The notes below the pieces were generated by a model. That model was given only the letters and a program-made list of their open reading frames with translations, ran no database searches and had not been told where the DNA came from. 64,000 nt of DNA, from the NCBI GenBank assembly GCA_022425725.1, contig JAKMEY010000019.1, forward strand, positions 1 to 64,000. The letters are read 5' to 3'. Position numbers and translations under genes: made by a program. This stretch comes from Ilumatobacteraceae bacterium (lineage in GTDB: Bacteria; Actinomycetota; Acidimicrobiia; Acidimicrobiales; Ilumatobacteraceae). The first letter of the stretch is position 1, and each line of letters opens with the position of its first letter. Below, one piece after another: positions 1 through 64,000 of this stretch.

Positions 1-125
1 GCCATCCCACGATCAGACAACGTCTTCGAAATCGCAGCCGTCAACGTCGTCTTCCCATGGTCAATATGACCCATCGTCCCAATATTCACATGCGGCTTCG
101 TACGCTCAAACTTCGCCTTACTCAT
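1..125 (-). CDS. tuf: Elongation factor Tu, N-terminal fragment (cut by window edge)
   Basis: The 41 visible codons start [19 protein letters not shown] and continue into the GTPase P-loop (GHIDHGKTT), which is diagnostic of EF-Tu, the GTPase that carries aminoacyl-tRNA to the ribosome. The rest lies beyond position 1. The ATG at 125 is preceded by an AAGGAAG ribosome-binding site about 8 nt upstream. The gene follows tRNA-Thr and tRNA-Met on the same strand and is probably co-transcribed with them, as in the tRNA-tufB arrangement of other bacteria. Whether this is the only tuf copy cannot be seen here. Confidence 0.95.
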
Positions 126-161
126 GACAATGCTTCCTTTATTTACGGTGTTTCTATTAGT

Positions 162-238
162 TGGTAGCGGCGATCGGGATCGAACCGATGACCTTCCGAT
201 TATGAGCCGGATGCTCTGACCTACTGAGCTACGCCGCC
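162..238 (-). tRNA. tRNA-Met (anticodon CAT)
   Basis: Folds as a full cloverleaf: acceptor GGCGGCG pairs with CGCCGCT through a terminal G-U pair, the anticodon loop is CTCATAA, and the T-arm is ATCGG-TTCGATC-CCGAT. CCA is encoded at 162-164. The acceptor pairs at its first position, so this looks like an elongator rather than an initiator tRNA. It could also be a CAT-anticodon isoleucine tRNA, which sequence alone does not fully exclude. Confidence 0.9.
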
Positions 239-280
239 AAGGCTTGCCCCCGGCCGATCCGGGGATCGACCGTATGGTCG

Positions 281-353
281 AGCCCTCTGTGGGAATCGAA
301 CCCACGACACCAGCCTTACCATGGCTGTGCTCTGCCGACTGAGCTAAGAGGGC
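281..353 (-). tRNA. tRNA-Thr (anticodon GGT)
   Basis: Cloverleaf with acceptor GCCCTCT/AGAGGGC, anticodon stem CAGCC/GGCTG around loop ATGGTAA, and T-arm GTGGG-TTCGATT-CCCAC. The 3' CCA is not encoded, unlike the tRNA-Met 42 nt downstream and the tRNA-Tyr, so it must be added after transcription. Confidence 0.92.
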
Positions 354-385
354 ATTGGGCGCGGCAGAGCCGCGACCAGCCGGAA

Positions 386-407
386 AGTGTACAGCCACAA
401 TGGCTGT
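386..407 (-). promoter_or_regulatory. Candidate promoter of the tRNA-Thr/tRNA-Met/tuf unit, with inverted repeat
   Basis: Reading towards tRNA-Thr there is a -10-like TACACT (391 to 386) about 33 nt before the tRNA 5' end. Directly upstream is a perfect inverted repeat ACAGCCA-CAA-TGGCTGT (391-407). Between promoter and tRNA a short hairpin GCGGC-AGA-GCCGC (361-373) lies in the presumed leader. No clear -35 box is visible. The assignment is inference from position. Confidence 0.4.
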
Positions 408-438
408 TCCCACCTCGAAGTAGATACGCTCCGCGAAC

Positions 439-957
439 GTGAGTTCAGCGCCATCCCAACCACCGGTCGTCATCCGTCGAGCGACCGTCGACGACGCTGC
501 CGGTATTGCGGAGATTTACAATGCTGAGGTGCTCAACTCGACGAGCACGATGGACATGGTTCCACGCACGATTCGCGAGCAGCGCGATTGGATTCAACGC
601 CGCTCAGGAGCCTTCAGCGCAATCGTGGCGTGCGATGAAACAACCGGTGAAGTGGTCGGATTCGCGTCACTGTCGAAATACAAAGAACGCGCCGCCTACT
701 CGACGACCGTGGAAGACTCGGTCTACGTCGCCCACGATCATCATGGTCGCGGTATCGGTCACCAATTGCTGTCCGCGATCTGTGACACCGCTCGCGACGG
801 AGGGTTTCACAGCATCATCGCCCGAATCGAAGCAAGTGGTGAAGGCTCTCTTGCGTTACACCGCTCTGTTGGTTTCGAGCTAGTCGGCATCGAGCGTCAA
901 GTGGGCCGGAAATTCAACCGATGGCTTGATGTTGCGGTGATGCAACTCATGCTCTGA
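439..957 (+). CDS. GNAT-family N-acetyltransferase, phosphinothricin acetyltransferase-like
   Basis: Product of 172 aa, the usual length for one GNAT domain. Residues 10-170 match the PAT/YncA type: an N-terminal IRRAT start, central strand [15 protein letters not shown], the segment [16 protein letters not shown] containing the acetyl-CoA pyrophosphate loop (GRGIG), and a C-terminal [16 protein letters not shown]. These enzymes transfer acetyl from acetyl-CoA to small amines; the substrate cannot be told. GTG start at 439. A TACGCT box 8 nt upstream suggests a very short leader. The gene stands alone between two tRNA units on the other strand. Confidence 0.85.
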
Positions 958-962
958 ACGTA

Positions 963-995
963 TCGAGCCGGTCGGAAGATCTCCGGCCGGCTCGA
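963..995. terminator. Strong hairpin after the acetyltransferase gene
   Basis: TCGAGCCGG (963-971) pairs perfectly with CCGGCTCGA (987-995), and an inner CGGA/TCCG pairing extends the stem. It sits 6 nt after the acetyltransferase stop and about 50 nt beyond the 3' end of the convergent tRNA-Tyr, where a two-way transcription stop is expected. No U-run follows on either side, so intrinsic termination is unproven. Confidence 0.55.
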
Positions 996-1047
996 AACGG
1001 GGTTGGGCTGATCCGGTTGTTGGCCGAAGCAGTCACATCTCTGTTGT

Positions 1048-1132
1048 TGGTGGGCCGGGGAGGATTTGAACCTCCGAAGGCAATGCCGGCAGATTTACAG
1101 TCTGCTCCCTTTGGCCGCTCGGGCACCGACCC
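1048..1132 (-). tRNA. tRNA-Tyr (anticodon GTA)
   Basis: Type II tRNA with long variable arm. Acceptor GGGTCGG/CCGGCCC, anticodon stem-loop GCAGA-CTGTAAA-TCTGC, T-arm GGAGG-TTCAAAT-CCTCC, and encoded CCA (1048-1050). It is transcribed away from yajQ, so the two genes share a 75-bp divergent promoter region. Confidence 0.95.
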
Positions 1133-1194
1133 ATATGTCGACCCGGAATGGTATCTGCGGATATCGCCAGCCACCCCTTCGATGGCGATTCCGA

Positions 1195-1207
1195 TACGGT
1201 ATTTCTC
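1195..1207 (+). promoter_or_regulatory. Leaderless-type promoter of yajQ
   Basis: TACGGT (1195-1200) is followed by 7 nt and then the ATG at 1208. A -10 box in this position places the transcript start at or next to the start codon. No Shine-Dalgarno sequence is present. The same arrangement precedes at least eight other genes in the window. Confidence 0.6.
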
Positions 1208-1696
1208 ATGCCAAGTTTTGATGTTGTCTCCGAAGTCGATGCCCAAGAGGTGCGAAACGCCATTGATCAGGCTCAGCGAGAGGTCTCCAACCGCTTCGAC
1301 TTTAAAAACACGAACTCGACGATTGAACAAAACGACATGGTCATCACCTTGCACACCGTGAGTGAAGATCGTCTCGGTGCGTTGAGAGTCGTACTCGAAG
1401 AAAAACTTGTGAAGCGCGGGGTATCACTGAAAGGGGTCGACTACGGCGATGTCCAAGAGGCGACTCAAAACACCGTGCGCCAGGTGGTCACGATCAAGGT
1501 GGGTATTTCTTCTGAGAAAGCCAAGGAAATCAACAAGCTCATCAAGTCAGATAGCCCCAAGGGAGTGAACAGCCAGACTCAAGGTGAGTCGGTTCGCGTC
1601 ACTGGCAAAAAGCGCGACGATCTACAGAATGTGATCGCGATGTTGAAGGGTGCCGATATCGGCATTCCATTGCAATTCAACAACTTCCGCGACTGA
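1208..1696 (+). CDS. yajQ: YajQ family nucleotide-binding protein
   Basis: Product of 162 aa starting MPSFDVVSEVDAQEV, the typical YajQ N-terminus, and covering the whole family: NRFDFKNT near residues 30-37 and the C-terminal end IPLQFNNFRD. Family members fold as two ferredoxin-like domains and bind nucleotides; some bind cyclic di-GMP, and some associate with tRNA or ribosomes. The start at 1208 is chosen over an upstream in-frame GTG because homologues begin at MPSF and a -10 box lies just before it. The neighbouring tRNA-Tyr is divergent. Confidence 0.93.
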   Translation: MPSFDVVSEVDAQEVRNAIDQAQREVSNRFDFKNTNSTIEQNDMVITLHTVSEDRLGALRVVLEEKLVKRGVSLKGVDYGDVQEATQNTVRQVVTIKVGISSEKAKEINKLIKSDSPKGVNSQTQGESVRVTGKKRDDLQNVIAMLKGADIGIPLQFNNFRD

Positions 1697-1709
1697 ACGC
1701 CCCTTAACG

Positions 1710-3662
1710 TCAGTCTTCAGATGGAGCCTCAGAGGCCCGTCGCTGCAGTTCGTCGACGACGCTCGCATCAGCCAACGTGGTTGTGTCGCCAAGGTTGCGA
1801 CCTTCGGCGACGTCTCGCAGCAGCCGGCGCATGATCTTTCCTGACCGAGTCTTTGGAAGATCAGGTGTGAAGAAAATTGCTTTCGGTTTTGCGATCGCAC
1901 CGATCTCTGCAGCGACGTGATCACGCAACGTTGCGACATCAACATCGTGGCCGCCGCGCAACGTGACGTACGCAAAAATCGCCTGCCCGGTGGTGGGATC
2001 GTTTGCTCCGACAACCGCTGCCTCCGCAACCGACGGGTGCGATACCAGGGCTGACTCGACTTCGGTTGTTGAAATGCGATGACCCGAGACGTTCATGACA
2101 TCGTCGACGCGACCGAGCAACCACAGGTAGCCATCATCGTCGAGGCGGGCCCCGTCACCAGCGAAGTACGACCCATCGAACCGGCTCCAATAGGTCTCCA
2201 CAAAACGCTGAGGGTCACCCCAAATGCCTCGGAGCATTCCCGGCCATGGACGGGTCAGAGTCAGGTATCCCCCTCCCCCATCAACTTCGTTACCGCCGTC
2301 GTCAACCACTGCGATGTCCACGCCAGGAAGGGCGAACGTTGCCGAGCCCGGCTTTGTTGTGGTGTAACCCGGCAGCGGCGAGATCATGATGCCACCGGTT
2401 TCGGTCTGCCACCACGTATCAACGATCGGGCAACGTCCGCCACCGATGTGTTCGTGGTACCACATCCATGCTTCAGGATTGATCGGTTCGCCAACCGTGC
2501 CGAGCAAACGAAGCGACGACAAGTCATGTTTCGCGGGTTCATCAGCGCCCCACTTCATGAACGTTCTGATCGCAGTGGGTGCGGTATAGAAAATGGTGAC
2601 CTTGTACTTTTCGACGATCTCCCAGAACCTGTCGTTGCCCGGGTGATTTGGTACGCCTTCGTACATGACCTGGGTGGCGCCGTTCGCAAGCGGGCCATAC
2701 ACGATGTATGAATGGCCAGTAATCCAGCCTACATCGGCCGTGCACCAGTACACATCTCGGTCACGATGAAGGTCGAAGACGTTGCGATGGGTGTACGCCA
2801 CATGAGTGAGGTAGCCACCGGTCGTGTGCATGATGCCCTTGGGCTTGCCTGTCGTGCCTGATGTGTACAGCAAGAACAGCAGGTCTTCAGAATCCATTGC
2901 TTCAGGCGGGCACGACGCATCGGCCGCCGCCATAAGGTCGTGGTACCAGTGGTCGCGCCCTTCCACCATGTCGACCTCATTGCCACCACGCTCGACGACA
3001 ACAACATGCTCAATCGATGGTGTCTGGGCGACCGCTTCATCGGCAGCAGGCTTCAGCGGGAAGACCTCACCGCGCCGATATCCACCATCGGCTGTGATCA
3101 ACACCTTCGCTTCGGCGTCATTGATTCGGTCGATGAGCGATTGAGAAGAGAAACCCCCGAAGACCACCGAGTGAGGGGCACCAATACGAGCACAAGCCAA
3201 CATCGCAACTGCGGCTTCGGGAACCATCGGGAGATAAATGTTGACGCGATCACCCTTGGTGACCCCGAGGTTCTTCAACACATTCGAAAACTGCTCGACT
3301 TCAGCGAGCAACTCTGCATACGTGATGGTGCGTGTATCACCAGGCTCACCTTCCCAATAGATGGCAACCTTGTCGCCGAAGCCAGCCTTCACATGTCGAT
3401 CGAGACAGTTCTCAGCAACGTTCAGTTTTCCATCAACAAACCATTTCGCGTAGGGAAGATCCCACTCGAGCACCTTCGACCACGGCTGCTGCCAACTGAT
3501 GAGCTCCGAAGCCTGACGGGCCCAAAATGCCTCAAGGTCTGCAGCAGCCTCATCATGCAGGCCTCCATCGCTGACATGGGCGCTCAATGAGAAGTCTGCA
3601 GATGGCGGGAAGCGCCGATTCTCATGCGAAAGTGCGTCGATGGTCTCGTGGTTCTCTGTCAT
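1710..3662 (-). CDS. acsA: Acetyl-CoA synthetase, AMP-forming
   Basis: Product of 650 aa, full length for Acs. It activates acetate to acetyl-AMP and then acetyl-CoA. Seen: ACS N-terminal segment with [15 protein letters not shown]-binding loop [11 protein letters not shown] (about residue 265), WWQTETGG, the hinge/adenylate motif [16 protein letters not shown], and C-terminal [11 protein letters not shown] whose Lys is catalytic and is the residue regulated by acetylation in known Acs enzymes. The start ATG has a GGGGG-type ribosome-binding site, and a -10-like TAGAGT lies at 3694-3699, so it may be transcribed separately from midA 57 bp upstream. It converges on yajQ with a 13-bp gap. Confidence 0.96.
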
Positions 3663-3719
3663 CGTTCCCCCTGTGACGTGCGAAGTACCTCAAACTCTAC
3701 GACAACAGGGGTGGTCGAT

Positions 3720-4712
3720 TCACTGCCGCCACTCGATCGCAAGGAATCCACCAAGCCCCTCAGGGTCGGTAAGGGCTTCAGCTTCAGAAATCCGAGAACG
3801 CATTTTGAGCGCCCTCACATCTGGGCGTGCAGCATTCTTCGCCCACTCACGACGCCCTTCTTCAACCAGTTCTGACAGACCGTGCAACTCGAGCCACTGA
3901 GATTGCGAGCGAACCGTCGAAGGCTCGGGCAATTGATCGATCGGCACTTCGGTAGTGATGTCCTGCTCCCCAGCCGACATGAGGTAGTGGCCACCACGTT
4001 CATGTGACCGGTAGGTACGCAGCCATTCCCGCCATGGGCGCTCCACAAGCCCTGACGTTGTTTGAGTGAAATAGTCAAAGGCAACCAGCGTGCCATTGAG
4101 TCGCTCGGCAATCCCATTCACCCATGACGCAGCCTCATCGATGAGGGGCGCTCGGGCACCGTGAACCGCCTGAGCAGGAAGCACCGTTGGGCACGGATCG
4201 AACGGTGCGCTTAACAGCTCTTGGGCTCCCGAGCTTGTCTCGGCCACGAACGCTTCCCGCCACGTTCCATCGAATACCGCAAGTCGAAATGGCAGATTGT
4301 CAAGTAACTCGTTGGCGAGGACGACGCCATGAAGATCTCCTTCGGGTAGCGAATTCAACGACGCAACACCCGAGGGATGCGCTTCACGTTGATGATCTGC
4401 AATTTCAATCGCGTGATATCTGAGGGCGGCGGAGCACTTGGGCTCAGCGGTGACGACCGAACGGGCCAAGGTTCCTGGTCCGGCCCCCACTTCGTAGACG
4501 TTGAATACTGAGGGAGACCCTGCGGCATTCCATTCAGCGTCGAGAAAGCGTGCCACCACCGCACCAAATAACGGCCCTATCTCGGGTGAAGTGATGAAAT
4601 CGCCTCGGCGTCCAGCCGAACCTCCCGAGGAGTAAAAACCATTGCTGCCGTAAAGAGCGTCAGCCATGAACCGGTCGAAACCGACCGGTGAGAGCTCAGA
4701 GCCCGAGGGCAC
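3720..4712 (-). CDS. MidA/NDUFAF7-type SAM-dependent methyltransferase
   Basis: Product of 330 aa of the DUF185/COG1565 family. Seen: N-terminal FDRFMADALYGSNGFYSSGG, the family signature DFITSPEIGPLFG, the SAM-binding loop YEVGAGPGTLARS, and NELLDNLPFRL in the middle. The mitochondrial member NDUFAF7 dimethylates Arg85 of the complex I subunit NDUFS2 during assembly. The gene starts with GTG inside the 3' end of nuoN (17-bp overlap), so translation is coupled to the 11-subunit complex I operon. That operon's NuoD carries the matching Arg (residue 69). I infer that it modifies or assembles this complex. Confidence 0.88.
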   Translation of the reverse strand: MPSGSELSPVGFDRFMADALYGSNGFYSSGGSAGRRGDFITSPEIGPLFGAVVARFLDAEWNAAGSPSVFNVYEVGAGPGTLARSVVTAEPKCSAALRYHAIEIADHQREAHPSGVASLNSLPEGDLHGVVLANELLDNLPFRLAVFDGTWREAFVAETSSGAQELLSAPFDPCPTVLPAQAVHGARAPLIDEAASWVNGIAERLNGTLVAFDYFTQTTSGLVERPWREWLRTYRSHERGGHYLMSAGEQDITTEVPIDQLPEPSTVRSQSQWLELHGLSELVEEGRREWAKNAARPDVRALKMRSRISEAEALTDPEGLGGFLAIEWRQ

Positions 4713-6204
4713 CGGTCAAGTCAGGAAGATCAGCGAAGCGCAACACAAGCCCTGGCAAGATGCCGAGGACAACGGTTCCAGCTGCGGTAATACCAAGCGC
4801 CAACCAGATCGATGATGGTGGCGATATCGGGGTCGTATCACCATCTGGCACCGGCGACATCCAGATCTGGCGGAGCACACGCATGTAGTAACCCGCCGCA
4901 ATGACCGTGTTCACCGCTGCGATGATTGCCAAGACATAGGCCGATGTTGAACCCGCATCGATGAGCGCCTTGAACGCCTGGAGTTTCGCAATCCAGATGC
5001 CGAGCGGCGGGATTCCAGCAAGCGAGGCCAAGAAGATGGTCATCAACACGCCGAGACCTGGCGCGTACGACATGAGCCCACCAAACGATGAAATCTCGCC
5101 CGAGCGAGTTTTGCGAGCAACCGCAATAATGACTGCGAATGCGCCGAGGTTCGAGAAGGCATAGATGAGCAGGTAGATCACGACCGCTCTCAGCGATGAC
5201 TCGGCAACTCCGGTACCCATGACTGCGAGCGGCATGAGAATGAACCCACCCTGACTCACCGATGAATAGGCGAGCATGCGAACGATGTTGGTTTGCCGGA
5301 GGGCGACCATGTTGCCGACGGTCATCGTGAGTGCAGCCATCGCCCAGATGAACGGGCCATGCACCTCATCGGCGCCATAGAGACCGAGGTAGAGCACGGT
5401 GAGCAGAGCCACAAAGCCTGCTGATTTCGATGCGACCGACAAGAACGCAGTAACGGGTGTTGGAGCACCTTCGTAGGTGTCTGGTGCCCAAGTGTGGAAC
5501 GGAACCGCAGAGATCTTGAACGCAAAGCCGGCGACGACAAAGACAACTGCCAACACCTGCATTCCGGTGAGATCACCCGAGAGCGCTGCGCCGATTTCAG
5601 TGAGTTTGGTCGAGCCTGTCGTGCCATACAAGAAACTCATTCCGTACAGCAGCACACCTGAAGCGAATACACCAAGCAGGTAATACTTCACACCAGCCTC
5701 GTTGCTCTTCACATCACGCTTACGCCAGGCAGCCATCATGTACGCAGGAATCGAGAGCAGTTCAAGTGCAACAAACACGCTGAGAAGGTCACGGCTTGAG
5801 GCCATCATCACCATGCCGAGCACGCTCACCATCATGAGCACATAGAACTCGCCCTGGTAATAGCCACCCTCTTCGAGCTCGTTCTGACTGAGCAACACCA
5901 CGACATAACCGACGAGTAAGAACAATGCCTTCAGAATGAGGGCGTACTCATCGACCACATATCGGCCATCAAAAATGGCGTCTCGCACGTCTCCGCCAAG
6001 AACAGCAAGCGTCACCACCGGGATCACTGCGCCAAGCATGACAAAACCGGTCAAAGTCGCCATCGCCCACTTTTTCGACTCGTCGAGCCAGAGATCAATC
6101 AGCAGCACCAGGTTGATACCAGCAATCAACACCAACTCAGGTGCGATGGCATGCCAATCGATCGTTGGCGCCGTCCAGGCTTGAGCGAGCAGAGAACTGA
6201 TCAC
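4696..6204 (-). CDS. nuoN: NuoN-like antiporter subunit, 11-subunit complex I
   Basis: Product of 502 aa, a multi-helix membrane protein of the Mrp/Nuo antiporter family. Key proton-channel residues are present: Glu in FVALELLSIPAYM and Lys in FAFKISAVPFHTWAPDTYEGAPTPV. Further helices contain VRMLAYSSVSQGGF. It forms one proton-pumping unit of the membrane arm. It overlaps nuoM upstream by 4 bp and midA downstream by 17 bp. Confidence 0.95.
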   Translation of the reverse strand: MISSLLAQAWTAPTIDWHAIAPELVLIAGINLVLLIDLWLDESKKWAMATLTGFVMLGAVIPVVTLAVLGGDVRDAIFDGRYVVDEYALILKALFLLVGYVVVLLSQNELEEGGYYQGEFYVLMMVSVLGMVMMASSRDLLSVFVALELLSIPAYMMAAWRKRDVKSNEAGVKYYLLGVFASGVLLYGMSFLYGTTGSTKLTEIGAALSGDLTGMQVLAVVFVVAGFAFKISAVPFHTWAPDTYEGAPTPVTAFLSVASKSAGFVALLTVLYLGLYGADEVHGPFIWAMAALTMTVGNMVALRQTNIVRMLAYSSVSQGGFILMPLAVMGTGVAESSLRAVVIYLLIYAFSNLGAFAVIIAVARKTRSGEISSFGGLMSYAPGLGVLMTIFLASLAGIPPLGIWIAKLQAFKALIDAGSTSAYVLAIIAAVNTVIAAGYYMRVLRQIWMSPVPDGDTTPISPPSSIWLALGITAAGTVVLGILPGLVLRFADLPDLTGALGL

Positions 6205-7784
6205 GGGATGCCCGCTCCTACGCGCTCAATGAGCAACGACACGGCCGGGTCCATCACACCGAACATCAGTTGTGGGTACACACCGAAGACAACGATCGCA
6301 ATGAGGAACGGAGTCCAAGCGATCCACTCGATCTTTGTGACGTCGTGGAGATCAACATCGTGGTGCTCATCGTTCACGCCAGCGCCAACCGGGTGATGAG
6401 CGCTCTGTTCGAACTCTGGGTTCGGACGTCCAAATGCGGTGCGCTGATACAACCACAAGAGGTAGGCAGCAGCGAACACCGTACCGATTGCGGCAATCAC
6501 CATGAGCGTGCGGAAGAGTGCCTCGCTCAACCCGAAGTTGGGGTTATAGGCAGACAGGATTGCGGGGAACTCGCCCCAGAACCCGGCAAGGCCGGGAAGG
6601 CCGAGCGATGCCATTGCTGCGAAACCAAGAATCCAACCCAAGCGCGGCATCTGAATGAGCAGGCCAGAAAGTCGCGAAATCTCAAGCGTGTGGTAGCGAT
6701 GCTTCACCGAACCGGCAACGAAGAAGAGCATGCCAGTGATGAGGCCGTGAGCGACCATTCCGAACAGAGCCGCGTTGATACCGAAGTCGGTGAGGGTCGA
6801 GATACCAAGCATGACGAATCCCATGTGAGCGACCGATGAGAACGCGATCAGGCGCTTCATGTCGGTTTGAGCGAGGCATCCGAGTGCACCATAGATGATG
6901 CCGATCACGGCGAGGATGCCAATGGCCGGAGCCCACGCCTTTGCGCCTTGGGGAAGCATCGGAATGGCGATGCGGACGAAACCGTAGGTACCGAGCTTCA
7001 GAAGGATTGCGGCCAAGATGACTGAACCCTGTGTCGGTGCCTGAGTGTGTGCATCAGGCAGCCAGGTGTGGAACGGGAACATCGGCACCTTCACCGCAAA
7101 TCCGACGAACATTCCTGCAAAGATCCAGATCTGCACATCACGATCGATAAGCGCTCCAGCCTCCATGAGGTGCGCAAATGAGAACGACGCCGCACCGGTC
7201 TGGAAGAAGAGCGCCAGGAAGGCCACGAGCATGAGGGCCGAACCAAACATGGTGTAAAGGAAGAACTTCAATGACGCGTATTGACGATCGTCGCCGCCCC
7301 AGACACCGATCATGAAGTACATCGGCAGGAGAACGACTTCGAAGAACACGAAGAACAAGATGAGGTCTTGGGCGATAAACGACCCCGCCATACCGACCTG
7401 CAGCACCAGCATCAGGATGATGAACGACTTCGGGTTGCCAGCGTCCGGCATGTTGTCCCAGGTGTAGATCATGACAAGCAACGTCACGACCATCGACAAG
7501 AAATACAGCGGAAGGCTGATGCCATCGAGGCCGATGGTGTAATTCGACTTGATAACAGTGATCCACTCACTGTCAACGAAGAACTGCAACTTCTCACTCT
7601 GATCAAAATCGAAGCGAAGCAGCGTGTACACACCAACAGCTGCGGTCACCGCAGAAGTAAGAATGCCGATCTGCTTATGTGTCTTCTCTTCTGATGCCGG
7701 TACGAACATCATGAGAAGAACGCCAACGAGCGGCAAGAAGGTGCCGACCGTTAGGAGCCAGGTGTCGTTGGTAATGGTTTGCAT
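6201..7784 (-). CDS. nuoM: NuoM-like antiporter subunit, 11-subunit complex I
   Basis: Product of 527 aa. Seen: the Glu-bearing FFEVVLLPMYFMIG, the Lys-bearing AVKVPMFPFHTWLPDAHTQAPT, and MKRLIAFSSVAHMGF. This is the central proton-pumping subunit of the membrane arm. A charged His/Asp-rich loop (EHHDVDLHDV) lies near the C-terminus. It is 28 bp downstream of nuoL and overlaps nuoN by 4 bp. Confidence 0.95.
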   Translation of the reverse strand: MQTITNDTWLLTVGTFLPLVGVLLMMFVPASEEKTHKQIGILTSAVTAAVGVYTLLRFDFDQSEKLQFFVDSEWITVIKSNYTIGLDGISLPLYFLSMVVTLLVMIYTWDNMPDAGNPKSFIILMLVLQVGMAGSFIAQDLILFFVFFEVVLLPMYFMIGVWGGDDRQYASLKFFLYTMFGSALMLVAFLALFFQTGAASFSFAHLMEAGALIDRDVQIWIFAGMFVGFAVKVPMFPFHTWLPDAHTQAPTQGSVILAAILLKLGTYGFVRIAIPMLPQGAKAWAPAIGILAVIGIIYGALGCLAQTDMKRLIAFSSVAHMGFVMLGISTLTDFGINAALFGMVAHGLITGMLFFVAGSVKHRYHTLEISRLSGLLIQMPRLGWILGFAAMASLGLPGLAGFWGEFPAILSAYNPNFGLSEALFRTLMVIAAIGTVFAAAYLLWLYQRTAFGRPNPEFEQSAHHPVGAGVNDEHHDVDLHDVTKIEWIAWTPFLIAIVVFGVYPQLMFGVMDPAVSLLIERVGAGIP

Positions 7785-7812
7785 AATTGTTGTGCCCTCT
7801 GGGTGTGCTGAC

Positions 7813-10239
7813 TCAGATGTTCACGAGGATGAGAACGATTGCTCCCACCGTCGCTGCACCGAAGAGCAACGCTCCGTACTGATTGACCTTTCCTGATTGG
7901 ACCGGCTGCAAGGCGTGGCCGCCTTCGCTCGCTGCCAATCCAGATGCGTTCACCGCTCCATCAACCACACGCTGGTCGACGTTGCGATAGACCCATTCGC
8001 CGGTTCTCCGGCCCCCGCGTCCAACGTTGTTGACGATGCCGTCGAGAATGTTTTGGTTCACCCAGTAGGCCGCTCGCGCTATCGGGTGAGCGAACGCAAA
8101 CACGATGACCTTTTCGTAGAGGTGATCCAAGTAGTACTTGTTGACCAGCAATGTGTGAACCCACCGTGCTGGAGCGAACTTTGATGTGAGGCCAGCAAAC
8201 GGGTTTCTTCGGTCGCCGTAGATTCCCATGCAGACCCACGCGCTGAAGAGAATGCCCGCAAAGACAAGGATGATCGACGGCATCGCCTTCGACCATGAGA
8301 ACACAGCATGACTCAATTTCGGTGCGTAACAGACAGTGCCTTCAGATGGATCAGCGAATCCACAGCCTTTTGCTTTGACGTCGTACTCCTCGTCGCCTGC
8401 CTGCACCGCCGCAAGGACAATGCCTGCACTCTCATCTTCTCCAGATGAGTACCCATACTCGTCATCTAACGCGACTTCGACACCGACGGGCTCTACCCAG
8501 TCGGTGAAGTAATGCGTGCCAAACGCAGGCGCGTTGAGATATCCGGAGCCGATCGCAAGAATGGAGAGAACGATGAGCGGAGCCGTGATTCGCCACGGCG
8601 ACTCGTGCGGCCCATGGTGGGCGCCGTGATCATCGTGGGCACCGTGATCATCGTGGGCGTCGCCGTTGTGATCGTCATGATCGGCGTGAGCAGCTCCGTG
8701 AGCGTCGTCATGGCCTTCATCGTGATGCTCACCTGCTGCGGCACCGCGCGGCTTCCCAAAGAACGTGAGGTAGGTCGCCCGGGTCATGTACGCAGGGGTC
8801 ATGAAGGCGCCAACCAGCGCGACGTAGTAGAAGAACTGGTAGCCGTTGTGGCTGGCGTTATCGATGATCTCGTCTTTCGAGAAGAACCCTGAGAAGAACG
8901 GGATACCGCACAGCGCAGCGGTCGACACCATCCATGTAGCCGCCGTGATCGGCATCTTCTTCGCCAGACCACCCATGTCTTTCTTCATGTCGAATGAGTG
9001 ATGTGAACCGGAGTGGCTGATCGAACCCGCACCCAAGAACAGTGCACACTTGAAGAATGCGTGCGTGAAGATGTGGAACACGGCAGGAAGCCATGCACCA
9101 ACACCGAGACCGAGCATCATGTAGCCGAGCTGAGACACCGTTGAATACGCCAAGACTTTCTTGATGTCGTCTTGAACGAATGCAAGCGCGGCAGCGACGA
9201 TGATCGTGATGCCACCGATGATGGTGATGAAGTTCACCGTGGTATCAAGGATGTCGAATCCGACGAAGAACACCGGGTAGAGACGTGCGACCAAGAAGAC
9301 ACCAGCGACGACCATGGTCGACGAGTGCAAAAGTGACGACACCGGGGTGGGGCCGGCCATGGCGTCAGGTAGCCACGTGTGAAGTGGGAATTGGCCCGAC
9401 TTACCGATCGAGGCGATAAAGAGCGCAACGCCACCCCAGAACAGGACGCTCTGTGAGGCCTCGCCCGACAGTGCCCACGCTGAGATGCCTCGAATGGAGA
9501 AGCCGTTAGATCCGTGTTCGACCGCCCAATCGTTCGCACCAAAGAAGATAATTGCGGTGCCGACAAGGAGCCCGACGTCACCAACACGAACAGTGAAGAA
9601 TGCCTTCAGGGCGGCACGAGAGTTCGCTTCTTCTTCCCACCAGTGACCGATGAGCATGAACGAGCACAGACCCATGATTTCCCAACCGAGAATGAGCTGC
9701 AGCATGTTCTCCGCGAGAACCATGACAAGCATTCCTGCCGAAAAGAGCGTCAACGATGCGAAGAAATGGGTGTAGCGACGGTCACCTGAGACGTACTCGG
9801 TTGAGTAGATCTGCACCAAGAATGAAATGAATGTGACGAGCAGCAGCAGCATGATCGCCAATCCGTCGATGTGCTGACCGATGCCAAATTCGAGGCCACC
9901 CGATTGCCACCAGGTCCACGACTTCACCACCGGCTCAACAAACGACGCCCCGTAGCCTCCATCGGCAGCGGTAGGGAAGATTGCTCGGAACGCACCGAAG
10001 AAGCCACCTGAGGCGTAGTCGCTGCCGCCCGATGCCGAGTTCACTCGGTCGATCCATTGGAACGTCGCACCGATTGCAATCGCAAGCGAAATACCGATCG
10101 AGACGATGCCTATTTCGCTGCCATTTTGCGGCATCTTCTTGCCGAACAGAATGATGAAGACGAAACCGATCGCTGGAATGAGCGGGATCAGCCACGCGTT
10201 CTCCAAGAACCAGCCAGATGAGAGGGTTGCTCCAAGCAT
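7813..10239 (-). CDS. nuoL: NuoL-like antiporter subunit with His/Asp-rich insertion, 11-subunit complex I
   Basis: Product of 808 aa, clearly longer than the 642-aa NuoL of the second locus. Seen: GWEIMGLCSFMLIGHWW (channel Glu), SIGKSGQFPLHTWLPDAMAG (channel Lys), KKVLAYSTVSQLGYMMLG and FFSGFFSKDEI. Two features are additional: a His/Asp-rich loop at about residues 499-545 with 14 His, and a long acidic stretch near 570-630. The C-terminal part holds the lateral helix region. It lies 7 bp downstream of nuoK. The loop could bind metal or protons; this is inference. Confidence 0.95.
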   Translation of the reverse strand: MLGATLSSGWFLENAWLIPLIPAIGFVFIILFGKKMPQNGSEIGIVSIGISLAIAIGATFQWIDRVNSASGGSDYASGGFFGAFRAIFPTAADGGYGASFVEPVVKSWTWWQSGGLEFGIGQHIDGLAIMLLLLVTFISFLVQIYSTEYVSGDRRYTHFFASLTLFSAGMLVMVLAENMLQLILGWEIMGLCSFMLIGHWWEEEANSRAALKAFFTVRVGDVGLLVGTAIIFFGANDWAVEHGSNGFSIRGISAWALSGEASQSVLFWGGVALFIASIGKSGQFPLHTWLPDAMAGPTPVSSLLHSSTMVVAGVFLVARLYPVFFVGFDILDTTVNFITIIGGITIIVAAALAFVQDDIKKVLAYSTVSQLGYMMLGLGVGAWLPAVFHIFTHAFFKCALFLGAGSISHSGSHHSFDMKKDMGGLAKKMPITAATWMVSTAALCGIPFFSGFFSKDEIIDNASHNGYQFFYYVALVGAFMTPAYMTRATYLTFFGKPRGAAAGEHHDEGHDDAHGAAHADHDDHNGDAHDDHGAHDDHGAHHGPHESPWRITAPLIVLSILAIGSGYLNAPAFGTHYFTDWVEPVGVEVALDDEYGYSSGEDESAGIVLAAVQAGDEEYDVKAKGCGFADPSEGTVCYAPKLSHAVFSWSKAMPSIILVFAGILFSAWVCMGIYGDRRNPFAGLTSKFAPARWVHTLLVNKYYLDHLYEKVIVFAFAHPIARAAYWVNQNILDGIVNNVGRGGRRTGEWVYRNVDQRVVDGAVNASGLAASEGGHALQPVQSGKVNQYGALLFGAATVGAIVLILVNI
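8619..8654. repeat. Tandem 18-bp repeat inside nuoL
   Basis: Two adjacent 18-bp units (8619-8636 and 8637-8654), GGGCGCCGTGATCATCGT and GGGCACCGTGATCATCGT, differ at one base. A degenerate continuation follows. They encode DDHGAH-type repeats within the His/Asp-rich loop of NuoL and suggest that the loop grew by slippage. Confidence 0.85.
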
Positions 10240-10246
10240 TAGACCA

Positions 10247-10546
10247 TTAACCCTTCATCACCGAGAGTTCATCAAGAGCGATCGAACGACGGTTGCGATA
10301 AATCATCAGCACCATCGCAAGGCCAACACCAACTTCTGCGGCCGCTACCGCAATCACATACAGAGCGAAGACATGCCCCTCAGGTGAGTTGTTCATCATT
10401 GCAAATGCGATCAGGTTGAGGTTCACCGAGTTGAGAATCAACTCGATCGACATCAACACCATCACCGCGTTACGCCGGGCGATAACACCAAAGACCCCTA
10501 TTGAGAACAGCACTGCCGCCAAGATGAGGAAGTTCACTGCGTACAT
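10247..10546 (-). CDS. nuoK: NuoK subunit, 11-subunit complex I
   Basis: Product of 99 aa with three transmembrane helices. The two conserved membrane glutamates are in MSIELILNSVNLN and AAAEVGVGLA. The ATG at 10546 is chosen because MYAVNFLILAA matches the family N-terminus and lies 1 bp after the nuoJ stop; an upstream in-frame start would read back into nuoJ. Confidence 0.94.
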   Translation of the reverse strand: MYAVNFLILAAVLFSIGVFGVIARRNAVMVLMSIELILNSVNLNLIAFAMMNNSPEGHVFALYVIAVAAAEVGVGLAMVLMIYRNRRSIALDELSVMKG

Positions 10547-10547
10547 G

Positions 10548-11069
10548 TCAGTCCTTCCTCGCCAAGACAATCGCGCCAATTGCAGCTGCTAAGAGCACGA
10601 ACGACAACGCCAAGAACGGCACAAGGCCTTCACGGAGAAACACATCAGAAATAGCGGTCGTCGACATCGGCTCTTCGGGGGACGCAAGCACCTCTCCGCC
10701 GTACTGATCGACAATGACCCAGACCAAGGTGCCGGCAAGCAACAACGACACCGGAATTCCGATCGACCAGTTCTTGTTATTGAGATCTGCTTCATCGCCG
10801 ATCGTCGCTCGGGTCAACATAATGCCGAACAAGAACAGCACCATGACGGCTCCGATGTAGACCATGACCTGAGAAATCGCCACAAATTCAGCAGCCGCCA
10901 ACAAGTACTGAGCAGCAACTCCACCGAGAACGACGACGAGCCACAGCGCAGCGTGCACGACATTACGGCCACTCACGACACGCAACGCACCGAACACCAT
11001 GATGGCGGCGATGATGTAGAAGCTAACGTTCTGCGCAACGTTGACATCAGCGGCGAGCATCAAGCTCAT
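10548..11069 (-). CDS. nuoJ: NuoJ subunit, 11-subunit complex I
   Basis: Product of 173 aa with five predicted helices. The core segment is [20 protein letters not shown], the conserved third-helix region of NuoJ/ND6 near the proton-transfer path. The start ATG overlaps the nuoI stop by 4 bp, and the stop is followed directly by nuoK. Confidence 0.93.
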
Positions 11070-11551
11070 TTCTTCTTCTCCGCGCCGGCTTCAAGTTCGG
11101 GTGCTTCTGGAACGGTTTCCATCCACTCGCCGAGCTTGTCTTTATCGTGCAACAAGTCAGCGATACGAGGTTCTGAATACTCGTATTCAGGGCTCCAGAA
11201 GAGTGCATCGAACGGACACACCTCTACGCAAATACCGCAATACATGCAAAGGGCATAGTCGATATCGAAACGGTCGAGATGGTTGACCTTGCGAGGCTTG
11301 CCACCGGCGCGTCGTGGCGGTGCGAGTTGCTTGTGTCCTTCGATGTAGATGCACCAGTCGGGGCATGAACGCGCGCACAGCATGCACGCCGTGCAGTTGT
11401 CTTCACGCAACGCAATCACGCCGCGAGCACGAACGGGAGGCGCTTCTTTTGCATGCGGGTACTGCACTGTGTCTGCACCATTTTTTACGGTACGGAACAG
11501 CGTCCCCATGGTGACGCCAAGACCTTTTACGAGACCAGGAACCTTTGGCAT
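11066..11551 (-). CDS. nuoI: NuoI subunit, 2x[4Fe-4S], 11-subunit complex I
   Basis: Product of 161 aa. Two complete CxxCxxCxxxCP motifs carry the N6a/N6b-type clusters: C53/C56/C59/C63 ([12 protein letters not shown]) and C102/C105/C108/C112 ([12 protein letters not shown]). It begins [10 protein letters not shown] at the ATG that shares one base with the nuoH stop. It conducts electrons in the peripheral arm. Because nuoEFG are absent here, these clusters are the likely entry point for electrons from an unknown donor. Confidence 0.94.
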
Positions 11552-12603
11552 CAGATCGCAACCTTCAAGATGGCGGTCACCGCAATATTTGCGAGCGACA
11601 ACGGAATGAGCACCTTCCATGCAAACCGCTGGAGTTGGTCTTCACGGAACCGTGGGTACGAAAAACGCACCCACATAATGATGCCGGTGAGCACCAGCAT
11701 CTTCGTCAGCATGATGACTGGACCAACAATGTTCATCCAGCCGTCGACAGCGTCGAGTGACTCCCAGCCAAACCACGAGAACGGGATACCCCAGCCACCG
11801 AGGAAAAGAACCGACGCAATGAACGCAAACACACCGGCGGTAGCGAACTCGCCGATGAAGAAGATGAGGAATCGGAAGCCGGAGTATTCGGTCATGTAAC
11901 CCGACACCAACTCTGACTCTGCGATCGGCATGTCAAACGGCACCTGAGTGAGTTCTGCCTGAACCGCAATCATGAAAATGAGGAACCCAACGAACTGAGT
12001 GAGCACAAACGGGAAGCCGACTCCGTCCCAGCCGAAGATTGAGCCTGAGTTCTGCGCCACAACGATCTGCTGCAGGTTCATTGATCCGGCCTGAATCACG
12101 ACGCCAACGACCGCCAACACCATCGGAAGTTCATAGGCGATGAGCTGACCTGCGGCTCGGAGACCACCGAGCAGTGAGTACTTGTTTGCGCTCGACCAAC
12201 CGGCAACGAGAATGCCGATCACCGACACCGAACCGATGGCGAGCGCATAAAACACGCCGGCGGAGAAGTTGGTGAAGAGAGCATCGGGCCCAAATGGAAC
12301 GACAACGACGAGCAAGAACGTCGACACCAGCACGATGACGGGAGCCAACTTGTAGATCTTCGCGTCAGCATTCTCGGGAATGATGTCCTCTTTCTGCAGC
12401 CATTTGCCAACCTCGGCAAGCAACTGCATCGAGCCGAAGGGCCCAGCTTCCATGGGGCCAAGACGGCTCTGCATAAACGACATCATCTTGAACAGAAAGA
12501 GGTAAACGATCGTGCCAGCGGGCAGCAAGACGGCGCCGATACCACCGAGCACCCGGAGCAACGACTGACCCCAGTAAGGAATTTCAAGAGCGATGCTCAT
12601 CAT
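11551..12603 (-). CDS. nuoH: NuoH subunit, 11-subunit complex I
   Basis: Product of 350 aa with eight or nine helices; it joins the membrane arm to the quinone chamber. Seen: [13 protein letters not shown] (the equivalent in the second locus is [11 protein letters not shown]), the charged loop [20 protein letters not shown] that lines the quinone path, and [10 protein letters not shown]. The start ATG-ATG overlaps the nuoD stop by one base. The RLGPM variant of the usual RxGPN is a mild divergence. Confidence 0.94.
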
Positions 12604-13775
12604 CAGCGATCGATATCTCCAAGGATGAAGTAAAGACTCGCCAAAATCGTGATGATGTCGGGCACGTACACACCCTTCAACACCCACGGGGTGATCGAAA
12701 TGTTGTTGAACGACGCCGAGCGAATCTTCACCCGGAATGGTCCAAGGTCACCCTTTGAGACCACGTAATACCCCATCTCACCGAGGGGGTTCTCGGTTGA
12801 CACCCATGCTTCGCCCTCAGGAACCTTGATGATACGAGGCACCTTCGTCATGACCGGGCCGGGGGGCAGGGTTTCGATGAGTTGATCGACGATCTTGGTT
12901 GCCTCGCGAACCTCCTGGAGGCGAATCCAGCATCGGGCCCAAGAGTCACCGTCTGGGTGCGTCCACACCCGGAAATCAACCTTGTCGTATGCCAACGGAA
13001 GTGACTGGTCTCGGCGGAGGTCCCAGTCAACACCTGAGGCTCTCAGGTTCGCTCCTGACAACCCGTACTGGCGGGCGACATCAGCGGGGATCACGCCAAT
13101 TCCTCGTGTACGACTTTGGAAAATCTCGTTTCCAAAGAGCAGGTCTTCGATCTCATCGCAGAAATTGCGGAGTTTCTTCATGACCTGACGGGTCTCGTCA
13201 AGCCAGCCCTTCGGCAGGTCGTCTTTCAGCCCACCAATGCGGTCAAAGTTTGGATGGAAACGGCCACCAGTTGCGCCTTCAATGAGGTTCAGCACGTACT
13301 CGCGGTCACGGAATGCCATGAACACCGGGGTCACCGCTCCCATCTGCACGCCGAGGTCGCCGAGGAACAGACTCACATTTGCGATGCGAGAGAGTTCAAA
13401 GAGAATGGTTCGGATGTGCTGCGCGCGAGGCGGGGCCTCAATATTCATCAACTGTTCGGCAGCAAGAATGAAAGGCACCTCGTTTGCGAACGATCCGAGC
13501 CAGTCAATTCGGTTGATCAGCGCAGTGACTTGCGGGAATGTGCGAACTTCGGTGAGCTTCTCGTAGCCCCGGTGCATGTACCCCGCCGATGGCTCGGCCC
13601 AGACCACCTGCTCACCGTCAAGACGAGCGATGATTCGGAGCGTTCCGTGGGTTGCGGGGTGCTGTGGGCCGATGTTGAGGGTCATTCCCTCGGTTTCAAG
13701 CTCAACGTTCAATCGGGCGTCAGCAGCTTGAGCAGCGATATACGACATCTGCTGGCGTTCGGACAACATCGTCAT
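12603..13775 (-). CDS. nuoD: NuoD subunit with atypical quinone site, 11-subunit complex I
   Basis: Product of 390 aa, full length for NuoD. Conserved: GPQHPATHG with His43 (quinone-site His, Thermus His38), ASGVDWDLRR, and the C-terminal GDIDR. Unusual: the quinone-binding Tyr (Thermus Tyr87) is Trp92, in LINRIDWLGSF. Arg69 in MHRGYEK matches mitochondrial NDUFS2 Arg85, the NDUFAF7 methylation site. Overlaps nuoC by 4 bp and nuoH by 1 bp. The protein is clearly a NuoD and not a [NiFe]-hydrogenase large subunit, as the nickel Cys pairs are missing. Confidence 0.95.
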   Translation of the reverse strand: MTMLSERQQMSYIAAQAADARLNVELETEGMTLNIGPQHPATHGTLRIIARLDGEQVVWAEPSAGYMHRGYEKLTEVRTFPQVTALINRIDWLGSFANEVPFILAAEQLMNIEAPPRAQHIRTILFELSRIANVSLFLGDLGVQMGAVTPVFMAFRDREYVLNLIEGATGGRFHPNFDRIGGLKDDLPKGWLDETRQVMKKLRNFCDEIEDLLFGNEIFQSRTRGIGVIPADVARQYGLSGANLRASGVDWDLRRDQSLPLAYDKVDFRVWTHPDGDSWARCWIRLQEVREATKIVDQLIETLPPGPVMTKVPRIIKVPEGEAWVSTENPLGEMGYYVVSKGDLGPFRVKIRSASFNNISITPWVLKGVYVPDIITILASLYFILGDIDR

Positions 13776-14437
13776 GAGTCATCTCCTTCGTCATCATCGC
13801 TCGCTGGCATTGGTTCAACATCGACAATCCCGGGCCATGGCTTCACCAAGCGTGCGAGCAGGGGGAAATCTTTTCGCAATGGGTAGCCCTCGAAATCACC
13901 GGGGAGGTACATATTTCGCAGATCGGGGTGGCCGTCAAACGAAATGCCGAACATCTCATGGGTTTCACGCTCATGCCAATTCGCACCGGCGTACACGGGA
14001 ATCCAACTCTCGATCGACATTGCGCCGTCGTCATGTTGAGGGAGGTCCGCTTTCAAGGTGACGCTCACATGCCGTCGGGTGTCGGTGACACGGGCCAGCA
14101 TTTGGAATCGGGTGTCTCCCCCGGTGTAACCCTGACGGATCTCGCTTGCGGCCGGATCTTCTTCGACTTCTTCGGTCGGGTCGTTCTCGCCGTCACCAAA
14201 TGGCGATGGCATCCAGTCCATTGCTGAAAGAAAGCAGAAATAGTCAAAACCCTGTGCCCGCAGCGCTTCACCAGCTGCACGCCACGACTCGGGAGTCACT
14301 CGCACCCAGAGATCAACCTGCGGCACCTGATGAACGTCGACCACCGCATCACCGAGATCTGCACGAAGCCGGGCAACGATCTCATCGCGCAGTTCGTCAA
14401 CAACTGGTGTTGATTCGTCAGTGTCGGTGTCACTCAA
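13772..14437 (-). CDS. nuoC: NuoC subunit, 11-subunit complex I
   Basis: Product of 221 aa. Family signatures: [11 protein letters not shown], the [20 protein letters not shown] block and [10 protein letters not shown]. An acidic insertion (EEVEEDP) lies around residue 95. I place the start at a TTG (14437) because a GGAGG ribosome-binding site lies about 8 nt upstream within nuoB; a GTG at 14446 is the alternative. Overlaps nuoB by 8 bp and nuoD by 4 bp. Confidence 0.9.
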
Positions 14438-14975
14438 TTGGGCCACCTCCGACGACGATGGGCTCACTCTCTCGCACAATCGGCTTGAAGCCTTCTCCAC
14501 GCCAACGGGCACCCATATCTTCGTGCTTAATCCGCTGCTGCAGGAGCACAACGCCTTCCAACAGAGCCTCTGGTCGAGGAGGGCAGCCGGGCACATACAC
14601 ATCGACCGGAACGATCTGGTCGACACCCTTCGTCACCGAGTACGAATCCCAGTAGGGGCCACCACAGTTCGCGCATGAACCCATCGAGATGACGTACTTT
14701 GGCTCTGGCATCTGCTCGTACAAGCGCTTCACAGCTGGTGCCATCTTGTCGGTGACAGTTCCTGATACGACGACAAGGTCGGCTTGACGAGGGCTTGCTG
14801 GCAATGGGATAACACCGAGACGCATGACGTCGTAGCGGGGCGATCCGAATGCCGCACCCATCTCGATGGCGCAACACGCGAGACCCCACTGATATACCCA
14901 CATTGAGTAGGAACGACCAATGTTGAACAATTTGGTGAGTGGAGCCGGCAAACGGCCACGGTCGACTAGACCCAT
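14430..14975 (-). CDS. nuoB: NuoB subunit, N2 iron-sulfur cluster, 11-subunit complex I
   Basis: Product of 181 aa. Ligands of the terminal [4Fe-4S] cluster N2 are present: Cys34-Cys35 in GLACCAIEM, Cys101 in GSCANCGG and Cys131 in [11 protein letters not shown]. An extra Cys104 follows Cys101; the second locus has Ser there (VCASSGG). The protein delivers electrons to quinone. Overlaps nuoA by 10 bp and nuoC by 8 bp. Confidence 0.95.
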
Positions 14976-15331
14976 CGGAGAAGTCCTCGCTTCCAGGCAT
15001 ATACGAGTCCGTCAAGCAACAACACGATGAACGCGAGCATGGTGACCAACCCGAAGGTGCCATAACGCTCGATGGCGGCAGCCCATGGGAAGATAAACAC
15101 AGCCTCAACGTCAAAGATGACGAAGAGCAATGCGAACACGTAGTACCGGACTTGGCTTTGTGACCATCCGAGACCTACCGGATCAACACCTGACTCGTAG
15201 GTAAGGAGTTTCTCAGGGGAGGGTCGAGACGGCCGGATAAGCGCAGCAATACCAAGCAGAAGACCTGCCAACAGCATTGCCGCCAGTCCGAACCAAACAA
15301 CGTTGAGGTAATCGCGCAGAAATAGCGACAT
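14966..15331 (-). CDS. nuoA: NuoA subunit, first gene of the 11-subunit complex I operon
   Basis: Product of 121 aa with three helices, the conserved loop [11 protein letters not shown], and the acidic helix [15 protein letters not shown]. It starts the operon nuoABCDHIJKLMN-midA. A TATCGT -10-like box lies 9 nt before the ATG and no Shine-Dalgarno is visible, so the leader is very short. It is divergent from the MFS gene with 31 bp between starts. Confidence 0.94.
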
Positions 15332-15362
15332 CGTTTGACAACGATATCAGTCGGGTAAGGCC

Positions 15363-16571
15363 ATGTCCCAAACCCTATGGTGTGCTCCTGTGCAACAATC
15401 TTCCGGCCATCGAGTTCTTCCCCTCGTTTTTGCCGTCACGCTGACGGGCATTATGGCGAACAGTCTCGTTTCACCGTTACTTCCCGACATTCTTGACACG
15501 TTCGATCAGTCGGCTGGTTCAGCTGGCCCTCTCGTTGCAGCCGCATCACTGCCCGGCATTTTTCTTGCTCCGATCATCGGTTTTGCCGCCGATCGGTGGG
15601 GCCGGCGGCCGATTCTCACGCTCTGCCTCATCGTGTTTGGTCTCGCAGGAGTGCTCACCGCTGTCGCTGCGAACTTCGCCATGCTCGTAGCAACCCGATT
15701 TCTTCTCGGTGTCGGCTCAGCCGGACTTATCAACCTTGGTGTTGTCCTCATCGGCGACCACTTTGAGGGTGAGGAGCGCACGACGTGGATTGGGCGAAAT
15801 GCAGCGATCCTCACCATCGGTCTTGCGATCATCCCGCTCGCATCCGGTGTGATCGCAGAATTCTTCAGTTGGCGGATCGCAACGCTCGGATATGGATTCG
15901 GGTTTCTGAGCGCGGCCTATGCGTGGAATGTGCTGCGCGACGAGCCCGTCCGAACTGCTCAACCACTGAAATCACAGCTCGCGGGCGTGGGTACCGCAAT
16001 GAGAACACCCGTGATTGCGACCACCGTCACCGTCGGCACCCTGTCATTCGCAATCATTTTCGGCGTCTTCCTCACCGCAATGCCCGACCATCTTGACACC
16101 CGGTTCGCGATGTCATCGGGGTGGCGAGGCTTCATGATCAGTGTTCCCGCGCTGTCATCTGCACTGGTTGGGTTCAATCTCGGACGTATCCGGCGGGTCA
16201 TAAGCGTGAGATGGGCGCTTGCGATCAGCGCGTGTTTCTGGGCGATGGGGATGATCTTCATCGGTTGGGCTCACGTCCTCATCGTGCTCATCATCGGGAC
16301 ATTGTGTTACGGACTCGGAGAGGGGGCGATCATCCCCAACCTGCAGGAGGTGGCAATGAGCGAAGCCCCGCAAGAGCACCGGGGAGCAGTCGTTGCAACG
16401 TGGGTCGGGTTCGCCCGACTCGGTCAAACCATCGGACCGCTTCTTGCAGGCGTATTGCTCAGCGCATCTGGCGCTCCAGCGGTATTCATCGCTGGAGCAA
16501 TTGCATCTGCATGCGCTGCCGTCATCTTCATCGTTGGTCCCATCGGTCGATCGACGTCGACTGCGACCTGA
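15363..16571 (+). CDS. MFS transporter
   Basis: Product of 402 aa with about twelve membrane helices in two halves. The loop 2-3 signature DRWGRRP is at about residues 77-83, and RFLLGVGSAGLINLG follows in helix 4-5. The substrate cannot be inferred; the type resembles drug or small-molecule exporters. It is divergent from nuoA with only 31 bp in between. TTGACA (15335-15340) could be a -35 box, but no good -10 follows it. Confidence 0.88.
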   Translation: MSQTLWCAPVQQSSGHRVLPLVFAVTLTGIMANSLVSPLLPDILDTFDQSAGSAGPLVAAASLPGIFLAPIIGFAADRWGRRPILTLCLIVFGLAGVLTAVAANFAMLVATRFLLGVGSAGLINLGVVLIGDHFEGEERTTWIGRNAAILTIGLAIIPLASGVIAEFFSWRIATLGYGFGFLSAAYAWNVLRDEPVRTAQPLKSQLAGVGTAMRTPVIATTVTVGTLSFAIIFGVFLTAMPDHLDTRFAMSSGWRGFMISVPALSSALVGFNLGRIRRVISVRWALAISACFWAMGMIFIGWAHVLIVLIIGTLCYGLGEGAIIPNLQEVAMSEAPQEHRGAVVATWVGFARLGQTIGPLLAGVLLSASGAPAVFIAGAIASACAAVIFIVGPIGRSTSTAT

Positions 16572-16603
16572 CGCTCCAGTCACCTCAACAGTGAAGATCG
16601 CTC

Positions 16604-16615
16604 TACCCTGTGACC
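16604..16615 (+). promoter_or_regulatory. Leaderless-type promoter of selO
   Basis: TACCCT (16604-16609) is followed by six bases and the ATG at 16616. No ribosome-binding site precedes it. The arrangement decides the start in favour of this ATG over the in-frame GTG at 16610. Confidence 0.6.
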
Positions 16616-18061
16616 ATGGCTTCGCTCGTTGCGCCACCTGAGTTCCAACACACGTACGCACGCACGCTTCCGTCGCTCGCAATGAGTTGGAAGGCTGATG
16701 TGTCAGCTGAGCCGCGGCTTGTCATTGCGAATTCCGAGCTCGCGCCCGACCTTGGGATTGAGCCTGAATGGCTGTGCAGTGGTGAAGCACTTGCGCTGTT
16801 CTCTGGTCAAGAAGAGGCAGACGATGCAGAGCGATATGCCCTTGCCTATGCCGGCCATCAATTTGGTTCGTACTCACCACGACTCGGTGACGGGCGAGCA
16901 CTCCTCGTCGGCGAATTCACCGATCAACACGGCTCGCGTTGGGATCTTCACCTCAAAGGTTCGGGCCGTACTCCCTTCGCCCGGGGAGGTGACGGCAAGG
17001 CGACCTTGGGGCCAATGCTGCGCGAGTACCTCATCGGCGAAGCGATGGCCGCACTCGGGATTCCCACCACTCGAGCCCTCGCTGTCATCAGCACCGGTGA
17101 ACTCGCCGTGCGAGAACAACCGCTGCCCGGAGCGATTCTTGTTCGGGTGGCGGCATCTCACCTCAGGGTCGGCACGTTCCAGTACGCCGCCGCACTCGGT
17201 GACCTCGATGGCCTTCGTGCTCTTGCCGACTATTCGATCGATCGCCATTACCCCGACATCGCCACCGCTGATGATCGCTATCTCGGTCTGCTGCAATCGG
17301 TCATCGATCGTCAGGCTCGGCTCATTGCCGAATGGATGCTCGTCGGTTTCATTCACGGTGTGATGAACACCGACAACGTCACGATTTCAGGGGAAACCAT
17401 CGACTACGGGCCGTGCGCGTTCATGGACAGCGTCGACCCGCTCACCGTCTTTTCGAGCATCGATGAGGGTGGCAGATACGCCTTTGGCCGACAGCCAGCT
17501 ATCGCTCAATGGAACCTCACCAGATTCGCTGAAACGTTGCTGCCATTGATCGCCGATAATCCAGAAGACGCAATCGCACCAGCCACACAACTGCTTGAAA
17601 CATTCCCTGAAACGTTTTCGCGCTATTGGCACGACGGCATAGCCCGCCGCCTCGGGCTCTCCACTCACGTTGATGGCGATGATGTTCTCGCCAACGACCT
17701 TATGCAGCTTCTTCAAGAGCGACGCCTCGATCTCATCTCAACGATGCGCTCGCTCTCAGATCACCTACGAGGAGACGACATCGATCTCGGTGACTGGACG
17801 ACCCGTTGGGAATCTCGCCTGCAACTTGAGAACGCAACAACCGAAAAACTCGTTCAACGTCTTGACGCCATCAACCCGATCTATGTGCCTCGAAATCACC
17901 TCGTCGAAGAGGCTTTGGCTCAGGCTGTGGCGGGTGATCTCGACCCGTTCATACACATGCTCGAACGCGTCACTCACCCGTACCAACGAGTTGAGGGTGC
18001 CGATCGTTTCGCCAAGCCGGGCGACCCGGCACCTGGGTACCGAACCTACTGCGGAACGTAA
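16616..18061 (+). CDS. selO: SelO/YdiU family protein adenylyltransferase
   Basis: Product of 481 aa, close to the 478 aa of the E. coli protein. SelO is a pseudokinase-fold enzyme that transfers AMP from ATP onto proteins, with links to oxidative stress. Seen: YAGHQFGSYSPRLGDGRA, LHLKGSGRTPFARGGDG (nucleotide-binding loop), and the catalytic/metal block FIHGVMNTDN...DYGPCAFMD around residues 245-275. The C-terminus YRTYCGT has Cys where animal SelO has selenocysteine. It stands between the MFS gene and the convergent aldehyde dehydrogenase. Confidence 0.94.
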   Translation: MASLVAPPEFQHTYARTLPSLAMSWKADVSAEPRLVIANSELAPDLGIEPEWLCSGEALALFSGQEEADDAERYALAYAGHQFGSYSPRLGDGRALLVGEFTDQHGSRWDLHLKGSGRTPFARGGDGKATLGPMLREYLIGEAMAALGIPTTRALAVISTGELAVREQPLPGAILVRVAASHLRVGTFQYAAALGDLDGLRALADYSIDRHYPDIATADDRYLGLLQSVIDRQARLIAEWMLVGFIHGVMNTDNVTISGETIDYGPCAFMDSVDPLTVFSSIDEGGRYAFGRQPAIAQWNLTRFAETLLPLIADNPEDAIAPATQLLETFPETFSRYWHDGIARRLGLSTHVDGDDVLANDLMQLLQERRLDLISTMRSLSDHLRGDDIDLGDWTTRWESRLQLENATTEKLVQRLDAINPIYVPRNHLVEEALAQAVAGDLDPFIHMLERVTHPYQRVEGADRFAKPGDPAPGYRTYCGT

Positions 18062-18070
18062 AACAAGGGG

Positions 18071-19498
18071 TCAGACGGCAAAGCCGATTGACTTTGTTTC
18101 GAGGTACTCCTCAATTCCGTCGTGCGAACCTTCGCGTCCCAACCCAGAATCTTTCATGCCGCCAAATGGCACCGACGCCGATGTTGGGTTCACATCGTTT
18201 ACCCCGATGATTCCAAACCTCAAGCCTTCGGCGGTGCGAATTGCCGTCGAAATGTTGTTGGTGTAGACGTACGCCGCGAGGCCGTATTCGGTGTCGTTTG
18301 CAAGTGCCACAACTTCTTCGATACTCCCATAGGTAATGATCGGAGCAACCGGACCAAACGTTTCTTCCCGGTAAATCGTCATTGTGTCGGTGACGCCGCT
18401 GAGCAGCGTCGGAGCGAAAAAGTGGCCGTCTGAGAATTCTCCTTCGGTGAGACGATGGCCGCCCACTAGGGCCGCTGCGCCCTTGCCCACTGCGTCATCG
18501 ACCTGAGCCTCCACTTTTGCAACTGCAGCCTCGTTCACCAACGGGCCAACTCCAACACCGTCGGTGAAACCATTCCCCGCCCTCACCTTCGCAACACGCT
18601 CCACCATCGTTTCAGTGAACGCGTCAGCATGTTGCTCAGAAACGTACAGACGATTCGGACTTATGCACGCCTGACCTGAGTTGAGAAATTTCAATGCGGC
18701 AGCACCCTTCGCTGCTCGAACCGGATCAGCGTCGGGGAACACGATGAAGGGGGCGTGACCACCGAGTTCGACCGACACTCGTTTGAGATTCGCAGCAGCC
18801 TGGCCTGCGAGCATTCTGCCGACCGGAGTTGAACCAGTGAATGTGATCTTGCGGACACGCGGATCAGAAGTGAACACCTCGCCGATTGGCTTTGGATCTT
18901 TTCCGGTCACCATATTGATCACACCGGCGGGTATTCCAGCCTCAATGAACACATCAAACACCGCCTTCGCGCATAGCGGCGTATCTTCAGCTGGCTTCAA
19001 CACCAGCGTGCAGCCGGCGGCGAGCGCCGGGCCCATCTTTCTCGTCAACATTGAAATCGGATAGTTCCATGGGGTCACCATCGCCACCACACCGACCGGT
19101 TGACGCAAGATGAGGAACCGTTGATCGGCACGTTGCGATGGCAGCCATTCGCCGGCCACACGCGTTGCTTCTTCGGAGTAGTAACGCAGGAAGTCAGCCG
19201 CGTAGTTAACTTCGTTACGCGCCGCCTTCAACGGTTTTCCTTGTTCGCGCGTCATCAACTCAGCAAGCTCACCGGATCGCTCGGTCATGATCTGCCACGC
19301 CCTCAGCAACATGTCGGAGCGCTCACGGGCCGTTGTCGCCGACCACTCAGCGAATGCGGCGTCAGCGGCGCCGATTGCTCGTTCCGCATCTGCGGTTGTG
19401 CCATCAGGCATTGAGCCGATCACCACTCCTGTTGCAGGGTCGACGACATCGAACGAGTTGCCTGTGGATGCTTCACACCATTCGCCATTTATGAACAT
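18071..19498 (-). CDS. gabD: NAD(P)-dependent aldehyde dehydrogenase, succinate-semialdehyde type
   Basis: Product of 475 aa, the normal ALDH length. Seen: oxyanion Asn in TPWNYPISML (about 140), Glu in VSVELGGHAPF (about 245), catalytic Cys in LNSGQACISPNR (about 278), and EETFGPVAPII. The closest type is GabD-like succinate-semialdehyde dehydrogenase, which feeds succinate to the TCA cycle; other aldehydes remain possible. Leaderless promoter just upstream. Converges with selO with 9 bp between stops. Confidence 0.88.
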   Translation of the reverse strand: MFINGEWCEASTGNSFDVVDPATGVVIGSMPDGTTADAERAIGAADAAFAEWSATTARERSDMLLRAWQIMTERSGELAELMTREQGKPLKAARNEVNYAADFLRYYSEEATRVAGEWLPSQRADQRFLILRQPVGVVAMVTPWNYPISMLTRKMGPALAAGCTLVLKPAEDTPLCAKAVFDVFIEAGIPAGVINMVTGKDPKPIGEVFTSDPRVRKITFTGSTPVGRMLAGQAAANLKRVSVELGGHAPFIVFPDADPVRAAKGAAALKFLNSGQACISPNRLYVSEQHADAFTETMVERVAKVRAGNGFTDGVGVGPLVNEAAVAKVEAQVDDAVGKGAAALVGGHRLTEGEFSDGHFFAPTLLSGVTDTMTIYREETFGPVAPIITYGSIEEVVALANDTEYGLAAYVYTNNISTAIRTAEGLRFGIIGVNDVNPTSASVPFGGMKDSGLGREGSHDGIEEYLETKSIGFAV

Positions 19499-19511
19499 AA
19501 ACGTGACCCTA
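19499..19511 (-). promoter_or_regulatory. Leaderless-type promoter of the aldehyde dehydrogenase
   Basis: On the minus strand TAGGGT (19511-19506) is followed by seven bases and the ATG at 19498. No Shine-Dalgarno is present. Confidence 0.55.
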
Positions 19512-19544
19512 CCTATCGACGGGCAATCGCCAGAACTTCGTCAG

Positions 19545-20930
19545 CTACGGCATTGCCACCACAAGCCATGAGCTCACCGCAATCACTGCGATCAGTGCTG
19601 CGAGCTCAATCGTTACCGAACGCTCGAACGTTGTTTGGACATCTCGTGATGCGAGACGAGGAACAACGCGCCAATGGTGTACCGCACCGATCAAACCAGC
19701 GGAGAGAACTGTCACCACCTTGACAATGAGAATGCGCCCCCAGGTTGAATCGGTGAGCGACGACAGATCATCAATAATGATCAACGTCATCACCACGCCC
19801 GAAAGCACAACAGCAGCAACCGTTCCCATCAGCGCCGTCGCTGTCCGCTGGGCGACAGCACTCAACTGTCGACGATCAGTTCGCGCAACCACCGCAAGTC
19901 CGATGACCGACCCGATCCACATCGACGTCGATCCCATGTGAACCACATCACTGAGAGCATGCAGTAGTCGAGGCCCCATCGAGACCGTATGGCCATCAAA
20001 GGCAGGCGCAACCAGGAGTCCCAGACATGGGATGACCAGAAGAGCTCGAAATGACGACCGAGATCTCACCTGACCCGTCAACACTGATAGTGCTGCAATT
20101 GCTAAGACAGCAGCGGCACATGTCGTGATGAACGGCGACCGAGAAAGCTGGTGAGACAGGGCATCGCCAAACGCGATGTCGAGTTGACGACCGATGGTTG
20201 CGATTTCGAGCAGGCCTGCAAGCACGATCACCACCGCTACAGCGATTGAGACTCGGGGCGCAGGAAGAATGTCTTCTCGCCGCCAACACGCGATTGTGAA
20301 GACGAGGTAGCCCACGACCGTCATTCCCAGCAGATTCTGGGTCAGACGTGAAATGTGGTTTGCCGTGTCGGTACCCGATGCAGACGATGGCCCCGATGCG
20401 GGAGGCGGTGCACCAGTGTCAATATCACCAGGCTGTGACGTGCTTGATGCCTCGGTCGTCGTCGACATGGTCTCGACAGGTTCGGAAACCTCCAATGTTC
20501 CCTCCCCATCATTTGCAACTGTTGTTGTCGTGGTAGCGGACACTGCATTGAGGGCGAATTCACCTTCAATGAGATGACCATCTTCGGCTCGAAAGGAGTA
20601 CACAATCCGGAACAGATCGCCCTGTAGCGGCGGGGTGAAAACTGCGAGCCAGTTGGTGTCACTTTCTTCGACAAGCTCACTTTGTGTTGCAACTCCCGAC
20701 GTTTGCGCTACGGCAACCACCGATGAGCCCTCACCGATCACAGTGGTCGCAAATCTCAGCGTGATCGAGTCAAGAGGTTGGACGAGCACTGCGTCAGCAG
20801 CCGGTTGAGAGCCCTCAAAATCTGAATGAGCAGACGCCACCGACGCCAGAGCAATAACCACCATGATCGACACAGCGAGGATGCGGCCAAACAATGACAA
20901 CGCCCATGGCAATCTCGTCAACGCTCTCAT
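19545..20930 (-). CDS. CopC-CopD fusion protein, copper resistance/uptake
   Basis: Product of 461 aa. Residues 1-33 form a signal peptide ending in ASAHSDFEGS; the His after the likely cleavage site is the first copper ligand in CopC. A CopC domain follows to about residue 140 and ends in FSFRAEDGHLIEGEF-like sequence (seen as YSFRAEDGHLIEGEF). A Thr/Ser/Pro-rich linker leads to a CopD-like domain of about eight helices with HALSDVVHMGSTSMWIG. The two domains move copper across the envelope. The start MRALTRLPW is chosen because upstream in-frame sequence lacks signal-peptide character. It lies 34 bp after nuoN of the large respiratory operon and may share its transcript. Confidence 0.87.
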   Translation of the reverse strand: MRALTRLPWALSLFGRILAVSIMVVIALASVASAHSDFEGSQPAADAVLVQPLDSITLRFATTVIGEGSSVVAVAQTSGVATQSELVEESDTNWLAVFTPPLQGDLFRIVYSFRAEDGHLIEGEFALNAVSATTTTTVANDGEGTLEVSEPVETMSTTTEASSTSQPGDIDTGAPPPASGPSSASGTDTANHISRLTQNLLGMTVVGYLVFTIACWRREDILPAPRVSIAVAVVIVLAGLLEIATIGRQLDIAFGDALSHQLSRSPFITTCAAAVLAIAALSVLTGQVRSRSSFRALLVIPCLGLLVAPAFDGHTVSMGPRLLHALSDVVHMGSTSMWIGSVIGLAVVARTDRRQLSAVAQRTATALMGTVAAVVLSGVVMTLIIIDDLSSLTDSTWGRILIVKVVTVLSAGLIGAVHHWRVVPRLASRDVQTTFERSVTIELAALIAVIAVSSWLVVAMP

Positions 20931-20964
20931 CTCATTGCCCCACACCGGACTTCCCCACTGGGCC

Positions 20965-22470
20965 CTAAGAGAGTGAAAGAATGCCTTCGGCGACAGATAG
21001 CACCCACTGGGGATAGATGCCGATCGCCAATGTGAAGCCAGCTGCTCCGGCGATAGCAATACCGCTTAAACCGGGAACATTGACCGCTTCGGCGTTGTCG
21101 TCAGCGGGTCGCAACCACATGCTCACCATGATTCGGAGATAGAGGAATGCTGCAATGACCGCAGCGAGCATGGCGATTATCGCCAACCAGTAACTGCCAG
21201 CGTCAACTGCAGATTGGATCACGCCCCACTTCGCAACGAAGCCAGAAGTAAACGGCACTCCGGCCTGTGCAAGCAAAAACACTGTCAGCGCAAGTGCAAG
21301 TGTTGGGCGACGACTCGACAATCCGTTGAAGCCATCGAGCGTCGTGTCACCACCGCGACTCGCGACGCTGATGACCGCAAATGAGCCGACGACGAGCACC
21401 GAGTAGAGGCCGAGGTACACCGCCACCGACTGCACCGAGGAAAACATTGCGCTCTCACCCGCTGACAAACCCGCAGCTTCAAGGCCAACGAGAATGAAAC
21501 CGGCATGGCTTACTGAAGAAAACGCAAGCATTCGTTTCACATCGGTCTGCACAACCGCAAGAAGCGAACCAATGACGAGCGACAGAACGGCGAGCACCCA
21601 GATGATCGGTCGCCAGTCGTCCCGATAAAACGGCAGGGCAGACGTAAGCACCCGCAACATCGCTCCGAATGCGGCAACCTTGCCGACCGATGCCATGAAC
21701 GCAGTGATATTTGATGGGGCACCCTGATACACATCCGGCGACCAGACATGGAACGGCACTGCGGAAACCTTGAATGCGAATCCGATCAACATGAGAGCAA
21801 GACCGGCGAGCACAAGAGCGTCATTGCCGCCAATGTTGACCTGGCTTTGCAGGCGGGTCACCATTTCGGTCAATGAGGTCGTGCGAGTGCCGCCATACAG
21901 CAGAGCGATGCCGTATAGGAAGAACGCCGAGGCGAGACCGCCGAGAATGAAGTACTTCATTCCTGATTCTTGGCTTGCACTACGACGGCGATCAGATGCG
22001 GCAAGGACATACAGCGCAAGTGACACGGTTTCAAGACCGAGGAACATCACGATGAGCTCGTTCGCTCCAACCATGACAAGCGCTCCTGTTGCGGCAACGA
22101 GCAACAGTGAGTAGATCTCTGGCCCATCGTTGTCGGTACCACGAAGTTCGGCATCAGACATCAACGCAACTAATGCCGTTGCCGCCAGCACCGCAAATGT
22201 GAGGAACAGCGACAAACGGTCGACCGCGAGTACGCCACCAACAATTGCTGACGGCCCCTCGGCGCCAATGTCATTCCAGATGAACACCGACAGCACTGCG
22301 GCAGCCACGGTAAATCCAACCGTCGTCAGCGACATCAGATTGCGCGGCCAGGCGGGTGTCAACGCACCCACCACCATCAAGAACAACGCTCCGGCGACGA
22401 GAACGAGATGAGGTGAGAGCGCAAACCAGTCAACTGAAGGCCCAATAAAGGTGTCCTGAGCAACCATCAT
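20965..22470 (-). CDS. nuoN: NuoN subunit, 14-subunit complex I
   Basis: Product of 501 aa. Channel residues: Glu in VMFLGLETVSLALYV and Lys in FAFKVSAVPFHVWSPDVYQGAPS; also VKRMLAFSSVSHAGF. It is the last subunit gene of the 14-gene nuo operon. A GGAGGAGGG ribosome-binding site precedes tandem ATGs at 22470 and 22467; the first overlaps the nuoM stop by 4 bp. Confidence 0.95.
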   Translation of the reverse strand: MMVAQDTFIGPSVDWFALSPHLVLVAGALFLMVVGALTPAWPRNLMSLTTVGFTVAAAVLSVFIWNDIGAEGPSAIVGGVLAVDRLSLFLTFAVLAATALVALMSDAELRGTDNDGPEIYSLLLVAATGALVMVGANELIVMFLGLETVSLALYVLAASDRRRSASQESGMKYFILGGLASAFFLYGIALLYGGTRTTSLTEMVTRLQSQVNIGGNDALVLAGLALMLIGFAFKVSAVPFHVWSPDVYQGAPSNITAFMASVGKVAAFGAMLRVLTSALPFYRDDWRPIIWVLAVLSLVIGSLLAVVQTDVKRMLAFSSVSHAGFILVGLEAAGLSAGESAMFSSVQSVAVYLGLYSVLVVGSFAVISVASRGGDTTLDGFNGLSSRRPTLALALTVFLLAQAGVPFTSGFVAKWGVIQSAVDAGSYWLAIIAMLAAVIAAFLYLRIMVSMWLRPADDNAEAVNVPGLSGIAIAGAAGFTLAIGIYPQWVLSVAEGILSLS

Positions 22471-24056
22471 CCCTCCTCCCCATGCGAGTGAACTTCATCA
22501 TCAACGACAGGGGCGGCTGGCTGCGGTTCCACAAAATCTGTTCGCTCCTCGACGTGCCCAATGAGCGCATTCACCGCTGGCTCAATACGTTCGAGCATCG
22601 GCTTCGGATACACACCGGTGAAGAAGATGACTGCAATAAACGGAAGGAGGACGAGTGCTTCCTTCACGCGGAGTTCGGCGAATGTTGAGTTCTCTTCATC
22701 GGGCTCACCGTGGAACACACGCTGATAGGCCCACAACAGGTAGAGCGCAGCAAGAATGACGCCGGTTGCTGCAACGACAACCCACCAGCGTGCGGTGAGA
22801 AACGCTCCGATCAAAATGAGATACTCACCGACAAATCCGTTGAGCCCCGGGACACCAATTGATGACAACATGACGACGGTGAACGCCGCCGCGAAGATCG
22901 GGGCAACATGCTGCAGACCCTTCAGTTCGGAAATCTGGCGGGTGTGGCGCCGCTCGTAGATCATTCCGACCATCAAGAACAGGGCTCCGGTCGAGACACC
23001 GTGGTTCACCATCTGCATCACCGAGCCGGTGACAGCTTGGGAGGTGAACGCAAAGGTACCGAGCACGATGAAACCAAGGTGTGCAACCGACGAATACGCA
23101 ACAAGTCGCTTGAGATCTTTCTGCATGGTTGCTGCAATTGCGCCATAGATGATGCCGATCACCGCCAGCGTCAACCAAAGAGAGCGACTCCAGTAGGACG
23201 CTTCGGGAAAAAGGTAGAGGCCGAATCGCAAGAGGCCATATGTGCCCAGTTTCAGCATCACGCCCGCAAGCACGACAGAGCCTGCAGTTGGGGCCTGGGT
23301 GTGTGCGTCGGGTAGCCACGTGTGCAGTGGGAAAATCGGCACCTTCACCGCAAATGCGATTGCGAAACCAAAGAACAACCATCGTCCGGTCGACGCCGCG
23401 AAGTTCGCTCCCTCGGCGAGTTCGATGAGGTCGAATGTGATCTTTCCGACGCCGTTATCTCGAGCAATAAACACTGTGGCGAGAATCGATACGAGCATGA
23501 ATGCCGATCCAGCCATCGTGTACAGGAAGAATTTCGTTGCCGCATATTCACGTCCTTCGTAGCCCCATCCACCGATGAGAAAGTACATCGGCACCAGGAC
23601 GATCTCGAAGAACACGAAGAACAGGAAAAGGTCAAGGCTCAAGAACGAACCCATGACGCCAGCCTCGAGTAGCAGCAGCCATGCGAAGTACGGCTTATCT
23701 CGGCGAGGGTCATCGTTGTGAGGGTCAATTCCGACGATCGCAAGCGGGAATAGGACACCGGTCAGCAACACGAGGAATAGAGAAATTCCATCGACACCGA
23801 GATGCCATGAAATTCCCCAAGACTCAATCCATGGATGCTGGCTCGTGAACTGGAACCCTGATGAGTGACTGTCGAAATTCGCAAAGGTCCACACCGACAG
23901 CGCACCCGTGCCCACCGAGGCAAGTAAGGCCACGAGCTTCGAATACTCGGGCCGACGATTCGACAGAACAGCGATGAGCAGCGCGCCGACGACCGGCACC
24001 ACGATCATCATCGAGAGCAGTGGGAATGCCACCTCAGTCGAGGTTGCGGCAACCAT
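22467..24056 (-). CDS. nuoM: NuoM subunit, 14-subunit complex I
   Basis: Product of 529 aa. Seen: FFEIVLVPMYFLIGGWG (channel Glu), AVKVPIFPLHTWLPDAHTQAP (channel Lys) and LKRLVAYSSVAHLGF. The ATG at 24056 shares one base with the nuoL stop and fits the family N-terminus; in-frame upstream codons would read deep into nuoL. Confidence 0.95.
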   Translation of the reverse strand: MVAATSTEVAFPLLSMMIVVPVVGALLIAVLSNRRPEYSKLVALLASVGTGALSVWTFANFDSHSSGFQFTSQHPWIESWGISWHLGVDGISLFLVLLTGVLFPLAIVGIDPHNDDPRRDKPYFAWLLLLEAGVMGSFLSLDLFLFFVFFEIVLVPMYFLIGGWGYEGREYAATKFFLYTMAGSAFMLVSILATVFIARDNGVGKITFDLIELAEGANFAASTGRWLFFGFAIAFAVKVPIFPLHTWLPDAHTQAPTAGSVVLAGVMLKLGTYGLLRFGLYLFPEASYWSRSLWLTLAVIGIIYGAIAATMQKDLKRLVAYSSVAHLGFIVLGTFAFTSQAVTGSVMQMVNHGVSTGALFLMVGMIYERRHTRQISELKGLQHVAPIFAAAFTVVMLSSIGVPGLNGFVGEYLILIGAFLTARWWVVVAATGVILAALYLLWAYQRVFHGEPDEENSTFAELRVKEALVLLPFIAVIFFTGVYPKPMLERIEPAVNALIGHVEERTDFVEPQPAAPVVDDEVHSHGEEG

Positions 24057-25984
24057 CACATCACCCCCCTCAGCACTACGAACCACACGAGGATGAGCAC
24101 AACTCCGATACCGATGACACCGGCGTAACTTCGGACGTTGCCAGTTTGGATTCGACGAACAGAGCCTGAGGTCGAGCGAACCGCGGTCGCAACACCGTTG
24201 ACCGCACCATCGACGATCTTCGCATCGAACCATGCGATCGCATCAAACATCTTGCGGCCAGGGCCACCCATGAAGGCGGAAACACCGCGGTCGTAACGCC
24301 ACCCATCGGCGAGAATCGCAGGCTCGATCGCACGCAACTTGCGGCGGCCATACACAAGCACCCCAAGCGCAATACCAACTACTGCGCAGCCGATCGCGAG
24401 CAGAGCAAGCCACACTTTGGCGTCGTAGGCCGACGTCCCAGAAATGACTGCCTCACCTGGTGCCACCACGGGGTGTAACCAGTCTTCTAAGCGATGGCGG
24501 AGACCTTTGGGAATAATTCCGAACGACGGCAACTGAATAATTCCACCCAAGACCGACAGCACCGACAGCACAACGAGTGGGAACAACATGATGGGCGGAG
24601 ACTCGTGCGGTTTGAAATCGCCGTGCGCACCGTTGTCTTCAGCGTGGCTTTCCCACTTGGCTTCCCCGAAGAAGACCATGATCACCTGACGAGTCATGTA
24701 GTACGCCGTGAGGATGGCTGTGACCAGACCGATGACGTAGAGCACTGGGCTTCTCGCCAGGGTAAACAGCAAGATTTCATCTTTCGACCAGAAACCAGCG
24801 AATGGGGGGACACCAGCAATTGCGAGCCATCCGATGATGAATGTGCCGGCCGTAATCGGCATCACTTTGCGCAAGGCTCCCATCCGACGCATGTCCTGCT
24901 CGTGGTGCATGCCATGAATCACCGAACCTGAGCCAAGGAACATCAATGCTTTGAAGAAGGCATGGGTCACCATGTGGAAGATCGCTGCGACGAATGCGCC
25001 AGTACCTACTGCGAGGAACATGAACCCCAACTGGGACACCGTTGAATACGCAAGCACCTTTTTGATGTCTGACTGCGCTACCGCAATCGTTGCCGCAAAC
25101 AGAGCGGTCAAGGCACCAACCCACGCAATAATTGTCGGAGCCCAGTCGGCAGCGGCGGCGAGCATCGGGTTCATGCGGGTCATCAAGAAGACACCTGCGG
25201 TGACCATCGTTGCCGCGTGGATCAAGGCCGACACCGGCGTTGGGCCTTCCATTGCATCCGGCAGCCACAGATAGAGAGGGAATTGGGCCGATTTGCCGAC
25301 CGCTCCAACGAACAGGAGAAGTGCAATTCCCGTCGCAGTCGATGATGCGAGCGAACCTGATTCTGCCGCCGAATTCAGAGCCCCATAGCTCACCGAACCA
25401 ACGGCCTGGAAGCCAAGGAACATCGCCAACATGACACCCCAGTCACCAATGCGGTTAGTGACGAATGCTTTCTTGCCAGCGGTTGAGGCCGAGTCGCGAG
25501 TGTGCCAGAACGAAATCAGGAAGTAGGAGCACGCTCCGACCCCTTCCCATCCGAGGAAGGTGACGAGCAGATTCTCGCCGAATACCAACATGAGCATCGA
25601 CAGCACAAACAGGTTCAAATACAAGAAGAACTTGGAGAACTTTGGATCACCGTGCATGTACCCGATTGCGAATAGGTGAATGAGGAAACCGATTCCAGTG
25701 ACAAACAGCGCCATCGTCACCGACAGAGGGTCGGCAAGAAGTGCCATATCGATCTGCAGTGATGAAACCGGCACCCATTGGAACAGGGTGACCACGTGAG
25801 AGCGGTGATGTTCATCAATTGACAGCAGGTCGAAGAACACCCCGACGGTCACCATAAATGACGCAAAGACTGCTGCCGCTGCGACATAACCGGCAGCGGG
25901 CTCACCGAGGCGGCGACCGAACAACAGAATCAACAAGAATCCGAGCAGCGGAAAGGCAGGTATCAACCACACGACGTCGAGCAT
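24056..25984 (-). CDS. nuoL: NuoL subunit, 14-subunit complex I
   Basis: Product of 642 aa, the standard NuoL length. Seen: GWEGVGACSYFLISFW, AVGKSAQFPLYLWLPDAMEG, KKVLAYSTVSQLGFMFL and FAGFWSKDEI. Only a few His remain (SHAEDNGAHGDFKPHESPP) where the other NuoL has its long His/Asp-rich loop. It begins 2 bp after nuoK. Confidence 0.96.
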   Translation of the reverse strand: MLDVVWLIPAFPLLGFLLILLFGRRLGEPAAGYVAAAAVFASFMVTVGVFFDLLSIDEHHRSHVVTLFQWVPVSSLQIDMALLADPLSVTMALFVTGIGFLIHLFAIGYMHGDPKFSKFFLYLNLFVLSMLMLVFGENLLVTFLGWEGVGACSYFLISFWHTRDSASTAGKKAFVTNRIGDWGVMLAMFLGFQAVGSVSYGALNSAAESGSLASSTATGIALLLFVGAVGKSAQFPLYLWLPDAMEGPTPVSALIHAATMVTAGVFLMTRMNPMLAAAADWAPTIIAWVGALTALFAATIAVAQSDIKKVLAYSTVSQLGFMFLAVGTGAFVAAIFHMVTHAFFKALMFLGSGSVIHGMHHEQDMRRMGALRKVMPITAGTFIIGWLAIAGVPPFAGFWSKDEILLFTLARSPVLYVIGLVTAILTAYYMTRQVIMVFFGEAKWESHAEDNGAHGDFKPHESPPIMLFPLVVLSVLSVLGGIIQLPSFGIIPKGLRHRLEDWLHPVVAPGEAVISGTSAYDAKVWLALLAIGCAVVGIALGVLVYGRRKLRAIEPAILADGWRYDRGVSAFMGGPGRKMFDAIAWFDAKIVDGAVNGVATAVRSTSGSVRRIQTGNVRSYAGVIGIGVVLILVWFVVLRGVM

Positions 25985-25986
25985 GT

Positions 25987-26292
25987 TCAGCCTTTCAACT
26001 CCGCAAGATCGTCGATTGTGGCTCCGGGGCGACGACGAAGAATGGCGATGATGATGCCAAGCCCAACGACGACTTCAGCTGCTGCTACCACCATCACGAA
26101 AAACACGGCGGTCTGACCTGAGATATCGGTGAACGCCTGGGCGAAGGCAACGAATGAAAGGTTCACCGCGTTCAACATGAGTTCGATGCACATGAACATC
26201 ACCAGCGGGTTGCGGCGAATCATGAGCCCGACAACGCCGACGCCAAAGAGCACTGCAGCGAGCACGAGGTACCAAGTGGTTGTCGGGGTCAC
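25987..26292 (-). CDS. nuoK: NuoK subunit, 14-subunit complex I
   Basis: Product of 101 aa with three helices. Membrane glutamates are in MCIELMLNAVNLSF and AAAEVVVGLG. It overlaps nuoJ by 4 bp. Confidence 0.95.
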   Translation of the reverse strand: MTPTTTWYLVLAAVLFGVGVVGLMIRRNPLVMFMCIELMLNAVNLSFVAFAQAFTDISGQTAVFFVMVVAAAEVVVGLGIIIAILRRRPGATIDDLAELKG

Positions 26293-26810
26293 TTGCTCGC
26301 TCCCCCACGCTGGCGACGGGTGAGCACCACGGTTCCGACGACCGCAACAATCAGCAACACCGATGTCAACTCGAACGCAAACACGTTGTCGCTGAACAAA
26401 CTGCGAGCCAACTCCCGAATGTTGTCGTCTCCTGGAACACCTGACTCGAGCTGTTCACCGAGGGTCGATCGACCGCGAACAACAGCCGCTATGACGAGGC
26501 CACTGATCGCAACACCAACGATGACTGCTAGCGGGCGCTGAATCTGGAACGGTTCGACGCTGAGATCTTCTGCGCGGTCAACCCCGAGCAACATGATGAC
26601 GAACAAAAACAACACAACGATTGCGCCTGCGTAGACAATGACTTGCACCGCCGCAAGAAAATGGGCTTCCATCGAAACGAAGTGAACTGCGATTCCGAAC
26701 AGCGTCAACACGAGACCAAGTGCTGCATGCACCGGGTTGTTGCACGCGATAACACCGATTGCCCCTGCCAGCACCATCGCCGAAGCAAGGACAAACACAA
26801 GAAGTTCCAT
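26289..26810 (-). CDS. nuoJ: NuoJ subunit, 14-subunit complex I
   Basis: Product of 173 aa with five helices, including the conserved FLAAVQVIVYAGAIVVLFLFV segment near the proton path (residues about 51-71). It shares one base with the nuoI stop and overlaps nuoK by 4 bp. Confidence 0.94.
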   Translation of the reverse strand: MELLVFVLASAMVLAGAIGVIACNNPVHAALGLVLTLFGIAVHFVSMEAHFLAAVQVIVYAGAIVVLFLFVIMLLGVDRAEDLSVEPFQIQRPLAVIVGVAISGLVIAAVVRGRSTLGEQLESGVPGDDNIRELARSLFSDNVFAFELTSVLLIVAVVGTVVLTRRQRGGASK

Positions 26811-27469
26811 TAGTTATCGCGCTCCGCCTGCTGCGGTTCGGGCGCGCGTGTTCCGAAACCAAGTTCGTCACTCCACCCGACAACACCCTCAAAATCGGCG
26901 TCTCCGGCTGGCGACGTTGCCCGCATCCACCCCGAGGTCAGCAACTCTTCGCCATCACGCCAATCTTCCCACGGGAGTTGCTGCGGACGGCCTTCGTCAT
27001 CAACGAGCAACTCCGATTTCGTGTAGATGGCATCACTGCGATTGGTGAACGAAAACTCAAACAGTTTTGATTCGGTGATGGCTTCAGTCGGGCAAGCTTC
27101 CACACACAGATCGCAGTGGATACAGCGCAGGTAATTGATTTCGTAGATGAAACCAAAGCGCTCCCCCGGCGAGGTCGGGTTTTCGACATCGTTGTCAGCA
27201 CCACGCACGTAGATGCATTTCGCCGGGCAAACTCCCGCACACAGTTCGCATCCGATGCACTTTTCCATGCCATCGGCATAGCGATTAAGCACGTGACGCC
27301 CGTGGAGTCGCTCTGGCTTTGGTGCCTTCTGATCGTCGTCTGCCTCAGGGTTGTGGTCGTCACCCTTGCGGCGGGCGGCACGTCCGCCCGAGTAGTTCGT
27401 TGTCACCCGCTTGCCGCCGAAAAGGCGATGCTGACGGATCGTGACGCCAAATCCTTCGAAGTAGCCCAT
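26810..27469 (-). CDS. nuoI: NuoI subunit, 2x[4Fe-4S], 14-subunit complex I
   Basis: Product of 219 aa. Two 4Fe-4S motifs, [12 protein letters not shown] and [12 protein letters not shown]. It has an N-terminal charged stretch (residues 28-55) and a C-terminal extension of about 65 residues that the 161-aa copy of the other locus lacks. Such extensions are common in actinobacterial 14-subunit enzymes. One-base overlaps with nuoH and nuoJ. Confidence 0.95.
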
Positions 27470-28710
27470 TAGTACGCCGCTCCTTCTGCGTCACGGTTTC
27501 GGCGCGCCACGTTCAGCGCTGCCTGGAACAACATGTATGCCAACGCAATACCGACAAGACACCCAGCAACAATGAGGGAATACCTTAGGCCACTGACGTC
27601 GCTGTCGCGAGCAACTTGTAACGCGGCGAGAAGGATGAACCACCCAAGCGAAATCGGAATGAGCACTTTCCAGCCGAGGTTCATCAGTTGGTCGTAACGC
27701 AAACGTGGAAGCGTCGCACGGAACCAGACATACATATAGAGGAAGGCAAAGACTTTGAGGAGCAGCCATGCGGTTCCACCAAACGGTCCGAGCACCGCAA
27801 AGATGTCAGTTCCACCGAGGTACAGCGGCTGCGGGCCACCGAGGAACAGGGTGACCAGCAGAGCGCTCATCGAAATGACGTTCATGAATTCTGCGAGGAA
27901 GAACAACGCGAAGCGAATCGATGAGTACTCGGTGTGGAACCCTCCTACGAGTTCTTGCTCAGCCTCGACCAAGTCAAACGGAGGGCGGTTGAGTTCTGCG
28001 GTCATCGCAATGAGGAAGACCACAAACGGGACAATTCCTGTCGACAACAGGTGCCAATTCGTGATCGAGCTCTGTGCGGAGACGATTCCTGAGGTTGACA
28101 GTGTTCCGGCGGTCATCAGCACTGCGGCGAGGCTCAGGCCGAGCGCTGCTTCATACGAAATCATCTGCGCTGATGCGCGCACCGAACCGAGAAGCGGGTA
28201 TTTCGATCCGCTCGACCATCCAGCGAGCATGACGCCATAGACCGCAATCGATGACATCGCCAGAACGAGCAACACTCCGATTGGAGGATCTGCGAGTTGC
28301 ACCCGAGTGACCTCACCGAACCAGGTGACCGTTCCGTCGTGACCGTTGGTGAAATCGCCTCCGAGAGGGATAACGGCCCACACCAAAAACGCGGGCACAA
28401 ATGCGAGGAAGGGAGCAATGCGGAATACGAACGGGTCAGCCTTCTCTGGAATGAGGTCTTCCTTGAAGAACAGCTTGGTTCCATCGGCGAGGGTTTGTAG
28501 TAATCCGAATGGGCCCGCCTTGTTTGGACCGACTCGGTTTTGCATGCCGGCGACAATCTTGCGTTCGAACCAGACCATGAACATGGTTCCGACAAGGCCG
28601 ATCACAAAAACGACGAGCACTTTAAGGCCGATAACTGCAAGTGGCTGCCACCAGAACGATTCGGCTTCAAGAAGTGGGTCTGCAGCAGGAATGCGATGCA
28701 AGATGTTCAT
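27469..28710 (-). CDS. nuoH: NuoH subunit, 14-subunit complex I
   Basis: Product of 413 aa. The canonical [19 protein letters not shown] and the quinone-path loop [19 protein letters not shown] are present, then TEYSSIRF. Its C-terminus has extra hydrophobic sequence compared with the 350-aa copy. Overlaps nuoG by 4 bp and nuoI by 1 bp. Confidence 0.95.
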
Positions 28711-31022
28711 GACACTCGCTCAATTCGAATGCGACTCACTGGGGCAGACGACGAGATGAGGGAACGTACATCTCCGAAACCACTCTCGCGACCGGGCTGG
28801 CCGAATGCTGCCCACACCGTGCCACGATCGAGGCGGTCGTCGGGACACACCGGGAGTTCTGCTGAACCGTGCTCTGAGACGAGTCGGATCATTTCACCAG
28901 AATCGATACCGAGTTGTTCGAGCACCGCTGGGTTCACTGCTACGGATCGGCCGTTCGCAAGGCCAGCAAGCGAAGGCGACGATGCGGTGGCCACACCACC
29001 GTCGTACATCACCCGAGAAACGATGAGGTCTACGTCGTAGCCACCCTTCGGTGCCACATTGACTTCTACTGCTGAGCTTTCGAACGGAACGCTCCAGACC
29101 GAACCCACACCAGCACCGACGGATGTCAGCTGCTCAGAAATGCCCTCGACCGAACTCACGCCAAGGTCGTGTCCAAGGCGGTCGGCAAGTTCAACGGCAA
29201 TCATCCAATCGGCACGAGCAACGCCGGGAGTGTTGACCTTTTTTGCAATAGGTGCGACACGTCCTTCGAGGTTCGTCGTCGATCCGGTCTTTTCCGACAT
29301 GACCGCCGCCGGAAGAACGACGTCAGCATCGACTGTTGACGCATTCATGTGGCCGGTGATCGAAACAACCCGACCTGCCCCGTTCAAGGCCGCAGCCGCA
29401 AGGTCCCGATCGGGGAAATCGGCAAGCGGATCGCTACCGAGTAGCACGAGAACTTCGATCTGTCCGTTCGCTGCCGCGGTCAGCGTCGATGTCGTATCAG
29501 ATGCTGCCGATGTTGGAGCAAGACCAGCCTGAAGTGCGCCGACTACATTTCCTCGACGCAACGCTGGGAGCACCGTTGCACCGTCGACCGCGGTCATCAA
29601 CTGTTGAAGCGCTGCGAATTCGACATCGGCTGATGTCGCAAGGTTTCCTCGACCCGCAACCACGACAACTGGGCCAGATGAAAGTTGCGCCTGCACGTCG
29701 GCGTCAGCAAACGTCGCCGAAATGGTCGAACCCACGTCGCCGGCGCCGTGGCGGATCGAGCGCCATGCATGGCGGGTGAGTCCACTACCGGTGGAGGTGA
29801 ATTCGATGATCCGAGTCGAACCGTTGACGACGGCGTCGCGAAGTCGCAGGTACAGCACCGGCAATTCCTCTTTAAGGTCAGGTGCTAACAGCACCACCGT
29901 TGCCGCAGAGGCCATCTCACGAATCGTGGCTCTGGGCATGCCAAGAAGAGCAGCAGGCAGACCATCACCGAGTTGCGGGTCGTGACGTTCAATGCCGAGG
30001 GCGGCGCACAACTGCGCCCACGCCCACGCGTCTTCATTAGTGCCTCGAGCGCCACCGATCACCCCGACCGAGGATGCCCCGGCCGATGCCAGTGACTCGT
30101 TTAACAACTCGGTAGTAATCGACATTGCCGCGTTCCACGACGTTGCTTGATGTCCGTCAGCAGTCTTGATGAGAGGTTCGGTCACGCGACCCTCAGCGTG
30201 AATCGATTCGAAGTTGAAACGACCACGGTCGCAGAGCCAGCCCCAGTTCACGTCATCGTTGTCGATGCCCTGGTAGCGAAGCACACGATCGCGACTCGAG
30301 TGCACAGAAATTTCGCAACCGACCGAACACGACGTGCAGGTGCTGTTCGCCTGTTCGAGGTCCCACGGCCGTGCCTTGAAGCGGTAGGGCTTCGCGGTGA
30401 GGGCACCGACCGGGCAGATCTGCGCTGTGTTACCCGAAAAGTGAGATGAGAACGGCTCATCGGGATACGTCATCACCTGGGTCGCATTACCGCGCTCAAC
30501 AAAATGAATCAGTGGGTCGCCAGCGACTTCATCTGCGAATCGTGTACAGCGATCACAAAGCACACACCGCTCACGGTCGAGCATGATGAGCGACGAGATA
30601 TCGATTGGCTTCTCGTAGTGACGCTTTTCTTCGATGTATCGGCTCTCGCCAGGACCATGGCTAAAGGCCTGGTCTTGTAGTGGGCATTCGCCACCTTTGT
30701 CGCACACCGGGCAATCGAGCGGATGATTTGCAAGCAGCAACTCGAGGATTCCCTCCTGTGCCTGCTTTGTTGTGTCTGATTCGGTGTCGACCGTCATGCC
30801 CGGCGACACCGGAACCATGCATGAGGGCTGCAACATCGGTCCGCGACCGGTGTCGATTTCGACGAGACACTGGCGACACATGCCGACCGATGACATCCGA
30901 GGGTGGTAGCAGAACCGAGGAATGAATTCGCCCGCACGTTCGGCAGCCGCAATCACCATCTCACCTGGCTCGGCCGAGATGGTCTTGCCGTTTACGGTGA
31001 TTTCGACGGACTGCTCGCTCAT
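28707..31022 (-). CDS. nuoG: NuoG subunit, 14-subunit complex I
   Basis: Product of 771 aa. Clusters seen in order: [2Fe-2S] in CYHPRMSSVGMCRQC, the His-ligated motif HPLDCPVCDKGGECPLQ, a [4Fe-4S] pair set CVLCDRC ... QICPVGALT, and a complete C-x2-C-x3-C-x27-C motif from TCTSCSVGC to WLCDRG, the off-pathway N7 cluster that only some bacteria keep. The rest is a molybdopterin-oxidoreductase-like domain. It is part of the NADH-oxidising arm and overlaps both neighbours by 4 bp. Confidence 0.95.
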   Translation of the reverse strand: MSEQSVEITVNGKTISAEPGEMVIAAAERAGEFIPRFCYHPRMSSVGMCRQCLVEIDTGRGPMLQPSCMVPVSPGMTVDTESDTTKQAQEGILELLLANHPLDCPVCDKGGECPLQDQAFSHGPGESRYIEEKRHYEKPIDISSLIMLDRERCVLCDRCTRFADEVAGDPLIHFVERGNATQVMTYPDEPFSSHFSGNTAQICPVGALTAKPYRFKARPWDLEQANSTCTSCSVGCEISVHSSRDRVLRYQGIDNDDVNWGWLCDRGRFNFESIHAEGRVTEPLIKTADGHQATSWNAAMSITTELLNESLASAGASSVGVIGGARGTNEDAWAWAQLCAALGIERHDPQLGDGLPAALLGMPRATIREMASAATVVLLAPDLKEELPVLYLRLRDAVVNGSTRIIEFTSTGSGLTRHAWRSIRHGAGDVGSTISATFADADVQAQLSSGPVVVVAGRGNLATSADVEFAALQQLMTAVDGATVLPALRRGNVVGALQAGLAPTSAASDTTSTLTAAANGQIEVLVLLGSDPLADFPDRDLAAAALNGAGRVVSITGHMNASTVDADVVLPAAVMSEKTGSTTNLEGRVAPIAKKVNTPGVARADWMIAVELADRLGHDLGVSSVEGISEQLTSVGAGVGSVWSVPFESSAVEVNVAPKGGYDVDLIVSRVMYDGGVATASSPSLAGLANGRSVAVNPAVLEQLGIDSGEMIRLVSEHGSAELPVCPDDRLDRGTVWAAFGQPGRESGFGDVRSLISSSAPVSRIRIERVS

Positions 31023-32425
31023 GACCCTGCTCCAACCGCAGTGACTGGAATGCGAGACCGTGTTCGAGACGGTGCGACCCGGGCTTCGAATTCTGATCGG
31101 AACAGTGTCAATGCCGAGTGCACAGGCACGTACGCCGATGGCCCCACGAAGCAGATCGTTGTCATCTTGTACGGGAACGGGGTTGCTTCAAGTTGGAGGT
31201 CAGCGCTTGCTGCGTGAGGCATATCACCCGGGCAAATCGACCCACCTACTTCGAGGAGAAGATCGAGGTCGTCGGTCGTTCCGGTACCTTCAACGACTCG
31301 ATCGAGAATGCGCATCAGCCATGTTCCACCCTCACGGCAGGGAACGCATTTGCCACAGGACTCGTGCGCGTAGAACTTCGTCAACGTCAGTGCTGCCGCA
31401 GGAATGTCGGTTGTGGAATCCATCACCATGATCGCACCCGAACCAAGCATTGAGCCGGCTGCTCCGACGAGACGTCCTTCGAAGGGAAGGTCGAGTTGAT
31501 CGGGCAGGAACCATGGTGCCGAACCGCCACCTGGCACGAACGCTTTGAGCTCGTTGTCGTCACGGATGCCCTGACAGAACTCTTCACCGTAGAGAAGGTC
31601 TCGGAACGTCGTCGTTCCGTTGATGATCTCATACACGCCGGGACGACGAACGTGGCCTGACACCGCCACCATGCGGGTACCCGGTGACGACTCGGTTCCG
31701 ATTGCGGTGTATTCGGCTGCACCGTTCGTGGCAATAAACGGGAGGTTCGACAATGTCTCGACATTGTTCACGATGGTTGGCTGACCGTAGAGGCCGATTG
31801 CTGCCGGGAAGTACGGCGGCTTGAGTCGAGGCATTCCGCGATTGCCTTCGAGCGACTCGATCAGGGCGGTCTCTTCACCAACCACGTATGCACCGGCACC
31901 CCAGTGCAACACGATGTCAATGCTGAACGATGATCCGAGGATGTTCTTCCCGATAAAGCCCGCTGCGTACGCGTCGTTCAACGCTTGGGCAACACGCTCT
32001 TGAGCGAGTGCCATTTCACCTCTGATGTACAGGAAGCAACGGGACAGACCAGCTGCATAGCACGCAATGAGACAGCCTTCGATGAGTTGGTGCGGGTCAC
32101 GCTCCATCAGGAGGCGGTCCTTGTAGGTTCCCGGTTCTGATTCGTCGCCGTTCACCACGAGGTATCGAGGGAATACTCCGTCGGGGGTGAGCCCCCATTT
32201 CACGCCTGCTGGGAACCCTGCTCCACCGCGCCCGAGAAGAGTTGATGAGCGAACTTCTTCATGCATGTCGTGCGGGCTTCGAGCCAGCACCGAGCGAAGG
32301 CCTTCGTACCCACCGGTGGCGAGGTAACGCTCGAGGGTGTGAGAGTCTTCGTACTGGAATCGTGAGGTGACGATCTTTGGTCTGTCACCATCGATAAATC
32401 CTGGTGCCCAGGGGAATGACGTCAT
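31019..32425 (-). CDS. nuoF: NuoF subunit, NADH/FMN-binding, 14-subunit complex I
   Basis: Product of 468 aa. Seen: the NADH/FMN glycine-rich stretch GRGGAGFPAGVKWGL, NGDESEPGTYKDR, and the N3 [4Fe-4S] site SCGKCVPCREG with a further Cys in GGSICPGD. This is where NADH donates electrons, and only this locus has it. The ATG at 32425 (MTSFPWAPGF) overlaps the nuoE stop by 4 bp; an upstream in-frame start would add unrelated residues. Confidence 0.95.
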   Translation of the reverse strand: MTSFPWAPGFIDGDRPKIVTSRFQYEDSHTLERYLATGGYEGLRSVLARSPHDMHEEVRSSTLLGRGGAGFPAGVKWGLTPDGVFPRYLVVNGDESEPGTYKDRLLMERDPHQLIEGCLIACYAAGLSRCFLYIRGEMALAQERVAQALNDAYAAGFIGKNILGSSFSIDIVLHWGAGAYVVGEETALIESLEGNRGMPRLKPPYFPAAIGLYGQPTIVNNVETLSNLPFIATNGAAEYTAIGTESSPGTRMVAVSGHVRRPGVYEIINGTTTFRDLLYGEEFCQGIRDDNELKAFVPGGGSAPWFLPDQLDLPFEGRLVGAAGSMLGSGAIMVMDSTTDIPAAALTLTKFYAHESCGKCVPCREGGTWLMRILDRVVEGTGTTDDLDLLLEVGGSICPGDMPHAASADLQLEATPFPYKMTTICFVGPSAYVPVHSALTLFRSEFEARVAPSRTRSRIPVTAVGAGS

Positions 32426-33045
32426 GATGCACCGCCTTCCGCTGATGCTGTGATCCATTCGGGTGGACTCGTGACCTGAGATGGGTCGACTGCCCCCACG
32501 CCCTTGTCGGCCGGAATGTGTTGGCGAACGCGAGCGAGGGTGCCATGCGGTGGAATTTCGTCGTCAAGACGACCATTCCGTAGGTCGGAGATGAGTTGAC
32601 GAACTTCTACCGGCGTTGTCCGGAACCTGTATCGATAGTTGACCTGCAGGCAAGGAGCTTCGGTGCATGCAGCCTGGCATTCGGCTCGATGCAGGGTGAA
32701 CATGCCGTCGTCGGTGGTGCCACCTTCGTGGATGCCGAGTTCTTCTTCTGCAGCGTGCATCAGATCATCTGCACCCAACAGAGCGCACGACATTGTTCCG
32801 CATACGTTGATGAGATACTTGCCGACGGGTTCAAATTTGAACATCTCGTAGAACGTCCCGGTGCCGAGCACTTCAGCGGGCGTGACCCCGATGAGTTCTG
32901 CGATCTGACGCATTGCTTCATCTGTGACCCAACCATCTTGTTCCTGTGCGATGTGCAGCAGCGGGATGAGCGCAGATTTTGCTCGCGGGTAGCGATCAAT
33001 AATCTCCTTGGCAAGGGTGACATTTTCGTCAGTAAGTCGGGCCAT
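32422..33045 (-). CDS. nuoE: NuoE subunit, [2Fe-2S], 14-subunit complex I
   Basis: Product of 207 aa, thioredoxin-like. [2Fe-2S] ligands are Cys82, Cys87 (VCGTMSCALLG), Cys123 and Cys127 (CQAACTEAPC). A C-terminal tail of about 45 residues goes beyond the core domain. It pairs with NuoF. 11 bp after nuoD. Confidence 0.95.
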   Translation of the reverse strand: MARLTDENVTLAKEIIDRYPRAKSALIPLLHIAQEQDGWVTDEAMRQIAELIGVTPAEVLGTGTFYEMFKFEPVGKYLINVCGTMSCALLGADDLMHAAEEELGIHEGGTTDDGMFTLHRAECQAACTEAPCLQVNYRYRFRTTPVEVRQLISDLRNGRLDDEIPPHGTLARVRQHIPADKGVGAVDPSQVTSPPEWITASAEGGAS

Positions 33046-33056
33046 CGTGTTGTCCT

Positions 33057-34376
33057 CTAGCGGTCCACTTCTCCGAGCACCGGATCAACCGATGAGATGA
33101 CAGCGACGGCGTCAGCAACGAGACCACCGCGCATCATGTGTGGAAGACATTGAATGTTGACAAACGAAGGAGCCCGCACGTGCATGCGGTACGGCGTCGG
33201 TGAACCATCGCTTGCGATGTAACAACCAATTTCGCCGCGCGGACTCTCGATCGCGACGTACACCTCGCCTTCGGGCACTTTGAATCCTTCGGTGAAGATC
33301 TTGAAGTGGTGAATGAGAGCTTCCATCGACTCGTCGATTCGGGCCCTCGGTGGAGGGGTGACCTTCTTGTCTTGAATTCGGTAATCACCTTCGGGCATCA
33401 GATCGAGGATCTGTCGAACGATCCGCATTGATTCACGGATTTCGTTGAGGCGGATTGCGTACCGGTCAAACGCGTCGCCATAACTGCCGACGATGAGGTC
33501 GAACTCAACCTCGTCATATCGAAGGTACGGATCGTGACGGCGAAGATCCCACTCGACACCGGTTGAGCGCAGAATCGGCCCGGTAGCTCCAAGCGCCAAC
33601 GCTTCGCTCGGGGTAATCACACCAACACCCTGGAGACGTTCACGCCAGATCGGTTGTCCCGTCATCAACGTGTCGTACTCCTCGAGCCGCTCTGGCAGCA
33701 TGTCGAGAATTCGCAACACATCGTCGCGCCACCCTGGAGGAAGATCGGCAGCAAGACCACCGGGGCGCACAAAGTTATGGTTCATGCGAAGACCAGTGAC
33801 CTTCTGGAAGAACCGAAGGACCTCTTCTCGTTCGCGCCAGCCGTAGATCATCATTGACACTGCGCCGAGGTCCATGCCGTTGGTCGCCATAAACAGCAAG
33901 TGGCTGCTCATCCGATTGAGTTCAGACAACAACATGCGCATCCACTGCGCCCGCTCGGGAATGTCGCCATCGATGCCGAGCAACTTCTCGGTCGCCATCG
34001 AAAACACGAGCTCGTTGTTGAGAGGGCTTGCGTAATCCATGCGAGTGACGTTGGTGCCACCCTGCATGAAGGTGAGTTGCTCACCGGTCTTTTCCATGCC
34101 GGTGTGCAGGTAGCCGATGATGGGCTTGCAGCGGAGAACCGTTTCGCCCTGCAGTTCAAGCATGAGCCGGAGCACGCCGTGGGTTGATGGGTGCGATGGT
34201 CCCATGTTGATGACCATCGTCTGGTCCTCATCGGGATCTTCTGGAAGGTCGCCAAGTTTTGCGGCTTCAGCCTCTGACAGCCTGAGAACTGAAGCGACCT
34301 CACGAAGGAGTTCGCTGGCGGTCAGCTCAGAACGGGGCCGGAGTTCCTGTGCGCCTTCGTCAGATATCAACGTCAT
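33057..34376 (-). CDS. nuoD: NuoD subunit, 14-subunit complex I
   Basis: Product of 439 aa with an N-terminal extension of about 50 residues. Canonical quinone-site residues: His66 (PSHPSTHGVLR) and Tyr115 (TRMDYASPL). At the NDUFS2-Arg85 position it has Thr (YLHTGMEK), as Thermus does, unlike the copy at 12603-13775. C-terminus GEVDR. Overlaps nuoC by 4 bp. Confidence 0.95.
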   Translation of the reverse strand: MTLISDEGAQELRPRSELTASELLREVASVLRLSEAEAAKLGDLPEDPDEDQTMVINMGPSHPSTHGVLRLMLELQGETVLRCKPIIGYLHTGMEKTGEQLTFMQGGTNVTRMDYASPLNNELVFSMATEKLLGIDGDIPERAQWMRMLLSELNRMSSHLLFMATNGMDLGAVSMMIYGWREREEVLRFFQKVTGLRMNHNFVRPGGLAADLPPGWRDDVLRILDMLPERLEEYDTLMTGQPIWRERLQGVGVITPSEALALGATGPILRSTGVEWDLRRHDPYLRYDEVEFDLIVGSYGDAFDRYAIRLNEIRESMRIVRQILDLMPEGDYRIQDKKVTPPPRARIDESMEALIHHFKIFTEGFKVPEGEVYVAIESPRGEIGCYIASDGSPTPYRMHVRAPSFVNIQCLPHMMRGGLVADAVAVISSVDPVLGEVDR

Positions 34377-34900
34377 GAGGCTGCGCCTTTAAACTGAACG
34401 GGAATTGTTCCAACTTGAAAATCTTTGCGAAGCGGATAGCCGTTCCAATCTTCAGGCATCAAGATTCGTGATGGGTCCGGGTGACCGTCAAACTCGATCC
34501 CGAACATGTCGAACACTTCTCGCTCCATCGCTTCGGTTCCTGGGTGTAGGTCGAAGAGAGTCGCAACCTTCGCGTCGCCTTCGGGCACCTGAACCCGCAG
34601 CCGAATTCGACGACGGTGGGTGATGTCGAGCAAGTTGACCACCACTTCAAAACGCTCGGCGGTCGCGCTCGATGGAAGGGCTCGCTCCATGTGTTCGGAG
34701 TAATCGACTGCGGTGAGATCGACACACATTGCGTATCCCTCGTCAGCCAATTGCTTCGCCACATCGAGATAGCGGTCACGATCGACGTGCAAGACAAGTT
34801 GCCCACGACTGTCGGTCATCGGGCAACCGAACATCTCGGGCTCAGGAACCTCAGCTACTTCGCTTGACTCCTCGATGGTCTCATCGGGACTATCAGCCAT
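34373..34900 (-). CDS. nuoC: NuoC subunit, 14-subunit complex I
   Basis: Product of 175 aa. Seen: [28 protein letters not shown] and [11 protein letters not shown]. The ATG at 34900 ([10 protein letters not shown]) overlaps the nuoB stop by 8 bp and is the first start after nuoB; longer readings run antisense-like through nuoB. Confidence 0.93.
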
Positions 34901-35480
34901 CGGCCTGTCTTCCGAGCAACACCGGTATGGAGCCAGCGGGGATCTCTTCGACATGGATGTGTGCGCCTCCGCCGTTCTGCTCACGGCGGCGCAAAATTTC
35001 GCCCTGCTCGATCTTCGTGTGCAATGTCTCGATTGCGTGAATGAGCGTTTCTGGGGTTGGAGGGCACCCAGGGGCGTAGACATCGACGGGCACGATCTGG
35101 TCGACGCCCTGGACGATTGCGTAGTTGTTAAACATGCCGCCACTCGATGCACATACACCCATCGATATAACCCACTTTGGCTCCATCATTTGGTCGTAGA
35201 CCTGGCGAAGAACGGGAGCCATTTTCTGGCTGACACGTCCCGCGACGATCATGATGTCGGCCTGACGGGGTGAGGCGCGGAAGACTTCCATGCCAAACCG
35301 GGCGATGTCGTAGTGCGCAGCGCCAGACGCCATCATCTCGATTGCGCAGCACGCAAGTCCAAAGGTTGCCGGCCATGATGAGCGAGAGCGAGACCAGTTC
35401 ACTAGGTCTTCGAGTCGACCGGTGATGACGTTGTGGCTAATTCCGCCTAACCCATCATTGATTACGTCGTCAATCGCCAT
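34893..35480 (-). CDS. nuoB: NuoB subunit, N2 cluster, 14-subunit complex I
   Basis: Product of 195 aa. N2 ligands: the Cys pair in [13 protein letters not shown], Cys in [11 protein letters not shown], and Cys in [11 protein letters not shown]. The sequence is close to the Thermus Nqo6 type throughout. It ends with a C-terminal tail absent from the other copy. 11 bp after nuoA. Confidence 0.95.
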
Positions 35481-35491
35481 GGTTGCTCGCC

Positions 35492-35974
35492 TTATGCTGC
35501 TTCGGTGGAGTCGTCGGCTGCATCGCGAGCCTCAAGGCCTACACGGCGAACCGTTGTCGATGCTGAGCGATCAGGAGACACCATCGATGCGTCGAATGAG
35601 AGATCTCGGTAGCGCTGAAGCGGACCCCAGTCGAGTCCTCCTCGGGCCACTTCGTACACAAATGTCAAAAAGAACACCACCGAGAACCCGATGATGGCCC
35701 ACAGCCCGTACATGCCAAGCGCTCCACGCTCGACGGCATACGGATACAAAAAAATGATTTCGATGTCGAACATGATGAACAGCATCGCAACGACAAAGAA
35801 TGAGACCGGAAAGCGCTCTGGCGGTTCACGGCTAGGAATAATTCCGCATTCGTATGGCGCTTCCTTCGCAATCGACGGTCGATTTGGTGCGAGCAGTCGG
35901 GATGCGACGAGGCTCAACACTCCAAACAGGAGCGCCAGCACCATAAGAACGACGATGGGGAGATATTGAGCCAT
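35492..35974 (-). CDS. nuoA: NuoA subunit, 14-subunit complex I
   Basis: Product of 160 aa. Three helices, loop [14 protein letters not shown] and acidic helix [16 protein letters not shown] hydrophilic C-terminal tail of about 40 residues follows the third helix; the other NuoA lacks it. It begins 27 bp after the membrane protein gene upstream, with no clear Shine-Dalgarno or own promoter, so it is probably transcribed from the b6f-like genes. Confidence 0.94.
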
Positions 35975-36001
35975 AGGAAGGGTGTTGGTCGGCCCTACCG
36001 A

Positions 36002-36829
36002 CTAACCAGCAGGAAGTTCGGCTTTACGGGCAAGGTTTTCAGCAACGATGCGGTCACGTCGATGCAGCATCCACGCTAGCGCGAGGAACACAATTGTTGA
36101 TCCGATCGTGATCATCGCTGCCGGCTCTCGGCGAGAACCGAGATCACGCAACATGTAGACATATTGCGATTCCTGGGTTGGATCGACCTCTGGCGCAGAT
36201 GGCGCACGCCCGGGTTCGGTTCGCAACGGAATGTACGGCGCGACTTCTACCACCGTGTAGTACGGCTTATGGAAGAACGCGATTTGGTCGAGAGCGTCTT
36301 GACCGAGGATCTTTGGGTAGGCCTCACCACCAATTTCGAAGACGTTCGTCACCTTGAACGAGCCGGCTTCGAATGCGTCTTCTTCTTCTAGGAACACGGT
36401 TGCTGAGGCTGCTGCCTGTCCGAATGCAGGTTCTGAGTCAGCAAGGACTCGCCAATCTTCACTCAAGAAACCGTCGAATACCACCTCATTGATGTCGGCT
36501 GGCACAGCCAAACCGTCGAGTGAGAGACGGTTTTCGAGTACTCCCGCTTGATACAGGTCACCTGCATCTTGGATAACGGTGCGGCCCGGCACTTGCACCC
36601 ACGCAGGGTCAGCGCCTTTCAAACCGATGCCGTAGATCCACCAGATACCACCCATGAGCGCCATCCAGCCGGCTAAACCGCAGAGAGTGACAAGGAAGCC
36701 GAGGCGAGCACCAATGTTGGTGCCAAGAATCAAAAAGACAGAGCCCATGAACGCGACGGTTCCGAGAATGACGGTGAGTAAACCGCGAAGTTCGGGCTCC
36801 CAGTTGATTGCAAGTAACGCTGCAGACAT
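36002..36829 (-). CDS. Unrecognised three-helix membrane protein of the b6f-like/complex I operon
   Basis: Product of 275 aa that I do not recognise. Two N-terminal helices (about 18-38 and 43-66, ending in MGGIWWIYGIGLKG) are followed by an outside domain of about 150 residues with no Cys, rich in acidic and aromatic residues, and by a third helix (ITIGSTIVFLALAWML). The start ATG shares one base with the diheme cytochrome stop; a GTG 3 bp earlier is the alternative. Lying between the cytochrome c and nuoA genes, it is likely an accessory subunit of one of the two complexes or a link between them. That role is inferred from position alone. Confidence 0.82.
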   Translation of the reverse strand: MSAALLAINWEPELRGLLTVILGTVAFMGSVFLILGTNIGARLGFLVTLCGLAGWMALMGGIWWIYGIGLKGADPAWVQVPGRTVIQDAGDLYQAGVLENRLSLDGLAVPADINEVVFDGFLSEDWRVLADSEPAFGQAAASATVFLEEEDAFEAGSFKVTNVFEIGGEAYPKILGQDALDQIAFFHKPYYTVVEVAPYIPLRTEPGRAPSAPEVDPTQESQYVYMLRDLGSRREPAAMITIGSTIVFLALAWMLHRRDRIVAENLARKAELPAG

Positions 36830-37890
36830 CACAGTCCCCTCACATAATCGACGACTGCTTCGATCTGTTCATCGGTCAGCATCGCACCGAATCCGGGCAT
36901 GCGACCACTTCCCTGACCCTGGATGCCGTACTTGGCGCCATAGTTTGAACCGTTCTTGATGAACGAGATCATGTCATCTTCATTTGGGAATGCGGAGGCA
37001 GCCTTGCCGCCGGTGAGATTCCAGCCGAATGCACCTTGACCGGTGACCCCTGGGTCGCCCCAACTCCAACCTGGAGTGTGACAGCGTGCGCAGCTGTACG
37101 CCCCGCTTCCGAGGTCGAGGTTAAACAGCGCCTCGCCGTACGAGCCGTAGGTTCCATCATCGACCAATTGCCACGCCCGGGTGTCAATATCACCTTGAAT
37201 GTCGGCTGGGAGGTTGCCTGATGGGCAACTCTGTGGGTCGTCTTCGCCCACTCCACAATTTTCACGAGGGATCTGAATTGAGTGGAGGTAGGAAATCAAC
37301 GTGTCGATCTGCTGGTCGTTCATTGGTCCGCCACCAGCGACACCCCATGGGCTCATCGGTGAGAAGGGCCGACCGTACACGAGGATGAATTTCACTTCTT
37401 CTTCGTCGAATCGGTAGAAGATGTTGTTGACGGCTGGAGCCTTCCAGTTGACCGCTTCGACCTCACCGGTTACGGGGTCGGTCACGTTCCATGCGGCCTC
37501 GCCTCCGGCACCGGCATAACCCCCGTGGCACCCGGCGCAGTTGAAGCCACCTTCGGCGGTTGGTGCGAAGAGGCGTTCGCCCCAATCAACAAAAATTTCT
37601 TCCTGCGCTTCGACTGCACCGGCTTGTCGTGCTGGTTCGAACACCCAGTAGAGAGGAAGTGCGATGACGATCACAATGAGCAAAAGGACGCCGACGAACT
37701 GCACCATTTCAAGACGCCGGCCTTCGAGAACTTCGTCGTCGACATACTGCTTGCGGTTGGGTGCGAGCTCAATTTCGGAACCGAGTTCTTCGCGAGCTGA
37801 CCGTCCGTTGAGTACGGCGTACACGATGAAGCCAGCCGACACGACGATGAGTAGCACCCATGCGATCGAAGTAGTAGTTAATGCGATCAT
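36829..37890 (-). CDS. Membrane-anchored diheme cytochrome c of the b6f-like complex
   Basis: Product of 353 aa. Two transmembrane helices (about 10-27 and 62-84) precede two class I cytochrome c domains, with heme sites C118-A-G-C-H122 and C267-A-R-C-H271. Probable Met ligands are in FSPMSPWG and GRMPGFGAML. It would take electrons from the Rieske protein, in place of cytochrome f or the actinobacterial QcrC. An extra Cys pair (NCGVGEDDPQSC) between the domains could form a disulfide. Overlaps the Rieske stop by one base. Confidence 0.92.
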   Translation of the reverse strand: MIALTTTSIAWVLLIVVSAGFIVYAVLNGRSAREELGSEIELAPNRKQYVDDEVLEGRRLEMVQFVGVLLLIVIVIALPLYWVFEPARQAGAVEAQEEIFVDWGERLFAPTAEGGFNCAGCHGGYAGAGGEAAWNVTDPVTGEVEAVNWKAPAVNNIFYRFDEEEVKFILVYGRPFSPMSPWGVAGGGPMNDQQIDTLISYLHSIQIPRENCGVGEDDPQSCPSGNLPADIQGDIDTRAWQLVDDGTYGSYGEALFNLDLGSGAYSCARCHTPGWSWGDPGVTGQGAFGWNLTGGKAASAFPNEDDMISFIKNGSNYGAKYGIQGQGSGRMPGFGAMLTDEQIEAVVDYVRGL

Positions 37891-38756
37891 CAGTGGTCAC
37901 TTGCTCCCACGCAGTGAGGTCCTTCAGCTTCTTGCCCGGTGGTGTTCACTCCGATTGCCACGCCTTGAACAAACGTTCCGGTGTCGACGGAGACATCGCC
38001 TGCTGCGGAGAACTCCAATGGGAAGTGGTCCATGCCTCGCGGGGCCGGGCCGCCCTTCTTCTCGCCAACACGGTTGTACTGCGAGCCATGACAGCCGCAT
38101 TCAAACCATTGGCTTGAGGTGCACTGCGGAACACGACAACCGAGGTGAGGGCACTTCTGGTAAGAAGCGATCAAGCCCCGGCGCATTCCGACGAGAACTG
38201 ATTCTCTGTAGACGCCCTCGGCCTTTGCAACTGCGTCGACCGGATATTCGGTGATCCACGAGCGGGCTTCTGGCGCGTAGAAGAACCCTTGGCCCTGCCG
38301 GATACCGGAGATGATGTCGTCATAGCGACCGATCGGTACCTTGCCGCCGAAACCTCCGGTCTTTGTTGGCCACAAGAAGCCGACGAACGATGCTGCAGCG
38401 AATGCGCCGATACCGGCGCTCATCAGTGAGATGGTCGCCCGGTTGAAGAACTGTCGTCTGCTCACGCCAATCGCGTCAGGGTCAGCAGGAACGAATGGCT
38501 CTGGGGCGAGGTCTTTCGCTGGCATGAGGTCAGTGCCCGCCCGAACTGCAGCGGCTTCGGCTTCGACCTCAGCGCCGGACGATACTGCTGCTTCGGCTCC
38601 CGCTGCTTTACGGGCGGCACGATCGCGGGCAACGGTTTCGTCGCTGAGGGCTCCTGCGCCTCGGACGTCGCTGCGGCGGGCAAGCGTCGCAAACGACGCT
38701 CCGGCGAGAACGACCAGCGCAATGACTGCGATGAGGATGACTGAAGTTGCGCTCAT
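37890..38756 (-). CDS. Rieske [2Fe-2S] protein of the b6f-like complex
   Basis: Product of 288 aa. A first helix (1-26), an Ala-rich linker, a twin-arginine-type SRRQFFNR (99-106) and a second helix (108-129) lead to the Rieske domain. Cluster ligands are Cys202/His204 (CPHLGC) and Cys220/His223 (CGCHGS), with the conserved disulfide pair Cys207/Cys222. The usual actinobacterial QcrA has three helices; here there are two. Start MSATSVILIAV at 38756, 7 bp after the cytochrome b C-terminal gene. Confidence 0.94.
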   Translation of the reverse strand: MSATSVILIAVIALVVLAGASFATLARRSDVRGAGALSDETVARDRAARKAAGAEAAVSSGAEVEAEAAAVRAGTDLMPAKDLAPEPFVPADPDAIGVSRRQFFNRATISLMSAGIGAFAAASFVGFLWPTKTGGFGGKVPIGRYDDIISGIRQGQGFFYAPEARSWITEYPVDAVAKAEGVYRESVLVGMRRGLIASYQKCPHLGCRVPQCTSSQWFECGCHGSQYNRVGEKKGGPAPRGMDHFPLEFSAAGDVSVDTGTFVQGVAIGVNTTGQEAEGPHCVGASDH

Positions 38757-38763
38757 TTTGACC

Positions 38764-39540
38764 TCACAACTCGAAGAACAGTCCGTCACGCCAAGGAAGC
38801 GTGAAGTTGAAGCCAGGACCTCGGAAGAACGAGCCGATCATGACGAGCACTGCCCAGAACATGAGGTGCACGGTCATGAGAGATGTCGCAAACTTGCGAT
38901 CCTCCGGCTTGTTCGAAGGGTTCCGGTCGATGTATGGGGCGAAAATCAGCACGATGATGCCAACTCCGGGGATGGTTACACCAGCCACCATTGGGTGGAA
39001 CATGGTGAGCAACTCTTGAAGACCCAAGAAGTACCAAGGTGCTTTTGATGGGTTCGGGGTTTGGTTCGGGTTGGAGTGCTGCAGCAACGGAGCGTTCACC
39101 CAGACGGAGAACAGGAACGTGAATGCCAGACAGGCAAGGGCAGCTACGAACTCAGCAGCGAGCAAGTGCGGCCATGTGTGCACCTTGTCGACGGGCGTTG
39201 CCTTTACCTCTTGAATTGAGCCCGACTTCACGACGGTCAACAAGCGTTGGGTGTGGCCTCCCGGACCAGCGCCAACCGGAACCCCGCCACCGACGGGGGC
39301 GGCAGCGACGGCCTCGGCAGCTCGGTCGGCAACTGCGACGCCGCCGCCCGATGCCTCTGCCCCGCCTTCTGAGCGTGACTTCGCTGATTTCGAACGCTCC
39401 AACAGGTGAGCTGGAATACGCGAGTCACCAGCTGCTGCGCCTGCGTCTTCGGCAGGTGCAGCGGCTTCTGCGGCGGGTTCAGCCGCCTTCTCACGAGCTG
39501 CTTGTGCTCGCTTCAGTAGGTGTTCTGGAATCTCAGTCAT
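38764..39540 (-). CDS. Cytochrome b C-terminal subunit (subunit IV-like) with duplicated N-terminal motif
   Basis: Product of 258 aa. The C-terminal 160 residues match cytochrome b6f subunit IV: the quinol-oxidation-site motif appears as APWYFLGLQELL (PEWY type), followed by VGIIVLIFAPYIDRNP and a last helix. The first 100 residues are unusual: an Ala/Gly-rich region with two copies of a short motif, TEIPEHLLKRAQAARE (2-17) and SRIPAHLLERSKSAKS (40-55). The same motif starts the cytochrome c at 41492. Split cytochrome b genes are the b6f arrangement, not the fused bc1 one. Confidence 0.92.
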   Translation of the reverse strand: MTEIPEHLLKRAQAAREKAAEPAAEAAAPAEDAGAAAGDSRIPAHLLERSKSAKSRSEGGAEASGGGVAVADRAAEAVAAAPVGGGVPVGAGPGGHTQRLLTVVKSGSIQEVKATPVDKVHTWPHLLAAEFVAALACLAFTFLFSVWVNAPLLQHSNPNQTPNPSKAPWYFLGLQELLTMFHPMVAGVTIPGVGIIVLIFAPYIDRNPSNKPEDRKFATSLMTVHLMFWAVLVMIGSFFRGPGFNFTLPWRDGLFFEL

Positions 39541-39555
39541 TGGGTCAGCCTCCGA

Positions 39556-40341
39556 TCAGAGCGGTCCACTGATGCCGCCGTCCTTGCGGACACGCCAGAA
39601 GTGGATCGCCATGAAAATGACGATGATGAACGGGAAGAACAACACATGCAACACGTACCATCGGAGCAGGGTTTCTGATCCGATTTCTGCGCCGCCTAGC
39701 AACACAAATCTCACCTCTTGTCCAAATACCGGTGTGTACCCCATCATGTTGGTACCCACCGCTACAGCCCACATGGCGAGCTGGTCCCAAGGCAATAGGT
39801 AGCCGGTAAACGACAACAGCAACGTGAGTGTCAACAAGATGACGCCAATCACCCAGTTGAACTCTCGTGGCGGCTTGTACGCACCGTGATAGAAGACCCG
39901 AGACATGTGCAAGAACACGGCGAGCACCATGAGGTGCGCTCCCCATCTATGCATATTTCGTACCAAGAGTCCGAATGTCACGGAGGTCTGCAGGTTGGAA
40001 ATGTCATCCCACGCCGCAGTTGCTTCTGGCCGGTAGAAGAACATCAAGAAGATGCCCGTCACGGTGAGAAGAATAAAGAGGAAGAAACTCAAGCCACCGA
40101 GGCACAGCGTGTAGCTGACCTTGACGGCATGGCGCTTCACCTTCACTGGATGAAGGTGATATAGCACCGAGTTCATAATGACGTATGAACGGTTTCGAGG
40201 GCTGTCGGTGTAGCCCTTCCTGAAGATTGACCCGGGTCGGAAGATGCTGCTCCACACCTGTGATCCCTGAACGGAATCAACGGTCTGTTGCGCGCGCTCT
40301 TTCGCAGTGGGGCGGGGGGTTTCGTCGATGATCTTTGCCAT
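39556..40341 (-). CDS. Cytochrome b6-like subunit
   Basis: Product of 261 aa with four helices. Heme b ligands are His131/His145 (spacing 14) and His232/His247 (spacing 15, the b6 type). Cys80 in YTLCLGGLSFF matches cytochrome b6 Cys35, which binds heme ci covalently, so a third heme on the inner side is likely. FTGYLLPWDQLA is the b6/bc1 helix C signature. It oxidises quinol together with subunit IV and the Rieske protein. 7 bp after the ferredoxin gene. Confidence 0.95.
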   Translation of the reverse strand: MAKIIDETPRPTAKERAQQTVDSVQGSQVWSSIFRPGSIFRKGYTDSPRNRSYVIMNSVLYHLHPVKVKRHAVKVSYTLCLGGLSFFLFILLTVTGIFLMFFYRPEATAAWDDISNLQTSVTFGLLVRNMHRWGAHLMVLAVFLHMSRVFYHGAYKPPREFNWVIGVILLTLTLLLSFTGYLLPWDQLAMWAVAVGTNMMGYTPVFGQEVRFVLLGGAEIGSETLLRWYVLHVLFFPFIIVIFMAIHFWRVRKDGGISGPL

Positions 40342-40348
40342 GTCGTGA

Positions 40349-40762
40349 TCAGAACCTCATGCCGTAGGCGTAGCCGTGGTTGTTAGTACGGGTATGACTT
40401 TCACCAGCAGACGTTGCTGGCCCTGCCTTACCGAGGATGATGACCCCGGTTGGGCAGCGGTCGACGCAGAGAGCGCATCGGGTGCAGATGTCGTCGTCGA
40501 TGATGAACACGACATTGTCGGACGGATCATCTCCGGGGCGTTCAGTTCCTTCCGCCTCGGTGATGGAGTCCGGCTGCACCATATGAATGCACTTCCACGG
40601 ACAAATATCGACGCAGCCCTCACACATGATGCATTCGGACTGGTCAATATGAATGAATTGCTTTGGCTTTACCGCGCGAGTGAGATAATCCGCGTCAACT
40701 TCGACGAGCGTGTACTCGTCGGTGTACGGCATCATCGGCGGGTTTGCGTCAGTACGAGCCAT
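40349..40762 (-). CDS. 2x[4Fe-4S] ferredoxin-like protein in the b6f-like locus
   Basis: Product of 137 aa. Two full cluster motifs: C44/C47/C50/C54 (CIMCEGCVDICP) and C93/C96/C99/C103 (CTRCALCVDRCP), flanked by N-terminal (about 40) and C-terminal (about 34) extensions. There is no signal peptide, so it is cytoplasmic or attached to the inner face. Set between a membrane protein gene and the cytochrome b6 gene with 7-10 bp gaps, it is probably a subunit of the complex that exchanges electrons with heme ci or a soluble donor. That role is inference. Confidence 0.92.
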   Translation of the reverse strand: MARTDANPPMMPYTDEYTLVEVDADYLTRAVKPKQFIHIDQSECIMCEGCVDICPWKCIHMVQPDSITEAEGTERPGDDPSDNVVFIIDDDICTRCALCVDRCPTGVIILGKAGPATSAGESHTRTNNHGYAYGMRF

Positions 40763-40772
40763 TTCCGTTACC

Positions 40773-41255
40773 TCAGGCCTTCTTCACCAGAGGACGACCA
40801 TACGAACTGGTTGGGAGTTCCTTCACGACCGACTCGCCACGCTTCTGCCACCAGATCCACATGAAGATCAGCACGCCGAAGTAGTAGGCGTGCAAGACCA
40901 CGACGATGATGTCGCGGATTGCTTCATATTGCAGGGTGAATGGGAACCAACCGTCAAAGGCTTGGGGCTTCAAGATGCCTCCTGGCCCAAAAATGATTTT
41001 GCTGCGGTCCCAGCCCAGGTCTTTGTCAGCATGGTCAATCCACTGGTGTGGGACGATGCCGAATGCGAGAAACATCACTCCGAATGCGTACACCGAACCC
41101 ACCATGGCTTCGCCCCATGAGGTCGGTGTGCCAACTGGACGACGGCGGCCATACGGAATAACTGCAAAGGTCAAAATGTTGGACGCGATGAATGACACCA
41201 AGAAGGCCGTGTTCATTCCCGGCCACTCAAGAACGTTCCAGTTAAAAGCGATCAT
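40773..41255 (-). CDS. Unrecognised membrane protein, first gene of the b6f-like/complex I operon
   Basis: Product of 160 aa, not recognised. Three hydrophobic helices are likely: about 15-34 (AFLVSFIASNILTFAVIPYG), 48-67 and 110-136 (DIIVVVLHAYYFGVLIFMWIWW). Isolated His residues (PHQWIDHAD and VLHAYYF) could be ligands. AAGGAG lies 4 nt before the ATG, so unlike many genes here it has a proper leader. A candidate -10 box TACAGT lies at 41307-41312. As the first gene of an apparent 22-gene unit it may be a subunit or assembly factor of the b6f-like complex. Confidence 0.83.
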   Translation of the reverse strand: MIAFNWNVLEWPGMNTAFLVSFIASNILTFAVIPYGRRRPVGTPTSWGEAMVGSVYAFGVMFLAFGIVPHQWIDHADKDLGWDRSKIIFGPGGILKPQAFDGWFPFTLQYEAIRDIIVVVLHAYYFGVLIFMWIWWQKRGESVVKELPTSSYGRPLVKKA

Positions 41256-41479
41256 CTCGCTCCTTATGCCTTTCCGTTGATCGTGCTCTGTGAAAGCATT
41301 ACCCGCAGAGACTGTAGTCGCGCTGGCGTCCGAAACTCCTATTCCCAGAGCACGAGCGTCAACGAGGTTTCATACATTCTGGCACCACTCACCCCGACTC
41401 ACGTCAGGTTGTGCATAAGTTCATTGCGAAGAATCTGAACTCGTCGGTCGAAGATTCACGCGTTCGACCATTCGCCGTC

Positions 41480-41491
41480 TATCGTGTGAGC
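41480..41491 (+). promoter_or_regulatory. Leaderless-type promoter of the cytochrome c gene
   Basis: TATCGT (41480-41485), six bases, then GTG at 41492. The 236-bp gap to the divergent b6f-like operon holds only these divergent control regions; I see no gene in it. Confidence 0.6.
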
Positions 41492-42322
41492 GTGACTGAG
41501 ATTCCAGAGCATCTCCTTCAGCGCAGTCGCGAACGTCGCGCTGCCCTCGGTGGAGGCGACGCATCCCCAAGCGCCCCCGCAGAGACCACCAGTTCGTCAT
41601 CGGCTCCCGTTCCTGCTGAGGCAGCTGCACCGTCTGGTCCAGCACCTCGAGCAGCTGCACCGGAGGCCGCAGCACCTCCTCCTCCGAAGCCAGATTCCTT
41701 CGTCGTCTCAAAGTATCGCTCACGTAAGAAGGTTCCGGGTTGGGCGATGGCAGGGCTCGCTCTTCTTCCGATATGGATGTTCATGTACGTCCGTTCGGTG
41801 ACCGCTCAAGCCGAGGAGGCCTCTGGGCCTCTTGCAATTGGTGCAGAGCAGTACGCAACATGCGCCGGCTGCCATGGTGGAAATGGCCAGGGTGGAGTGG
41901 GCTATCAGTTCTCCGAGGGTGAAGTACTGAAGACCTTCCCGAACATTGAAGACCAACTCCGCTACGTCTTGTACGGAACCGGCGCATACAACATCGCTGG
42001 TGTCGTGAACTACGGCAACCCTGATCGCGAGGGTGGTCCGCACCTCAGTGGTGAGCGGGGCGTCATGCCGGGATTCGCAGGGGCGATCACCGACTACGAA
42101 CTCCTTGGGGCAGTCTGTTACGAGCGTTATTCGCTCGGTGGTGCAGACCCCGATGGCGACTACGCCGAAGAGTTCGAAAAATGGTGTGCTGAAGAATCAG
42201 AAATCTTCGTTGAGTTACAGGCGGGTGCTGCTCTTGCATCAATCCACGAAACTCACGAAGGCACCATCGAAATCGGTGACGGTCCCGCAGATGGATCACC
42301 TCCGATGATGATGGAGGGCTAA
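41492..42322 (+). CDS. Membrane-anchored monoheme cytochrome c with N-terminal IPEHLL motif
   Basis: Product of 276 aa. Order: motif VTEIPEHLLQRSRERRA (1-17), an Ala/Pro/Ser-rich linker to about 70, a helix (82-100), and a class I cytochrome c domain with C124-A-G-C-H128 and a probable Met ligand in GVMPGFAG. An acidic tail follows. The GTG start is chosen because the N-terminus then equals that of the cytochrome b subunit IV gene, and a -10 box lies 6 nt upstream. It probably carries electrons from the b6f-like complex to an oxidase outside the window. Confidence 0.9.
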   Translation: MTEIPEHLLQRSRERRAALGGGDASPSAPAETTSSSSAPVPAEAAAPSGPAPRAAAPEAAAPPPPKPDSFVVSKYRSRKKVPGWAMAGLALLPIWMFMYVRSVTAQAEEASGPLAIGAEQYATCAGCHGGNGQGGVGYQFSEGEVLKTFPNIEDQLRYVLYGTGAYNIAGVVNYGNPDREGGPHLSGERGVMPGFAGAITDYELLGAVCYERYSLGGADPDGDYAEEFEKWCAEESEIFVELQAGAALASIHETHEGTIEIGDGPADGSPPMMMEG

Positions 42323-42323
42323 G

Positions 42324-43487
42324 ACGGCAACGTCGCCCTCCTCGCACCACGACGTCCTCGTCATCGGCGGCGGGCCCGCTGGTGCATCTGCTGCAATTTC
42401 GATTGCCTCGAGAGGTCATTCAGTCGTCCTCGTCGAACAACGTGTTCCTTCACCTGCGTCTCACCGTTCATGGCTAGTGAACCACCAGGCAAACCGCGAC
42501 CTCCTAAACGCTGGTGTGGTTATTGATGGTCACGCTGTCGATTCGGTTCGGTTTACCCACCGAACACGCCTGACCGAACGCCCTCTCCGTTCTGGGAGCG
42601 CCATCGTCATTCGACAGGACGAGTTATTTTCCTCGTTGCGTCAACGGTGCCAGGAGCTTGGTGTCGTTGTCCACGAGGAGACTCGGGCGACGAGTCCGAT
42701 CATCGAGAGAGGGTTTCTGCGAGGTGCCGCATGCGATGACGCTCGTGAACTGCTGGCTGAATATTCGGTCATCGCAGATGGGGCGAACAGCACATTCGGT
42801 CGAGCCCTCGGTACTTACCGTCGCCGTGACCTTCCATATCTCGTCGCAGTGAACGGTGCCTGGAGTTCCCCATCGGCACATGAACCCAACATTGGTATCG
42901 ACCTCGGTCTTGTTCGCGCCGATGGCCGACCATTGGCCGGCTACGGATGGGTGATTCCAGATGGGCACGGTGCGGTTACGGCAGGTGTGGTCGTGCCGTC
43001 AACCGTGCGAGATGTTGAATCAATCAACTTGCAGCAGGTATTGCTGCAAATGGTGTCGTCGGTCGGGCACGAGTGGGGACTTGATGCCGACTCGCCATTC
43101 GAACTCGGTCGTGAGCGTCGACTTCCAGTCGGCGGTTCGGTAGGCCCGGTCCTCGGGCCAACATTTATCGTCGCCGGCGATGCCGCATCAACCGCCGACC
43201 CCCTCAGTGGCATCGGGGTAACTGGCGCAGTCATGTCAGGCATGCTCGCCGGTGACGTTGTAGCGAACGCCGTCGATGAAGGAGCCTCTGCCCCATTGCA
43301 GCGCTATTCCGCTGACCTTAAGGCCGCACTCGGGCGGCGGCAACAACTCGGCAGGTTCATACTTCCCGTGCTCGGTCACCCTGCAGGGCGCTACCTGCTT
43401 CCCTTCGCAGCCCGATCCCGCACTGCCGCTGACCTATTGCTGCGATCAACGTTCGACATCTCACGGCCAAACCCGTTATCGAAGTGA
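42324..43487 (+). CDS. FAD-dependent oxidoreductase, geranylgeranyl-reductase-like, apparent ACG start
   Basis: The reading frame is open from 42312. It encodes the FAD Rossmann motif DVLVIGGGPAGASAA directly upstream of the first standard start (GTG 42477), which alone would give a protein without it. No ATG, GTG or TTG exists between the upstream stop and this motif. An ACG at 42324 sits 5 nt after GGAGGG (42313-42318) and one base after the cytochrome c stop, giving 387 aa. Later motifs: ADGANSTFGRAL and VAGDAASTADPLSGIG (FAD-binding DG and GD motifs). The family reduces isoprenoid chains of quinones or lipids. Next to a polyprenyl synthase, a menaquinone role is plausible. Confidence 0.82.
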   Translation, partial: TATSPSSHHDVLVIGGGPAGASAAISIASRGHSVVLVEQRVPSPASHRSWLVNHQANRDLLNAGVVIDGHAVDSVRFTHRTRLTERPLRSGSAIVIRQDELFSSLRQRCQELGVVVHEETRATSPIIERGFLRGAACDDARELLAEYSVIADGANSTFGRALGTYRRRDLPYLVAVNGAWSSPSAHEPNIGIDLGLVRADGRPLAGYGWVIPDGHGAVTAGVVVPSTVRDVESINLQQVLLQMVSSVGHEWGLDADSPFELGRERRLPVGGSVGPVLGPTFIVAGDAASTADPLSGIGVTGAVMSGMLAGDVVANAVDEGASAPLQRYSADLKAALGRRQQLGRFILPVLGHPAGRYLLPFAARSRTAADLLLRSTFDISRPNPLSK

Positions 43488-43495
43488 ACTGTGCG

Positions 43496-44482
43496 TCAGG
43501 CGGTGGGTGAAAGAACGGTCTCGAGAAGCGCTGCCGGCGCTGCCCGTAACGCTTCGGTCGCACGGCCGTCTGGGAACTGTTCAGCAGCAGACACTGCCGA
43601 CTCTACGAATGTCTTCGCAATTGTGCAGGCGGCCTCTACCCCTCCCGACCCTCGCACAATCGTGAGTGCTTCAACTCGCTGCTTCTCGTCAAGAGTTTCA
43701 CCTAAGAGTTCATGCAGTCGATCTGCCGCCGAGCCACCGTTCGCCAAGGTGCACAACACGGGCAGGGTGTAGACCCCAACCTGCATGTCATGGCCAGCTT
43801 GTTTCCCAAGTTTCTCGTCGGTCGACACGATGTCGAGCACGTCATCGATGATTTGAAAGAGCATTCCGAACGAGTCGCCATACTCGGTGAGAGCATCGAT
43901 CACTGGCCGGTCAAGACCAGCGACAATCCCACCGACCCGTGCTGACGTTGCGTACAGAGAGGCTGTCTTACCTCTGATCGACGCAAAGTAACTCTCGTTC
44001 GTTCGCGTCGGGTCGTAGGTGGTTCGAAGTTCTTCGATCTGTCCTTCACACAGCCATGCAATGGTCTTGGCTAGGAGGCCGGCCACTTCGGTACCGAGAG
44101 ATGCTGCGATCTCCGAGGCCCGAGCGAGCAAGAAGTCTCCGGCGAGAATCGCTTGCAGGTTTCCCCACTTCGCGTTGACAGTTTCGACTCCACGGCGTGT
44201 TGGGGATTCGTCCATGACGTCGTCGTGGTAAAGAGATCCGAGGTGAACGAGCTCACATGACACCCCACCTCGAACAACATCTTGCGGCATAGTGCCGTCG
44301 CCAAGAGCACCTGCAACCATGGTCAACACCGGACGCAGTCGTTTGCCGCCGGCGACAATGAGATGCTGCGCGAGCTCGGTGAGATGCTCATCGGAGGTCT
44401 GGACAGCCGAAAGAAGTTCGTCCTCGATCCGCTGGCGCTCAGAGCCGAGCACCTCGATCAGCGGGAAGTCGGATTCGGCCAC
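43496..44482 (-). CDS. Polyprenyl diphosphate synthase
   Basis: Product of 328 aa, trans-isoprenyl-transferase family. Both aspartate-rich motifs are present: LYHDDVMDESPTRRG (first DDxxD) and QIIDDVLDI (second), along with GGKRLRP near the N-terminus that binds IPP. It builds the long side chain of menaquinone or related lipids; chain length cannot be read reliably. GTG start with a leaderless-type promoter. Converges with the flavoprotein gene with an 8-bp gap. Confidence 0.93.
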   Translation of the reverse strand: MAESDFPLIEVLGSERQRIEDELLSAVQTSDEHLTELAQHLIVAGGKRLRPVLTMVAGALGDGTMPQDVVRGGVSCELVHLGSLYHDDVMDESPTRRGVETVNAKWGNLQAILAGDFLLARASEIAASLGTEVAGLLAKTIAWLCEGQIEELRTTYDPTRTNESYFASIRGKTASLYATSARVGGIVAGLDRPVIDALTEYGDSFGMLFQIIDDVLDIVSTDEKLGKQAGHDMQVGVYTLPVLCTLANGGSAADRLHELLGETLDEKQRVEALTIVRGSGGVEAACTIAKTFVESAVSAAEQFPDGRATEALRAAPAALLETVLSPTA

Positions 44483-44494
44483 GACCGCAGGTTA
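44483..44494 (-). promoter_or_regulatory. Leaderless-type promoter of the polyprenyl synthase
   Basis: On the minus strand TAACCT (44494-44489) is followed by six bases and the GTG at 44482. Confidence 0.55.
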
Positions 44495-44569
44495 CGCCCT
44501 CATCTGTGTCTTCGGTAACACCTGCGCAATCATCGTCGCTTCGTTCGGCTAGACGCCCCCAGCCACCGG

Positions 44570-44575
44570 TAGGAT
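44570..44575 (+). promoter_or_regulatory. Candidate -10 box of clpC
   Basis: TAGGAT lies 31 nt before the clpC start; with a transcript start near 44582 the leader would be about 25 nt and carry the GGAAAGG ribosome-binding site. No convincing -35 box or ClgR-type operator is visible. Confidence 0.4.
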
Positions 44576-44606
44576 GGAGAAACGAAACGGACCGGAAAGG
44601 CGAATC

Positions 44607-47186
44607 ATGTTCGAACGCTTCACTGACCGAGCCAGGCGGGTGGTTGTCCTCGCGCAAGAGGAAGCCCGCCTCCTTAACCATGCCTACATAGGCACCGAAC
44701 ACATTCTGCTCGGACTTATCCATGAGGGCGAAGGTGTCGCCGCAAAGGCGCTCGAGAGTATGTCAATTTCTCTCGAAGCTGTCCGAAATCAGGTCGAAGA
44801 GATCATTGGTCAGGGTGGTTCATCTCCATCGGGCCACATTCCATTCACGCCTCGGGCGAAGAAAGTTCTCGAACTGTCTCTCCGTGAAGCACTGCAGCTT
44901 GGCCACAACTACATCGGCACCGAGCACATCCTCCTCGGCCTCATTCGAGAGGGCGAAGGGGTCGCTGCGCAAGTACTCGTCAAGTTGGGTGCCGACCTTT
45001 CTCGTGTGCGCCAACAGGTCATTCAATTGTTGAGCGGATATCAGGGTTCAGGCGGTGGCGGCCAGTCGAGTCAGCCCGAGTCAGGTGGCCAGGCGGCTGG
45101 CGTTGGTGGCTCGTCGAAGTCAGAGGGAGACGACAAAAACAGTCAGATCCTCGATCAGTTCGGTCGCAACCTCACTCAAATGGCCCGTGAAAATGCGCTC
45201 GATCCAATGATCGGACGTTCAACTGAGCTCGAGCGGGTGATGCAGATTCTTTCTCGCCGCACGAAAAACAACCCAGTTCTCGTCGGCGAACCCGGAGTTG
45301 GCAAAACCGCCATTGTTGAGGGTCTCGCCCAGCGCATCGTGAACGATGAGGTTCCTGACACGCTTCGTAATAAGCAGCTCTACACCCTTGACCTCGGCTC
45401 ACTCGTCGCCGGTTCGAGGTACCGCGGCGACTTTGAAGAGCGCTTAAAGAAGGTATTGAAAGAGATCAACACTCGCGGCGACATCATTTTGTTCATTGAT
45501 GAGATTCACACGCTTGTCGGTGCGGGTGCCGCAGAAGGCGCTATCGATGCGGCGTCGATTCTCAAGCCCATGCTCGCTCGTGGAGAACTGCAGACCGTTG
45601 GCGCAACAACCCTTGACGAATACCGCAAACACATCGAAAAAGATGCTGCTCTTGAGCGCCGTTTCCAACCGGTCAAAGTTGAAGAGCCAACGCTGTCGCA
45701 CACCATTGAGATTCTCAAGGGCGTTCGTGACCAGTACGAAACCCATCACCGGGTCACTATCACCGATCAGGCCATCGTTGCAGCTGCGAATCTCGCTGAT
45801 CGATACATCTCTGACCGTCACCTTCCCGATAAGGCCATTGACCTCATCGATGAAGCGGGCTCACGGTTGCGCATCAAGCGCATGCAGACGCCCCCCGATC
45901 TTCGAGACATCGAACGTCGGCTCGATGAAGTGCTTCGCGAAAAGCGCACTGCGGTCGAAGAGCAGCGCTTCGAAGATGCGGGAGCACTCCGTGATCAGGA
46001 GAAGGCCCTGCTTGAAGAAAAGGCTGCAAAAGAATCTGAAGTGAAGGCATCTGGCGTTGATCTCTTCGATGAGGTCGACGAGGAAGCGATCGCTGATGTG
46101 TTGTCGATGTGGACCGGCATCCCGGTTTACAAACTCACCGAAGAAGAGACGCAGAAGTTGCTTCGCATGGAAGACGAACTCCATAAGCGAATCATTGGTC
46201 AACACAATGCGGTCTCTGCTGTGAGTCAGTCGATTCGTCGTACCCGTGCGGGTTTGAAAGATCCGAAGCGCCCAAGCGGATCATTCATCTTCCTCGGACC
46301 AACCGGTGTTGGTAAGACCGAATTGGCGAAGACATTGGCCGAGTTCTTGTTCGGAGATGACACGGCGTTGATCACACTCGACATGTCTGAGTACATGGAG
46401 AAGCACACCGTGAGCCGACTCGTTGGCTCACCCCCCGGATACGTCGGCTATGAAGAAGGCGGACAGCTCACCGAAGCGGTTCGTCGTAAGCCGTTCTCGG
46501 TTTTGCTCTTCGACGAGATCGAAAAGGCTCACCCCGACGTCTTCAACACGTTGCTACAGATCCTTGAAGAGGGTCGCCTCACCGACTCGCAGGGTCGCTC
46601 AGTTGACTTCCGGAACACGGTGCTCATCATGACCTCAAACCTCGGTACGCAAGATCTGCGGAAAGCAAATGTGGGCTTCACTCTCGACGACTCAGCGATG
46701 TCGTATGGGCGCATGAAGGAAAAGGTCAACGACGCTCTCAAGCAGCACTTCCGCCCTGAGTTCCTCAACCGCATCGACGAGACCATCGTGTTCCACGAAC
46801 TCGCGAAAGAAGAGGTTGTTCAGATGGTTGATCTGATGCTTGCCCGTCTTGCTGGTCAGCTTGAAGATCAAGGCATCGGCATCGAACTGACGCAGTCGGC
46901 GAAAGAACTCCTTGCAGATCTCGGCTATGACCCACAGTTGGGTGCTCGCCCGCTTCGTCGAGCCATCCAGCGCCATATCGAAGACGAGCTCTCAGAGAAG
47001 ATTCTCTACAAGCAATTCAGCGCTGGGCAAATCATTGTGATCGACACTGTCGAAGACGAAGAGCGCGAAGGTTCGTTGACGTTCTCGTTCAATGCGGTCG
47101 AAGGTTTCGTTCCGCCATCGTCGGTTGAGTTGGCGGCAACGGCGTCAAACGACGACGCACAGCCTGACGCTCCTCCGGCCGAGTAG
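44607..47186 (+). CDS. clpC: ClpC, AAA+ unfoldase of the Clp protease
   Basis: Product of 859 aa, full length. Order: Clp N domain with two repeats ([20 protein letters not shown] and [19 protein letters not shown]), a Gly/Ser linker near 150-175, first AAA+ module with Walker A GEPGVGKT, a UVR-like middle segment ([15 protein letters not shown]), second AAA+ module with [10 protein letters not shown] and [14 protein letters not shown], and the C-terminal domain. It unfolds substrates for ClpP. The start [11 protein letters not shown] is chosen for family fit and the ribosome-binding site 8 nt upstream. Confidence 0.97.
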
Positions 47187-47705
47187 TTACCGCTCGCTTA
47201 CTCGTTCAATAAGGTTGAACAGGCCGGCGGTAAGCATCACGAGCACTGTCGCGGGAGCGAGCACCACTCCGATCGCGGTTGTCTGAAGTAGCACGCTGAT
47301 TGAACGTCGTGCCGTCGATTTGCGTTTCCACATGGTTGCGAAGCGAACTGCCAAGTAGATGAGATGTCGGCGAACGGACGACACCTGGTCGGCTCGCATC
47401 AAATCACGAAAGACGTCATCGGCCGCCATCCGGTTGTGCACCGGCGGGTTGCTCGAATCGAGAGCGTGTATGAGCCAGTCATGCACTATGGCAGCGCGTA
47501 GATGTTGCCCGGTTCGACCAATCAGCCATACGAATGGCCAGGGCACCGACGCGAGGTCTGATGCAAATCGATGTTCGCCTGTTGGGATGACTCGTTCACC
47601 AAATGAGGGGTGTCGCACGGTGAGCGCTTCAAGAGGAATGAAGATTTCTTTCCCGTCTCGAATGTGGTGCTCAAGAACTAGGCGCCCGTCGATACCGCAA
47701 CTCAT
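47187..47705 (-). CDS. DUF1353 family protein
   Basis: Product of about 172 aa. The central part matches DUF1353: FASDLASVPWPFVWLIG followed by AAIVHDWLIHA and later NRMAADDVFRDLM. This fold is found in phage- and cell-wall-related proteins, and the activity is unknown. A helix lies near the C-terminus (VLAPATVLVMLTAGLFNLI). The start is uncertain: longer readings to 47813 overlap the divergent lipoprotein gene, so I take the ATG at 47705. It abuts the convergent clpC stop with no gap. Confidence 0.72.
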   Translation of the reverse strand: MSCGIDGRLVLEHHIRDGKEIFIPLEALTVRHPSFGERVIPTGEHRFASDLASVPWPFVWLIGRTGQHLRAAIVHDWLIHALDSSNPPVHNRMAADDVFRDLMRADQVSSVRRHLIYLAVRFATMWKRKSTARRSISVLLQTTAIGVVLAPATVLVMLTAGLFNLIERVSER

Positions 47706-47770
47706 CTCTTCGATGTTGCCAGAAACGACCAACGTGGAACATGGGTTTTCAGCCTGCCATGATGTGAAGA

Positions 47771-48553
47771 GTGCAGTTCTTGAAATCGGCCCGCCTTGTG
47801 CTTCTTGCGTCATTCACGCTCGTTCTCGCTGCGTGCCAACTCGACGTCGATATCGCTGTATCGATGTCTGCGAATGGTTCGGGCTCGGTGAGCGTTCGCA
47901 CAGTTGCTGATCAGGCGCTGGTTGAGGCAGCACCGTCTATTGCGTCTCAAGTACTCGTTGATGATCTGCTCGAGGCCGGTTGGCTCATCGATGGCCCCTC
48001 CCCGACCGATGACGGTGGGATGGTGATGGTGCTCACTCACAACTTTTCGAACGCAGAGGAACTTGGGCTTATCCTCGGATCGATCGGGCCTCCTCTTTCT
48101 GATGTGACCGCTCGTCGTGATGTGACTCGTGATGCTCTCGACAATGTGATCGCTGCGGAAAACTCGGTGTCAGCAAATCTCGGCCTCGTTGACGGGTTCA
48201 ACGACTTTTCAGACAGTGACCTCAGTGCTCTGCTTGGCGGAACACCATTTGGTGATGTGCTCGAAGGACGTTCCCCGTCAGATGTGATGACGTTCGATAT
48301 TTCGATTGCGATGCCTGAAACCAGTGCCGAAGGTGGCGAACGTATCGAGATGTGGAGTGCTCCCCTCGATGGTTCAACGGTGAGCCTCGAGATGACCACT
48401 CGCCAGACCACCGATAACCCCACCACGTTGACAAGTCGCATTTCGACAGCTCTCGGCTACCTCCTCGTGGTGTGGATTGCTGTGTCGGCCATCTTCATCT
48501 CATGGGTTGTTATCGCGCGCCGTCGCCGCGCTCAACGGCATCATGCTGGCTAA
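47771..48553 (+). CDS. LppM-like lipoprotein (DUF3153)
   Basis: Product of 260 aa. Signal peptide with lipobox VLAAC, lipidated Cys22, then a beta-rich outside domain beginning DVDIAVSMSANGSGSVSV as in LppM/DUF3153, and a C-terminal helix (about 229-250) with a basic tail RRRRAQRHH. Family members sit in the actinobacterial envelope; mycobacterial LppM affects phagocytosis, which need not apply here. GTG start at 47771. Confidence 0.85.
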   Translation: MQFLKSARLVLLASFTLVLAACQLDVDIAVSMSANGSGSVSVRTVADQALVEAAPSIASQVLVDDLLEAGWLIDGPSPTDDGGMVMVLTHNFSNAEELGLILGSIGPPLSDVTARRDVTRDALDNVIAAENSVSANLGLVDGFNDFSDSDLSALLGGTPFGDVLEGRSPSDVMTFDISIAMPETSAEGGERIEMWSAPLDGSTVSLEMTTRQTTDNPTTLTSRISTALGYLLVVWIAVSAIFISWVVIARRRRAQRHHAG

Positions 48554-48564
48554 TCTCATAGTTC

Positions 48565-48750
48565 GTGAGCGATGAAACCGGAACCCCGTCGAACGATCTC
48601 GATATAGATCAGATCGCTGCCGAACTCGACAACGTGGCGACCGCCCTCACACGGCTCAGCGACGGCACCTACTGGACCGATGAAGTCACCGGAGAAGAAT
48701 TGCCCGCCGAGGCACTTGCTGCTGACCCGACGCGGCGTCGACTCTCGTGA
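48565..48750 (+). CDS. Small DksA/TraR C-terminal-like protein
   Basis: Product of 61 aa. It resembles the C-terminal half of actinobacterial DksA/TraR proteins: DNVATALTRLSDGTYWTDEVTGEELPAEALAADPTRRR, where the family has RLxxGTYGxCxxxGxxI. The zinc Cys residues are missing and the coiled coil is very short, so zinc binding is excluded. It could be a minimal RNA-polymerase-channel factor or a remnant. GTG start 11 bp after the lipoprotein stop; it overlaps the next gene by 4 bp. Confidence 0.7.
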   Translation: MSDETGTPSNDLDIDQIAAELDNVATALTRLSDGTYWTDEVTGEELPAEALAADPTRRRLS

Positions 48751-49136
48751 TCGACATTGTTGACCTCCATCGGCGATGCCTACTGGGTAGCGCTGAAGCA
48801 CAACTCTGGTCAGACCGCTGCGCATCTGATGCGCGGTCGACTGAGCCGGGGTCTGGTCAACGCTTCGCAATCGTCGCCACACATGCCCTTGACAACATCG
48901 CAACCCTGTGGGAGTCACGTCTTCCGTCTATTCCACACGCCGACAGTGAGTCGGTAGTGTCACGTGACCGGACTCACGTTGGGGACTATCTCAACGACCT
49001 TCGCACCGAAGTCACCGAACTCGACAACGCAACCGATCCTGATGTTGACCCGTCGACGAAGCGGATGTGCCGACGGATTGCGTGTGAAGTAGATCTTCTT
49101 CTTGAGGAAGCCAACCGACTTGGAGTTGACCTGTGA
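48747..49136 (+). CDS. Hypothetical protein
   Basis: Product of 129 aa with no family I recognise. It is hydrophilic and predicted mostly helical, with 5 Cys-free acidic stretches in the second half (EVTELDNATDPDVDPSTKR) and no membrane segment. GTG and stop overlaps of 4 bp with both neighbours indicate translational coupling with the DksA-like gene and the hydrolase gene. Confidence 0.7.
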   Translation: MIDIVDLHRRCLLGSAEAQLWSDRCASDARSTEPGSGQRFAIVATHALDNIATLWESRLPSIPHADSESVVSRDRTHVGDYLNDLRTEVTELDNATDPDVDPSTKRMCRRIACEVDLLLEEANRLGVDL

Positions 49137-50104
49137 CGATGAGGCGTGTCGAAGTTGCCCCAGGCGTTGAACTCGACGTCATCGATGAGGGTTCGGGTGA
49201 AAAGGGTGTTGCGGTGTTGCTCCACGGATTTCCTGAGTCCTCGCATTCGTGGCGTCATCAAGTGCGACCACTTGTGGCGACTGGGTGGCGTGTGCTCGTT
49301 CCAGATCAGCGGGGGTATGCGAGTTCAAGTGCTCCTTCAGATATTTCTGCCTACCGTGGCGACGTCCTCGCTGACGATGTGATCGCCCTGCTCGACGACA
49401 TCGATGCCGATGAAGCCGTCATCATCGGTCACGACTGGGGAGCAATCGTCACTTGGCATGTCGGACAGCGTCACCCATCCCGCTGTCGAGCCCTCATCGC
49501 TGCGAGCGTCCCTTATACCCCGTGGCCCGTTCGCCCGATCGAGAATTTGCAGGCGGTGCACGGCGACGAATTTTTCTACATTCTCTACTTCCAAGCTCCG
49601 GGTGTTGCTGACGCAGAGTTAGACGCTGACCCGCAACGCTTTCTGCTGTCGATTGCACATATGGCTTCCGGTGATGGCATGAGATCACTCGTCGGCGGCC
49701 CTCTTCCCGCCGAAGGTACACGGCTCACCGACTACTTCGAGCACATGATCGGTGGGCGAATTGAGGGCTGTCCATCGTGGATGACGAGCGACGACCTTGC
49801 GGTGTATACCGAGCAGTTCACGACAAGTGGGTTCACCGGACCGATCAACTGGTATCGCAATCTCGATGCCAACTACGACATTTTTGATCTGATCGGGGCA
49901 TCACCGCTCACGATGCCGACCTTTTTTGTTGCCGGTGACCTCGACCCGGTCATTCTTGGTCGACCGGAATATCTCGGTCGCATGTCATCAGAACTTCCGA
50001 ATCACCAAGCGACAGAACTCATCGGTGGCGTCGGGCATTGGGTGCAGCAGGAAGCTCCTCGCGCGTTCAACCAGATCGTCCTTGGCTGGCTCGACTCGCT
50101 CTGA
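49133..50104 (+). CDS. Alpha/beta hydrolase, soluble epoxide hydrolase-like
   Basis: Product of 323 aa. Seen: oxyanion motif LLHGFPESSHSWR, nucleophile elbow GHDWGA with Asp as nucleophile (epoxide hydrolase or dehalogenase type), the acid in VAGDLDPV, and the catalytic His in GGVGHWVQQE. Cap-domain INWYRNL with Tyr favours epoxide hydrolase, which opens epoxides to diols. The substrate is unknown. Its 3' end overlaps the convergent HExxH gene by 38 bp. Confidence 0.88.
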   Translation: MTMRRVEVAPGVELDVIDEGSGEKGVAVLLHGFPESSHSWRHQVRPLVATGWRVLVPDQRGYASSSAPSDISAYRGDVLADDVIALLDDIDADEAVIIGHDWGAIVTWHVGQRHPSRCRALIAASVPYTPWPVRPIENLQAVHGDEFFYILYFQAPGVADAELDADPQRFLLSIAHMASGDGMRSLVGGPLPAEGTRLTDYFEHMIGGRIEGCPSWMTSDDLAVYTEQFTTSGFTGPINWYRNLDANYDIFDLIGASPLTMPTFFVAGDLDPVILGRPEYLGRMSSELPNHQATELIGGVGHWVQQEAPRAFNQIVLGWLDSL

Positions 50105-50714
50105 GGTACGCCTGCTGTTCAAGAGGGTGTTGCCAGTAGGCACGTCGATCAACTGCCGCCCACAAAGATGTCGATCGGTCGCCTGCGATTCTTCTGCGAA
50201 ACCAACCCGCTACCGCAATGGGCGCCATGATCGCCATCCAACCGAGATAGGCGATGGGGAAGAACGGCCCCATGAGCCGTGATTGCCACACGTGTACGTC
50301 TTCGTGATCGGTGACTAAGCGCCGGCGGCTCTCGTCGGACGTATCGCCAGCACCAGACACCACATTTCCCACCGTCACTGCAAAATTTCGACGAACGACA
50401 AAACCCCGTCTGTACACGTGCCGATTCGATCTGCGGCTCAATGACTCGTCGTATTCACCGGGGGTGAGCATCCCAACCAGTTGAGGCACGAGCGACGCCG
50501 CCGTCGTCACAAGCGCCCAAGTTGAATCGAGGACGAACGCCAGGCGACCTTTCCGTGACGTCCATTCGTAGGTTTGCCTGAAGCCCGATACCGCTCCATT
50601 AGAAGCCGCAACAGCAGCGGCAGGGCCAGTAAGGCCCACGAGGGTGCCAGCCCCGGCCCCGAGTGCCGCGCCGACCGCACCTACTGCAGCAGCTTCAAGA
50701 ACCCGTTCGTTCAC
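50067..50714 (-). CDS. Membrane protein with HExxH motif, translationally coupled to YccA-like gene
   Basis: Product of 215 aa. An Ala/Gly-rich hydrophobic N-terminus (about 8-45) precedes a soluble part and a further hydrophobic helix (FFPIAYLGWMAIMAPIAVAG). LVTDHEDVHVWQSR carries HExxH followed by Q, the zinc-peptidase-like pattern also seen in DUF4157-type proteins. A later zinc ligand cannot be assigned. The GTG at 50714 overlaps the BI-1 stop by 4 bp, so the longer readings are unlikely. Function unknown. Confidence 0.75.
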   Translation of the reverse strand: MNERVLEAAAVGAVGAALGAGAGTLVGLTGPAAAVAASNGAVSGFRQTYEWTSRKGRLAFVLDSTWALVTTAASLVPQLVGMLTPGEYDESLSRRSNRHVYRRGFVVRRNFAVTVGNVVSGAGDTSDESRRRLVTDHEDVHVWQSRLMGPFFPIAYLGWMAIMAPIAVAGWFRRRIAGDRSTSLWAAVDRRAYWQHPLEQQAYLRASRASQGRSG

Positions 50715-51523
50715 CGATCGCGCAGTTTCGCAAGCAACCTCAAGAGCTCGAGATACAGCCATACGAGTGTCACGAGAAGACCAAATGCTGCGAACCATTC
50801 AAAGTGTTTGGGCAGCCCCGCCTGTGACCCACGCTCAATGAAATCAAAATCAAGGGCAAGATTCATCGCCGCAAGGCCGACAACAATCACGCTAAACCCG
50901 ATTGACATCGGACTCGAACTTGAAAGAAATGACACGTTTGCGCCGAAGAGCGAGATGACCCAAGAGATGAGGTAGAACACCATCAGTCCAAGGGTGGCTG
51001 AAATCACAATCCTGCGGAACCGGTCGGTCACGCGGATAATGCCGGTGAGATACATCCCCAACATGACGGCCGTGACCGCAATAGTTGCACCTGCAGCCTG
51101 GATGACGATGCCGTCGTAGAACTCTTCAAACATACGTGAGACCGAGCCAACAAAGACACCTTGGGCAAGGGCGTAGATGGGAGCAACGAAGCGTGCGAGA
51201 TGAGGCTTAAACGCCATCAGGAATGCGAGCCCGAGGCCAACGAAAACACCGACCATCGCAAGTGAAGGAATTCCGTATTGGACAACGCCTTGTCCGTCTA
51301 CCGTCGGCGAGCCCGTCTGAAACCAGCCATATGCGGCAGAGATCAACAACAGCACAAGCAGCACGGCTGTCGCGCTCACGCTGCCCTTCACCGTCATTGA
51401 TTCACCCGCAGCGGGAGGCGGCGACCATTCAGAAACTGGTCCGTCATTCACCCCAGCGCGTTGCGACGCCTGTGGCGCCGACCACTTTTCGAGGGTTCGT
51501 TCGTTGAGAACAGGGTTCGACAT
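50711..51523 (-). CDS. Bax inhibitor-1/YccA family membrane protein
   Basis: Product of 270 aa with seven helices after a hydrophilic N-terminus of about 45 residues. The family pattern is seen in IYALAQGVFVGSVSRMFEEFYDGIV and in the C-terminal ALDFDFIERGSQAGLPKHFEW, where Asp residues form the pH-sensing pair of BI-1 channels. Such proteins act as calcium or proton leak channels, or regulate FtsH in E. coli. Of two adjacent ATGs, the second (51523) has the better spacing from GGGAGG. Confidence 0.88.
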   Translation of the reverse strand: MSNPVLNERTLEKWSAPQASQRAGVNDGPVSEWSPPPAAGESMTVKGSVSATAVLLVLLLISAAYGWFQTGSPTVDGQGVVQYGIPSLAMVGVFVGLGLAFLMAFKPHLARFVAPIYALAQGVFVGSVSRMFEEFYDGIVIQAAGATIAVTAVMLGMYLTGIIRVTDRFRRIVISATLGLMVFYLISWVISLFGANVSFLSSSSPMSIGFSVIVVGLAAMNLALDFDFIERGSQAGLPKHFEWFAAFGLLVTLVWLYLELLRLLAKLRDR

Positions 51524-51654
51524 CATCTACCTCCCAGGGATCTGTTATCGAATTACAGACATGTTACCTCGCGTTTTTCGGTGGGGGTCGGCCTGTGGGT
51601 CGGTATCGTGACACTTGTCTCATCCACCGAATTGCTATCGCAAAGGGAGCCGTA

Positions 51655-52593
51655 ATGGCGAAGGAACGAGTTGACAGAGACGACGAGGATCTCGTCCGTC
51701 TATATCTCACCGACATCGGTCAGTATGTCCTGCTCACGAAGGACGACGAAGTCCGACTTGCAAAGGAAATCGAGGCGGGCAAAGAGGCGCTTGAAGCGCT
51801 CGAGACCGGTGGCAAAGACCTCACCACTCACAAAAAGCGCGAGTTGCGTCGCACCGCCCGCCGGGGTGAAGAATCAGAGCGCCAATTCGTTCAGTCAAAC
51901 CTTCGTCTTGTCGTGTCGATCGCAAAGAAGTACCAGGCCTCAGGCTTGCCGCTTCTTGACCTCATCCAAGAGGGAAACCTCGGCCTCATGCATGCCGTCG
52001 AAAAGTTCGACTGGCGTAAGGGCTTCAAATTCTCAACGTATGCAACATGGTGGATCCGTCAGGCCATCACTCGTGGCATCGCAAACACTGGCCGCACCAT
52101 TCGACTTCCCGTCCACGCTGGTGACACTCTCGCTCGCCTTCAGAAGGCCCGCACCCGTCTCGAACTGAAGTATGGCCGCCCGGCAACGTTGGCCGAGCTC
52201 GCCCAAGAAGTTGAGATGCCAGAAGACAAGGTCACCGAAGCCCTGCGGTTCGCTGCTGAGCCACTCTCGCTGTCTGAGCCGCTGCGTGAAGATGGAGACG
52301 CCGAACTCGGAGACGTTGTCGAAGACCGCTCTGCCGAATCGCCTTTCGAGGTTGCGGCAACCGCTCTTCTTCCTGAGGAGATCTCACGTCTGCTCGCTCC
52401 GCTCGATGAGCGCGAGAGCGAGATTTTGAAACTGCGGTTTGGTCTTGATCGTGGTGAGCCCCGAACGCTTGAAGAGGTTGGTGAGCATTTCAACCTCACG
52501 CGTGAGCGCATTCGCCAGATCGAAGCTCGTGCAATGTCGAAGTTGCGTCACCCCTCCAGCGACACGGGTGCCCGCGACTTGCTCGCTGTCTAA
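51655..52593 (+). CDS. RNA polymerase sigma-70 family factor, RpoD/SigB-like
   Basis: Product of 312 aa. Region 1.2 starts at once (DLVRLYLTDIGQYVLLT), then region 2 with core-binding DLIQEGNLGLMHAVEKFD and -10 recognition FKFSTYATWWIRQAI, region 3, and region 4 with the -35 helix-turn-helix TLEEVGEHFNLTRERIRQIE. Region 1.1 is absent and the length fits either a short primary or a group 2 factor. The ATG at 51655 has GGGAG 8 nt upstream. The recognised promoters may include the TANNNT boxes seen here, but that is inference. Confidence 0.93.
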   Translation: MAKERVDRDDEDLVRLYLTDIGQYVLLTKDDEVRLAKEIEAGKEALEALETGGKDLTTHKKRELRRTARRGEESERQFVQSNLRLVVSIAKKYQASGLPLLDLIQEGNLGLMHAVEKFDWRKGFKFSTYATWWIRQAITRGIANTGRTIRLPVHAGDTLARLQKARTRLELKYGRPATLAELAQEVEMPEDKVTEALRFAAEPLSLSEPLREDGDAELGDVVEDRSAESPFEVAATALLPEEISRLLAPLDERESEILKLRFGLDRGEPRTLEEVGEHFNLTRERIRQIEARAMSKLRHPSSDTGARDLLAV

Positions 52594-52628
52594 CCGTTCA
52601 CCGCTCCTGCTTGCAGGTTGAGATATCT

Positions 52629-52647
52629 GCCCCCACTCTCGGGGGGC
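52629..52647. terminator. Hairpin between convergent sigma factor and VOC genes
   Basis: GCCCCC (52629-52634) pairs with GGGGGC (52642-52647) around a 7-nt loop, followed by a T-rich stretch on the plus strand. A smaller hairpin CCTGC-TT-GCAGG lies at 52606-52617. Together they fit a two-way terminator. Confidence 0.6.
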
Positions 52648-52657
52648 GTGGTTGCGT

Positions 52658-53068
52658 TCAGCCCATCTGAAGGAATTCGACGAGGTTTCCGTCTGGGTCG
52701 CGAACGATCGCAATGGTTACCCCTGGACGAAGTTCGACGACCGGTGTCACCACTTTCACGTCGGCTGCTTCACAGGCAGCGACAACGTCGTGAATGTTCT
52801 CCATGTGGATGGTGAAGTACCGGTAGCCGGTGCCGCCTTCAATCCCCCCGCTCCCGGGTCGAGACTCGGGTGTTGTCTCGAAACACACCAACTTGATCAG
52901 CGAGTCACCGCAGCGGAGACGGTGCATCGTGCCTCCACCGCCAATGGGCATTGGCATGTCGCCTTCATGGTTCATGCCGAGAAGATCTCGATAGAACGCG
53001 AGGGAGCGTTCTGAATCTTGAATGACGATGCCGAGGTCGATTGCGCGTTGCTGATGTTGAATGGCCAT
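52658..53068 (-). CDS. VOC (glyoxalase-fold) family protein
   Basis: Product of 136 aa with two beta-alpha-beta modules. Likely metal ligands include His49 (TMHRLRCGD region), the Glu in NLVEFLQ at the C-terminus, and His in FTIHMENIHD. The family includes glyoxalase I and methylmalonyl-CoA epimerase; which reaction applies is not clear. Leaderless promoter, divergent from the acyl-CoA dehydrogenase with 59 bp between starts. Confidence 0.85.
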   Translation of the reverse strand: MAIQHQQRAIDLGIVIQDSERSLAFYRDLLGMNHEGDMPMPIGGGGTMHRLRCGDSLIKLVCFETTPESRPGSGGIEGGTGYRYFTIHMENIHDVVAACEAADVKVVTPVVELRPGVTIAIVRDPDGNLVEFLQMG

Positions 53069-53127
53069 GTCTGCAAACTACGCGAGCCGACAGCACCCGC
53101 AGCGAGCCGGGCGTCTAGCGTGATTGC
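53069..53127. promoter_or_regulatory. Back-to-back leaderless promoters, VOC and acyl-CoA dehydrogenase
   Basis: Minus strand: TAGTTT (53080-53075), six bases, then ATG at 53068. Plus strand: TAGCGT (53116-53121), six bases, then ATG at 53128. Neither gene has a Shine-Dalgarno sequence. Confidence 0.65.
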
Positions 53128-54273
53128 ATGGACTTCACAGCTGAGCATGATGAGTTTCGGGCCGTTGTTCGATCGTTCGTCGAGCAAGAGGTAAATCCGC
53201 GAATTCCTGAATGGGAAGAGGCCGAGATGATGCCGCTCCGTGACATCTTCTCGAAGATGGGTTCGCTCGGATTTCTCGGACTTGAATATGAACCCGAGTT
53301 CGGCGGGCAGGGCGGCGATCACCTGTTCACGGTGATTCTCGCAGAGGAGTTTGGGCGCTGTGACCACGGCTCGTTGCCGATGGCCCTTGGGGTGCAGGTC
53401 GATATGGCCACGCCTTCGCTCGCCATGTATGGAACTGCCGAGCAAAAAGAGAAGTACCTCAAGCCTGCCCTGCAGGGAACAAACGTCTGCTCTATCGCAG
53501 TGAGCGAACCCGACGCGGGCTCTGACGTTGCCGGCATTAGAACTCGAGCTGTTCGTGACGGTGACCAATGGGTGATCAACGGTTCGAAAATGTGGATAAC
53601 GAATTCTCTGCAGGCCGATTGGTTGTGCCTGCTTGCACGAACGTCTGATGACAGTGGTTACAGCGGCATGAGTCAGATCATCGTGCCCACCGAAACCGAG
53701 GGCTTCTCGGTGTCGAAGAAACTCGACAAGCTCGGCATGCGGGCTTCTGATACTGGTCTGCTGTCGTTCGATGATTGTCGGGTCCCGGTGAGCAACACGA
53801 TTGGCGAGGTCGGTCGGGGTTTTCAGCAACAGATGTCGCAGTTCGTTGTCGAACGTATGTGGGCGGCATATTCGTGCGTCGGTGCGTGCGAGTTGGCCTT
53901 GGAACGTACTGCTGAGTATTTGCGTGAGCGCCATGCATTCGGCAAGCCGTTACTCGCCAATCAACACCTTCAGTACACGCTTGCGGAGCTCTCTGCTGAG
54001 CTCGATCTGTTGCGCAGTTATAACTATTCGATTGCCGACAAATATCAACGAGGCATCGACACCACCCGAGAGGCAACGATCGCAAAATTGACCGCTGGCC
54101 GTCTCGTCCGCAAGGTTGCCGATGCTTGTTTGCAGTATCACGGTGGCATGGGTTACGTCGAGGAAACGTGGACTGCTCGATTCTTCCGTGACAACCGTCT
54201 GTCGTCGATCGGAGGAGGAGCTGACGAAGTGATGTTGCAAGTGCTTGCTCGCCTCGACGGTTTTACCGCCTAA
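53128..54273 (+). CDS. Acyl-CoA dehydrogenase
   Basis: Product of 381 aa, the normal length for the four-domain flavoenzyme. Seen: ISVSEPDAGSDVAGI-type FAD loop (IAVSEPDAGSDVAG), WVINGSKMWITNS, ERHAFGKPLLANQHLQ, and the catalytic Glu in QYHGGMGYVEE. It removes two hydrogens from an acyl-CoA and passes electrons to ETF. Chain preference is unknown. It leads a probable fatty-acid catabolic set with the ligase 71 bp downstream. Confidence 0.93.
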   Translation: MDFTAEHDEFRAVVRSFVEQEVNPRIPEWEEAEMMPLRDIFSKMGSLGFLGLEYEPEFGGQGGDHLFTVILAEEFGRCDHGSLPMALGVQVDMATPSLAMYGTAEQKEKYLKPALQGTNVCSIAVSEPDAGSDVAGIRTRAVRDGDQWVINGSKMWITNSLQADWLCLLARTSDDSGYSGMSQIIVPTETEGFSVSKKLDKLGMRASDTGLLSFDDCRVPVSNTIGEVGRGFQQQMSQFVVERMWAAYSCVGACELALERTAEYLRERHAFGKPLLANQHLQYTLAELSAELDLLRSYNYSIADKYQRGIDTTREATIAKLTAGRLVRKVADACLQYHGGMGYVEETWTARFFRDNRLSSIGGGADEVMLQVLARLDGFTA

Positions 54274-54310
54274 ATCGACAGCGGCCCGGGTCCTCCTCGC
54301 GTTTCGATGG

Positions 54311-54344
54311 GGGGTCAACATCTTCTGACCCCTAAATTCGAGGT
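54311..54344 (+). promoter_or_regulatory. Inverted-repeat operator overlapping a leaderless promoter (acyl-CoA ligase)
   Basis: GGGGTCA (54311-54317) and TGACCCC (54326-54332) form a perfect 7-bp inverted repeat with 8-nt spacing. TAAATT (54333-54338) directly follows and lies six bases before the ATG at 54345. The repeat thus covers the space from the expected -35 to the -10, as expected for a repressor dimer site. It lacks a T-run and is less likely a terminator of the upstream gene. Confidence 0.6.
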
Positions 54345-55916
54345 ATGGACGTCCGGAGCCTCATGCGCCAAGCCGCGCATCTCAACTCGCATCGAACAGC
54401 AATCATCTACACCGATGGGAACACTTCAGAGCACCTCAGTTTCGCTGAGGCGTGGCAGCGTGGCGTCCGAATGGCGAATGCCCTTCTCGAGTTAGGTCTG
54501 CATCCGGGCGACCGTATTGGTGTGCTCGAAGACAACTCGATCGGTGCGCAAGACTTCTTCGCCGGTGCAGCAGCCGGCGGGTTTGTGCGGGTGCCTCTCT
54601 ATGCCCGAAACAGTGTTGACAGCCACCACCACATGCTTGATCACACCGGCTGTCGGGCGGTCGTCGTTGCCGCCCATTACCTCGATGAAATTGATGCAGT
54701 GCGTGACCGGCTACCAAACCTCGAGCACGTGATCGTACGTGGCGATGATTACGAGTCGTGGCTTGCAGGCTTCTCGGCTGACGACCCGAACGTGGAGATC
54801 AGCCCTGACGATTGGTACATCATTCGCCACACCGGTGGAACGACAGGAAAGTCAAAAGGTGTTGCCTATAGCCACCGATCGTGGCTTGCTGCTGGACGCG
54901 ACTGGTTCTACAACTTTCCGCCAATGGAGGCTGGCGATAGGTGCCTGCACGTCGGGCCTATTTCTCACGGGTCGGGCTATCTCTACACTCCGACGTGGTT
55001 GAGTGGTGGCACCAACGTGATGCTCGACCATTTCGATCCGGCCGAAACCATTGAGATCATGGAGCGAGAGAAGGTCTCGTACATGTTTGCGGTGCCGGCA
55101 ATGTTGAATGCTCTCGCTCGTGAACCGAGTGCTCGTTCACGCGACTGGTCGTCGCTGAGGGTGGTGCAAATCGGTGGATCACCCATTGCTGATGAAACCG
55201 CTCTCCTCGGCCGAGAAGTATTTGGCCCGGTGCTGTTTCAGGGCTATGGGCAGACCGAGGCGGTGCCGGTGTGCATGATGGGGCCAGATGAGTGGTTCTC
55301 CGAGGTGCCGGGGTCAAACCCTTTGCGTTCAACCGGAAGGGCATTGCCGTTCGCGCTTCTTGAGATTCGTGACCCTGATGATTCTTCGGTGAGTCTGCCG
55401 ATTGGTGATGAGGGCGAGATCGCTATTCGTTGCGATGGGCAAATGACCGGTTTCTGGGAGAACCCTGAGGCAACTGCTGAGAGGATCACCGCTGATGGCT
55501 TCGTGCTCACCGGTGACATTGGCCGACTCGACGAAAATGGTTATCTCTACGTACTCGATCGCAAAGACGACATGATCATTTCTGGTGGCTACAACATCTG
55601 GCCCGCAGAACTTGAGAACACCATCGCTGAGCATCCGGCTGTCATTGAGGTAGCGGTGTTCGCAGTTCCTGATGATCGTTGGGGGGAGACCCCTGCTGCG
55701 GTGTGTGTGGTCGCGGAAGGTGATGACGACGATCACGACGCGTATCGAACCGAAATCGTTCAGCTGTGTGTTGACCAATTGGGTTCGTATAAGAAGCCCG
55801 GAGTTGTCGAGTTGAGAACCGATCCACTGCCGAAGAGCCCGGTGGGTAAGGTCCAGCGGCGCACCCTGCGCGAGCCCTATTGGCAAGGGGTCGATCGTCG
55901 GGTCGGAGGCGTGTAG
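54345..55916 (+). CDS. AMP-forming acyl-CoA synthetase (class I adenylate-forming ligase)
   Basis: Product of 523 aa. Seen: phosphate loop RHTGGTTGKSKGVAYSH (about 162), YGQTEAVPVCM, the adenylate-binding LTGDIGRLDENGYLYVLDR, and the C-terminal catalytic Lys in PKSPVGKVQRR. It activates a carboxylic acid to its CoA thioester; the acid could be a medium or long chain or aromatic. Its neighbours, an acyl-CoA dehydrogenase and a 2-hydroxyacid dehydrogenase, support a degradative role. Controlled by the operator-like repeat just upstream. Confidence 0.9.
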   Translation: MDVRSLMRQAAHLNSHRTAIIYTDGNTSEHLSFAEAWQRGVRMANALLELGLHPGDRIGVLEDNSIGAQDFFAGAAAGGFVRVPLYARNSVDSHHHMLDHTGCRAVVVAAHYLDEIDAVRDRLPNLEHVIVRGDDYESWLAGFSADDPNVEISPDDWYIIRHTGGTTGKSKGVAYSHRSWLAAGRDWFYNFPPMEAGDRCLHVGPISHGSGYLYTPTWLSGGTNVMLDHFDPAETIEIMEREKVSYMFAVPAMLNALAREPSARSRDWSSLRVVQIGGSPIADETALLGREVFGPVLFQGYGQTEAVPVCMMGPDEWFSEVPGSNPLRSTGRALPFALLEIRDPDDSSVSLPIGDEGEIAIRCDGQMTGFWENPEATAERITADGFVLTGDIGRLDENGYLYVLDRKDDMIISGGYNIWPAELENTIAEHPAVIEVAVFAVPDDRWGETPAAVCVVAEGDDDDHDAYRTEIVQLCVDQLGSYKKPGVVELRTDPLPKSPVGKVQRRTLREPYWQGVDRRVGGV

Positions 55917-56845
55917 TGGGTGACGTCTTACTGATGACCGACACGGCGGCGGCGAGCCTTCGTGACACGGTCTCTTCATTTGCTCCGCATCTTCAGATTC
56001 TCGAGTTGGTCGATGGTGTTGAGCTCTCTGAAGATCAACTCGAGAGCATCACCCACGCATTCTTTTCTGCCGACTGCTGGCCTGACCGGAGCACTCCGTT
56101 TCTCAAAACATGCCTTGCGGCCCCTCGCTTGAAGTGGCTCCAAAGTGCGTCAGCCGGAGGCGACCATCCTGTATTTGGCCGATTCCAAGATCGTGGAGTG
56201 GAGGTGCTGTTTACGCCGGGAGGTTCGGCACCATCGATCGCTCAGACCGTCATGATGATGATGCTGGCACTGGTTCGTGGTCTTCCCGAACTGCTTGATG
56301 CTCAGCGACGCCGCGCCTGGGAAGTGCGGTCAACGGTCGATGTTGGCGATCTGCGCGTTGGCGTTATCGGTATGGGGTCGATTGGTGCGGAGGTTGCAAA
56401 ACTGGTAGCGGTCACCGGTGCTGAAGTGATCGGCGTGCGTCGGACTCCGCGTGGTGACGAGCCATGCGAAACCTGGCCCGAATCACGTCGTGATGAAGTG
56501 CTGTCGACCTCAGACGTCGTCGTGCTGTGTATGCCGCTGACTGATGAAACCCATCATTCGATTGGCGACCGTGAGTTTGGTCTTATGCAGGAGGGTTCAA
56601 TCATCATCAATGTGGGTCGAGGTAACTGTGTTGATGAAGAAGCGATGATCGCTCACCTGCAATCAGGGCATCTGGGTGGAGCGGGACTCGATGTGTTCGC
56701 AGTTGAGCCTCTTCCTGAAGAAAGCCCGCTGTGGTCAATGCCTCGGGTCATCGTGTCTCCGCATTCCTCGGGTACAACCGATCGCTCGATTCGTCGGACA
56801 GAAGACGCGTTCATTGAAAATCTTCGGAAGACAATCACCGGCTAG
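55916..56845 (+). CDS. D-isomer-specific 2-hydroxyacid dehydrogenase
   Basis: Product of 309 aa. The NAD-binding loop is GVIGMGSIGAEV (about 148), and the catalytic set is complete: Arg in NVGRGNCVDEE, Glu in EPLPEESPLW and His in SPHSSG. It reduces a 2-keto acid or oxidises a D-2-hydroxy acid. The GTG at 55916 shares one base with the ligase stop and has GGAGG six bases upstream, which favours it over the earlier in-frame ATG at 55880. Confidence 0.9.
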   Translation: MGDVLLMTDTAAASLRDTVSSFAPHLQILELVDGVELSEDQLESITHAFFSADCWPDRSTPFLKTCLAAPRLKWLQSASAGGDHPVFGRFQDRGVEVLFTPGGSAPSIAQTVMMMMLALVRGLPELLDAQRRRAWEVRSTVDVGDLRVGVIGMGSIGAEVAKLVAVTGAEVIGVRRTPRGDEPCETWPESRRDEVLSTSDVVVLCMPLTDETHHSIGDREFGLMQEGSIIINVGRGNCVDEEAMIAHLQSGHLGGAGLDVFAVEPLPEESPLWSMPRVIVSPHSSGTTDRSIRRTEDAFIENLRKTITG

Positions 56846-56917
56846 CTCGCAGGGTCCTTAGCCACCGCTTACAGTTACCGACCCGACCTCTTCTCCACCT
56901 CATCACCGTGGAGGAAT

Positions 56918-57547
56918 ATGTACACGATCTGTTGGTCACCAAAAGGTGGCAGCGGAACCACCGTCGTCGCATCGGCACTTGCGATATGGCACGACGGGCC
57001 CCACACACTGGTCGACCTCGCCGGGGATCTTCCTGCAGTTCTTGGGCTCGACGATGGAGGTCGGGGGGTTCTTGATGCCCTCGCCACCGAAAACTCCATC
57101 GATGACGTCGACCGACTCTCAACCAACATCGACGACCGTCACTTGCTCATCCGGCGGGGCACGGAGACACCTGTTCCGCCTCATCGTTGGCACGACCTTG
57201 CCATGCACTTTGCTCAACAAGGTTCGTACACCGTCGACGCAGGAACGGTTGCCTCAATCGACGACCTGCCCATGCCGCTACTGCAACATGCTCACCGACG
57301 ACTCGTCGTACTTCGACCGTGCTATCTCGCGTTGCGGCGGGCGCGTCTCATTTCCCACTTCAACCCCGATGGCATTGTGCTCGTCGATGAGCCTGGACGG
57401 GCACTCTCTGCCGATGACGTCGCCAACTGTCTCGATACGCCTGTCGTTGCGCAAATTCCTTGTGACCCGCGTGTCGCTCGAGCCGTCGACGCAGGGTTGC
57501 TGTCAATTAGGCCACCCCGCTCGCTCGACCCTCTTTCACGGCTCTGA
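56918..57547 (+). CDS. TadZ/CpaE-like P-loop ATPase, reduced
   Basis: Product of 209 aa. ParA/MinD-type deviant Walker A SPKGGSGTTVVAS is at residues 7-19, with hVDLAGD (walker B-like, LVDLAGDLPAVL) at about 31. It lacks the N-terminal receiver-like domain of CpaE and is short. The C-terminal half has VVAQIPCDPRVARAVDAG, similar to CpaE proteins. In Tad systems this protein positions the pilus machine. Good GGAGG ribosome-binding site; first gene of the Tad locus. Confidence 0.85.
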   Translation: MYTICWSPKGGSGTTVVASALAIWHDGPHTLVDLAGDLPAVLGLDDGGRGVLDALATENSIDDVDRLSTNIDDRHLLIRRGTETPVPPHRWHDLAMHFAQQGSYTVDAGTVASIDDLPMPLLQHAHRRLVVLRPCYLALRRARLISHFNPDGIVLVDEPGRALSADDVANCLDTPVVAQIPCDPRVARAVDAGLLSIRPPRSLDPLSRL

Positions 57548-57549
57548 CC

Positions 57550-58527
57550 ATGCCAAACGCACGACCACAACTGCATCGCTCCATGTTTGCATCGTGCCTC
57601 GATGATTCCTCGATCGACGAGGTCATCGTTCATCATGGTTCAGAAGTCTGGATTGATCGAGCCGGAAAGCTCTCGCTCAGCGGCTCGATCGAACCCAACG
57701 AACTGCAACTCTTTCTCGAGCAGCGTCTCGCCGAGGCCGGTCGACATCTTGATCGCCTTACGCCAGTAGTCGACGCTCGACTCGCTGACGGCTCACGGAT
57801 CTGCGCTGTCATTCCTCCGATCGCAGTTGATGGCATTGAGCTCTCTATTCGTCGCCATGGTCGCCAACAACTTGCCCTTGAGCAATTCGCAAAACCTCCG
57901 GTTACCAACATCATCGAGCAACTCGTCGACGACCGACACAACATCATCGTGAGTGGCCCGACAAGTTCAGGGAAAACAAGCTTTCTTTCCGCTCTGCTCG
58001 CACGCTCTCTTACGCAAGGCGATCGCATCATCGCCATCGAAGACACCTGTGAACTGCAGCCATCCAATGACACTGGTGCTGGGCACCTGGTTCACCTTGA
58101 AGCTCGCCAGCGGTCAACCGATCACTCCGCCGAAATTACCCTTCACGACCTATTGCTCGCAGCGCTACGACTTCGGCCCGATCGCATCGTCGTCGGCGAA
58201 GTTCGTGGTAGCGAGGTCGTCACTCTCGTTCAAGCAATGAACACCGGTCATGACGGCTCGATGTCAACCTGCCATGCAAATAGCCCGCACGACGCTGTCC
58301 ATCGGCTCAGCCAACTGATGTTGCAACACTCCCCAAACTGGCCGCTTACGTCGATTGTTGATCAATTGCATCGATCGATTGACGTCGTCGTCCATCTGCG
58401 TCGTGCATCAGGTGGTCGTCGTGTCGTGGCAGATATTTCCCAACCAACTGCCAGCGGTTTCGTACAAGTTGTCTCTGCAGGTCAGGTGATCGGACCTCTC
58501 CTCACAAGGGGTGAACGTTTTGCATAG
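57550..58527 (+). CDS. tadA: TadA/CpaF pilus assembly ATPase
   Basis: Product of 325 aa, short for the family because the N-terminal extension is missing. Seen: Walker A SGPTSSGKTSFLSAL (about 135), acidic box IAIEDTCELQ, Walker B LRPDRIVVGEVRG and His box NTGHDGSMSTCHAN. It powers assembly of the Flp pilus. 2 bp after the CpaE-like gene. Confidence 0.94.
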   Translation: MPNARPQLHRSMFASCLDDSSIDEVIVHHGSEVWIDRAGKLSLSGSIEPNELQLFLEQRLAEAGRHLDRLTPVVDARLADGSRICAVIPPIAVDGIELSIRRHGRQQLALEQFAKPPVTNIIEQLVDDRHNIIVSGPTSSGKTSFLSALLARSLTQGDRIIAIEDTCELQPSNDTGAGHLVHLEARQRSTDHSAEITLHDLLLAALRLRPDRIVVGEVRGSEVVTLVQAMNTGHDGSMSTCHANSPHDAVHRLSQLMLQHSPNWPLTSIVDQLHRSIDVVVHLRRASGGRRVVADISQPTASGFVQVVSAGQVIGPLLTRGERFA

Positions 58528-59602
58528 CGCTGCGCTACACGCGGCAGTGGCGATCGTCGGATCACTCGGGCTTCGATCAGCTCTTGATGTGGGCCCTCCC
58601 TCGCGGACATGCGCTCCAGTAGCTGGGCCGTACTCATCTACGTCCGAGCGATCTCTCGCGGACTGGTCCTCTCAAACCGCGCGAAAACTCCGAGCCGGAA
58701 CCACTATCACCCAAGTCGTCGCACAGGGATTTCCGGTTCGCCTTTCCGGAAGAGGCACGCTCGCCGAACGCCTAAGACACTCGTTGACCTCAGAGCTGTC
58801 ATCAGATGAACGGCTTGTCATCTGGGTGACGTATTCCGTCCTCACGTTTGGCATTCCTGGTGGGGCAGCATTTGAACGAACCGCCGAGCGCCTCTCGCTC
58901 CGTCAACGCCTTCGACACGACCGCGAACTCCACAGCGCTCCAGCTCGTTTGTCGACTCGTGCACTGACAGCACTCCCCCTCGCAACGTTGGCCCTTCTCG
59001 TTGCGACCTCAACTTCAGTCCGGCAGTTCGTTCACTCAACACTCGGCATTGCCGTACTTCTCACAGGTCTCGTCCTCAACGAGTGCGGGCGCCGAACTTC
59101 GCGAGCGGTGATCGACCCTTCACGACGACGTCGTCAAAAATCCAACTCCTCGGATCTCACCGACACATTTGAAGCCGTCGCTCTCGTAGTCATGGCCGGC
59201 ACACCGTTGCGAACAGCACTCGTCGATTCACCTCTCCTCGCACCACCAGCCGTCCAAGAACAATTCGAGAAATTAGCGATCGATCTCAACAGCGGAGCGC
59301 TACTCACCGATGCGCTCGAGAAATGGGGTCAGCAAGTCAATGGGGCGAGCAACCAAACCGTCAACACCCTCATTGAGGGTCAACGCAACGGAAGTCCGAT
59401 GTCAGAGATCCTAAGAGAACTCGTCAACAGCGTCGACGAAACGCGAACCCACCTCGAGGCGAGTTACATCCGCACTCTTCCCATTCGGCTTGCAGGCCCA
59501 CTCGTTGGATTTTCTCTTCCCGCCTTTGTCTGCCTTGCGATCGTTCCACCCCTCGCAGGTTCACTCGCTGGACTGTCATCCAGCCCCCTTTCCACACTTT
59601 GA
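58511..59602 (+). CDS. TadB/TadC-like membrane platform protein (apparent fusion)
   Basis: Product of 363 aa. Two halves resemble the type II secretion F-domain: the first includes SLADWSSQTARKLRAGTTITQVVAQG, the second DTFEAVALVVMAGTPLRTALVDS and LIEGQRNGSPMSEILREL. Four hydrophobic regions are visible (about 105-125, 150-168, 172-190, 325-355). Most Tad loci have separate tadB and tadC genes; here one gene seems to hold both halves. GTG start overlapping tadA by 17 bp; a TTG nine bases later is the alternative. Confidence 0.85.
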   Translation: MNVLHSAALHAAVAIVGSLGLRSALDVGPPSRTCAPVAGPYSSTSERSLADWSSQTARKLRAGTTITQVVAQGFPVRLSGRGTLAERLRHSLTSELSSDERLVIWVTYSVLTFGIPGGAAFERTAERLSLRQRLRHDRELHSAPARLSTRALTALPLATLALLVATSTSVRQFVHSTLGIAVLLTGLVLNECGRRTSRAVIDPSRRRRQKSNSSDLTDTFEAVALVVMAGTPLRTALVDSPLLAPPAVQEQFEKLAIDLNSGALLTDALEKWGQQVNGASNQTVNTLIEGQRNGSPMSEILRELVNSVDETRTHLEASYIRTLPIRLAGPLVGFSLPAFVCLAIVPPLAGSLAGLSSSPLSTL

Positions 59603-59614
59603 ATCGGAGCACTT

Positions 59615-59785
59615 ATGGACAACAAGCGTGACGCGGGCCAGGCGACTACTGAGTACGCGCTCGTCTTACTCGCCGCCGCCTTTATCGGCCTCCTCGTCAT
59701 TGGTTGGGCAACGAGTGGATCAGGTGAAGAACTCATCAGTCGCCTGTTCAGCCGAGTGATTCGGTCGGCGGTTGAACAGGCGTGA
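59615..59785 (+). CDS. Flp-type pilin
   Basis: Product of 56 aa. Short basic leader MDNKRDAG, then the mature start QATTEYALVLLAAAFIGLLVIG. The Glu5-Tyr6 pair after the Gly cleavage site is the Flp pilin signature, followed by a hydrophobic helix and a short charged tail ending RSAVEQA. It is the likely major pilin of this Tad system, related to DUF4244 actinobacterial pilins. The gene lies 12 bp after the tadB/C-like gene and overlaps the tadE-like gene by 14 bp. Confidence 0.88.
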   Translation: MDNKRDAGQATTEYALVLLAAAFIGLLVIGWATSGSGEELISRLFSRVIRSAVEQA

Positions 59786-60113
59786 TGACGGCCAGTCAAC
59801 GGTCGAATTCGCGTTTGCACTCCTCTTGTTGGCCACCTTCGGCGTGCTTGGCATCAATTCGATCGTCGTCGTGCAGCATCAAATTGACGTCATCTCTCTT
59901 GCCCGAGAAGCGGCGCTTGCTGCGGCTCGCTCAACTCAGCCAATCACAACAGCGGAAGACGTTGTACGTGTACACGGCGATGACGATGTCAGTGTCGCCG
60001 TCAACTCGCCAACCGTCACAGTGAATGTTCGCAGATCGGTTTCAACCGCACTTCGAATCATCGGAATCGACAAGGTTGAGGCATCGGTCACGATGCCGCT
60101 CGAGCCACCGTGA
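59772..60113 (+). CDS. TadE-like pseudopilin
   Basis: Product of 113 aa. The TadE-type N-terminus DDGQSTVEFAFALLLLATFGVL is present, with Glu in the early helix, followed by a soluble C-terminal domain. TadE-like minor pilins assist pilus assembly. TTG is the only suitable start, overlapping the pilin gene by 14 bp. No tadF, tadG or prepilin peptidase gene follows within the window. Confidence 0.85.
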   Translation: MNRRDDGQSTVEFAFALLLLATFGVLGINSIVVVQHQIDVISLAREAALAAARSTQPITTAEDVVRVHGDDDVSVAVNSPTVTVNVRRSVSTALRIIGIDKVEASVTMPLEPP

Positions 60114-60155
60114 TTATCCTGAGCCCCCTCCACTCGAAACGGGACCTCACCACCA

Positions 60156-60542
60156 ATGATCTGGCATATTGCGCTCAAAACCGACTGGGTCGAGGCTCAG
60201 ACCTCAGGCGACTATCGCATCAGTACTCGGGGAATGACACTCGATGAGGTCGGGTACATCCACTGTTCAAAGCCTGAGCAGATAGAGGGTGTCGCACAGC
60301 GGTTTTACTCAGACCTTTCAGAGCTTCTCCTGCTCGAAATTGACCCCGGCCTTGTCGATGCCGACATCATCGAAGAACCGCCGGCTCCGGGAGTCGAGGA
60401 ACTATTCCCCCATATTTACGGTCCACTGCCAATCGCTGCGGTTCGCAGCGTTCGACAGTGGACCAAATCAGAAACTGGTTGGCGACTTCCGGATCAGGGT
60501 CCGGAGAATGCCACCGCGCTATCAGAACCCTTCTCTGCGTAG
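60156..60542 (+). CDS. DUF952 family protein
   Basis: Product of 128 aa. Family pattern throughout: IWHIALKTDWVEAQTSGDY, EVGYIHCSKPEQI with conserved His-Cys, LLLLEIDPGLV and FPHIYGPLPIAAV. The function is unknown; the fold is ADP-ribosyltransferase-like in related proteins. It follows the tadE-like gene by 42 bp. The 3' end overlaps the convergent acyl-CoA dehydrogenase gene by 49 bp. Confidence 0.88.
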   Translation: MIWHIALKTDWVEAQTSGDYRISTRGMTLDEVGYIHCSKPEQIEGVAQRFYSDLSELLLLEIDPGLVDADIIEEPPAPGVEELFPHIYGPLPIAAVRSVRQWTKSETGWRLPDQGPENATALSEPFSA

Positions 60543-61822
60543 AAGGTTTCCTTCGGGTTGTAGTCGCGAGCTGCCTCTTCGGTGGAGGCAATCTCTGAGC
60601 GACCAACGACAAACCAATGCACCTCGTCCGGGCCGTCAGCAAGACGAAGCGTGCGCTGGCTCGCGTACATGCGGGCGAGTGGCGTCCACTGAGAGACTCC
60701 AGTACCGCCGTGGATCTGGATGGCTTCGTCAACAATCTGGCAGGTGCGGATCGGCACCATTGCCTTGACGGCGCTCACCCACACGCGGGCTTCAGCGTTT
60801 CCAAGTTCGTCCATTGCCTTGGCGGCTGTGAGCACCATGCGACGCATCGACTCAATTTCGATACGAGCCTTCGCGATGACCTCAGGGTTCTTGCCAAGGT
60901 TGGCGATGCGCTTTCCGAATGCTTCGCGGGTGATGCCGCGCTTCACCATGAGCTCGAGAGCCTTTTCGGCCGCACCAACTGAACGCATGCAGTGGTGAAT
61001 ACGGCCTGGTCCGAGACGAAGCTGTGAGATTTCGAATCCCTTGCCCTCGCCCCACAACATGTTTGACGCAGGAACGCGAACATTGTTGAAACGGATGTGC
61101 ATGTGACCGTGAGGAGCGTCGTCTTCACCGAACACGTGCATTGCTCCACGAATTTCAACACCTGGGGTGTCTCGAGGAACGAGAATCTGTGACTGACGAC
61201 GGTGTACCGGGCCGTCGGGGTCGGTCTGCACCATGACGATCATGATCTTGCATCGTGGATCGCCGGCGCCCGATGACCAATATTTCTCACCGGTGATCAC
61301 ATACTCGTCGCCGTCACGAATTGCCCGACAGGCGAGCTGCTTCGCATCTGACGATGGCATATCGGGCTCGGTCATGATGTATGCCGAACGAATTTCACCA
61401 TCGAGGAGTGGCTTCAACCACTGCTCTTTTTGCTCTGGGGTGCCAACACGCTCGAGTACTTCCATGTTGCCGGTGTCAGGTGCCGAGCAGTTCAAGCATT
61501 CAGAAGCGATGGGGTTCTTGCCGAGCTCAACAGCGATGTAGGCGTAATCAAGGTTTGAAAGACCTTCACCGGTCTCTGCATCTGGAAGGAAGAAGTTCCA
61601 GAGGCCCACCTCTTTTGCCTTTATCTTGATCGAGTCAAGAAGCTCGAGCTGGCCTTCGCCGTAGCCCCAGTGGTCTTCACGACCCTCTCCGAGGCGGAAA
61701 AATTCAGCAGTCTTCGGCTCGATTTCTTCGGCGATGAATGCCTTTACTTTCTCGTACAACGGACGAGCTGCTTCCGACATCCGAAGGTCATACATGTCTG
61801 GAGTTGATGGTAAAGCGGTCAT
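60494..61822 (-). CDS. Acyl-CoA dehydrogenase, ACAD10/11-like
   Basis: Product of 442 aa. Seen: IMTEPDMPSSDAKQL (FAD/substrate loop), YVITGEKYWSSGAGDPRCK, KRGITREAFGKRIA, and the C-terminal AIQIHGGTGVSQWTPLARMYA and LADGPDEVHWFVVGR of the ACAD10/11 subfamily. The start ATG at 61822 follows a leaderless-type -10 box; longer in-frame readings cross rsgA. It oxidises an acyl-CoA, possibly long or branched. Confidence 0.92.
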   Translation of the reverse strand: MTALPSTPDMYDLRMSEAARPLYEKVKAFIAEEIEPKTAEFFRLGEGREDHWGYGEGQLELLDSIKIKAKEVGLWNFFLPDAETGEGLSNLDYAYIAVELGKNPIASECLNCSAPDTGNMEVLERVGTPEQKEQWLKPLLDGEIRSAYIMTEPDMPSSDAKQLACRAIRDGDEYVITGEKYWSSGAGDPRCKIMIVMVQTDPDGPVHRRQSQILVPRDTPGVEIRGAMHVFGEDDAPHGHMHIRFNNVRVPASNMLWGEGKGFEISQLRLGPGRIHHCMRSVGAAEKALELMVKRGITREAFGKRIANLGKNPEVIAKARIEIESMRRMVLTAAKAMDELGNAEARVWVSAVKAMVPIRTCQIVDEAIQIHGGTGVSQWTPLARMYASQRTLRLADGPDEVHWFVVGRSEIASTEEAARDYNPKETFYAEKGSDSAVAFSGP

Positions 61823-61835
61823 ATGTTCGACAGTA
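61823..61835 (-). promoter_or_regulatory. Leaderless-type promoter of acyl-CoA dehydrogenase
   Basis: Minus strand TACTGT (61835-61830), seven bases, then ATG at 61822; it lies between the rsgA stop and this gene. Confidence 0.55.
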
Positions 61836-61850
61836 ATCGCGCTTCGCCGA

Positions 61851-62888
61851 TTACTCCCCATCGGGGTCGCCGTCGAGTGGCTCCCGACCACCTTTTCGCC
61901 GGTCAGCAATTCGCTCCCGACGCGCCTGTTCCTCTTCGAGAGCAGCTTCTTCGGCGACGAGACGCCGGAGGCTTGCGAACCGCAAGGGGTCAAGTTCGCC
62001 GGCACTAATTGCTGCTTGCACTGCGCAACCGGGCTCCTGATCGTGCTTGCAATCTCTAAACCGGCAGTCATCCATGAGATCAAAGACGTCAATAAATGCC
62101 CGCTCAATGCCACGGCCTGACAACCACAGGCTCACCGCCCTAAACCCGGGGGTATCGATCAGCCAGCCACCGTCAGCAAGCGGAAGCAGTTGTGTCGCCA
62201 CCGTTGTGTGTCGACCACGCTGATCATGCTCGCGTACCTCTGAGGTTGCCATCTCTTGGCGACCAATCAATGAGTTCACGAGCGTCGACTTGCCAACTCC
62301 AGAGGCACCGAAGAACGCAAGTGTGCGACCCCCTACGGCGGCCGCGCGGATGGGCTCAAGACCGACACCGGTGATTCCACTGGCGATGTGCACCGGCACA
62401 CCAGCTGCAACGGCTCGAAGTTCAGTAACGGTTGCCTCGATGTCATCGGCTACGTCTGACTTCGTAAGCACGATCTGTGGTTGCGCCCCTGAATCAAACG
62501 CAAGCACGAGCTCTCGCTCAAGTCGTCGCTGATTAGGGGGCGCCGTGAGCGCATGCACGAGAAAGACCACGTCAATATTTGCCGCCAAGACGTCGGCCTC
62601 TGCTCGGTCGCCCTCATGAGACGCACGACGTACAAACGCCGAACGACGACCGATGACGTGTGCAACACGTTCGACGGCCTCGTCGACCACAACCCAATCT
62701 CCGACGGCGACGTCTGCACCAATATTTCTCACCCGCAACGGTTCGACATCGGTGGCGTGTCGCAAGATGGTGCTCCAGCCTCGATCGATGCGGCTTACAC
62801 GACCCGGGGTGCCATGCGCGCCAGGTTCACCTAACTCCTGCCAAGCGGCATCAAGGTGCTCGTCCCAGCCGAGCAACACATCAGGCAT
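61851..62888 (-). CDS. rsgA: Ribosome small subunit-dependent GTPase A
   Basis: Product of 345 aa. Circularly permuted GTPase: G4 LTKSD precedes G1 GASGVGKSTLVNSL and G3 DTPGF. An OB-like N-terminal part and a C-terminal zinc site CRFRDCKHDQEPGC complete the family. It acts in late maturation of the 30S subunit. ATG at 62888; a GTG at 62891 is possible. The short gap from the photolyase gene (about 20 bp) and a TACCGT box leave open whether it is co-transcribed. Confidence 0.94.
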   Translation of the reverse strand: MPDVLLGWDEHLDAAWQELGEPGAHGTPGRVSRIDRGWSTILRHATDVEPLRVRNIGADVAVGDWVVVDEAVERVAHVIGRRSAFVRRASHEGDRAEADVLAANIDVVFLVHALTAPPNQRRLERELVLAFDSGAQPQIVLTKSDVADDIEATVTELRAVAAGVPVHIASGITGVGLEPIRAAAVGGRTLAFFGASGVGKSTLVNSLIGRQEMATSEVREHDQRGRHTTVATQLLPLADGGWLIDTPGFRAVSLWLSGRGIERAFIDVFDLMDDCRFRDCKHDQEPGCAVQAAISAGELDPLRFASLRRLVAEEAALEEEQARRERIADRRKGGREPLDGDPDGE

Positions 62889-62908
62889 CACCGCGAACGG
62901 TATCGCTA

Positions 62909-64000
62909 TTAGATGGTTCCTGCGATCAACCGGCCCCGCACCTCAACCGCTCGTTCGCGAACCTCCTCAATATCGGAAAGGCGATCAAGGTTTGCGTAGA
63001 CGCGGGCCATTCGGTGGTTCGAACGAAGGGCATCACGATTGCGATCGAGAAAATCCCAGTAGAGCGTGGTGAACGGGCACGCCTTGTCACCGGTGCGTGC
63101 TTTGCGGTCAAAGCTGCAATCACCGCAGAAGTCCGTCATCTTTGAGATGTAGTTGCCACCTGACACGTAAGGCTTCGTGCTCATCCGGCCACCATCGGCG
63201 TACATGCCCATCCCGATCACATTTGGTGCCATCACCCATTCCGCACCGTCGATAAACGACGCCCACATCCAACGCATCATCTTTGAGGGATCGATTCCCG
63301 CCAGCGTTGCGAGGTTGGCGAGCACCATAAGCCGAGGAATGTGATGGGTCCACGCGTCTTGCTCAACCCATTTGGCTACGTGCGCAACACAGTTCATCTC
63401 GGTGTGGGCCCCAGTAAACGACGGAGGCACGGGGGCATCGTCATTGAAGTAGTTTTCATTGACGTAGTCAGGCCCGAACCACCAGTAGAGGCCGTGGACA
63501 TATTCGCGCCAGCCAATGATCTGTCGAATGAACCCCTCGACGGAATTCAGTGCGATGTCGTCACCGAGTTCTTTCACCGCTGTGATGACCTCTGCGGGGT
63601 GTAGCAACCCAATGTTGAGATACGGACTCAGCAGCGAATGGTTGAGGTACGGCTCATCACCCACGATCGCATCTTCGTAAGGCCCAAACTCATCGATCGC
63701 GTGGCGCAAAAAGTGCTGCAACTGCTGCATTGCCCCGTCGTGATCTGTCGCCCACAGCCCATTTGGCGGTTCACCCTTCATGACCAACCCATCAACAGAA
63801 GCCAAGAAGTCGGCCACCCAGGCGTCGACGTCATCAAGTTCTCGCCGAATGACCGTCTGCCACTCGTGTTCACCCTTTGGGGGCGAAAGTCGATTTTCGT
63901 CGTCGTAGTTCCATCGCCCACCCACGGGATCACCATCGGGGTCGATGAGGATGTCGAGACGACGACGCTGCCACCGGTAGAAGTCCTCCATGAGGAGAGA
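62909..64000 (-). CDS. FeS-type bacterial cryptochrome/photolyase, C-terminal part (cut by window edge)
   Basis: 363 codons are visible and the frame stays open through 64000, so the N-terminal antenna-binding domain is missing from the window. It matches the CryPro/FeS-BCP (6-4) photolyase class: LLMEDFYRWQRRRL, NSVEGFIRQIIGWREYVHGLYW, MWASFIDGAEWVMAPNVIGMG, and four Cys for a [4Fe-4S] cluster (MNCVAH, FCGDCSF, KACPF). FAD-binding helices repair UV lesions in DNA. It is followed by rsgA 20 bp downstream. Confidence 0.93.
   Translation of the reverse strand, partial: SLLMEDFYRWQRRRLDILIDPDGDPVGGRWNYDDENRLSPPKGEHEWQTVIRRELDDVDAWVADFLASVDGLVMKGEPPNGLWATDHDGAMQQLQHFLRHAIDEFGPYEDAIVGDEPYLNHSLLSPYLNIGLLHPAEVITAVKELGDDIALNSVEGFIRQIIGWREYVHGLYWWFGPDYVNENYFNDDAPVPPSFTGAHTEMNCVAHVAKWVEQDAWTHHIPRLMVLANLATLAGIDPSKMMRWMWASFIDGAEWVMAPNVIGMGMYADGGRMSTKPYVSGGNYISKMTDFCGDCSFDRKARTGDKACPFTTLYWDFLDRNRDALRSNHRMARVYANLDRLSDIEEVRERAVEVRGRLIAGTI

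Follow-up and report, generated by a model that had tools for sequence, protein, structure and literature searches.

Human and Dictyostelium NDUFAF7/MidA are the closest described counterparts of the methyltransferase considered here. In human cells, dimethylation of NDUFS2 at Arg85, a residue located in the peptide GLLHRGTEK, is reported to fall upon suppression of NDUFAF7 (PMC3829151). Mice are reported to die as embryos when NDUFAF7 is lost, and an alphaproteobacterial origin has been described for it (PMC9006661), while the function of prokaryotic MidA has been described as inferred in silico only (PMC12455994). The arginine mark is reported to be present in the bovine, human, Pichia and P. 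denitrificans enzymes; in E. coli the arginine is present but unmodified, and Thermus has a threonine instead (PMC3750175). In Thermus the arginine is found in the NuoB homologue, and the Arg/Thr switch between the two subunits has already been published (PMC8042128). Complex I-like enzymes composed of 11 subunits and lacking NuoEFG, found in Desulfitobacterium and others, are encoded by the gene set nuoABCDHIJKLMN, and the word "methyltransferase" has 0 occurrences in the main text of the paper describing them (PMC11238625).

The midA gene and the two complex I loci

The window (the whole stretch of 64,000 nucleotides analyzed, from an Ilumatobacteraceae bacterium) contains two complex I loci. 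Locus 1 is an 11-subunit cluster without nuoE, nuoF and nuoG, and has the same gene set as the 11-subunit enzymes of Desulfitobacterium and others. Its genes are arranged on the minus strand in the order nuoA-B-C-D-H-I-J-K-L-M-N (15331 down to 4696), followed by midA and acs. Locus 2 (about 36000 down to 20965) is a 14-subunit locus, with nuoE, nuoF and nuoG included. The features are as follows.

1710–3662, minus strand: acs, encoding acetate-CoA ligase, 57 bp downstream of midA (NF001208, 1027.8 bits)
3720–4712, minus strand: midA, 330 residues, GTG start, predicted SAM-dependent protein arginine methyltransferase of the MidA/NDUFAF7 family (PF02636, COG1565)
4696–4712, minus strand: 17-bp overlap between the end of nuoN and the start of midA, the same 17 bp in relatives L273 and L286
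4696–6204, minus strand: nuoN of the 11-subunit locus (TIGR01770, 3e-116)
6201–7784, minus strand: nuoM, locus 1 (from sequence and gene order, the order being shared by relatives)
7813–10239, minus strand: nuoL, locus 1 (sequence and gene order)
10247–10579, minus strand: nuoK, locus 1 (sequence and gene order)
10548–11069, minus strand: nuoJ, locus 1 (sequence and gene order)
11066–11620, minus strand: nuoI, locus 1 (sequence and gene order)
11551–12687, minus strand: nuoH, locus 1 (sequence and gene order; the listed start is probably too far upstream)
12603–13775, minus strand: nuoD1, Arg-type, the likely substrate (NF004739, 1.1e-116)
13569–13571, minus strand: codon (CGG) of NuoD1 Arg69 in MHRGYEK, the counterpart of human NDUFS2 Arg85 in the alignment
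13772–14626, minus strand: nuoC, locus 1 (TIGR01961, 4.1e-25, residues 173–256; the listed start is probably too far upstream)
14430–14975, minus strand: nuoB1, with Thr73 at the inter-subunit switch position
14757–14759, minus strand: codon (ACT) of NuoB1 Thr73, which pairs with Arg69 in the Arg/Thr switch
14966–15331, minus strand: nuoA, locus 1, the first gene of the operon (sequence and gene order)
33057–34376, minus strand: nuoD2, locus 2 (14 subunits), Thr-type in contrast to nuoD1
34101–34103, minus strand: codon (ACC) of NuoD2 Thr92 in LHTGMEK
34893–35480, minus strand: nuoB2, with Arg82 at the switch position (codon 35235–35237)

As stated in the earlier note, midA starts 17 bp inside nuoN of the 11-subunit operon. 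The two genes had also been called fused, which is wrong, as they are two open reading frames with a short overlap. A nuoN-midA gene fusion was rejected on the same ground, and 22 of the 27 measured relatives show no overlap at all. The open frame at midA comprises 331 codons, which practically excludes a start further upstream. Neither a terminator-like nor a sigma-70-like site was found in 3300–6300.

The enzyme encoded by midA is a member of the known MidA family, as had been proposed. PF02636 matches its residues 53–261 (E 1.1e-21, 77.9 bits versus a curated cut-off of 23.3), and this is the sole PF02636 match in the source assembly (2.13 Mb in 84 contigs, 92.66% complete); a search for NCBIfam matches to MidA at E 0.001 gave none. 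A profile built from 13 MidA family sequences, run against the PDB at E ≤ 0.01, retrieved three distinct sequences, namely 4f3n/4g67 from Burkholderia thailandensis (4f3n, 2.8e-75), 1zkd from Rhodopseudomonas palustris (3.7e-65) and Dictyostelium NDUFAF7/MidA 5ztz/5zu0/5zzw (5ztz, 2.8e-43). The first two, COG1565 proteins from Pseudomonadota, are the nearest solved structures in both sequence and fold. The AlphaFold model of MidA (pLDDT 93.7) predicts a methyltransferase of seven β-strands carrying the family's own additions. The model superposes on 4g67 with a VIA Z of 32.7 (rmsd 2.4, 316 residues) and on Dictyostelium MidA (5ztz/5zu0) with a Z of 31.2 (rmsd 2.6, 311–312 residues, 22–23% identity over the structural alignment), whereas the next-best other methyltransferases reach a Z of at most 12.9 over ~190 residues. 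MidA harbors the glycine-rich SAM-binding motif VYEVGAGPGTLAR together with the conserved acidic residues, and G80 in this motif, N134, E135, D138, D213, Y214 and D251 are invariant in 35 aligned MidA proteins. Its sequence identity to MidA from L293, a MAG titled uncultured Ilumatobacter, is 61%, and the window therefore probably derives from an Ilumatobacter-like member of the Acidimicrobiia.

Human and Dictyostelium NDUFAF7/MidA (5ztz, 5zu0) thus share family and fold with the window enzyme, and the HRG arginine is also present in the linked NuoD. Unlike them, the window enzyme is bacterial, 330 residues long and encoded in an 11-subunit complex I operon without NuoEFG; the same genome also encodes another complex I that lacks the target arginine, and the methylation activity of the window enzyme is predicted.

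The cell that encodes MidA has a 49-kDa/NuoD subunit with arginine at the HRG position. The site reads GYMHRGYEK in NuoD1 and GYLHTGMEK in NuoD2, so that Arg69 occupies the place of human NDUFS2 Arg85 (HRG in both) and locus 2 has Thr92 instead, both in agreement with the earlier note. The NuoB residues are swapped reciprocally: locus 1 combines NuoD1 Arg69 with NuoB1 Thr73, and locus 2 combines NuoD2 Thr92 with NuoB2 Arg82, which we take to be the position of Thermus Nqo6 Arg83. Locus 2 is therefore arranged like the Thermus-type complex I (Thr in Nqo4, Arg83 in Nqo6), whereas locus 1 of the same genome is the opposite, and both switch states occur in one cell. The pairing was found in 275 of the 279 loci in which both positions were readable, with threonine in NuoB beside 178 of 182 Arg-type NuoD and arginine in NuoB beside all 97 Thr-type NuoD; four loci (G190, G236, G461 and G003) have a NuoB residue other than threonine beside an Arg-type NuoD. 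Because the NuoB residues swap reciprocally with the Arg/Thr of NuoD, the contrast between NuoD1 and NuoD2 is part of the known structural switch.

A further feature was observed in NuoB1 (14430–14975), where a proline precedes ASPRQ, as in 36 of the 112 Arg-type loci read. This residue presumably corresponds to the hydroxylated Arg77 of bovine PSST, and with proline replacing it, NuoB1 cannot carry the second modification known near N2.

Occurrence of midA and of the target arginine

midA goes with the Arg-type NuoD, and a spread of midA regardless of the arginine, named in the earlier note as an outcome that would refute its proposal, was not observed. In Actinomycetota, PF02636 was found in 78 of 296 genomes, and an Arg-type NuoD was read in 75 of these 78. 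A Thr-type nuoD was counted in 63 of the 78 (32 read, 31 by similarity to NuoD2). In Chloroflexota, PF02636 exceeded the cut-off in 88 of 201 genomes, and all 64 of those typed (24 untyped) have an Arg-type NuoD. Sixteen midA-positive genomes stand behind the named loci (the best 80 of 454 relatives) outside Actinomycetota; 15 of them have a NuoD-like protein, with arginine in every case, and beyond the Chloroflexota count (G309 removed, as it is already among the 64) the figure is 14 of 14 genomes with NuoD. Motif matches to NuoD in the named loci carry arginine in 21 of 21, after L234 (HRGPDA) was dropped from 22 as spurious. Within the window's class (35 genomes), midA is present in 25 of the 26 genomes that have an Arg-type NuoD, versus 0 of 9 in which only the Thr type was found. 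In the lone exception, G139, the contig carrying nuoD is 4.8 kb long, and a neighboring gene could be missing; the family model found no MidA elsewhere in this genome.

Three midA-positive actinomycete genomes have only a Thr-type NuoD (G089, L173; G196, L170; G244, L172). In these genomes either contigs are missing or MidA acts on another target.

Among 14 control genomes, only those of Caulobacter, Synechococcus and Haloferax gave a PF02636 match, which shows that the family extends beyond Pseudomonadota. E. coli, one of the 14, gave no PF02636 match, though PF00346 matches there.

The arginine, for its part, does not require the enzyme, since 61 Actinomycetota and 47 Chloroflexota rows that were read have it without detected midA. 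The 61 (60 plus G139) were selected by high NuoD1 score from 218 Pfam-negative Actinomycetota, and in all 60 genomes chosen in this way the best NuoD1-like protein has arginine. Thirty other hand-picked Pfam-negative Actinomycetota gave 23 Thr, one Arg (G003) and six hydrogenase-like or unreadable proteins. When 32 of the Pfam-negative genomes with an Arg-type NuoD were searched with the family model, it recovered one missed MidA in G260 (L534, G260:C26:15896-16879), one of the 60, at ~2 kb from nuoD, and three short matches, which were taken as other methyltransferases; in the remaining Pfam-negative genomes, including the nine Thr-only relatives, midA was scored as absent by PF02636 alone. 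The G260 protein was missed by PF02636 at E 0.001, and in some actinomycetes the Pfam count of the family is too low.

The proposed co-occurrence of midA with HRG-type NuoD thus holds in one direction: midA goes with the Arg type, but the arginine often occurs without midA, and the three midA-positive genomes with only Thr-type NuoD depart from it. On the NuoD tree (351 sequences, G260 still counted as midA-negative), Arg/Thr changes once, whereas midA changes at least 20–22 times among the Arg rows. Genome counts therefore overstate the number of independent events, and co-occurrence alone is weak evidence. Taken together, the single Arg/Thr change and the many changes of midA indicate that the Arg-type enzyme is old and that midA accompanies it optionally.

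A contrast in the NuoD2-like NuoD of Chloroflexota (Arg in 20 of 20 midA-positive versus Thr in 19 of 20 midA-negative) was rejected as independent evidence, since with one change on the tree it amounts to little more than one event.

Gene neighborhoods and the proposed function of MidA

In Actinomycetota, midA is located within 25 kb of an Arg-type nuoD in 47 of the 78 midA-positive genomes, and 15 of these fall within 3 kb. A Thr-type nuoD is found within 25 kb of midA in four, and midA is never nearer to this type than to the Arg type. Of the 75 Arg-type midA-positive genomes, 28 are unlinked within 25 kb, and in 27 of these the genes are on different contigs. In the window's class, midA and nuoD1 are at most 25 kb apart in 23 of 25 midA-positive genomes. 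The Chloroflexota count, from which G373 was left out, gives 16 of 87 midA-positive genomes linked within 25 kb to an Arg-type nuoD (15 of the 16 read, G418 by similarity), an Arg-type place being listed for 78 of the 87 (14 of the 78 by similarity); none of the 87 has midA within 25 kb of a listed Thr-type nuoD (33 with a listed Thr-type place). The linkage to the Arg-type enzyme proposed in the earlier note is supported in that, where the genes are linked, midA is never nearer the Thr-type nuoD.

The arrangement of the genes varies. In 27 of the 80 named loci (the best 80 of 454 relatives), nuoN is located within 1.5 kb upstream of midA on the same strand, with a gap of -26 to 130 (median 22), and in 17 of these 27 measured relatives acs follows midA within 200 bp. 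Among the other named loci, L268 has a partial nuoN upstream, four have nuoN 2–8 kb upstream and six have nuoD tail-to-tail with midA; most of the remaining loci show no nuo gene in the stretch covered, and several of these are titled Acidimicrobiia (L242, L244, L255, L263, L272, L277 and L294). In 18 other Actinomycetota loci drawn, midA is tail-to-tail with nuoD in 13. In the 11 Chloroflexota loci drawn, midA directly precedes nuoA on the same strand in seven, is tail-to-tail with nuoD in one and is divergent from nuoA in three. The 16 named loci outside Actinomycetota, which are titled Pseudomonadota (8), Verrucomicrobia (4), Bacteroidetes, Chloroflexi, Nitrospirae and Euryarchaeota, showed no nuo gene near midA in the stretch covered when searched with actinomycete queries; the eight pseudomonadotal loci come from the phylum in which the bacterial arginine mark was measured. 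An ancestral pair kept in one operon, as the earlier note had suggested, is not supported by these observations, namely nuoN-midA in only 27 of the 80 named loci, the different placements in other lineages and the 16 loci without a nuo neighbor. The repeated linkage in varied orders, observed in two phyla only, is the best evidence of MidA serving the Arg-type enzyme.

Two loci titled Bifidobacterium breve (L266) and Dehalococcoidia (L279) carry an Acidimicrobiia-like nuoN-midA-acs block and are probably misbinned MAG contigs. In a genome of a distant family (L047, G135:C498), nuoD is 80% identical to that of the window and midA lies 9 kb away, which reflects contamination or recent transfer.

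We consider it probable that MidA, using S-adenosylmethionine, symmetrically dimethylates Arg69 of NuoD1, the 49-kDa subunit, and thereby aids assembly of the Q module and tunes cluster N2. Expressed from the tail of the operon, MidA would encounter freshly synthesized NuoD1, and the modified Arg69 would be located at the NuoD/NuoB interface beside N2, where the methyl groups may help NuoD1 to pair with NuoB1 around the cluster (NuoB-NuoD assembly of the Q module). The 14-subunit complex would need no MidA, as NuoD2 has Thr92 and the arginine sits in NuoB2 (Arg82). The action on Arg69, its symmetry and the assembly role are inferred from the eukaryotic enzyme as reported in PMC3829151 and PMC9006661.

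It is unlikely that MidA methylates another target, protein or DNA, with its proximity to complex I reflecting inherited gene order only. Such a target would fit the three midA-positive genomes with only a Thr-type NuoD, the several PF02636 genes in some genomes (G169, G159 and G120), the 16 loci in which no nuo neighbor was found, and the 166 methylated bases reported for Wolbachia MidA expressed in E. coli, a result its authors call preliminary (PMC12455994). However, the linkage recurs in two phyla in different orders (after nuoN, before nuoA, tail-to-tail with nuoD or divergent from nuoA), a variety that inherited order alone would not produce. Moreover, midA is never nearer the Thr-type nuoD, the fold is nearest to Dictyostelium MidA and the bacterial relatives, far above other methyltransferases, and DNA methylation does not explain the linkage of midA with nuo genes.

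Even less probable is a chaperone-like assembly factor that binds the arginine of the Arg-type Q module, with methylation incidental or absent. The unmodified arginine reported for E. coli (PMC3750175) and the many midA-less bacteria that keep the arginine are in line with this role, but G80, N134, E135, D138, D213 and Y214 are invariant in the 35 aligned MidA proteins, and a methyltransferase-deficient Dictyostelium mutant is reported to give no rescue (PMC9006661). A chance overlap of nuoN with an unrelated methyltransferase gene is refuted by the same upstream neighbor on the same strand in the 27 of 80 named relatives (best 80 of 454) and by the 23 of 25 linked genomes in the window's class.

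Loop residues after the arginine and implications

In all 140 midA-positive rows the first residue after the arginine (R+1) is Gly, Ala or Ser, and the second (R+2) is Phe in one; in the 108 midA-negative rows, R+1 is Cys or Asn in 30 and R+2 is Phe in 46. Either feature (Cys/Asn at R+1 or Phe at R+2) is found in 1 of 76 midA-positive versus 49 of 61 midA-negative rows in Actinomycetota, and in 0 of 64 versus 21 of 47 in Chloroflexota; Fisher values on these row counts ignore relatedness. On trees, with G139 dropped for its 4.8-kb nuoD contig and G260 counted as midA-positive, about four independent pairs point the same way versus none the other (median p 0.125), and Actinomycetota alone, with G260 still counted as midA-negative, give p 0.25. 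The feature was chosen post hoc, after the data had been viewed, and the difference of the loop residues with midA status is suggestive at most.

Several Chloroflexota without detected midA (L486, L492, L493, L495–L497, L500–L502, L504 and L510) have the loop HRNHEQ rather than HRGxEK. In this loop an Asn follows the arginine, and the normally fixed Lys is replaced by Gln.

We tentatively propose that the loop adjacent to the arginine co-evolves with MidA, a possibility that we hold to be somewhat less likely than its opposite. A bulky or different neighbor (R-x-F, R-C-x or R-N-H) may structurally substitute for the methyl groups, shielding N2 and locking NuoD to NuoB. If this is true, bacteria would have evolved several replacements for a modification that depends on an enzyme essential in mice, and methylation of complex I would be predictable from the loop sequence in a genome.

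Judged by titles and abstract openings, no report of midA as a neighbor of nuo genes in either Actinomycetota or Chloroflexota was recognized in the open-access literature. The linkage in two phyla, the natural contrast of two complexes in one cell and the loop signature are new as far as we know. The MidA family is widespread in Actinomycetota and Chloroflexota, often beside complex I genes in both, and the pairings in other bacteria suggest that the modification of human complex I has a wider bacterial counterpart. Cells in which an Arg-type complex I coexists with a Thr-type one provide a built-in control, in which one enzyme should be modified and the other cannot be; the purpose of the modification, and the reason why E. 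coli can dispense with it, thereby become directly testable.
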